From: a virus
Virus record (IMG/VR): IMGVR_UViG_3300034106_003642
Location: 1 to 24,355 of that record
DNA length: 24,355 bases
Reading direction: 5' to 3' (one strand)
Shown: in pieces, positions 1 through 24,355 of the stretch
How positions within the stretch are numbered: the first letter of the stretch is position 1
How the letters are laid out: the number at the start of each line of letters is the position of its first letter
Translations under genes and position numbers: made by a program
The notes under the pieces: generated by a model
What the model was told of the DNA's origin: nothing
Database searches by the model: none
Seen by the model: only the letters and a program-made list of their open reading frames with translations

Positions 1-1
1 T

Positions 2-1042
2 TCGCTTGCAGGCCAGCGCAAGCCGGTCGTGTCTACGATCGACACTGGCTCCGAAGTGATCAAGCAAGAGTACGACCCGAACACGGGCCAGACGAAGATT
101 CTCAGCCGCACGCCAAAGACGCTGACGCCCGAGCAGCAACGGCAGGCCGCGCAAGAGTCCAAGGTGGTGGCGCGGGTCATCACAGACGAGGCCGGCAACA
201 CCACGCTGCTCAACCAGTTCGGCCAGAAGATCGACCCGACTACAGCTACCGGCGGCGCGGCTATGCTCGCTGGCAAGCTCAAGCCGGTCTTCCAAAACGT
301 CAATGTCGGCAACGAGATTGTCACGCAGATGGTCGACCCGAATACCAACAAGGTCACCGTCTTGGGCCGTCGCCCTGTCAACATGACGCCCGAGCAGCAG
401 CGTCAAGCCGCGCAAGAGCGCTCTGTTGTCGCCACATCGTTTACCGACGAAACCGGCCGGGTCACGCACGTCAACAAGTTTGGTGAAACCATCGCCACGA
501 CCGGCGGCGGGGCTGGCGCCGGGGCTGGCGGCGGGGCTGGTCAGCCCGTCACGCTGCGCGGGCGCCCCAGCGCGACGTTTGAGCGCACGCAGGCGCAGCG
601 CCAGCAACTGGCGCGCGATCTTGACACAGCGATCTTTGAACTCAGAGACGCCGTCAAGGAAGGCGGCCTCATCGATCAGTCTACCGGCAGCGGTGTTGGC
701 CGCGCAGTCGACATCGGCGCTCGGTTTATCGGTCAGGCTACCAAGGGCGACATCGCCATCGGCAAACTCAAGCCGATTGCCGACATCGTCCTCAAGATGG
801 TGCCGCGCTTTGAGGGCCCGCAGTCCGACAAAGACACGCAGTCCTACAAGGAGGCCGCCGGCCAGCTTGCCGACCCGACACTGCCGCGCGAAATCCGCAA
901 AGCCGCCGCGCAGACCATCATTCGCTTGATGGAAAACCGCAAGGGTCAGTTTGTCTCGCAAGGCATGGCGGCCGAGGGCACCAGTGCGGGCGGCGGCGTA
1001 GACACCAGCAACCCACTGCTGGCCCCGCCAGCAGGCCGATAA
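2..1042 (+). CDS. Virion structural protein with internal repeats, 5'-truncated by the window edge
   Basis: The reading frame is open from base 2 with no stop, so the gene enters from the left. A GTG at 29 is possible but unlikely as the start: the protein holds two copies of a unit of about 90 residues, and the first copy already begins with KPV encoded before that GTG, matching KPVFQNVNVG of copy 2. Both copies share the motif TPEQQRQAAQE followed by a V..T/S.TDE.G segment. A Gly/Ala-rich linker follows, then a conserved-looking C-terminal domain (around MVPRFEGPQSDKDTQSYKEAAGQL) of a type I recall at the ends of large phage virion proteins. It lies 10 bp upstream of the 652-aa virion gene and is probably co-transcribed with the late genes. 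The exact role (ejection protein, tail or other structural protein) is inferred from position only. Confidence 0.8.
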   Translation, partial: SLAGQRKPVVSTIDTGSEVIKQEYDPNTGQTKILSRTPKTLTPEQQRQAAQESKVVARVITDEAGNTTLLNQFGQKIDPTTATGGAAMLAGKLKPVFQNVNVGNEIVTQMVDPNTNKVTVLGRRPVNMTPEQQRQAAQERSVVATSFTDETGRVTHVNKFGETIATTGGGAGAGAGGGAGQPVTLRGRPSATFERTQAQRQQLARDLDTAIFELRDAVKEGGLIDQSTGSGVGRAVDIGARFIGQATKGDIAIGKLKPIADIVLKMVPRFEGPQSDKDTQSYKEAAGQLADPTLPREIRKAAAQTIIRLMENRKGQFVSQGMAAEGTSAGGGVDTSNPLLAPPAGR

Positions 1043-1052
1043 GGAGCGCACG

Positions 1053-3011
1053 ATGGCATCGCTCGCCGACATCATCAACGATCCGAACTACGTCAACGCC
1101 AACCCGGCGACGAAGAAGGCCATCTTCGACAAGTACGCGCCGCTTGACCCGAACTACAACAAGGCCAACGCGGCCACGCAGGAAGCCATCCGCATCAAGT
1201 TCGGCGTCGCGCAATCTCGCGCTGCCGAGCCCGAAGGTATGCCCGGCCCCCGGGTCGAGCCGCCGGCATGGGCTAAGGACTACCCCGGCCTATACAGGGC
1301 CGCCGTCACCACACGTCAGATGGTCGGCCCCACGGTTGAAATGCTGGGCGGCGCGCTGGGTGGTGTGAGTGGTGCTGCCGCCGGCACGTTTGGCGCCGGG
1401 CCAGTTGGCACGGCTGTGGGCGGCATCGCCGGCGCTGGGCTGGGCTACGGTACGGCCAAACAGGGTTTACGAGCCGTTGACGTGGCTTTGGGCCTAGCAC
1501 CCCCTGACACGCTTGCTGGCGAGGCCCGTAGGGCCGCTGGCGGCGTCGTGGAGGGCGCCACTTACGAAACCGGCGGCCGTCTGGCCGCGCCGGCCATCAA
1601 CTATCTTGTCCAGAAGGGCGTCAACGTCGCTGGCAAGGCGATGGACATCGGCCAGCTTCCGAACCAGTTGGCGGCCCGCACTGCCCGCGAATCGCTGGGC
1701 ACCCCGCAGCAAGTCGCTGCCGCGCGTGCGGCCCTACAAGCCACTGAGGCGCAAGGGCTGACTGCACAGCAGGCGCTGGCGCGCGGCGGCGTCGTGTCGC
1801 CCAGCGCGCAGGCCACGATTGAGAAAACCGTCAAGAAGACCGGCGCAGTCGACACCCGGGCCGCTATTGAGGCATCACAGGAGGCGGCGCGCAAGTCCAC
1901 CATTCAAAACGTCACGCCAGATTTGCAGGCCGCCGTCAACGCTCGCCGCGCGGCGTCGCAGCCGCTCTATCAAGCCGCTGACCGCGCTGTCGTGCCAATC
2001 GATAGCGAGTTGACCGAAATCATCGCTCGGATGCCGGACGGCACGCTATCGCAGGCCGCGCTAATCGCCAAGATGGAGGGCCGCCCTTTCATCATGGGCA
2101 AAACCGCGCCGGCCAAAATGGTCGAAACGGGCGTGCTGGATGCTTCGGGTAAGCCCGTCATGCGCGAGGTGCCCGGGCAGACGGCCGAGATCACCGGCGA
2201 GTCGCTGCACTACATCAAGCGCGCCTTGGGAGATATCGCCTACGGTTCTCCGGCTACCACGCAGGCGGGCCGCGACACTCAGCTTGCCGCCCGCAAGCTG
2301 CTGGACGACTACATCAAGGTGTTTGAGACAAAGGTGCCGGAGTACGGTCAGGCACGGCAAATCTTTTCAGACCTGTCCGCGCCGGTCAACCAAGCACAGG
2401 TTCTCAAAGAGATGGTGTCGGTGCTGGAGAAACCCGGCGGCGGCGAGCGCATCGGGCCGTTCTTGAACGTGCTGGGCCGTGGCGAACAGGCCATGCTCAA
2501 GCGCGCTGGCGGGCGTGGGGCGCCGCGCTACGAATCGCTCAATGAGGTGCTGACGCCAGACCAGCTTGCCAAAGTGCGTGAAGTTGCGCGTCAACTCGAA
2601 ACCGAAGCCGCAGTCGGCCAACAGATCAGCGCCGGCCAACAACGCGCCACCGAGCTGCTGCGCGAAGAGCTGCCCAACTACCGGCTGCCCAACATCTTCA
2701 ACGTGTTCGCCACCACGGCCAACAAGGTGCTGGATACGCTGGGCGTCAAGGTCGGCAAGAAGACGATCGAGAAGATGGCCGAGGCGTCGCTGACGGCCAA
2801 GTCGTTTGACGAGCTGCTGGCGACGCTGCCCGGTAACGAGCGGTCTGCGGTGCTGAAGGCGATCAGTGACCCCTCGACATGGGCGACGATCAAGCCGGCC
2901 ACTGGCGCGGCAATCATGGGTACGGCCGGCGCCGTGGAGAACCCTCCGACGCCCGCGCCGGTGAACAATCTGGCACCGGCCGCTGCGCCGGCAAATGCTC
3001 TTGCGAGGTGA
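1053..3011 (+). CDS. Large virion protein with glycine zipper, probable DNA-ejection (internal virion) protein
   Basis: 652 aa. The start ATG at 1053 follows AAGGAG at 1041-1046, which overlaps the previous stop. The N-terminus has two short related repeats (DPNYVNANPATKKAIFDKYA and DPNYNKANAATQEAIRIKF). At residues about 95-135 there is a Gly/Ala-rich hydrophobic stretch with repeated GxxxG spacing, a glycine zipper likely to insert in membranes. The rest is Ala/Gln/Arg-rich and helical, with a Pro/Ala-rich C-terminal tail. Glycine-zipper membrane segments in a large virion protein just before the lysis genes fit the ejection proteins of podovirus-like phages, which are packaged in the head and extend the DNA channel across the cell envelope. 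No enzymatic domain such as a lytic transglycosylase is visible. The function is inferred from context and architecture. Confidence 0.82.
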   Translation: MASLADIINDPNYVNANPATKKAIFDKYAPLDPNYNKANAATQEAIRIKFGVAQSRAAEPEGMPGPRVEPPAWAKDYPGLYRAAVTTRQMVGPTVEMLGGALGGVSGAAAGTFGAGPVGTAVGGIAGAGLGYGTAKQGLRAVDVALGLAPPDTLAGEARRAAGGVVEGATYETGGRLAAPAINYLVQKGVNVAGKAMDIGQLPNQLAARTARESLGTPQQVAAARAALQATEAQGLTAQQALARGGVVSPSAQATIEKTVKKTGAVDTRAAIEASQEAARKSTIQNVTPDLQAAVNARRAASQPLYQAADRAVVPIDSELTEIIARMPDGTLSQAALIAKMEGRPFIMGKTAPAKMVETGVLDASGKPVMREVPGQTAEITGESLHYIKRALGDIAYGSPATTQAGRDTQLAARKLLDDYIKVFETKVPEYGQARQIFSDLSAPVNQAQVLKEMVSVLEKPGGGERIGPFLNVLGRGEQAMLKRAGGRGAPRYESLNEVLTPDQLAKVREVARQLETEAAVGQQISAGQQRATELLREELPNYRLPNIFNVFATTANKVLDTLGVKVGKKTIEKMAEASLTAKSFDELLATLPGNERSAVLKAISDPSTWATIKPATGAAIMGTAGAVENPPTPAPVNNLAPAAAPANALAR

Positions 3012-3014
3012 CAA

Positions 3015-3218
3015 ATGGAGTCGGCTGAAATCGATCCCGTGAAATACGGTGTCCTGTGGCAAAAGGTGCAGGACATGGACAAGAAGATGGACAAGATGGA
3101 ACGCCAGATGGAGCAACTGCTCGACATGGCAAGCCGATCCAAAGGCGCCCTGTGGATCGGTATTGGGCTGTGGTCAGCCGCCACCGGCGTGGCCGGGTTC
3201 TTTCTGGGCAAGCACTGA
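3015..3218 (+). CDS. Small coiled-coil plus membrane-segment protein of the lysis cassette (XhlA-like topology)
   Basis: 67 aa. An N-terminal helix with heptad spacing (WQKVQDMDKKMDKMERQMEQLLDMA, quoted in part) forms a charged coiled coil. A single hydrophobic segment, ALWIGIGLWSAATGVAGFFL, lies near the C-terminus and the protein ends in KH. This layout resembles XhlA/haemolysin-type lysis accessory proteins and some phage holin-like proteins. The stop codon overlaps the endolysin start by one base (TGATG), so translation is coupled. The preceding virion gene ends 3 bp upstream. Its likely role is in membrane permeabilisation or lysis timing. A tail or spanin-like role is a less likely alternative. 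Confidence 0.82.
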   Translation: MESAEIDPVKYGVLWQKVQDMDKKMDKMERQMEQLLDMASRSKGALWIGIGLWSAATGVAGFFLGKH

Positions 3219-3598
3219 TGTACAAGCTGGGCCCGCGCTCTCTGCTGCGTTTGCGTGGCGTGCACCCTGACCTAGTCAAGGTCGTCAAGCGCGGCATCCA
3301 GATCACCACGGTAGATTTCACCGTGCTGGAGGGCCTGCGCTCGCCTGAGCGCCAACGCCAGCTCTACGAGGCCGGCGCCAGCCAAACCCTCAAAGGCCGG
3401 CACATCACCGGCCATGCCGTCGATCTAGGGGCGTGGATCGACGGCCAAGTGCGGTGGGATTGGCCGCTGTACCACAAGATCGCTGCTGCGATGAAGGCCG
3501 CCGCCAACGAGCTGAAGGTTCCCATCACTTGGGGCGGCGATTGGAAGGGCTTTCCTGACGGCCCACACTTTGAACTTCCTTGGAAGGAATACCCATGA
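3218..3598 (+). CDS. Endolysin, M15-family (VanY/L-Ala-D-Glu type) zinc peptidase
   Basis: 126 aa. The start ATG at 3218 overlaps the previous TGA; a longer frame runs upstream from 3056 but is the shadow of the preceding gene. It shows the M15 signature: R41-S-P-E-R near QRQLYEAG, then GRH62ITGHAVD69L giving two zinc ligands, and D114-G-P-H117-F-E-L giving the catalytic-side acid and the third ligand. The length is typical of single-domain M15 phage lysins, which cut peptide stems of peptidoglycan. No signal peptide or SAR anchor is visible, so release should depend on a holin; the following gene overlaps by four bases (ATGA) and is a holin candidate. The family call is strong; the exact bond cleaved is inferred from the family. 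Confidence 0.93.
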   Translation: MYKLGPRSLLRLRGVHPDLVKVVKRGIQITTVDFTVLEGLRSPERQRQLYEAGASQTLKGRHITGHAVDLGAWIDGQVRWDWPLYHKIAAAMKAAANELKVPITWGGDWKGFPDGPHFELPWKEYP

Positions 3599-3777
3599 AC
3601 GCAACCATCATTCAAGCCATCGTTCGCCATCTGCTGACCACTGTCGGCGGCGGCTTCCTGATGTCGTTCGGCATCTCCGGCGGCACCTTGGAGGCCGTTG
3701 TGGGCGCCGTGTCCACGCTGGCCGGCGTCGCTTGGTCGGTGTACGACAAGCGCAAGAACGGCGGCCTGCCCTCTTAA
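3595..3777 (+). CDS. Small holin (Pam3-gp28-like)
   Basis: 60 aa. The start ATG at 3595 is preceded by GGAAGGAA at 3582-3589 and overlaps the endolysin stop (ATGA); an in-frame ATG at 3580 would place the start inside the ribosome-binding site. The protein has an amphipathic N-terminus (RHLLTTVGGGFLMSFGISGG), a hydrophobic stretch (TLEAVVGAVSTLAGVAWSVY) and a basic C-terminus (DKRKNGGLPS). This matches the small phage holins of the type I recall as Pam3-gp28. It would form the inner-membrane lesion that releases the M15 endolysin. Its stop codon overlaps the stop of the opposite-strand gene. No two-component spanin was recognised nearby. Confidence 0.82.
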   Translation: MNATIIQAIVRHLLTTVGGGFLMSFGISGGTLEAVVGAVSTLAGVAWSVYDKRKNGGLPS

Positions 3778-3956
3778 TACATCAGCACGCCTGCAACGAC
3801 CAGCACGACGATCAGCGCCGCCACCACCAATAGACTTGTCGGAGGGGGCGGCGTTGGATCGTCAGCGCCGATTTCAGTAGCGGCCTCAGCCGCTTGACGG
3901 GCAGGGCAGTCTCGCCCTTGCCGGCAGTTGCCATACTCGTCACAGCAATTCACCAC
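3774..3956 (-). CDS. Small Cys-rich protein with C-terminal membrane segment
   Basis: 60 aa, last gene of the leftward operon. The start is GTG at 3956, seven bases after GGAGG; a second GTG follows immediately. The N-terminus is Cys-rich (CCDEYGNCRQGRDCPARQ), then a polar linker with PTPPPP, then a hydrophobic C-terminal segment (SLLVVAALIVVLVVAGVLMY), giving a tail-anchored membrane protein. I recall similar short proteins with a NCxQGRDCP motif in phages of Burkholderiales, without a known function. The stop codon overlaps that of the holin gene on the other strand. With its position beside the lysis cassette it could affect lysis, but it belongs to the opposite transcription unit. Confidence 0.75.
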   Translation of the reverse strand: MVNCCDEYGNCRQGRDCPARQAAEAATEIGADDPTPPPPTSLLVVAALIVVLVVAGVLMY

Positions 3957-4018
3957 GGCGCGTCCTCCATGTCAGTCAGTTCCTGTTTGCGTGCTCGGGG
4001 GACGGTGTTTTGGTACAT
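3950..4018 (-). CDS. Possible 22-aa micro-ORF between the zinc-ribbon gene and the tail-anchored protein
   Basis: A short frame encodes MYQNTVPRARKQELTDMEDAPW. It starts inside the 3' part of the zinc-ribbon gene in another frame, and its stop lies within the GTGGTGA that starts the next gene, which suggests translational coupling. A GGGG lies four bases upstream of the ATG, which is a poor spacing. It may only be a relay for ribosomes or chance. Low confidence as a gene. Confidence 0.25.
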   Translation of the reverse strand: MYQNTVPRARKQELTDMEDAPW

Positions 4019-4167
4019 TCTGCCCCGCTCTTCGTAGAATTTGAAGGGCCAATTTTCACGACGTTTTCTTGGGTAGCAAACCTGTGCAGGTTCGCACACT
4101 CCCGACGCCGGCGCCCCTGTCGGCTGTCCAGCACTATCGTCCACGCTCCACATACTGGACATTTCAT
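3976..4167 (-). CDS. NrdR-like zinc-ribbon protein (no ATP-cone)
   Basis: 63 aa. The start ATG at 4167 follows GGAGGTG and overlaps the preceding stop (ATGA); a longer in-frame start at 4233 lacks a ribosome-binding site. The N-terminus reads MKCPVCGAWTIVLDSRQGRRRRECANLHRF: a CPxCG knuckle, an Arg-rich stretch and a second EC-N-x-HRF element, the layout of the NrdR zinc ribbon. The ATP-cone domain that follows in bacterial NrdR (about 150 aa) is absent. Such short versions are frequent in phages; they could bind NrdR boxes or simply nucleic acid. One of the usual four Cys ligands in the second knuckle is replaced by His or lost (C-A-N-L-H). The C-terminal 30 residues look unstructured and overlap the micro-ORF frame. 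Confidence 0.8.
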   Translation of the reverse strand: MKCPVCGAWTIVLDSRQGRRRRECANLHRFATQENVVKIGPSNSTKSGAECTKTPSPEHANRN

Positions 4168-4370
4168 TTCACCTCCGTGGCGGTGTGTAAATACATCGTC
4201 AAACGCTTGATTTTGGATTCGTAGTACTTGCACATGGAATCCGAATATTCCCGTGCTGACTGCGCTTCCAGCAGTCTGCGTTTGGACTCTTCCAACTCGC
4301 GCAGCGCCAGCGCTTCGGCGCTGGGCGTCTTGTACAGCGACTTGGTGAAGTCGACAATTTCTTTCAGCAT
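4164..4370 (-). CDS. Small helical protein of unknown function
   Basis: 68 aa. The ATG at 4370 has AAGGAG eight bases upstream; an upstream in-frame start at 4397 would overlap that site. The protein (MLKEIVDFTKSLYKTPSAEALALRELEESKRRLLEAQSAREYSDSMCKYYESKIKRL, in part) is charged and strongly helical, with a likely coiled coil over residues 20-55. I do not recognise a named family; proteins of this look are common in phage early operons. It couples to the zinc-ribbon gene by an ATGA overlap. Confidence 0.8.
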   Translation of the reverse strand: MLKEIVDFTKSLYKTPSAEALALRELEESKRRLLEAQSAREYSDSMCKYYESKIKRLTMYLHTATEVK

Positions 4371-4393
4371 GGCAGTTGCTCCTTGTTGTTGAA

Positions 4394-4585
4394 TCACAGT
4401 GCCCGCGCTTCCTTCAGAAGCTCCATGCGCTCGCGGGCCGCGCGCAGGGTCGTGTAGCGCTGGTGCAGGCGCTCCAGAATAGACAGGCGACGGCGGCCGG
4501 CGCGCTCCTCATTGAGCAGCGTCAGCACTTGCTCTTCACTGAGCAGCGCCAGCTCTTTGTTCAGCTTTCGCCAGTTCGTTTGCAA
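4394..4585 (-). CDS. Small charged helical protein, start uncertain
   Basis: The protein end LALLSEEQVLTLLNEERAGRRRLSILERLHQRYTTLRAARERMELLKEARAL (read in pieces) is a coherent charged helical protein, probably a coiled coil. There is no ATG in the right place. A TTG at 4585 with GGAG seven bases upstream gives 63 aa and overlaps the preceding gene by 50 nt. A GTG at 4528, eight bases past the preceding stop, gives 45 aa but has a poor ribosome-binding site. A frame extending to 4795 is a shadow of two upstream genes. The function is unknown. It sits between two small helical proteins in the same operon. Confidence 0.55.
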   Translation of the reverse strand: MQTNWRKLNKELALLSEEQVLTLLNEERAGRRRLSILERLHQRYTTLRAARERMELLKEARAL

Positions 4586-4727
4586 TCTTCTTCTCCAGTT
4601 CGTCGATCTGCCGGCCCACGCGCAGCATGGCGCGCTCGGCGCGGTTGTACACCTTGGCCCATTGGCGCTCTTCGGCTTTTGATGCCTTGATCTTGGCCTT
4701 CCACAGCTTAATTTTTGTCGAGTCCAT
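4536..4727 (-). CDS. Small lysine/alanine-rich coiled-coil protein
   Basis: 63 aa, starting at ATG 4727 after AAGGA. The sequence (MDSTKIKLWKAKIKASKAEERQWAKVYNRAERAMLRVGRQIDELEKKIANELAKAEQRAG, in part) is nearly all helix, with heptads in the second half (IDELEKKIANELAKAE). It overlaps the upstream gene by 20 nt. No family is recognised. Its basic, helical character would suit nucleic-acid or protein binding, but nothing in the sequence fixes a function. Confidence 0.75.
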   Translation of the reverse strand: MDSTKIKLWKAKIKASKAEERQWAKVYNRAERAMLRVGRQIDELEKKIANELAKAEQRAGAAQ

Positions 4728-4911
4728 ACCGTTCCTTGATCACGCGAGTAATGTCTTTGGGCGTCATGCCCGGGATGGCTGAGATGAGCGCGCACTCCAT
4801 CGCCACTTTCTGCGCGAACTGGCGCATCTCCTTGACCGTCATCACCGCGATCGGCAGCTTCTCTGTGGCCGCGTTGCGGATCATCTCGATCAGCTCGTCA
4901 TCCTTGATCAT
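4708..4911 (-). CDS. Conserved-looking small protein of unknown function
   Basis: 67 aa. The start ATG at 4911 overlaps the helicase stop (ATGA). The sequence begins MIKDDELIEMIRNAATEKLPIAVMTVKEMRQFAQKVAMECA and then has a segment typical of a helix-turn-helix-sized unit (MTPKDITRVIKERYGL). It is too short for a confident fold call. Its coupling to the SNF2-like helicase suggests that both act in the same early process. Function unknown. Confidence 0.78.
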   Translation of the reverse strand: MIKDDELIEMIRNAATEKLPIAVMTVKEMRQFAQKVAMECALISAIPGMTPKDITRVIKERYGLDKN

Positions 4912-6203
4912 TTGAGTTCCTCCATCGCTACGTCACTGAGCGCGCGCTTGTCGTGCAGCGCCGCCCAGATGCGCTCGTCCACGGTCTTGTTGGTCATCAG
5001 GATGTAGGCCCACACATCGCGCGTTTGTCCAGACCGATGGAGCCGTCCGACTGTTTGCTCGAAAAGCTCCAGACTCCACGGCAGGGACAGAAAAACCATG
5101 TGGCATCCACCGTGTTGTAGGTTAAGCCCATGCCCTGCTGATTTTGGGTGCACGGCCAGAACTCGTACCAACCCGGCGTTCCAGCGAGCAATAGCGCCTC
5201 CATCATCCAAAGTAACGAGTCCCTTGATTCGTCGTCTAAGTTCGGCCAGTTCTTCTTGGAACTGATAAACGACAATGGTGTTTGCATGTTGGTTCTCCTG
5301 TAGTAAATCCTCAAGCGCGTCGAACTTGTGGGCGCTGAACCACTGCGCCTCGGGCGTGTACACAAACCCCGACGACATCTGTTGCAGCTTCTGCGTCACC
5401 ACGGCGGCGTTCTGGGCCACGGCCTGCGCGTCGGGGAACTGCACCACGAAGTCCTTCTTCATCTTCTCGTAGGGCTCGCGGTCGTCCAGCTCGACGCGCA
5501 CCTCGACCGTGTGCAGCGGCGGCAGCTTGTCCTTGTAGTCGCCCGGCTCCAGCACGAAGGTGGCCGGCTTGATACGCTCCATGACCTGCGCCAGCGCCCC
5601 CGGGCGCGGCGTCCACTCGTCGTAGCCGCCGTAGGTCGACAGCAGGAAGTACTCCTGCTGGAAGGCGCCCTTGCTGCGGCCCAGCAGCTTCTGGTCGATG
5701 ATCTTGCACTGGCCGAAGACGTCCTCCAGCCCGTTGCTGGTGAACGAGCCGGTCAGGCCCCAACGAATCTTGAATGCGTTGATGACCTTGTGCAGCGCTT
5801 TGAACCGGGCGCCGCTGGGGTTCTTCAGCTTGGTCAGCTCGTCAAACACGACGCCGTCAAAGAGTTCAAGGTTTAGCTCCGACAGCCACTGAAGGTTGTC
5901 GTAATTGATGACCATCACGCTGGTGTCAGCCGCGTAGGCGACCAGACGTTCGCGGGGTGTGCCAACGCAAACGGCCACGGACAGCTCGGGCGCCCACTTT
6001 GGCGCCTCGACCGGCCAGACGTCGGTGCACACGCGCTTGGGGGCGACGACAAGCCAGCGCTTGACGATGCCGTCGCGCACCATGTCGCGCATGGCCGTGA
6101 GCGTGAGCGCGGTCTTGCCGGCCCCCACAGGCGCCAGCACCATCGCCCTATCGTGTTCGTACAGAAAGTCGGCGCCCTGCTCTTGGTAGTCACGCAGCTT
6201 CAC
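4908..6203 (-). CDS. SNF2-like DEAD/DEAH-box helicase (superfamily 2)
   Basis: 431 aa, starting at GTG 6203. The GTG overlaps the upstream stop (GTGA) and has GAGGA in front; a longer frame to 6236 would run into the preceding gene. Visible motifs: Q-like N-terminus LRDYQEQ, Walker A APVGAGKT (24-31), Walker B FDELTKLKN (120-128), motif III LTGSFTSN (150-157), and motif VI QTVGRLHRSGQ (383-393) in the SNF2-like form. These are ATP-dependent DNA translocases. In phage early operons they usually accompany VRR-NUC nucleases, as here, and are thought to act in replication or recombination. Motif III reads GSFTSN where most relatives have GTPxxN. The family assignment is firm; the cellular job is inferred. 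Confidence 0.93.
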   Translation of the reverse strand: MKLRDYQEQGADFLYEHDRAMVLAPVGAGKTALTLTAMRDMVRDGIVKRWLVVAPKRVCTDVWPVEAPKWAPELSVAVCVGTPRERLVAYAADTSVMVINYDNLQWLSELNLELFDGVVFDELTKLKNPSGARFKALHKVINAFKIRWGLTGSFTSNGLEDVFGQCKIIDQKLLGRSKGAFQQEYFLLSTYGGYDEWTPRPGALAQVMERIKPATFVLEPGDYKDKLPPLHTVEVRVELDDREPYEKMKKDFVVQFPDAQAVAQNAAVVTQKLQQMSSGFVYTPEAQWFSAHKFDALEDLLQENQHANTIVVYQFQEELAELRRRIKGLVTLDDGGAIARWNAGLVRVLAVHPKSAGHGLNLQHGGCHMVFLSLPWSLELFEQTVGRLHRSGQTRDVWAYILMTNKTVDERIWAALHDKRALSDVAMEELK

Positions 6204-6406
6204 AGCATGTCCTCGATCAGTTTGGCGAGCGCCCACAAATCGGGCTTGCTGACGCCGGCGTCGACACCCTTGGCGCTGCGCTGAATCTCACGGATGATGC
6301 GGGCGCGCTCTTCTTTGCAGGCCGCCAGCGCCAGCTCGACCTCAACAATGTCTGGATGCCGCTGAAACTTGTCCCACGACAGTTTGTCAATCTCATTTTC
6401 GGTCAT
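6200..6406 (-). CDS. Small helical protein of unknown function
   Basis: 68 aa, with ATG at 6406 overlapping the upstream stop (ATGA) and its own stop overlapping the helicase start (GTGA). The sequence is acidic at the N-terminus (MTENEIDKLSWDKFQRHPDIVEVELALAACKEERARIIREIQRSAKG) and is predicted helical. It is sandwiched between a Cys-rich protein and the SNF2-like helicase with translational coupling on both sides, so it may work with the helicase. I do not recognise a family. Confidence 0.78.
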   Translation of the reverse strand: MTENEIDKLSWDKFQRHPDIVEVELALAACKEERARIIREIQRSAKGVDAGVSKPDLWALAKLIEDML

Positions 6407-6627
6407 GCTGCTGCCTCTTTATTGTTTGCAACAGCCGGCGTTGTGGTGGGGTACGGCGCGGCGTAGTCAGGGCATTCGCCGTGGCCGACCCACGGGTGCA
6501 TCCAGACTTGCCAGACGCTGTCAGAAGAAAGGGGGTAGACGTTGACGTTGCGGCGGCAGTCTTTGCACTGCTCGCGCCGGGGGTGGCCTTCGCAACGCGG
6601 AAAAGGTCTAGGCAGATACGATCTCAC
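6403..6627 (-). CDS. Small Cys/His-rich, probably zinc-binding protein
   Basis: 74 aa, starting at GTG 6627 with GGAG eight bases upstream and a 20-nt overlap with the VRR-NUC gene. The motif C-x2-H-x5-C-x2-C (RCEGHPRREQCKDCRR, residues 12-26) looks like a zinc knuckle. A Trp-rich segment (VWQVWMHPWVGHGEC) follows with further His and Cys, then a low-complexity tail. It is probably a small metal-binding protein of the early operon. I cannot name a function. Confidence 0.75.
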   Translation of the reverse strand: MRSYLPRPFPRCEGHPRREQCKDCRRNVNVYPLSSDSVWQVWMHPWVGHGECPDYAAPYPTTTPAVANNKEAAA

Positions 6628-6901
6628 GCTGGCGCTCCTTGATCCATTCGTTGACTTGCTCTTTCGACCACAGACAGACGTAGTTCTGGCGCAGCCGCGC
6701 CATGTCTGACTGAAACACCTGTTGCAAAGGTGACAGCCGGCCGTTGGGGGCTTTCAGCTCGACGAACCATGTGCTGCCGTCGGGCAGACACACGACCCGG
6801 TCGGCCACGCCTCGATTGGCCGGGCTGACGAACTTATAGGCCGCGCCGCCAAGATGGCGCACGCTCCTGACGAAGTGGGCTTCAATGTCTTTTTCAAGCA
6901 T
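6608..6901 (-). CDS. VRR-NUC domain nuclease
   Basis: 97 aa, first gene of the leftward operon. It carries the PD-(D/E)XK-type signature of VRR-NUC proteins: E6 in the first helix, G31-V-A-D34-R, then F-V-E48-L-K50-x-P-x-G-x-L-S-P-x-Q60. The size fits stand-alone phage VRR-NUC proteins, which have been described as structure-specific endonucleases that can act on Holliday junctions. The operon also holds an SNF2-like helicase, a common phage pairing. There is no Shine-Dalgarno sequence before the ATG, and the promoter -10 box ends only eight bases upstream, so the mRNA is probably leaderless. Confidence 0.92.
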   Translation of the reverse strand: MLEKDIEAHFVRSVRHLGGAAYKFVSPANRGVADRVVCLPDGSTWFVELKAPNGRLSPLQQVFQSDMARLRQNYVCLWSKEQVNEWIKERQREIVSA

Positions 6902-6908
6902 GGCGGCG

Positions 6909-6937
6909 ATTATGCACTGTCAAAAAGTTCTTGACAA
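6909..6937 (-). promoter_or_regulatory. Leftward early promoter for the VRR-NUC operon
   Basis: On the minus strand TTGTCA (6937-6932) and CATAAT (6914-6909) are separated by 17 bp; each is one mismatch from the sigma-70 consensus. Transcription should start at about 6901-6904, at or a few bases before the ATG at 6901. It overlaps the rightward promoter at its -35 region. Confidence 0.65.
6918..6936. promoter_or_regulatory. 19-bp dyad, candidate operator between divergent promoters
   Basis: TGTCAA and TTGACA form perfect 6-bp arms around a 7-bp centre (AAAGTTC) that is itself largely symmetric. The right arm is the -35 box of the rightward promoter, and the dyad fills the spacer of the leftward promoter. 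A protein bound here would affect both. A related copy (16/19 identical) sits at 17164-17182. Confidence 0.5.
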
Positions 6938-6958
6938 CCCCTTTCTGTGTGCTAGGAT
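6931..6958 (+). promoter_or_regulatory. Rightward promoter for the replication operon
   Basis: A perfect -35 TTGACA (6931-6936) and a -10 TAGGAT (6953-6958) are separated by 16 bp. Transcription would begin near 6965 and give a leader of about 25 nt with TGGAG before the ATG at 6989. This is a strong host sigma-70 type promoter, consistent with early expression. Confidence 0.65.
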
Positions 6959-6988
6959 CGAGTCCTCATCAGTCAACTGGAGTACAGG

Positions 6989-8095
6989 ATGCAACACAGC
7001 AAGATCGTCGGCGGCAGTACCGCCAAGCGCGTCATCAACTGCCCCGGCAGTGTGGCGCTGGTTCAGAAGATGCCTCCACAAGTGGAGAGTAAGTACGCGG
7101 CCGAGGGCACGCTGTTGCACGAGTGCATGGAAGTCGTGTTGGCCGACAACGACGACGCTGATGCGCTGGCGCGCTACAACCTCACCGATGAGCAGCTCGC
7201 CAAGGTGGAGTTCTGCGTCGACGCGCTCGACCAGATTGACCCCGACATGAAGATGATCTTCAACCAAGAAGTCGAGGTCGAGTTCAAAGGTGTCAAGGGC
7301 CTTGAGGGCGTCTTCGGCAACGTCGACCTGATCGGCCGCCTCGGCGACCGCGCCATCATCCTCGATTGGAAGTTCGGCGACGGCGTCATGGTCGAGGCCG
7401 AAGAGAACCCGCAGGGCCTGTTCTACGCCGCTGCTGCGCTCCAGACCGACGCCACCAAGTGGGCGTTCCAAGGCGCCAAGGAAATCGAGATCGTCATCGT
7501 GCAGCCGTTCAATGTGCGCCGCTGGGTGACGACCTTCCAGCGTCTGAACGAGTTCATCGCCGAGTTGCAACAGGCCGTCAAGCTGTCCAAGAAGGCCGAC
7601 GCGCCGCTCGCCATTGGCGATTGGTGCCGCTGGTGCACCGGCAAACCCATCTGCCCCCAGATGACCGGCGCCATCGACCGCACCGTGCACATGAAGCTGG
7701 AGGCGCTGCCGCCCGAACAACTGGCTGCCGCGCTGGAGCTGGCCGACAAGCTGGAGTCGTTCATAGCCGACGCACGCAAGCTGGCGCAGGAGCGGCTTGA
7801 GAAAAACATGCCCGTGCCCGGGTACAAACTTGTAGCGAAGCGCGCCACGCGCCAGTGGGTCAACGAGGACAAGGCGGCCAAGGCGCTGATCGTGCTGGAC
7901 GTTGATCCGTTCAAGCAGGAAATCATTTCACCAGCGGCTGCGGAAAAGCTGCTGAAAAAGAGCAAGCTGGCGCTGCCCGACGACCTTGTCGTGGCAGTGT
8001 CGAGCGGCAGCACGTTGGCGCCGGAGAGCGATCCCCGGCCCGCCGTGCTTAACGTCGGGACGCAACTTGTTGCGGCCCTTTCTAAACTCCAGTAA
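6989..8095 (+). CDS. Cas4/RecB-like PD-(D/E)XK nuclease with Fe-S-type cysteines (DUF2800)
   Basis: 368 aa, ATG at 6989 with TGGAGT upstream. Motifs follow the RecB/Cas4 nuclease order: AEGTLLH44E, then GNVD113LIG, D126-W-K128 and Q142-xxx-Y146 (NPQGLFYAAA). One cysteine (C18, NCPGS) lies at the N-terminus and three more (C213, C216, C222 in WCRWCTGKPIC) lie after the core. This split of one plus three is the iron-sulphur staple of Cas4, AddB and related exonucleases. I recall this phage family as DUF2800. It heads the replication operon, followed by a probable ssDNA-binding protein and the DNA polymerase. Likely role: processing DNA ends for recombination-dependent replication, or degrading host DNA. 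The nuclease fold is firm; the substrate is inferred. Confidence 0.92.
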   Translation: MQHSKIVGGSTAKRVINCPGSVALVQKMPPQVESKYAAEGTLLHECMEVVLADNDDADALARYNLTDEQLAKVEFCVDALDQIDPDMKMIFNQEVEVEFKGVKGLEGVFGNVDLIGRLGDRAIILDWKFGDGVMVEAEENPQGLFYAAAALQTDATKWAFQGAKEIEIVIVQPFNVRRWVTTFQRLNEFIAELQQAVKLSKKADAPLAIGDWCRWCTGKPICPQMTGAIDRTVHMKLEALPPEQLAAALELADKLESFIADARKLAQERLEKNMPVPGYKLVAKRATRQWVNEDKAAKALIVLDVDPFKQEIISPAAAEKLLKKSKLALPDDLVVAVSSGSTLAPESDPRPAVLNVGTQLVAALSKLQ

Positions 8096-8106
8096 GGAAG
8101 ACAGTC

Positions 8107-8751
8107 ATGTCAAATCTCGTTACGTTCAGTCAAGCAAACCTCCCCGCAGTTGCAAGCCTCTCCACGGCGCTGCGTTCACTTGAAAAGGAAGTCGGCCCCT
8201 CCGGCGTCGTCCTTCTCAAGATGGACAAGACCGGCCACTGGGTCTTTGGCGCCGATCAGACCGAAGTCGAAGACAACGCGACTTGGGCCGTCAATCCCTT
8301 CTCTTTCGTCCACGGCTTCATTGCTTGGGGCGACGGTGAAGTGCTTGGCGAGAAGATGGTTTCTGTGTCGCAACCGCTGCCCGAACTTGATGCCGCCCCG
8401 CCCAACGCCAAGCGCGGGTGGGAGACGCAAGTGGGCATGTCGCTGAAGTGCCTCAGCGGCGAAGACGAAGGCATGGAAGCGCGCTATACGACCACCTCGG
8501 TGGGCGGCAAGCGCAGCGTCCAGACCCTCGCGCTGGCGATCGCAGCACAGGTTGAGAAGGATCAGTCCAAACCCGTCCCCGTGGTGCGCCTCAAGAAGGA
8601 TCACTACACGCACAAGAGCTACGGCAAGATTTTCACGCCGGTGTTTGAAGTCGTGGAGTGGGTCGGCATGGATGGCAAGGTCGAAGAAGAGAAGGCAGCC
8701 GAGGCCCCTGCGGCCGAGGAAGCCCCTCGCCGTCGTCGTCGCGCTGCGTGA
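8107..8751 (+). CDS. Phage early protein, possible ssDNA-binding protein
   Basis: 214 aa, ATG at 8107 after AAGGAAGAC, 11 bp past the nuclease gene. The central part is beta-rich, with sections such as GPSGVVLLKMDKTGHWVFGADQ and KRSVQTLALAIAAQVEKDQSKP. The C-terminus is a charged tail with acidic EEEKAAEAPAAEEAP followed by RRRRRAA. I do not see a named domain. Position between a RecB-like nuclease and PolA is typical of phage ssDNA-binding or annealing proteins, and the tail resembles the flexible tails of such proteins, although it ends in arginines instead of an acidic tip. The gene is certain; the function is an inference from neighbours. Confidence 0.88.
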   Translation: MSNLVTFSQANLPAVASLSTALRSLEKEVGPSGVVLLKMDKTGHWVFGADQTEVEDNATWAVNPFSFVHGFIAWGDGEVLGEKMVSVSQPLPELDAAPPNAKRGWETQVGMSLKCLSGEDEGMEARYTTTSVGGKRSVQTLALAIAAQVEKDQSKPVPVVRLKKDHYTHKSYGKIFTPVFEVVEWVGMDGKVEEEKAAEAPAAEEAPRRRRRAA

Positions 8752-8759
8752 GGTGGGTC

Positions 8760-8927
8760 ATGTTGATCAACCTACACGTCAGTGAAATCAACGCGGCCAT
8801 CGCCCTGTTCTCAGGTGTGGCCGAGAAGATTCGCGAGCAAGCAATTGCTCAGTCGATGCCGCCGCAGCCGGCGCCCGAGCCCAGCATTCCAACTGCTGAG
8901 ATCGTGCCGGCCAACGAGGCCAAGTGA
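8760..8927 (+). CDS. Small protein of unknown function
   Basis: 55 aa, starting at ATG 8760 with GAGGTGGGT just upstream; longer frames back to 8658 lie inside the preceding gene. The sequence begins MLINLHVSEINAAIALFSGVAEKIREQAIAQSM, an amphipathic helix, and ends with a Pro/Ala/Glu-rich tail. No family is recognised. It precedes a strong terminator hairpin. Confidence 0.65.
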   Translation: MLINLHVSEINAAIALFSGVAEKIREQAIAQSMPPQPAPEPSIPTAEIVPANEAK

Positions 8928-8933
8928 GTCGAG

Positions 8934-8966
8934 GGCCACGGTCGAAAGGCCGTGGCCTTTTTCTTT
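8934..8966 (+). terminator. Intrinsic terminator or attenuator within the replication operon
   Basis: A perfect 8-bp stem GGCCACGG / CCGTGGCC (8934-8941 and 8950-8957) with an 8-nt loop is followed by TTTTTCTTT. It lies between the 55-aa gene and the genes leading to DNA polymerase. It may end some transcripts and lower polymerase and primase expression relative to the nuclease and binding protein. Confidence 0.8.
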
Positions 8967-8978
8967 CTGGAGAAAGCC

Positions 8979-9167
8979 ATGTCCCATCCCTACCAAGACC
9001 TTTGCCATCTGCTGCGCGAGTACAGCATGGCCTGCGACGCCTGTGACGACGACGGCGCGCTGAAGACTGCCATGCAGATTCGTCAGGCCGCGCACCAGCT
9101 CGTTGTGCAGGCCGCCAAGAACACCCAGCCCCCTACCGACCCGCGCCAACTGGAGCTGCCCCTGTGA
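8979..9167 (+). CDS. Small protein upstream of and coupled to DNA polymerase
   Basis: 62 aa, starting at ATG 8979 with GGAG at 8969-8972; an in-frame start at 8952 lies inside the terminator hairpin. The sequence is helical (MSHPYQDLCHLLREYSMACDACDDDGALKTAMQIRQAAHQLVVQAAKN, in part) with Cys at 8, 18 and 21. Its end overlaps the polymerase start (GTGA). Function unknown. A role as translational coupler or small partner of the polymerase is possible. Confidence 0.72.
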   Translation: MSHPYQDLCHLLREYSMACDACDDDGALKTAMQIRQAAHQLVVQAAKNTQPPTDPRQLELPL

Positions 9168-11119
9168 GCATCCTGTGGGTCGACTTTGAGACGCGCAGCC
9201 GGTGCGACCTGCCGGCTCGCGGCGTCTACAACTACGCGCAGGACGGCAGCACTGAGGTGCTGTGCATGTCCTACGCCTTCGACGACGATGAGGTCGTGAC
9301 GTGGCAGCCGGGCCAGCCTTTCCCCGAGTCTGTGCGCCAGCACACGGGCCAGATCAGGGCCCACAACGCTGCCTTTGAGCGCCTCATTTTCTGGTACGTC
9401 CTTCAGATCGACTTCGATCTGGAGCAGTTCTACTGCACCGCCGCGCAGGCGCGCGCCAACTGCGCGCCGGGCAGCCTTGAGGATGTGGGTCGCTTCGCCT
9501 CGGCCGACATGAAGAAGGACTACCGTGGCGCGCAGCTCATCCGTCTGTTGTCGCTGCCGCAGGCCGACGGCAGCTTCCGCGAGGACGCCGCGCTGCTGGC
9601 CGAGATGATCGCCTACTGCGAGCAGGACGTGCGCGCCATGCGTGCTGTCTCCAAGGCCATGCGCGACTTGAGCGCCGAGGAGCTGTTCGACTATCACGTC
9701 AACGAGCGCATCAACGACCGTGGCGTGCTGGTGGACGTCGACCTGTGCAAGGCCGCCGTCAAGTACGCCAGCGAGGAGCTGGTCGAGATCGAAGAGATCG
9801 TGGCCGACGTCACCCAAGGCGAGGTCGCCAGCGTGCGCTCGCCCAAGATGCGCGAGTGGGTGCTGGAGCGCGTCGGCGACGAGGCCAAGAAGATGATGAC
9901 CGTCTACAAGGACGGCGAGAAGAAGTTCAGTATCGACAAGACAGTCCGCGCCAACCTGCTGGTGCTGGCCGAGGAGAACCCCGATGAAATCCCGCCGGAT
10001 GTTGCTGAAGTCATCCAGTGCGCCGACGACCTCTGGGCGTCGTCGGTTGCGAAGTTCAGCCGCCTTGCTGCTCTCGCAGACGAAGAAGATCACCGCGTCC
10101 GGGGAGCCTTTGTTTTTGCGGGTGGATCAGCTACGGGACGGGCCTCGTCCTACGGCGCTCAGGTTCACAACTTTACCCGGAAGGTCGCGGCAGCCCCCGA
10201 GGACGTACGTCATGCAATGGTCAGAGGTCATGGCATTGTCCCGAAGTTCGGAAAGCGAGTGACCGACGTTCTGAAGGGAATGCTTCGTCCTGCGCTTGTG
10301 CCGGCGCCGGGGCATGTGCTGATCGTAGCCGATTGGTCTGCCATCGAGGCCCGGATGAACCCGTGGCTGTCGGCCGACCCGACGTCCGAGGCCAAGCTCG
10401 ACCTGTTCCGCAAGAACGAGGACGTCTACAAGCACAACGCCAGCCGCACATTCCACGTCCCGGTCGAGGAGATCGACAAGGATCAGCGCCAGATCGGCAA
10501 GGTGCAGGAGCTGGCCTGCGGCTACGGCGGCGGCGTGGGCGCCTTCGCTGCGATGGGCCGCATCTACGGCGTTCACTTACCCGAGTCTGACGCCCGCCGG
10601 ATGGTCGACGCATGGCGCCGCGCCAACCCGTGGGCCGTGACGTATTGGCAGAAGCTGGAGTCGGCTTACACCCGGGCGATGCGCCACAAGGGGCACGAGT
10701 TCCACGCCGGCCGGGTCGTCTACATGTACGACGGCCAGCACCTGTGGTACGCGCTGCCCTCGGGCCGTGTCTTGTGTTACCCCTATGCCCGGCTGGAAGC
10801 CGACGGGGTATCCTATGCCAAGGCGTCGTGGAAGCCCGCAGCCGACGCCAAGGAGTGGCCGCGAGCGCGGCTGTGGAAGGGTCTGGCTTGCGAGAATATC
10901 ACGCAGGCTGCGGCCAACGATGTGCTGCGCCATTCACTGCGCCAGCTCGACGGTAACGTCGTGCTGCATGTGCATGACGAGATCGTGCTGGAGGTGCCCG
11001 AGTCAACCTCAGACGCAGCGGTGCAGACGCTGCATGAGGTGATGTGCGCCCCGCCAAAATGGGCAACCGGCCTGCCCTTGGAGGCCGAAGTCAATGTGAT
11101 GAAACGATACGGGAAGTAG
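9164..11119 (+). CDS. Family-A DNA polymerase with 3'-5' exonuclease domain
   Basis: 651 aa, starting at GTG 9164, which overlaps the previous stop. Exonuclease domain: Exo I VD7FE9T, Exo II AHNAAFER (66-73) and Exo III Y151CEQD155. Polymerase domain: motif A VAD390WSAIEAR, motif B R442-xxx-K446-x7-Y454G, motif C H604-D605-E606. It lacks the N-terminal 5'-nuclease domain of bacterial Pol I, as expected for a phage replicase. It should copy the phage genome together with the primase-helicase that follows 3 bp downstream. All catalytic residues are in place. In Exo II the usual acid is Glu (NAAFE), a substitution I recall as common in this phage polymerase group. Confidence 0.96.
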   Translation: MSILWVDFETRSRCDLPARGVYNYAQDGSTEVLCMSYAFDDDEVVTWQPGQPFPESVRQHTGQIRAHNAAFERLIFWYVLQIDFDLEQFYCTAAQARANCAPGSLEDVGRFASADMKKDYRGAQLIRLLSLPQADGSFREDAALLAEMIAYCEQDVRAMRAVSKAMRDLSAEELFDYHVNERINDRGVLVDVDLCKAAVKYASEELVEIEEIVADVTQGEVASVRSPKMREWVLERVGDEAKKMMTVYKDGEKKFSIDKTVRANLLVLAEENPDEIPPDVAEVIQCADDLWASSVAKFSRLAALADEEDHRVRGAFVFAGGSATGRASSYGAQVHNFTRKVAAAPEDVRHAMVRGHGIVPKFGKRVTDVLKGMLRPALVPAPGHVLIVADWSAIEARMNPWLSADPTSEAKLDLFRKNEDVYKHNASRTFHVPVEEIDKDQRQIGKVQELACGYGGGVGAFAAMGRIYGVHLPESDARRMVDAWRRANPWAVTYWQKLESAYTRAMRHKGHEFHAGRVVYMYDGQHLWYALPSGRVLCYPYARLEADGVSYAKASWKPAADAKEWPRARLWKGLACENITQAAANDVLRHSLRQLDGNVVLHVHDEIVLEVPESTSDAAVQTLHEVMCAPPKWATGLPLEAEVNVMKRYGK

Positions 11120-11122
11120 ACG

Positions 11123-13450
11123 ATGACAACAAAACAGGCAACTTTGAAATTTCTGGAGTTCTTGCAATCACTGGCGCCCGAGGGAGAGACGGCGCTGATC
11201 GTCAGGCAGAAACCGCAGCTCAAGGATGGCGAGATGCAGTTTCACCCAGACGGTGCGATCAAGTGCACATGGCCGGCGTACCTGCCGGACATCAAACGGG
11301 TCAAAGAGGATCAGGCGTGGTACGGCAATACCGCGTCCTTCATCATCGACCGATTCCAAGACGGAAAGACAAGCGCATCAGCAGCAAATTGTGAGTACTG
11401 TCTCGCGCTGGTGCTGGATGATATCGGAACCAAGAGCAAGGCGCCACCGCTGGAGCCGACGTGGAAGATGGAGACGTCGCCGGGGTCGTTCCAGTGGGGC
11501 TACGCCTTCAGCGACGACCAGCCGACCAAGGGTGAGTTCGCGGCGGCTATCAAGGCCATCGCCGACGCCGGCTACACCGACCCGGGCGCGCTCAACCCTG
11601 TGAGAAATTTCCGACTGCCGGGCAGTATAAATTTGAAGCCGGGTCGGAATAACTTCGCCGCGCAGCTCGTGGAGTTCAACCCGCAACGCGAGTTCACGCT
11701 GCCGGAAATCTGCGCTGCTCTGGGCGTGGCGCCGGCCGAGGCCGACAGCGCCAGCTACAAGCCCATCCGCGTGGCCGACACCGGCAACGACGACGTGTTC
11801 AAGTGGCTGGCCGACAACGGGTTGGTGCTGTCCAAACCCAACGCCGAGGGCTGGGCCGGCGTCATCTGCCCCAACGGCAAGGAGCATACCGACGGCAACC
11901 CCGAGGGGCGCTACCTGCCGGCCACGCGGGCCTATTGCTGCCTGCACAGCCACTGCATCGACTTCGACACCAAGACCTTCCTGCAATGGGTGGCCGACAA
12001 CGGCGGCCCGAAGCACGACCCGGGTTTCCGCGACGATCTGATCGCCAGCACGATGCAGGCCACGCTGGAGAAGCTGGAGCCCAACGATTTTTTCTCGGAC
12101 GACGCGGTCAAGGTCATCGAAGAAGTTGAGCGCAAGGAGCTGGGCCGCGTCGAGAAGGCCGGCTGGTATGAGCGTTTCGCCTACGTCATGTCAGACAACG
12201 CCTACTTCGACATGCAGGACAGGCGCGAGATCGCGCGCAGCTCGTTCGACGCCCTGTTCCGGCACATCTCCTGCCGCAGCATCCACAACGGCCGCAAGAT
12301 CGAAGCATCTACCTGCTTTGACGAGAACCGGCAGGCCAGCGGCGCCCGCACCTTGGTCGGCATCACCTACGCCGCCGGCGAGTCGGTTCTGGTGGCGCGT
12401 GACGGCGACGTCTACGGCAACCGCTGGCGCGACGCCCGGCCCGAGGTGGACAAGTCAGGCATGGCCGACGTCACGCCGTGGCTGGAGCATTGCGCGATGC
12501 TGGTGCCCGAGCTGGCCGAGCGCGAGCATCTGTTCAACGTCATGGCCTACAAGGTGCAGCACCCCGAGGTCAAGATCAACCACGCCGTGCTGCACGGCGG
12601 CGATCAGGGCTGCGGCAAGGACACCCTGTGGGCGCCGTTTATCTGGGCCGTCTGCGGCCCGGGCATGAAGAACCGGGGCCTGCTGGACAACGACACGCTG
12701 AACAACCAGTGGGGCTACGCGCTGGAGTCGGAGATTCTGATTCTCAACGAGCTGAAGGAGCCCGAGGCGTCCGCGCGGCGTGCGCTGGCGAACAAACTCA
12801 AGCCCATCATTGCGGCGCCGCCGGAGATGTTGTCTGTGAACCGTAAGGGTTTACACCCATACGACATGGTGAACCGCATGTTCGTGTTGGCGTTCTCCAA
12901 CGACCCTGTGCCGATCTCGATCGACAGTCAGGATCGGCGCTGGTTCTGTGTGTGGTCGGCAGCGCCGCGCATGGACGCGGAGAAGGCGCAGGCGCTGTGG
13001 AACTGGTACAAGGGCGGCGGCTTTGAGGCCGTGGCCGGCTGGTTGCACGCCCGTGACGTAGCAGCGTTCAATCCGTCGGCTGCGCCAGCGTGGACTGAGT
13101 TCAAGGCCAACCTCGTCGAGCATGGCATGTCGATGGCCGAGAGCTATCTGGTCGACCTGATGCGCGAGCGCAAGGGTGAGTTCGCCAAGGGCGTGGTCGG
13201 CTCGCCGTTCCATGCGCTGTGCGACCGTCTGGCTGGCGCTGCGCCGTCGGGCGTCAAGGTGCCGCAGGCCGCGCTGCTGCACGCGCTCAAGGAGGCCGGC
13301 TGGGTGGACATGGGCCGGATCGCGTCGGGCGAGTTGACGTCGAAGAAGAACATCTTCTGCGCGCCAGACATGATCGGGAAGGTGTCCAAGTCGGAAATGC
13401 GCCGGCTGGTGGAAGAGTCGCCGATGCCGCGCATGGCGCTCGTGAAATAG
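11123..13450 (+). CDS. Primase-helicase (archaeo-eukaryotic-type primase region plus DUF5906-type helicase)
   Basis: 775 aa, ATG at 11123 with GGGAAG overlapping the polymerase end. The N-terminal region (about 90-200, with VLDDIGTK and RNFRLPGSINLK) resembles the primase part of phage/plasmid primase-polymerases. A zinc-binding-like segment follows (C249, H255, then YCCLHSHC at 271-278). The C-terminal half is a superfamily-3-like helicase: Walker A GGDQGCGKDT (492-501), Walker B ILILNE (538-543), FSNDPVPI (591-598) and DRRWF (604-608), as in DUF5906 proteins. It should unwind DNA and lay primers for the adjacent polymerase. The helicase call is firm; the primase call rests on general similarity. 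The stop is immediately followed by tandem repeats. Confidence 0.92.
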   Translation: MTTKQATLKFLEFLQSLAPEGETALIVRQKPQLKDGEMQFHPDGAIKCTWPAYLPDIKRVKEDQAWYGNTASFIIDRFQDGKTSASAANCEYCLALVLDDIGTKSKAPPLEPTWKMETSPGSFQWGYAFSDDQPTKGEFAAAIKAIADAGYTDPGALNPVRNFRLPGSINLKPGRNNFAAQLVEFNPQREFTLPEICAALGVAPAEADSASYKPIRVADTGNDDVFKWLADNGLVLSKPNAEGWAGVICPNGKEHTDGNPEGRYLPATRAYCCLHSHCIDFDTKTFLQWVADNGGPKHDPGFRDDLIASTMQATLEKLEPNDFFSDDAVKVIEEVERKELGRVEKAGWYERFAYVMSDNAYFDMQDRREIARSSFDALFRHISCRSIHNGRKIEASTCFDENRQASGARTLVGITYAAGESVLVARDGDVYGNRWRDARPEVDKSGMADVTPWLEHCAMLVPELAEREHLFNVMAYKVQHPEVKINHAVLHGGDQGCGKDTLWAPFIWAVCGPGMKNRGLLDNDTLNNQWGYALESEILILNELKEPEASARRALANKLKPIIAAPPEMLSVNRKGLHPYDMVNRMFVLAFSNDPVPISIDSQDRRWFCVWSAAPRMDAEKAQALWNWYKGGGFEAVAGWLHARDVAAFNPSAAPAWTEFKANLVEHGMSMAESYLVDLMRERKGEFAKGVVGSPFHALCDRLAGAAPSGVKVPQAALLHALKEAGWVDMGRIASGELTSKKNIFCAPDMIGKVSKSEMRRLVEESPMPRMALVK

Positions 13451-13567
13451 AAAAACGGGAGCGTCGCCCTGTGGAAAAACGGGAGCGTCGCCCTGTGGAA
13501 AAACGGGAGCGTCGCCCTGTGGAAAAACGGGAGCGTCGCCCTGCAAAAAACGGGAGCGTTGCCCTGC
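13451..13567. repeat. Five tandem ~24-bp repeats after the primase-helicase gene (iteron-like)
   Basis: Units begin at 13451, 13475, 13499, 13523 and 13545. The core is AAAAACGGGAGCGTCGCCCT; units 1-3 end in GTGG and are exact, unit 4 is 22 bp and unit 5 has one T substitution (GTTGCC). Because 24 is a multiple of three, the repeats make long open frames in several frames on both strands, which should not be taken as genes. The place, directly after the replication genes, fits initiator-binding iterons. Confidence 0.85.
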
Positions 13568-13869
13568 AAGAATCCATGCGTGGCGCCCCCCGCGTCACCC
13601 GGGGCCGGGCCGGCGGCCGGTCAGTGGGCGCTCACTTCGTCGGCCGTCAGTGTGCGCTCACTTCGGCCGGCCGGCGGCCGCGCGCCGTCGGCGGCCAGCT
13701 CGACGGCCGGCGGCCAGCTCGGCCAGCTCGACGGCCGGCGGCCAGCTCGACGGCCGCGCGCCGGGGCCGTGGCGGCCGCTCAGGGCCGCGCAGCAGCTCG
13801 GCCGGGGCCGTGGCCCGGGCAGCAGCTCGCCGGCGCGCTGGCGGCCGCGTGGCGGCCCGGCCGGGGCAT
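13568..13869. other. GC-extreme non-coding stretch with CGGCC/CAGCTCG repeats
   Basis: About 300 bp with no supportable gene. It holds two near-palindromes (listed separately), then repeated blocks of GGCGGCCAGCTCGACGGCC (13690-13708 and 13737-13755, with a related block between) and several GCAGCAGCTCG words. The open frames here arise from the lack of A/T-rich stop codons. It separates two convergent operons. Confidence 0.6.
13623..13662. repeat. Pair of near-palindromes related to AGTGAGCGCTCACT
   Basis: AGTGGGCGCTCACT (13623-13636) and AGTGTGCGCTCACT (13649-13662), 26 bp apart, both followed by TCG. Two further members lie at 17898-17934, on the other edge of the GC-skewed block. Confidence 0.6.
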
Positions 13870-13895
13870 AAAAAAACCCCGGCACGGGGCCGGGG
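13870..13895 (-). terminator. Intrinsic terminator ending the GC-rich leftward operon
   Basis: Reading leftward, a perfect 7-bp stem CCCCGGC / GCCGGGG with a 5-nt loop is followed by seven T residues. It lies about 50 bp past the last small frame of the operon and would stop transcription before it meets the convergent replication operon. Confidence 0.85.
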
Positions 13896-13945
13896 TCGAA
13901 GGGCCGGGAGACGGCCGGGGCAACTGCGCGCCTAGAGGCCGCGCG

Positions 13946-14020
13946 TTATAAGTCTAGCAGCTCGGCCAGCAGCAGCGCGAGCAGCGCGCCGGCAATGATG
14001 ATCAGCATACGCGCCCCCAT
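13946..14020 (-). CDS. 24-aa hydrophobic microprotein, translationally coupled
   Basis: The frame encodes MGARMLIIIAGALLALLL and six more residues (AELLDL), 24 aa in all, a single membrane-spanning helix. Its ATG shares a base with the stop of the upstream membrane protein (TAATG), so translation would be coupled without its own ribosome-binding site. It is followed by the operon terminator. Small phage membrane peptides of this size can be toxins, lysis modulators or superinfection factors, but nothing here proves a function. It could be chance in a Leu/Ala-prone GC-rich region. Confidence 0.45.
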   Translation of the reverse strand: MGARMLIIIAGALLALLLAELLDL

Positions 14021-14205
14021 TATCCGAGCGCCAGCGCGAGCCAGAGCAGCACATAACACCCGACAGCGCCGAGCGCGACGGCCGCATAAAACAGCGGCCC
14101 CCGGCCGTCGTCGAAGTCGGCGCGCCAGCGCTCAAGCCGGCTCGTCGGGATCGTCGACAGGGTCAGGCGGCCATTGTGGCCGCGACGGTGAAATAGGTTT
14201 CTCAT
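14020..14205 (-). CDS. Small C-terminal membrane-anchored protein
   Basis: 61 aa, starting at ATG 14205 with AAAGGGG upstream; a longer frame to 14328 overlaps the upstream gene. The N-terminal half is basic and soluble (MRNLFHRRGHNGRLTLSTIP), and the C-terminal segment (LFYAAVALGAVGCYVLLWLALALG, in part) is a hydrophobic helix. It is probably an inner-membrane protein of the early accessory operon. The function is unknown. It is coupled to the 24-aa membrane peptide downstream. Confidence 0.72.
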   Translation of the reverse strand: MRNLFHRRGHNGRLTLSTIPTSRLERWRADFDDGRGPLFYAAVALGAVGCYVLLWLALALG

Positions 14206-14216
14206 GGTTTGCCCCT

Positions 14217-14900
14217 TTAGTGAATTGAGCCCCGACGGTCGTCGAGACGGATATCGATAACGCGCCGGCGCGTGCCATGCGCTGGAAACCCGACGATCGT
14301 CGAGCGCTGGCGCTGGCAGAGCTGGCACGTCGCGCAGCTCACGCCGTCGCGCTGCGTGGCCGGGCAGATGACGACCGGGCGGCCGGCCGGCGTGGCCGTG
14401 TTGGTCGTTTGGGTCGACGGTAGCACGACGACGACCGGGCCGGCGCCAGTGGCCGCCAGCTCGTCGGCGTCGACTAGGTCGTTCGCGGATAGGTTCACAG
14501 TGAACCCCCAGCGGTTAGCGTGGCCGATCCAGCGCAGCGACTCGGCGTCGCGATAGTGCGAGTAGGTGAACCCGCGCCGGCCGACGTTGGCCGCGACGAG
14601 CTGGCCGAGCGCGACCGGGTCGACGGTTTGGCCGTCGCCGGGTAGGTCGCCGGCTTGATTGTGGCGCCAGAGCTGGCCGGCCGGCAGCGCGGCCACGGCC
14701 GCGACGAAGTCGGGCCAGAGCTGGCCGCGCTGGCCGGCCGAGACGGCCGACCAATGCAGCGCGAGCGGCCCGGCGGCCGCGTAGCACTCAGCGCGCATGG
14801 CGCAGTCGGCCGGGCACGTCGCGCGCTCGGTCGTCGAGACGGGAATCGGCCCGGTTTTCACGTTGGCCGATTTCGGGGATAGGTGCACGCGGTAGGTCAT
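14217..14900 (-). CDS. Conserved phage/plasmid Cys-rich protein (DUF7227-like)
   Basis: 227 aa, starting at ATG 14900 with AAGGGG in front and overlapping the upstream stop (ATGA). The protein starts with HLSPKSANVKTGPIPVSTTERATCPADC, and has one cysteine cluster near the N-terminus (C29, C33, C39) and a second near the C-terminus (C179, C189, C192, C195). Between them lie LWRHNQAGDLPGD (78-90), FTYSHYRD and TVNLSAND. I recall this family from phages and plasmids under a DUF label (I believe DUF7227). It resembles the Cys-rich gp88-type phage proteins. The two clusters could bind zinc or an Fe-S centre. The gene is firm; biochemical role unknown. Confidence 0.85.
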   Translation of the reverse strand: MTYRVHLSPKSANVKTGPIPVSTTERATCPADCAMRAECYAAAGPLALHWSAVSAGQRGQLWPDFVAAVAALPAGQLWRHNQAGDLPGDGQTVDPVALGQLVAANVGRRGFTYSHYRDAESLRWIGHANRWGFTVNLSANDLVDADELAATGAGPVVVVLPSTQTTNTATPAGRPVVICPATQRDGVSCATCQLCQRQRSTIVGFPAHGTRRRVIDIRLDDRRGSIH

Positions 14901-15130
14901 GGCCGGGCCCCTTCCAGCTCGGCGGCCACGCGGCCGGCGGCCGGCGCGTCGAAACCGGCGTGCGGCCGGACGGCCACGGAATAGCCCAGCGCGCGAATAG
15001 TCGCCAGCGCGGCCCGGGTCAGCGTGCGCGTGCCGGCGAGCTGCGCCAGCAGCTCGGCCGTCGGGCACGCCGGGTAGATCGTCTCGCGGCCGTAAACGTC
15101 GCGGACGTCGACAAGGATCGACTGACTCAT
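14897..15130 (-). CDS. Small conserved phage protein of unknown function
   Basis: 77 aa, starting at ATG 15130 with GAAGGGGG upstream and overlapping the next gene by ATGA. The sequence SILVDVRDVYGRETIYPACPTAELLAQLAGTRTLTRAALATIRALGYSVAV has a beta-strand/helix pattern that I have seen in other short phage/plasmid proteins (DVYG..TIYPAC, then a helix ending in ALGY.V.V). The spelling of Leu, Glu and Ala codons is almost wholly GC-rich, as in its neighbours. No function known. Confidence 0.8.
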   Translation of the reverse strand: MSQSILVDVRDVYGRETIYPACPTAELLAQLAGTRTLTRAALATIRALGYSVAVRPHAGFDAPAAGRVAAELEGARP

Positions 15131-15393
15131 GCCCGGCCCCCTTCCAGCTCGCGCGCGGCCGTGGCTTGCGCGATTTCCAGCTCCAGCAGCTCGGCGGCCG
15201 CCGTCCACGCGGTCGCGTCGAACTCGACGCCGGCGTAAATCGGTTTCTTCAGCTCGGCGAACACGGCCGGCAGCAGGCGCTGCACGGCCGCGTCCCAATG
15301 GCCGCGCTCGACGAAGTCGGCCAGCGCGGCAGCGCGCGCGGTTTCGGTCGCGCGGTCGTTGAACACGGCGACGGCAATTTGTTGCATTTTCAT
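15127..15393 (-). CDS. Alanine-rich small protein of unknown function
   Basis: 88 aa, starting at ATG 15393 after CCGAAGGGGCAAACC, a leader shared with other genes in this operon. The sequence begins MKMQQIAVAVFNDRATETARAAALADFVERGHW and is predicted helical throughout. The end overlaps the next gene (ATGA). No family is recognised. It follows DUF932 and an intergenic hairpin. Confidence 0.78.
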   Translation of the reverse strand: MKMQQIAVAVFNDRATETARAAALADFVERGHWDAAVQRLLPAVFAELKKPIYAGVEFDATAWTAAAELLELEIAQATAARELEGGRA

Positions 15394-15412
15394 GGTTTGC
15401 CCCTTCGGTTAT

Positions 15413-15435
15413 GGCCCGGCCGAGCTGGCCGGGCC
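15413..15435 (-). other. Intergenic hairpin after the DUF932 gene
   Basis: A perfect 9-bp stem GGCCCGGCC / GGCCGGGCC closes a GAGCT loop between the DUF932 stop and the leader of the next gene. There is no T-tract, so it is not a classical terminator. It matches two other hairpins in the same operon. Confidence 0.7.
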
Positions 15436-15443
15436 GGGTTGAT

Positions 15444-16535
15444 TTAGGCCACCTCGACGAGGTCGAGCAGATCGCCGGCCGTCGTTTCGAATTCGACCCG
15501 CTCGGCCGTCCACGGGATCGAACGCGCGTACGCGGTCGCGCCGGTGACGACGTCCCACAGCGACTCGATCGGGCGGCCCTCGTCGGCCATATGTGCGGCC
15601 GCGACGCGCTGGCCGACCTTCGGCCCGAAGCGCTTCGCCAGAAAATCCTCGACCTTGTCGACCTTCGATCGCTGCGCGCCGACTAGCACGCGCTCGACCG
15701 AACCGGCGCTGGCTTGCGAATAGGCCAGCAGCGCCGGCGCGACTTCCTCGACAAACCGATCGGGCGCGCTGGCCGTGTGACGGATAGCGATTTCTTCCAG
15801 CTCATGCGCGCCCCAAACGATGCGATTAGCGCAGACATAGTCGAAGAGGAAGGTTTTCACGCGCAGCGTGCCGGCGCCGACTTCGGAGTTACTGACGAAA
15901 AACCCGCGCGCCAGCGTGCCGGTTTGGCCGTCTCGGCGGCCGGGCAGCTCGATGCGGTTTGTCTCGTCGGCCAAGAAAACGAACATATCGCGGTCGCCAG
16001 CGTAGAGGGTCGTATTGGCCGACGTGACGACGTCGAGCGCCTCGCCGAACATGCCCGGCACGCGGAAGTCGCCGGTCACGCCGTCGCCGAACCGGTCGAC
16101 GAGCGCGTCGACGACGTCGCCATTCCAGATGCGGCCATATCGCGGCCCGGTCATGGCGCGCAGCGTCGCGTCGCCGTTTTTGGTCAGCAGTACGCCGACG
16201 TCCATTGCGTCGCGCTCGACGTGAAACCCGTAGTTCAGGCAGTCGGCCGCGACCGGCGCCGGCAGCGTGCGAAGGTACGCGGCCGGCGCGCCGACGAGCT
16301 GCGCGGCTTGCCCCATCGCCCAATTGGTCGGCGCGAAACCGTAACCGCTCGGCCCTTCGATCATCAGGCCGGCCGCGCCGTCGGGCACGGCCCGGAGCTG
16401 GCGCGAGCTGACGACGGCCGCGCGGCTGATAGCGCGCTCGGCGTGAAACTTCGCGGCCATCGCCGTCAGCGACGTGAAGCGCTCTTCCTCGGGACGAGTG
16501 GCCCATTGTTTGGATGCTTGCATGAGTGTGGACAT
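15444..16535 (-). CDS. DUF932-family phage/plasmid-like protein
   Basis: 363 aa, starting at ATG 16535 with GGAG nine bases upstream; an earlier frame to 16586 lacks this site. The sequence fits the DUF932 family of phages and plasmids: a region around GPSGYGFAPTNWAMGQAAQLVGAPAAYLRTLP (quoted in parts), then NYGFHVERDAMDVGVLLTKNGDATLRAMTGPRYGRIWNGDVV, followed by FLADETNRIELPG, RGFFVSNSEVGAGTLRVKTFLFDYVCANRIVWGA. No catalytic motif is obvious. These proteins are of unknown function and are often found in accessory operons of mobile DNA. It is the largest gene of the GC-skewed operon. Confidence 0.9.
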   Translation of the reverse strand: MSTLMQASKQWATRPEEERFTSLTAMAAKFHAERAISRAAVVSSRQLRAVPDGAAGLMIEGPSGYGFAPTNWAMGQAAQLVGAPAAYLRTLPAPVAADCLNYGFHVERDAMDVGVLLTKNGDATLRAMTGPRYGRIWNGDVVDALVDRFGDGVTGDFRVPGMFGEALDVVTSANTTLYAGDRDMFVFLADETNRIELPGRRDGQTGTLARGFFVSNSEVGAGTLRVKTFLFDYVCANRIVWGAHELEEIAIRHTASAPDRFVEEVAPALLAYSQASAGSVERVLVGAQRSKVDKVEDFLAKRFGPKVGQRVAAAHMADEGRPIESLWDVVTGATAYARSIPWTAERVEFETTAGDLLDLVEVA

Positions 16536-16584
16536 AGTGAACTCCAGAGTAGTGAATTGAACAATCGACGCCGGACGACGTCCC

Positions 16585-16607
16585 AATGCGGCCAGCGCGG
16601 CCGCATT
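16585..16607 (-). other. Intergenic hairpin before the DUF932 gene
   Basis: A perfect 9-bp stem AATGCGGCC / GGCCGCATT has a 5-nt loop AGCGC. An outer inverted pair (ACGCCGG / CCGGCGT at 16568-16574 and 16611-16617) could extend it. It lies between the 61-aa gene and DUF932 and lacks a T-tract. Confidence 0.65.
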
Positions 16608-16616
16608 AGGCCGGCG

Positions 16617-16802
16617 TCAGATGACGAAGTCGGGATGGCCGACGAGCCCCAGCTCGGCCGCGACGGCCAGCAGCTCGGCGCGATCGCCGGCGCGCAGCGC
16701 AGCGCGGATCAGAGCTGACAGGCCGAGCGCGGCCGCCGTGGTGTTGCCGATGGCCGCGTGAATGCGGATTGTCTTAACGTCGCGGGATTGTGATTTGGTC
16801 AT
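16617..16802 (-). CDS. Small protein of unknown function
   Basis: 61 aa, starting at ATG 16802 with CCGGAGAATCGAACC in front. The sequence MTKSQSRDVKTIRIHAAIGNTTAAALGLSALIRAAL continues with RAGDRAELLAVAAELGLVGHPDFVI. It is mostly helical; the KTIRIHAAIGNTTAA part is reminiscent of the short beta-strand plus helix of ribbon-helix-helix regulators, but the match is weak. It lies in the leftward operon between two hairpins. Function unknown. Confidence 0.72.
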   Translation of the reverse strand: MTKSQSRDVKTIRIHAAIGNTTAAALGLSALIRAALRAGDRAELLAVAAELGLVGHPDFVI

Positions 16803-16830
16803 GGTTCGATTCTCCGGTTTGGGTTGAGCT

Positions 16831-16853
16831 GCCCCGGCCGAGCTGGCCGGGGC
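16831..16853 (-). other. Intergenic hairpin between the two first genes of the operon
   Basis: A perfect 9-bp stem GCCCCGGCC / GGCCGGGGC closes a GAGCT loop. On both sides of this and the 15413 hairpin the sequence GGGTTGAT is conserved. There is no T-tract; an RNA-processing or stability role is possible. Confidence 0.7.
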
Positions 16854-16860
16854 GGGTTGA

Positions 16861-17088
16861 TCAGTAGCCGCGCTCGACGGCCCAGCTCGTGATGCGCTCG
16901 ATCGTCGACGCCGGCACGCGACGCGGTCGGCCGCTGCGGTCTTCCAGCTCGCCGGTCGCGTCGAGCGCGGCCAGCGACGCCGAATAGTGCGTGCCCCGGT
17001 CGTTGAAATCGACGAAGCACTCGGTCGTCTCGCCGGTCGTATCCAGCTCGACAAGGTAACCGCTGATGATGGTGGTCGCTTGAGTCAT
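16861..17088 (-). CDS. Small protein, first gene of the GC-skewed leftward operon
   Basis: 75 aa, starting at ATG 17088 with GAAGGGG upstream. A longer frame to 17169 includes the promoter region and is rejected. The protein reads MTQATTIISGYLVELDTTGETTECFVDFNDRGTHYSASLAALDATGELEDRSGRPRRVPASTIERITSWAVERGY (in pieces), a small beta-rich N-terminus followed by a helix. No family is recognised. It is the promoter-proximal gene behind the operator-like dyad at 17164-17182. Confidence 0.75.
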   Translation of the reverse strand: MTQATTIISGYLVELDTTGETTECFVDFNDRGTHYSASLAALDATGELEDRSGRPRRVPASTIERITSWAVERGY

Positions 17089-17140
17089 GGTTTGTTGCCC
17101 CTTCGGTTTGTTGCGTCGCGCACGATCGCGCGGCGGGGTC

Positions 17141-17182
17141 AGTGTCAGCGAACCGGCCGACCTTGTCAAGAATTCTTTTACA
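17141..17182 (-). promoter_or_regulatory. Leftward promoter with operator-like dyad
   Basis: On the minus strand TTGACA (17169-17164) and a weak -10 GACACT (17146-17141) are 17 bp apart, about 50 nt before the ATG at 17088. The -35 box is the right arm of a 19-mer (17164-17182) that is identical at 16 of 19 positions to the dyad at 6918-6936, including the block TTCTTGACAA. Confidence 0.55.
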
Positions 17183-17479
17183 TTCCCGACAATGCCGAAG
17201 GGTTATTATCGTTTGGCGTTGGGTCGTTTGGGTCGTTTGGGTCATGGGGCCGCCGGAGCTGGTGAACAGCTCGCCGGCAGCAGCTCGCGCAGCGCGGCCG
17301 CCAGCGCGGCCAGCTCGCGCGCTCGTTTGGGTCAGATTGTCGGGTCGTTTGGGTCATGGTTCGGTCATGGTTTGGCGCCCCCATGACCCAAACGTAAACC
17401 CGCGCCAGAGCTGGGGAAAGTCGAGGGTTTGGGTCGTTTCGGTCATGTTTTTAGCTAGAGCAAAATCAAAACCTAAAAG
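17183..17479. repeat. Non-coding control region with GGGTCGTTTGGGTCATGG repeats
   Basis: No convincing gene. Copies of a GTTTGGGTC-type motif occur at 17221-17247 (tandem), 17322-17334, 17342-17359 and 17431-17447, and another at 17660-17677. An inverted copy CCATGACCCAAACG lies at 17381-17394. On the minus strand each spells ATGACCCAAACGACC, so several chance frames begin MTQTTQ. A 30-aa frame (17446 to 17354, MTETTQTLDF...) just left of the LexA-type box lacks a ribosome-binding site. Confidence 0.6.
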
Positions 17480-17499
17480 TACTGTATAGAAGAACAGTA
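17480..17499. promoter_or_regulatory. LexA/SOS-box-like site
   Basis: TACTGT and ACAGTA are perfect inverted 6-mers separated by eight A/T-rich bases (ATAGAAGA), the exact CTGT-N8-ACAG geometry of LexA boxes of Gamma- and Betaproteobacteria, including the flanking TA/TA. It lies in an AT-rich island inside a very GC-rich region. The regulated gene is not clear: no strong promoter or adjacent gene is seen on either side. Confidence 0.6.
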
Positions 17500-17540
17500 G
17501 GGTAAACGAGCATGTCAGTCGCCAGCGATTGAAACTTGAT

Positions 17541-17706
17541 GACCTAATGACCTAATTGACCCAATGGGCCGCGCCGACGATCGGCGCCAGAGCTGGCGGT
17601 TTGGGGCTCGAAACCGGGCCCCGGCCCCCAGCTCTGCAAAAATCCAGAGCTGGCGGTTTGGGTCGTTTGGGTCATGGCCGGCAGCTCGACCCAATTGACC
17701 CAATGG
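17541..17706. repeat. GACCYAATT iteron-like repeats
   Basis: Direct repeats GACCTAAT (17541), GACCTAATT (17549) and GACCCAATGG (17558) are followed by GACCCAATT (17688) and GACCCAATGG (17697). The block GACCYAATTGACCCAATGG is thus present twice, about 139 bp apart. No gene is seen between them; the words CCAGAGCTGGCGGTTTGG also occur twice (about 17586 and 17644). Confidence 0.55.
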
Positions 17707-17733
17707 CCGACGAGCTGGCGGCCGGCAGCAGCT

Positions 17734-17768
17734 CGGCCCCGGCCCCGGCCCCGGCCCCGGCCCCGGCC
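17734..17768. repeat. (CGGCCC)n hexanucleotide microsatellite
   Basis: Five full CGGCCC units and a partial sixth, inside a non-coding GC-rich stretch. Such runs are prone to slippage and length variation. Confidence 0.8.
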
Positions 17769-17897
17769 GCGAGCTGGCCGGCCGTCCGGGCATGGCGCCA
17801 GCAGCTCGGCGCGCGGCCGAAAGGGAATGGAAAGGGCCCCGGCCAGCAGCTCGGCGGCCAGCTCGCGGCCGTCGGCGATCGGCCGGCAGCTCGGCGA

Positions 17898-17934
17898 AGT
17901 GAGCACTAACTGGGGCGGTTAGTGAGCGCTCACT
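17898..17934. repeat. AGTGAGCGCTCACT palindrome and a degenerate partner
   Basis: AGTGAGCACTAACT (17898-17911) and the perfect 14-bp palindrome AGTGAGCGCTCACT (17921-17934), 23 bp apart. They mirror the pair at 13623-13662, in inverted order with the TCG-side flank on the outer copy. Confidence 0.65.
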
Positions 17935-18177
17935 GGGGGTGCTGCGGTGCAGCATGGCCCCCCGGGGAGGGCCGGCGGCCGGCCGGTCACGAGCCGGTGG
18001 TATCGCAAAAATTTTTTTATTTTTTGCCAGAAAACCAAAAATCCCTTACGCTCGGGGGTGAGACGCCAAGAATCTGGGCGCGCGCGGTAAGTCCCTGCAA
18101 CGTCTCCCCTTTTCCCAGTGGGTCATCTGGGCCATTTCGGCCACCACTTTCAAGTCGCACCGACGTAAACTTAACGC
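17935..18177. other. Non-coding region upstream of the terminase genes
   Basis: This stretch has no supported gene. It holds a 6-bp hairpin TGCTGC-GGT-GCAGCA (17940-17954), a run of GGCC/CCGG, an AT burst with inverted arms GCAAAAA / TTTTTGC (18005-18011 and 18021-18027), an inverted pair GAGACG / CGTCTC (18060-18065 and 18101-18106), and GGCCATTTCGGCCA (18130-18143), which is inverted inside the terminase small-subunit gene. It is a candidate packaging-start (pac or cos) or regulatory region, unproven. Confidence 0.5.
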
Positions 18178-18666
18178 ATGACATTCAAGAGTCTTCCTCT
18201 AACCGTCCGAGAAGTGCGCGCCACCGAGGCGACGCTGGAGCGCATCTATCAGGCTGCGTTCTTGGGGTTGAAGAACGACGCACTGGCGCTGGCAGCAGGA
18301 TTACTGCCTGTCGAGTACCGCCGACTGAAAGAGCTTGACCAAATGGCCGAAATGGCCGAACTCAAGGGGAGGGCAGACAGTGAGCGCGAAAATAGCCAGC
18401 ATCTGCTCAACGCTGCCCGGGCAGGCGACGCCAAGGCCGCGCTTGCCATCCTTCAGCACACCCACGGCTGGGTCGCCAAGCAAGCCATCTCCGTTGAGGT
18501 CGACCAGCGCATCAGCGTCATCGACGCCCTGCGCGCTGCTGAGGCCCGCACCATCGACGGCCAAGTGACCGAGATCGTCGGGGCGCAAGTAATCGAACAG
18601 CAGGTGCCGACGCAGCTTGCCCGCGTAGTGAAGAACACGAATGCAGAAGCCCATCTACAGTCCTGA
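18178..18666 (+). CDS. terS: Terminase small subunit
   Basis: 162 aa. The assignment comes from its position directly before the large subunit (26-nt overlap) and its make-up: an N-terminal helical region (TVREVRATEATLERIYQAAFLGLKNDALALAAG), a helical oligomerisation part with MAEMAELKGRADSE, and LAILQHTHGWVAKQAISVEVDQRISV, the GWV-K-x segment common in phage small terminases of this type. It should recognise the phage DNA packaging site and load the motor. No Shine-Dalgarno is visible before ATG 18178. A -10-like TAAACT lies only six bases before the ATG, so this start or a leaderless mRNA should be treated with some caution. Confidence 0.85.
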   Translation: MTFKSLPLTVREVRATEATLERIYQAAFLGLKNDALALAAGLLPVEYRRLKELDQMAEMAELKGRADSERENSQHLLNAARAGDAKAALAILQHTHGWVAKQAISVEVDQRISVIDALRAAEARTIDGQVTEIVGAQVIEQQVPTQLARVVKNTNAEAHLQS

Positions 18667-20167
18667 CGACGAGCAGCTCCTGATGACCCGGCTGTGGAGC
18701 CCGGCCATCAAGGACGACCCCGAGGCGTTCGTGCTGTTCGCCTTCCCGTGGGGGCAGGAGAACACGCCGCTGGCAAAGTACAAAGGGCCGCGCATGTGGC
18801 AGCGCCTTGTGCTGCGCGACATCAAGGCGCACCTTCAGAAAAACCGAGGCCAAGTCGACATGGACACCCTGCGCGCGGCGGTGGCGTCCGGGCGCGGCAT
18901 TGGCAAGTCGGCCCTCGTGAGCTGGCTCATCCTGTGGATGCTGACGACCCGCATCGGCAGCAGCGTCATCGTGAGCGCCAACAGCGAGGCGCAGCTCCGC
19001 TCCGTGACGTGGGGTGAACTGACCAAGTGGTCGACGATGATCATCAACAACCACTGGTGGGAGATCAGCGCCACCAAGCTCCAGCCGGCCAAGTGGCTGA
19101 CCGACATCGTCGAGCGCGACCTCAAGAAGGGCACACGCTACTGGGCGGCCGAGGGGAAGCTCTGGTCGGAAGAGAACCCCGACAGTTACGCCGGCGTGCA
19201 CAACCACGACGGCATGATGCTGATCTTTGACGAGGCGAGCGGTATCCCCGACCCGATCTGGGCTGTGGGCGCGGGCTTCTTCACGGAGAACATCCTCGAC
19301 CGCTACTGGTTCGCGTTCAGCAACCCACGGCGCAACACGGGGTACTTCTTTGAGTGCTTCAACGCCAAGCGCGACTTCTGGCAAACGCGGCAGGTCGACG
19401 CCCGCACGGTCGAGGACACCGACAAGCAGGTCTACCAGCAGATCATCGAGGAGTACGGCGAGGACTCGTCACAGGCTAGAGTTGAGGTGTACGGCGAGTT
19501 CCCGTCCAGCGGCGACGACCAGTTCATCACGCCGGCCTATGTGGCCGACGCTGCGGCAAGGCCGCGCTACAAGGACGAGACAGCCCCGATCGTGATCGGT
19601 GTCGACCCGGCCCGGGGCGGCGCCGACTCGACCGTGATCGCCGTGCGGCAGGGCCGCGATCTGGTGGCGATACACCGCTACCACGGCGAGGACACGATGA
19701 CCATCGTGGGCCGGGTGATCGACGCAATCGAGGAGTACAAGCCCACGCTGGTGGTGCTGGACGAAGGCGGCCTTGGCTACGGTATTCTCGACCGGCTGCA
19801 CGAGCAGCGGTACAAGGTCGTGCGGGGCGTCAACTTCGGTTGGAAGGCCAAAAACCCGATTATGTACGGCAACAAACGGGCCGAATTATGGGGGTCGATG
19901 AAGGAGTGGTTGAAAACCGCTTCCATTCCGAACGATAGGGGGTTAAAGTCCGATCTGACAGGGCCTACCATAAAACCGAACTCCTCGGGTACAATTTTCC
20001 TAGAAGGCAAGAAGGAAATGAAAGCCCGTGGGCTGGCGTCTCCTGATGCAGCAGATGCGCTGGCAGTGACGTTCGCGTTCCCGGTGGCCCATCGGCAATA
20101 TGTGGAAAAGCCGTCGACTCGCAGTTACGCCAGTAACGGAGTGGCGACATCTTGGATGGGGGCTTGA
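18641..20167 (+). CDS. terL: Terminase large subunit
   Basis: 508 aa, ATG at 18641 overlapping terS. ATPase: Walker A SGRGIGKS (83-90), Walker B MLIFDE (193-198), followed by FAFSNP, the coupling motif. Nuclease (RNase H-like): V-D322-PARGGADS, VVLD374EGG and SPD469AAD472AL. Both halves are intact. This is the motor that drives DNA into the prohead and cuts the concatemer. The length and motif spacing are normal. Headful (pac) or cohesive-end packaging cannot be decided from the sequence alone. The stop overlaps the next start (TGATG). Confidence 0.97.
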   Translation: MQKPIYSPDDEQLLMTRLWSPAIKDDPEAFVLFAFPWGQENTPLAKYKGPRMWQRLVLRDIKAHLQKNRGQVDMDTLRAAVASGRGIGKSALVSWLILWMLTTRIGSSVIVSANSEAQLRSVTWGELTKWSTMIINNHWWEISATKLQPAKWLTDIVERDLKKGTRYWAAEGKLWSEENPDSYAGVHNHDGMMLIFDEASGIPDPIWAVGAGFFTENILDRYWFAFSNPRRNTGYFFECFNAKRDFWQTRQVDARTVEDTDKQVYQQIIEEYGEDSSQARVEVYGEFPSSGDDQFITPAYVADAAARPRYKDETAPIVIGVDPARGGADSTVIAVRQGRDLVAIHRYHGEDTMTIVGRVIDAIEEYKPTLVVLDEGGLGYGILDRLHEQRYKVVRGVNFGWKAKNPIMYGNKRAELWGSMKEWLKTASIPNDRGLKSDLTGPTIKPNSSGTIFLEGKKEMKARGLASPDAADALAVTFAFPVAHRQYVEKPSTRSYASNGVATSWMGA

Positions 20168-20427
20168 TGGCAAAGAAAGGCGTTTCGCTATCTGTTGGAC
20201 GCGGGGAGAAATTGCCCGTGTCTAAAGGCGCTGGCCTCACCGCAAAAGGGCGGGCCAAGTACAACGCTGCCACAGGCTCTAATCTCAAAGCTCCTGCACC
20301 CAGCCCCAAGACCGAAGCAGACAAAGGCCGCAAGGCCAGCTTCTGCGCGCGCATGGAAGGGGTTGTCAAGAACGCCAAAGGGCCGGCCGAGCGGGCCAAA
20401 GCATCCCTCAAACGCTGGAAGTGCTGA
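20167..20427 (+). CDS. Small basic protein, DUF6321-like
   Basis: 86 aa, starting at ATG 20167, which shares a base with the terL stop; a longer frame to 20152 is only the end of terL. The sequence has the motif GLTAKGRAKYNAATGSNLKAP (21 residues, in part), then KGRKASFCARMEGVVKNAKGPAERAKASLKRWKC. I recall this as the DUF6321 family of phages, found beside terminase and portal genes. It is very basic. Function unknown; a DNA-binding or head-assembly role is possible. It also carries a 17-nt match to the divergent promoter region (see findings). Confidence 0.88.
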   Translation: MAKKGVSLSVGRGEKLPVSKGAGLTAKGRAKYNAATGSNLKAPAPSPKTEADKGRKASFCARMEGVVKNAKGPAERAKASLKRWKC

Positions 20428-20429
20428 TC

Positions 20430-20606
20430 ATGGCAACCAAACCCGGGCTCTACGCCAACATCCACGCCAAACAAGAGCGCATCAAGGCCGGCAGCGGCGA
20501 GAAGATGCGGAAGCCCGGCAGCAAGGGCGCGCCCACCGACAAGGCGTTCCGTGAGTCGGCTAAGACCGCCAAACGGCCGGCGCAGAAAACGATGAAAGGG
20601 AAGTGA
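20430..20606 (+). CDS. Small basic conserved phage protein
   Basis: 58 aa. The ATG at 20430 has GGAAG eight bases upstream; a GTG at 20421 is possible but overlaps that site. The sequence (MATKPGLYANIHAKQERIKAGSGEKMRKPG, in part) belongs to a type I have seen in many phages next to DUF6321 and portal genes, without a known function. It is Lys/Arg-rich and probably unstructured. Its stop overlaps the next start (TGATG). Confidence 0.82.
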   Translation: MATKPGLYANIHAKQERIKAGSGEKMRKPGSKGAPTDKAFRESAKTAKRPAQKTMKGK

Positions 20607-20761
20607 TGCCACTCGTCAAGTCCACCTCCAAGGCCGCCTTCCGCAAGAACATCGCGGCTGAAGTCAAGGCCGGCAAGCCGGTCAAGCAGGCCGTCGCCAT
20701 CGCCTACGACGTCAAGCGCCGCGCCGCCCCGGCCAAGAGCCGCCCAGCGAAGAACAAGTAA
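20606..20761 (+). CDS. 51-aa basic phage protein between terminase and portal
   Basis: The frame encodes 51 aa, beginning MPLVKSTSKAAFRKNIAAEV and continuing KAGKPVKQAVAIAYDVKRRAAPAKSRPAKNK. The start ATG at 20606 overlaps the previous stop, and the stop overlaps the portal start (TAATG). I recall very similar short proteins (SK.AF..NI..E..AGKP.KQA.AIAY..KR) in many phages, so the gene is real despite its size. Basic and helical; function unknown. It is the third of three tiny basic proteins between terL and portal. Confidence 0.85.
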   Translation: MPLVKSTSKAAFRKNIAAEVKAGKPVKQAVAIAYDVKRRAAPAKSRPAKNK

Positions 20762-23013
20762 TGGCAACGATCAACCAAGACCCCACAGGTATCGAAGGCG
20801 CAGGCAAGGTGTCTGCGCGCGGCGGGCCTGACCAGAAGGATCACCGCGACACGCTCCAGCTCATGCGCGACCGGCTGCGGCAAGCCATCGGCGCGTACTC
20901 GGAAAGCCGCGAGCATGAGCTGGACGACCTGCGCTTCATGGCCGGCTCGCCCGACAACCAGTGGCAGTGGCCGCAGGACGTGCTGGCGACTCGGGGCTCG
21001 GTGCAAGGCCAGACCGTCAACGCGCGGCCATGCCTGACCATCAACAAGCTGCCGCAGCACGTCCGTCAGGTGACGAACGAGCAGCGCCAGAACCGCCCCA
21101 GCGGCAAGGTGATCCCGGTCAACGATCAGGCCGACGTCGAGGTGGCCGAGGTGCTGGACGGCATCGTGCGGCACATCGAGTACATGTCGGACGCCGACGT
21201 GGCCTACGACACGGCCTGCGAGAACCAAGTCACCTACGGCGAGGGCTACATTCGCTTGCTGACCGAGTACTGCTACGAGGACAGCTTCGATCAGGACATC
21301 AAGATCGCCCGCGTGCGGAACAGTTTCAGCGTCTACATGGATCCGCTAATCCAAGACCCCTGCGGGGCAGACGCCGAGTGGTGCTTCATCACTGAAGACC
21401 TGCTCAAGGAAGACTACCAGCGCATGTACCCCAACGCTGCGCCGCTGTCGTCCATCATGGCGCAGGGCATCGGCGACCAAGACATCAGCCAGTGGATCAC
21501 CGAAGACACGATCCGCATCGCCGAGTACTTCTACATCAGCCACAAAGAAGACACGCTGTACCTGTACCCGGGCAATCAGTCCGTGTTCAAAGGCTCGCCG
21601 CAGGACAAAACGCTGCGTGCAATGGGGCTCACACCCATCCGCGAGCGCCGCGTCGACCGCAAGCGCGTCATGTGGATGAAGACCAACGGATTTGAGGTGC
21701 TGGAAGAGCGCGAGTGGGCCGGCAGTTGGATTCCCGTCGTGCGCGTGGTGGGCAACGAGTTCCAAGTCGACGGCCGCATCTTCATCTCCGGCATCGTCCG
21801 CAACGCCAAAGACGCCCAGCGGATGTACAACTACTGGACGAGCCAAGAGGCCGAGATGCTGGCGCTGGCTCCGAAGGCCCCCTTTATTGGCTACGGCGGC
21901 CAGTTTGAGGGCTACGAGTACCAGTGGAAGACGGCCAACACCCAGAACTGGCCCTATCTAGAGGTCAATCCTGACGTCACAGACGGCTCAGGAAGCGTTT
22001 TGCCGTTGCCGCAGCGTGCCGCCCCTCCGCTGCCCCAAACCGGCCTCATACAGGCCAAAATGGGCGCCTCTGAGGACATCAAGACAACCACGGGTCAATA
22101 CGATGCGTCTCTCGGCCAAGTGTCCAACGAGCGCTCGGGCAAAGCCATCTTGGCTCGCGAGCGCCAAGCAGACGTAGGAACCTATCACTATGTGGATAAT
22201 CTGGCCCGCGCTGTTCGCTATGTTACTCGCCAGTTGGTGGATTTGATCCCGAAGATTTACGACACCCAGCGCATCGCCCGAATCATCGGGATCGACGGCG
22301 AAACCAACATGGTCAAGATCGACCCGACTCAGCCCGAGCCGGTCAAGAAGATCGTCGATCAGGCCGGCATCGTCATCGACAAGATTTACAACCCGTCCGT
22401 GGGCCGTTACGACGTCGTCGTGACCACCGGCCCGAGCTACATGACCAAGCGTCAGGAAGCGATGGACGCGATGAGCCAGATTCTGCAAGGCAACCCCACG
22501 CTATGGGCTGTGGCCGGCGATCTGTTCGTCAAGAACATGGATTGGCCGGGCGCTCAGGAGATGTCTGCGCGGTTGCGGAAGACGATCGACCCCAAACTGC
22601 TCGCCGACACCGACAACGACCCCGCCTTGCAGGCCGCTCAGAAGCAGATCGAGGCGATGGGCCAAGAGATGCAGCAGATGTACAACATGCTGATGAACGT
22701 CAATCAGTCTGTTGAGGCTCGGGACATCCAGATTCGCGAGTTTGAGTCCAAGATCAAGGCATTCGACGCTGAAACCAAGCGCATCTCGGCCACGATGGCC
22801 GGCATGACAATGGAGCAGATTCAAGACATCGTCATGGGTACCATTGCCGCAGCTCAGGACATGGGTGATTTGCTCCCGCCGCAGCAGATGATGGGCCCAA
22901 TCATGGAAAACCCACAGTATGAAGGCATGGAATCTTCCGAAGTAGAGCGTCAGGAAGAGGCCCAGCAGGCCACCCCAATGCCAGACGTCGTGCCGCAAGG
23001 AGGCCAAGCATGA
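20761..23013 (+). CDS. Portal protein (P22-like)
   Basis: 750 aa, ATG at 20761 overlapping the previous stop. The sequence shows the P22-type portal pattern: a helical N-terminus (ESREHELDDLRFMAGSPDNQW), NARPCLTINKLPQHVRQVTNEQRQNRP, VTYGEGYIRLLTEY, and the later RQADVGTYHYVDNLARAVRYVTRQLVDLIPKIYD and VVTTGPSYMTKRQEAMDAM segments, in which short strings are enough to recognise it. The length fits P22-like portals (about 700-750 aa). A coiled-coil-rich C-terminus (residues about 620-700) may form a barrel. It is the dodecameric channel for packaging and ejection. Confidence 0.94.
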   Translation: MATINQDPTGIEGAGKVSARGGPDQKDHRDTLQLMRDRLRQAIGAYSESREHELDDLRFMAGSPDNQWQWPQDVLATRGSVQGQTVNARPCLTINKLPQHVRQVTNEQRQNRPSGKVIPVNDQADVEVAEVLDGIVRHIEYMSDADVAYDTACENQVTYGEGYIRLLTEYCYEDSFDQDIKIARVRNSFSVYMDPLIQDPCGADAEWCFITEDLLKEDYQRMYPNAAPLSSIMAQGIGDQDISQWITEDTIRIAEYFYISHKEDTLYLYPGNQSVFKGSPQDKTLRAMGLTPIRERRVDRKRVMWMKTNGFEVLEEREWAGSWIPVVRVVGNEFQVDGRIFISGIVRNAKDAQRMYNYWTSQEAEMLALAPKAPFIGYGGQFEGYEYQWKTANTQNWPYLEVNPDVTDGSGSVLPLPQRAAPPLPQTGLIQAKMGASEDIKTTTGQYDASLGQVSNERSGKAILARERQADVGTYHYVDNLARAVRYVTRQLVDLIPKIYDTQRIARIIGIDGETNMVKIDPTQPEPVKKIVDQAGIVIDKIYNPSVGRYDVVVTTGPSYMTKRQEAMDAMSQILQGNPTLWAVAGDLFVKNMDWPGAQEMSARLRKTIDPKLLADTDNDPALQAAQKQIEAMGQEMQQMYNMLMNVNQSVEARDIQIREFESKIKAFDAETKRISATMAGMTMEQIQDIVMGTIAAAQDMGDLLPPQQMMGPIMENPQYEGMESSEVERQEEAQQATPMPDVVPQGGQA

Positions 23014-23372
23014 AATGCGCTGATTTTGTCGGCATGTTGTTCCTAGCGCGCGATGTAGCGCACTCGGTGCACCTCAATACCCGGAGTTTCTCCAAACACA
23101 TGGCTTTAGGCACGTTCTACGACGAAATCGTTGATCTGGCCGATAAGTTTGCTGAGGCGTACCAAGGAAAACACGGCCTGATCGGCCCGATTTCCTTGAT
23201 GAACGCCCGCAAAACGTCGAACATCACGGAGTTTCTCCAAGATCAAGTCGACGAGATCGAAAAGGTGCGGTACGAGGTGTGTGACAAGACTGAAACCGCG
23301 TTGCAAAATATCATCGACGAGATTGTCGGGCTGTACCTCAGCACGCTCTACAAACTCCGGTTCTTGGCATAA
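23010..23372 (+). CDS. DUF5856-family phage protein
   Basis: 120 aa, ATG at 23010 overlapping the portal stop (ATGA). The sequence starts MKCADFVGMLFLARDVAHSVHLNTRSFSKHMALG and goes on with FYDEIVDLADKFAEAYQGKHGLIGPI. The pattern H-x3-T-x-S-x3-H-x2-L with FYDEI resembles the DUF5856 family of phage proteins, which I recall as ferritin/Dps-like four-helix folds. Histidines and acids could suggest metal binding, but no activity is established. It sits in the head gene cluster. Confidence 0.85.
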   Translation: MKCADFVGMLFLARDVAHSVHLNTRSFSKHMALGTFYDEIVDLADKFAEAYQGKHGLIGPISLMNARKTSNITEFLQDQVDEIEKVRYEVCDKTETALQNIIDEIVGLYLSTLYKLRFLA

Positions 23373-23381
23373 GGAGCCATC

Positions 23382-23648
23382 ATGGCACTCTACAAACAAG
23401 GCAGCGCGGACGCGCAAATCAAGGTAGGAGCTGGCAAGCTGTTCGGCGTTTTCGTCTCCAGCACCTCCAGCGGCACGTTTGCGTTGTACGACACAGCCAC
23501 CAGCAGCACCAGCGATCCCAAGATCGTCGCTACGGTGACCCCGTCGGCCGGCACGCAGTACGTCAGCTTCCCGGCCGGCTTGTGGTTCAGCAACGGCCTG
23601 TACATTGATGTGGCGAACACCATTGAGTACACGGTCGCCTACGAATAA
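23382..23648 (+). CDS. Small beta-rich virion-type protein
   Basis: 88 aa, ATG at 23382 with AAGGAG just upstream. The sequence (MALYKQGSADAQIKVGAGKLFGVFVSSTSSGTFALYDTATSSTSDPKIVATV and then AGTQYVSFPAGLWFSNGLYIDVANTIEYTVAYE) is Ser/Thr/Gly-rich and beta-stranded, like small head decoration or fibre-associated proteins of phages that lie downstream of the portal. No named family is recognised. Confidence 0.78.
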   Translation: MALYKQGSADAQIKVGAGKLFGVFVSSTSSGTFALYDTATSSTSDPKIVATVTPSAGTQYVSFPAGLWFSNGLYIDVANTIEYTVAYE

Positions 23649-23651
23649 GCG

Positions 23652-24355
23652 ATGCCGAACTCCAAAATCTCAGCTCTGACTGCCGCGACGACACCGCTCG
23701 CGGGGACTGAGGTTTTGCCCGTTGTTCAAAGCGGGGTAACCAAACAAGTCAGCGTTGCGGATTTGACCGCAGGCCGCGCGGTCAGCGCGTCCAGCTTGAC
23801 CCTGACAGGCTCACCGTTGGCCGTTGGTAGCGGCGGCACGGGGTTGACTACTCTTACCGCCAACCGAATTCCATACGGCAACGGCACGTCGGCGTTCCAG
23901 AGCAGCGCCAACTTGACGTTTGATGGAACCAATCTGAAGGTCGGCTCGAAAACCACGCCGACCGTCACTGGTGGTCAAGCGGTGCTGATTGGCGGCTGTC
24001 TGATTTTTGCCGGCGATACATTTATTGGCTCACCTTACACGCAAAATCTTCAGATTGAAATTACTTGGGGTAATTGGGGTTCCAACCCAACAATTGCTTT
24101 GGTTGAGGTAGCTATCGCAGCACGCGAGTTTGGCGGCACGTCTGGCGGTGCTTTTGGGTGGTTGTACGCAACCAATGGTGGCGGCGCGACTTTCAACGCT
24201 TTCACCACCACTGGCGTTACTACAACGCAGGGTACGATAACCGCAGCCAGCGGTGGCAACTACATTTTGCGAATCACATTCGACCCCACAAGTCAAACCG
24301 ACGTCATCGGGTACACCATCAGAATTCCGACAATGTCTGGGGGCACCGGGTCGTC
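23652..24355 (+). CDS. Fibre-like virion protein, truncated by the right window edge
   Basis: The ATG at 23652 lies 3 bp after the previous stop. The reading frame is open to the end of the window (234 codons). The N-terminus MPNSKISALTAATTPLAGTEVLPVVQ and then VTKQVSVADLTAGRAVSASSLTLTGSPLAVGSGGTGLTT match a type I recall at the start of phage tail- or head-fibre proteins (SKI.ALTA.T.LAG.EVLPVVQ followed by KVS.ADL). The rest is Gly/Ser/Thr-rich and beta-stranded. The C-terminal, probably receptor-related, part is outside the window. Fibre identity is moderate confidence; structural role is likely. Confidence 0.75.
   Translation, partial: MPNSKISALTAATTPLAGTEVLPVVQSGVTKQVSVADLTAGRAVSASSLTLTGSPLAVGSGGTGLTTLTANRIPYGNGTSAFQSSANLTFDGTNLKVGSKTTPTVTGGQAVLIGGCLIFAGDTFIGSPYTQNLQIEITWGNWGSNPTIALVEVAIAAREFGGTSGGAFGWLYATNGGGATFNAFTTTGVTTTQGTITAASGGNYILRITFDPTSQTDVIGYTIRIPTMSGGTGS

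Follow-up and report, generated by a model that had tools for sequence, protein, structure and literature searches.

A conserved back-to-back pair of predicted promoters with overlapping -35 hexamers and a predicted leaderless arm between two divergent phage replication operons

Two operons diverge from a short intergenic region of the window, the whole stretch of 24,355 nucleotides of viral DNA that we analysed. The initial annotation had named divergent replication and VRR-NUC operons, and searches against Pfam and PHROGs profiles place a nuclease and an SNF2-like helicase on the left and a DUF2800 protein, a DNA polymerase A and a primase-like protein on the right:

4908..6236, minus strand: SNF2/DEAD-like helicase of the leftward operon (PF00176, 2.1e-12; phrog_62, 4.3e-129)
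6608..6901, minus strand: VRR-NUC-type endonuclease of 97 aa, first leftward gene (phrog_93 endonuclease, 6.7e-26; phrog_5702 Holliday junction resolvase, 4.3e-8)
6989..8095, plus strand: DUF2800 exonuclease-like protein, first rightward gene (PF10926, 2.9e-56; phrog_69 exonuclease, 1.1e-68)
8107..13450, plus strand: rest of the rightward operon (Pfam and PHROGs profile matches), comprising the following three
8107-8751, plus strand: match to phrog_9528, labelled nucleotidyltransferase
9164-11119, plus strand: DNA polymerase A
11123-13450, plus strand: primase-like DUF5906 protein

The first leftward gene gave no Pfam match at 0.001; the name VRR-NUC, which comes from the initial annotation and not from the profile matches, is presumptive. 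The true start of the helicase may lie further inside its frame. Short tandem units occupy 13450-13570, just 3' of the primase gene, with EKRERRPV repeated in the translation. The window yielded no tRNA, and no RNA family at gathering threshold.

A record of 36,951 bases (G001, bearing the relative locus L002) is identical to the window across compared stretches of 6680, 751 and 3752 bases and additionally has genes for the head, packaging, tail fibres and DNA ejection; the phage is presumably podovirus-like. The 127 bases at 17676-17802 match both ends of G001, which therefore carries a direct terminal repeat, and the window spans the junction; this is consistent with a circular or permuted genome. 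In a DNA similarity search of window positions 6300-8300 against named phages no match was found. Twelve relatives were located in bacterial assemblies. Seven of them come from contigs assigned to betaproteobacterial bins, a single Rhodoferax bin accounting for two; the remaining bins are labelled Mucilaginibacter, Beijerinckiaceae, proteobacterium, actinobacterium and Woeseiaceae. Such binning is weak evidence of the host.

Between the two first genes, a rightward TTGACA-16-TAGGAT and a leftward TTGTCA-17-CATAAT stand back to back at 6909-6958, and our scan recovered both divergent promoters just where they had been proposed. In each direction the hexamers match 10 of 12 positions and are TTGACA- and TATAAT-like, at the 16-18 nt spacing of sigma70-type promoters. 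The elements of the region are as follows:

6901..6902, minus strand: predicted leftward transcript start, on the A of the start codon or one base ahead of it (from the spacing between -10 and ATG and its conservation)
6909..6914, minus strand: leftward -10 hexamer CATAAT (sequence, scan, spacing in relatives)
6918..6936, no strand: imperfect dyad TGTCAAAAAGTTCTTGACA of 19 bp, possible operator, pairing at 8 of 9 arm positions
6922..6926, plus strand: A-tract, possible UP element, upstream of the rightward -35 and within the leftward spacer (T at offsets 11-15 in relatives)
6931..6936, plus strand: rightward -35 hexamer TTGACA (sequence, scan; relatives)
6932..6937, minus strand: leftward -35 hexamer TTGTCA (sequence, scan; heptamer in relatives)
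6953..6958, plus strand: rightward -10 hexamer TAGGAT (sequence, scan)
6964..6966, plus strand: predicted rightward transcript start, leader of about 24 nt (from the position of the -10)
6979..6982, plus strand: Shine-Dalgarno-like GGAG before the DUF2800 ATG at 6989 (sequence)

TG at 6950-6951, followed by C, precedes the rightward TAGGAT and makes it an extended -10. The -10 hexamers of the two promoters are separated by 38 bases, and the predicted start sites by about 63 bp. The -35 boxes had been described as sharing the same seven bases; seven is the length that they span together (6931-6937), and only five bases (6932-6936) belong to both. The label "early" given to the promoters is presumptive.

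Promoter-like matches are scarce around the locus: the scan of 5500-8500 returned two, both belonging to this pair, and no other promoter-like site, against a mean of 0.3 (sd 0.6) in 50 shuffles. Across the whole window five sites were listed at 9/12 or better, and only the two of this pair reach 10. Simulation of 300 windows (first-order Markov, 1000-base blocks) never produced an overlapping divergent pair in which each member reached 10/12 or better, and four of the windows had one at 9/12. Conservation among relatives is stronger support for the pair than these chance statistics.

Relative loci were gathered by two scans of viral contigs, from which the best 80 of 231 and the best 80 of 320 were kept (160 loci, with three contigs in both). 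The first genes are divergent and at most 400 bp apart in 105 of these 160 loci, 401-1500 bp apart in 39 and 1.6-2.1 kb apart in five, and one gene is missing in 11; in none of the 149 loci with both genes do they lie on one strand. In MW202483.1, the nearest named record, the genes are also divergent, but by eye there is no -10 at 7 nt. The 105 loci and the window gave 83 distinct sequences in 31 clusters at 80% identity, which are related and not independent, the clustering only lessening their kinship. This set holds the pairs within 400 bp, and the 44 wider divergent pairs (35 distinct) were looked at separately. For the promoter-region comparison of the first 80 loci 77 were used, with L011, L013 and L038 left out because the match lay too near a contig end. 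More than 200 bp separates the two starts in 48 of the 83 sequences, the usual source, judged by eye, being an extra gene seemingly ahead of DUF2800 or VRR-NUC.

Searched for up to 62 nt from the leftward start, the heptamer TTGTC[A/C]A is present in 49 of the 83 distinct sequences and 15 of the 31 clusters, and the other 16 clusters lack it over that distance. In the clusters that carry it (type A), T stands at each of offsets 11-15 after the heptamer with a weighted frequency of 0.93-1.00; ahead of the heptamer, at offsets -8 to -4, the most frequent base is A (0.60-0.86, weighted). Each of these two A-rich stretches is upstream of one -35 and inside the spacer of the opposite promoter. When the top-scoring leftward and rightward promoters were chosen separately, their -35 hexamers had five or more bases in common in 47 of 83 sequences and, by majority, in 14 of 31 clusters. 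Among the rows listed with a five-base -35 overlap the arm scores differ by at most 2.6 units (window, 12.9 right and 11.2 left; L003, 11.6 and 13.3), and since the score weights are approximate only a rough balance of the arms is to be read from them.

Several relatives depart from this form. In L069 the core is TGTTGACA-N6-TGTCAACA or one base off, and by eye the same holds for L032, L062 and L163; this variant core is a palindrome of two facing -35 boxes, and the start in L069 has a leader and a Shine-Dalgarno sequence. Among the 35 distinct larger-gap loci three (L052, L055, L070) show a clear TTGCAC-17-TAAAGT-7-ATG, the pattern used there requiring TTG in the -35 and missing L076. The element is real and widely kept, and not every relative fits it.

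The same conservation bears on the improbable reading that this AT-rich region is chiefly an origin of replication flanked by divergent replication genes, with the promoter matches secondary or serving to prime replication. GC content falls to 0.46 in 6905-6960 from 0.63 in the whole window and the cumulative GC-skew reaches its minimum at 6436, about 0.5 kb off, as an origin might have it, but the skew is small and also expected from the divergent gene orientation, and the 56-nt stretch ranks only 823rd of 24299 in AT content, many others being as AT-rich. Moreover, what is conserved tracks the promoter hexamers and their spacing.

The strongest signal and most informative feature of the locus is the leftward arm, which the initial annotation did not mention as leaderless. 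In the window 7 nt separate the end of the leftward -10 from the ATG at 6901, and by eye no Shine-Dalgarno sequence precedes this ATG. A -10 lying 6-8 nt before the start codon without a Shine-Dalgarno sequence is expected of a leaderless gene, and the leftward mRNA is therefore predicted to be leaderless. Of the 83 sequences, 31 have the motif [T/C]AnnnT ending 7 nt short of the leftward start and 30 have it ending 6 nt short (61 together), and a -10 is found at 6-8 nt, by majority, in 22 of 31 clusters. The cluster-weighted frequency of the motif is 0.56 at 7 nt and 0.15 at 6 nt, with a mean of 0.03 over the other 42 gaps, the highest of which is 0.15 at 22. In 19 of the 31 clusters the top-scoring leftward promoter likewise has a -10 in the range of 6-8 nt. 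In a contrast set of further distinct upstream sequences, in which DUF2800 is more than 400 bp away or absent from the locus (156 loci, L144 left out; the place of VRR-NUC within its operon was judged by eye), a -10 at 6-8 nt occurs in 1 of 33, versus 61 of 83. This suggests that the spacing would go with the promoter and not with the gene.

These observations also bear on the very unlikely explanation that one promoter, right or left, is real and the opposite match a by-product of symmetry. TTGACAA is inherently near-palindromic and so supplies a reverse -35 match for free; against a single promoter stand the leftward -10, whose position 6-7 nt from the start codon is conserved in its own right, and the lack of any further promoter-like site in 5500-8500.

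The spacing is kept where other parts of the region have changed. Ten sequences (L140, L143, L152, L157, L071, L138, L145, L150, L139, L158) have a different promoter core, an extended -10 pair (TAGCACA...TGTGCTA) with the start codon nearer the core, and still read TAAACT-7-ATG. An in-frame ATG or GTG further upstream, 7 nt beyond TAAAGT, may be where VRR-NUC starts in the L036, L043 and L058 groups, which would add 6-10 residues to the protein. In L035, L042, L051, L053 and L049 another open reading frame begins at the 7-nt position. A -10 at 6-8 nt of the chosen start is lacking in 22 of the 83 sequences, 16 of which have an alternative start at 7 nt, a post hoc count, as the alternative starts in changed settings were noticed in the data and not predicted beforehand. 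Six sequences (L046, L069, L079, L135, L151, L161) fit no version of the spacing; the heptamer is nevertheless present in L151 and L161, the latter also having TATACA at 7 nt. As a separate observation, the ATG 7 nt after TAAAGT in L034 and L080 opens just 8 and 11 codons, too few for the spacing to serve a normal-sized leaderless gene in these two; these frames could be short 5'-terminal leader-like reading frames, such as have been described for E. coli in PMC4965119, or a decayed start.

The rightward arm is built differently, with its predicted leader and GGAG. Where DUF2800 is the first gene within 120 bp, an SD-like motif (one motif, one distance) precedes the rightward start in 34 of 35 cases versus 7 of 35 for the leftward start. 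Neither predicted 5' region folds better than shuffled sequences (z -0.51 and 0.47).

We consider it probable that the element is a bidirectional promoter for the host sigma70 polymerase, Shine-Dalgarno-led to the right and leaderless to the left, giving roughly balanced transcription of one replication module. The main (sigma70-type) host RNA polymerase would use this compact two-way promoter through its near-palindromic 7-bp element, TTGTCAA one way and TTGACAA the other, which would act as the -35 for both directions, the polymerase binding in a single orientation at a time. The rightward mRNA would carry a short SD-bearing leader into the exonuclease-like/polymerase/primase operon and the leftward mRNA would begin directly with the first start codon of the nuclease/helicase operon, the mode of translation setting the protein ratios. 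Coordinated, roughly balanced transcription is the likely role, as the two operons are parts of a single replication module and their promoters look similarly strong. More tentatively, the element might be a ratio device that needs no regulator, in which polymerase orientation at the shared -35 would split transcription, SD-led versus leaderless translation would set dose and timing, and selection would hold the geometry across a large phage group despite replaced start codons, first genes and promoter type.

The initial annotation held that polymerase cannot sit on both promoters at once, and this is what the overlap of the -35 boxes predicts, since two polymerases could not then occupy both; steric exclusion at overlapping promoters is stated in PMC4207663 and PMC12825309. 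Its further statement, that the operons should compete or be set by one switch, is not supported as worded: competition depends on promoter strength in E. coli, no regulator was found among the 36 proteins scanned and the arms look similar. As reported in PMC12825309, five E. coli bidirectional promoters tested were too weak at basal level to compete, competition being seen only once one direction was strengthened; four of the five strengthened promoters then behaved as expected, bdcR being the exception for activation. Given near-consensus hexamers both ways, some competition is plausible in the phage. A switch, as cited in PMC4207663, needs unequal promoters and a differentially acting regulator, neither of which was found at this locus.

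The dyad TGTCAAAAAGTTCTTGACA leads to the unlikely alternative of a regulated switch, in which it would be an operator whose repressor, from the phage or the host, would block the two -35 regions and shut both operons or favour one. Eight of its nine arm positions pair, and its TTGAC left arm, needed by neither hexamer, is kept in 10 of 15 type A clusters; the arm is lost in the other five, the dyad is altered in other types, and ten other window positions equal its score. The core motif (at most three mismatches) stands at a single place in five of seven relative records, as a single-operator repressor would have it, and the same count led us to reject a multi-site repressor operator; of the remaining two records, that of L002 has it at two places and one has none. 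A candidate regulator, a stand-alone NrdR-like zinc ribbon protein of 63 aa (3979-4167, minus strand; PF22811, 32.2 bits against a cut-off of 27.2), is encoded within the leftward operon, at its far end; it was rejected as the switch, the zinc ribbon pattern occurring in just 12 of 174 sequences scanned (173 loci and the window, duplicates included, many being too short to reach the gene). No integrase or CI/Cro-type match was obtained among 36 proteins scanned against PHROGs, a part of the open reading frames, and in place of a regulator gene beside the divergent promoters, as in lambda or pLS20, the first genes on both sides match replication enzymes. Because both operons serve replication, balanced co-expression from a bidirectional promoter is the more economical reading. 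In the structural region, 23010-23369 on the plus strand encodes a protein of 120 aa with a phrog_858 match labelled starvation-inducible transcriptional regulator.

Among known systems, the E. coli bidirectional promoters, as described in PMC12825309 and PMC10268837, resemble the phage pair in having a short near-symmetric element, two orientations of binding and mutual exclusion, which in the phage is predicted from geometry. They share a -10, with start sites 7-25 bp and mostly 18 bp apart, whereas the phage promoters share a -35 and their predicted starts are far more widely spaced, which places them outside a Warman-type definition (shared -10, divergent starts 7-25 bp apart); and basal activity in the five cases reported was too low for competition, whereas both phage hexamer pairs are near consensus. 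The Pc/Pr pair of pLS20 also consists of divergent overlapping promoters at which one polymerase excludes the other, but according to PMC4207663 the -10 of each is presumed to coincide with the other's -35, the two promoters differ in strength, and Rco, a regulator that the divergent gene encodes, acts with DNA looping, a kind of regulator that was not found among the phage proteins scanned. The cI-cro regions of lambda and PY54 likewise have divergent phage genes and leaderless mRNA (cI of lambda, cI and cro of PY54, as given in PMC4488713; predicted in our phage), but there repressor genes flank operators, whereas here the genes encode replication enzymes and an operator is only a candidate. 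The leftward arm recalls Deinococcus-Thermus, where TANNNT a few bases before the start codon yields leaderless mRNA; in the accessible text of PMC12340547 these are cellular genes of another phylum that are not described as bidirectional, whereas the phage has a full -35 and -10 both ways. In the openly licensed literature we found no phage case with a shared -35, by which we do not claim absence from print, and no report combining a shared -35, a leaderless arm and replication genes. The element is a variant of known overlapping or bidirectional promoters, with a predicted leaderless arm.

The bacterial bidirectional promoters described in the papers cited here are built on a shared -10. This phage group builds on a shared -35, and its 49 distinct heptamer sequences offer a natural variant series for testing when opposed polymerases compete. 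If the leaderless arm is true, the phage would use the mode of translation to set the dose of nuclease and helicase against that of polymerase, and gene starts such as the upstream in-frame start in the L036 group would have to be read in this light.

Two further features lie elsewhere in the window. A second site, TTGTCAAGAATTCTTTTACA, occupies 17163-17182; read on the minus strand, it carries TTCTTGACA, which is spaced 17 nt from a weak GACACT, and the ATG at 17088, with an SD-like stretch of its own, lies downstream. Repeats of TTTGGGTCGTTTGGGTCAT and its inverse TGACCCAA, which could be iterons, extend over 17205-17710 around an AT-rich patch at 17407-17583 with GC down to 0.30.

Follow-up and report, generated by a model that had tools for sequence, protein, structure and literature searches.

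Control region between two divergent operons

The window, by which we mean the whole 24,355-base stretch of DNA analysed, is a virus record without host sequence. A longer record of the same phage, 36,951 bases in length, has a 127-base terminal repeat, pointing to a complete circular assembly. The phage encodes a P22-like portal, a terminase, a family A DNA polymerase, a primase, an exonuclease, an SNF2-like helicase and a peptidase M15 endolysin, and its family is found mainly in metagenomes. The closest named phages, DSL-LC05 (OR003940; 74% terL identity) and MW202483 (67% terL identity), are both environmental and resemble the window phage in terminase, portal and genome plan, but neither contains a single CTGT-N8-ACAG in its entire genome.

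In the window, a predicted SOS box has the DUF932 operon, which reads leftward, on one side and the terminase genes, which read rightward, on the other (Table 1). The leftward cluster begins at 17088 with a 75-aa gene and further comprises a 61-aa gene, a DUF932-family gene and a DUF7227 gene. Between the two operons, the open frames in 17089–18177 are conserved only in the same phage and one close relative, and we therefore regard this interval as gene-free, in agreement with the original prediction; a hidden conserved small gene between the box and terS was considered and is unsupported by frame conservation. The small neighbouring genes have no significant DNA-binding domain; the one exception is far off, a small phage protein on the minus strand at 3976–4233 that contains a zinc ribbon of the NrdR type (PF22811, E 1.8e-7). 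Searching named phages with the nucleotide sequence of the control region returned only a 101-base match, which falls inside the terS gene.

Table 1. Features of the control region and adjoining genes (window coordinates; a dot marks no strand)
Feature	Position	Strand	Basis or remark
DUF932-family gene (phrog_1362)	15444..16535	-	family matches
First leftward small gene, 75 aa, function unassigned	16861..17088	-	no conservation in other relatives
Direct repeats of 9-bp period, (TT)GGGTC(A/G)	17221..17244	+	sequence
Further GGGTC(A/G)/CGGTCA repeat copies	17323..17367	+	sequence
Repeat pair GGGTCG...CGGTCA, ending ~35 bp left of the box	17431..17445	+	pair at that distance recurs in relatives, with differing unit sequence
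A+T-rich stretch left of the box	17444..17479	.	in nearly all box-bearing relatives
Predicted SOS (LexA) box TACTGTATAGAAGAACAGTA	17480..17499	.	unique exact match; same-slot copies in relatives; 18 of 20 bases shared with the E. coli umuD box
-10-like TATAGA within the box	17485..17490	+	aligns with TATAGG of box-less sisters; promoter-like score weak and confounded by A+T content
Inverted GGGTC(A/G)-type repeat unit right of the box (TGACCTAATGACCTAATTGACCC)	17540..17562	-	sequence
First rightward gene, putative terminase small subunit (terS)	18178..18666	+	named by position and homology to genes adjoining terL
Terminase large subunit (terL)	18641..20167	+	phrog_2, weak Terminase_6N

The control region holds further recurrent elements. 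Repeats of the GGGTCA/TGACCC type with a 9–10-bp period and alternating orientation fill 17221–17702 and the corresponding regions of relatives. The repeat unit switches as a set between phages (TTGGCAAT, ATGTGTCA, GGGTAGTGT), and the repeats look as if they were read by a DNA-binding protein of the phage whose specificity drifts. Another palindrome that recurs, TTAGTGAGCGCTCACT-like, lies at 17903–17936, nearer to terS than the box; its version in relatives, GTTAGTGACCACTAAC, is found upstream of terS in L003, L155 and L116, sometimes in several copies. At 17959–18024, a conserved G+C-rich block followed by AAAAATTTTTTTATTTTTT, immediately upstream of terS in most relatives, is possibly a packaging site or promoter.

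An SOS-type palindrome unique in the window

The original prediction singled out a perfect TACTGT-N8-ACAGTA at 17480–17499, and TACTGTATAGAAGAACAGTA is indeed the sole match to this pattern in the 24,355 bases, with no match in 100 dinucleotide shuffles of the window. Base composition alone gives about 3e-4 expected occurrences of the 12 fixed bases (hand calculation), so that the earlier estimate of a chance match, about 0.002, was conservative. The looser CTGT-N8-ACAG also occurs only once, at the same place, with 0.2 expected by chance. TACTGTATAGAAGAACAGTA has the CTGT-N8-ACAG core with TA...TA flanks of an SOS box, and its spacer, ATAGAAGA, is A/T at 6 of 8 positions, as A/T-rich as had been claimed; spacers of relatives were also compared. 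It differs from the umuDC (umuD) SOS box of E. coli at 2 of 20 bases, and the recA, sulA and lexA boxes in MG1655 conform to the same scheme. The AT island described around the site exists, although the contrast with 'GC-extreme' DNA is moderate: 17444–17515 is 65% A/T in a window of 63% G+C.

Conservation of the site in related phages

Among relatives fetched by protein, L082, L083, L084, L085/L088 and L098 carry sites in the same slot with differing spacers, and L101 carries a degenerate site whose right arm is broken. A pattern scan detected perfect TACTGTATATATATACAGTA upstream of terminases merely 73–74% identical to that of the window, and two further protein scans, seeded from lineages found by pattern, enlarged the set of relatives. 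Same-slot sites reach down to about 72% terL identity and lie mostly 740–1200 bp upstream of terL; many of them are the perfect consensus.

The search for CTGT-N8-ACAG at the same place in related phages, proposed with the original prediction, was run on 158 distinct upstream regions of homologous terminases, a set fetched by protein from which loci fetched by pattern were left out. The 8-base core is present in 39 of these regions and the 12-base palindrome in 24, fractions that are not population estimates because the seeds of the two later protein scans came from the pattern; eight scrambled palindromes gave no match in the same regions. The first protein scans alone gave 6/67 for the 12-base palindrome and 9/67 for the 8-base core. 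With a scoring matrix built from 14 E. coli SOS boxes, of which umuD, lexA (two boxes), recA and sulA were afterwards verified in MG1655, a score of at least 18 was reached in 43 of 167 distinct upstream regions compared with 0 of 165 terL gene bodies. Among relatives the spacer bases vary and CTGT/ACAG and, mostly, the TA flanks are kept, the pattern expected for LexA.

More elaborate arrangements occur elsewhere in the set. L369 has SOS-like sites about 700–780 and 1149 bp upstream of terL: an array of three (TACTGTACATTCATACAGCA type) with ACTAAGACTTAGTGAG repeats between them, and a fourth, TACTGTATAGGTATACAGTA. Upstream of terS in L118 and L120, tandem CTGTATGCCTGTACAG-type palindromes alternate with ATACAGTACTGTAT. 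L168, L171 and L221, whose terminase is distant (38% identity), also have SOS-like boxes, about 940–1030 bp upstream of it; these may be a separate case because the loci were fetched by pattern.

SOS boxes in a putative host order

A scan for prophage copies yielded only one bacterial bin with a terL relative (86%), on a single 3-kb contig. In this bin, which may not be the host of the window phage, a box of its own, GACTGTATATACTTACAGCA, lies just upstream of a canonical lexA. In the order to which the bin belongs, TACTGTATA-N4-TACAGTA occurs in 18 of 57 genomes, with none for the reversed-pattern control, and the ten loci that were read include boxes upstream of imuA (three), umuD, an error-prone polymerase and an integron integrase. 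Because matching boxes precede SOS genes in this order, the 20-mer of the window resembles in form the functioning SOS boxes of plausible hosts. Taken with the same-place sites in relatives and the verified E. coli boxes, this sequence evidence strongly supports the prediction of a LexA-type SOS box.

A putative, exchangeable operator slot

The slot in which the box sits has a recognizable order: a pair of repeats of 9–10-bp period on the left, whose unit differs by phage (GGTCATTTA, GGGTAGTGT, GTGGGCAAT), then an A+T-rich stretch, the box about 35–40 bp on, and inverted copies of the unit. Box-less sisters retain the repeats and the A+T-rich slot, and in one such group (L263/L452) a −10-like TATAGG aligns with the TATAG of the box. 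In close relatives the slot can hold other palindromes: ATTTCACAATGTGAAAT in L288, ATATTTCATAATGTGAAATAT in L289 and GTCACATAGTTGTGAC in L104; ATTTCACAATGTGAAAT and GTCACATAGTTGTGAC are carried by sisters from the clade of the window phage itself. L288 and L289 are near-identical phages with a ATTTCAYAATGTGAAAT palindrome in place of the SOS box. None of 195 genomes from the putative host order contains this alternative palindrome, which is therefore probably not a host operator there, a candidate role that we rejected.

Close relatives with conserved surroundings that lacked the site were to count against the original prediction, and here the outcome is mixed, with some lacking the box and some keeping it. 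Where close relatives lack the box, a different palindrome or a −10-like motif on its own stands exactly in the slot, which points to an operator that is swapped rather than random. Even G008 and G002, with identical terL and 95–97% identity over long stretches, differ in the slot. On the terL tree the presence of the box needs about 15–23 changes, a count in which truncated contigs affect some labels; recombination is likely.

Lifestyle genes were searched for in near-complete relatives. None of those searched has an integrase (PF00589), a resolvase (PF00239) or a Peptidase_S24 (PF00717) match, and HTH_3 gave nothing above the family cut-off, its one hit, in the L228 record, being sub-threshold and in a broken frame. 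A phage S24 or HTH_3 repressor adjoining the site was thus sought and none was found, which leaves room for repressors of other types. These absences are compatible with, but do not prove, a virulent or non-integrating lifestyle; plasmid prophages of the N15 type need no integrase.

A proposed model of LexA control and its alternatives

We consider it likely that the slot contains a phage promoter repressed by host LexA, a reading in which both the binding and the promoter activity are deduced from the DNA. The LexA of the host would bind the palindrome where it overlies the −10/start region of that promoter, in the control region between the two divergent operons, and, while intact, would keep the promoter shut or damped. 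Infection or DNA damage would activate RecA, LexA would cleave itself and the promoter would open. Our best guess is that it would fire rightward, through about 680 untranslated bases, into terS-terL-portal, that is, the packaging and late genes; the phage might in this way delay late expression or persist until its host is in trouble. The rightward direction appears most likely because the left repeats, the A+T-rich stretch and the −10-like motif line up that way, and the leftward operon could also be the target. Scores for promoter-like sequence, which A+T richness confounds, are best for a rightward −10 that overlaps the box. A consensus promoter scan of the control region returned nothing, and the window has no convincing −35 element, its own −35 being poor. 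Distant cousins keep the switch at the same spot before the packaging genes, and so the damage alarm of the host probably helps to set when these viruses express the packaging-gene region.

Several findings count against LexA control. The box is missing from most relatives (about three quarters), a leader of 680 bases ahead of terS is long, the host link consists of one 3-kb bin contig, and the different slot palindromes of nearly identical phages fit phage-encoded regulators as well. The palindrome might accordingly serve as operator for a repressor or Cro-like protein that the phage encodes and whose specificity drifts between phages, its likeness to an SOS box in this lineage being incidental. 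The other palindromes in L288, L289 and L104 and the absence of the alternative one from the host order speak for such an operator; however, near-complete relatives lack S24 and above-cut-off HTH_3 proteins, and lineages with 72–96% terminase identity to the window phage share the exact 12-base SOS consensus of E. coli type, and we judge this explanation unlikely. We find it more doubtful still that the palindrome belongs to a replication origin or other nucleoprotein element in which LexA is uninvolved or acts on replication rather than transcription. An A+T-rich stretch and the palindrome do lie between repeats of 9–10-bp period whose orientation is inverted from one side to the other, but the box sequence fits LexA and not an initiator motif, and it comes and goes among otherwise alike regions, so that it is not essential to an origin-type site. 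A chance palindrome, or an RNA hairpin or terminator without regulatory role, has in its favour the broken right arm in L101 but is highly improbable, since relatives conserve the place and the controls (scrambled palindromes, gene bodies) stand at zero, which refutes a pure chance match, and RNA downstream of the site shows for the most part no unusual structure (most z-scores −2 to 2) and has no Rfam match, so that we rejected a hairpin, a terminator and a known RNA family alike.

Beyond LexA control of the window phage itself, we tentatively propose a wider arrangement, which we hold to be possible but not probable: freshwater podovirus-like phages without an integrase or classical repressor may carry an exchangeable operator slot over a late/packaging promoter, occupied in some by a LexA box, such that the SOS state alone would time the late genes (LexA-dependent lytic deferment or a carrier state), and by other operators in near-identical sisters.

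Comparison with known systems

Most known cases of LexA control concern temperate phages, in which it acts through antirepressors. Of the traits of LexA-induced temperate phages, an integrase or resolvase was not found in near-complete relatives, nor a conserved gene beside the box. The open-licence literature on LexA sites in virulent phages gave no report of this phage family. That the box was repeatedly gained or lost in one slot, in phages without visible lysogeny genes, suggests that virulent-looking phages may heed host DNA damage before virion production. Such a slot pattern would bear on lifestyle calls made from genomes, and near-identical pairs that differ in the slot (G008, G002) make listening to the SOS response directly testable.

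Chromosomal SOS boxes of the LexA regulon in beta- and gammaproteobacteria share with the window site the CTGT-N8-ACAG core, the TA flanks, the A/T-rich spacer and the upstream position, but they adjoin repair genes, whereas the window's box sits in a phage control region beside packaging genes. In the coliphage 186 (Tum), N15 (AntC) and Gifsy (GfoA) systems, LexA controls antirepressors (PMC3121763); there too an SOS box lies in the phage genome, coupling development to DNA damage, but it governs an antirepressor that acts on a resident repressor, and neither gene was found near the box of the window phage. A LexA switch controls phage functions in the Betatectivirus GIL01 (PMC4551915, PMC6182141), which differs in being a tectivirus with a Gram-positive host and LexA and a helper protein, gp7, a LexA cofactor; LexA control there is direct and goes with plasmid-like lysogeny. 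As Ubeda 2007 is cited in PMC4551915, operon I (packaging) of SaPI is under LexA; on that secondary account the likeness would be a LexA site, predicted in our case, tied to a packaging operon, the SaPI being a satellite island of a Gram-positive host and the window phage a complete podophage-like virus. In the CtrA-site phages, sites for a host master regulator are likewise conserved in phage promoters, and 'lytic deferment' and lysis timing were proposed (PMC9437464); the regulator there is CtrA and the hosts are alphaproteobacteria, whereas the site in the window is of LexA type. In the family of the window phage such sites are conserved in a subset of relatives, and lysogeny genes were not found in the near-complete relatives searched. 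Phage use of LexA is thus already known; the novel element is that a family in which no lysogeny genes are visible has, ahead of its packaging genes, a slot that is conserved yet swappable.
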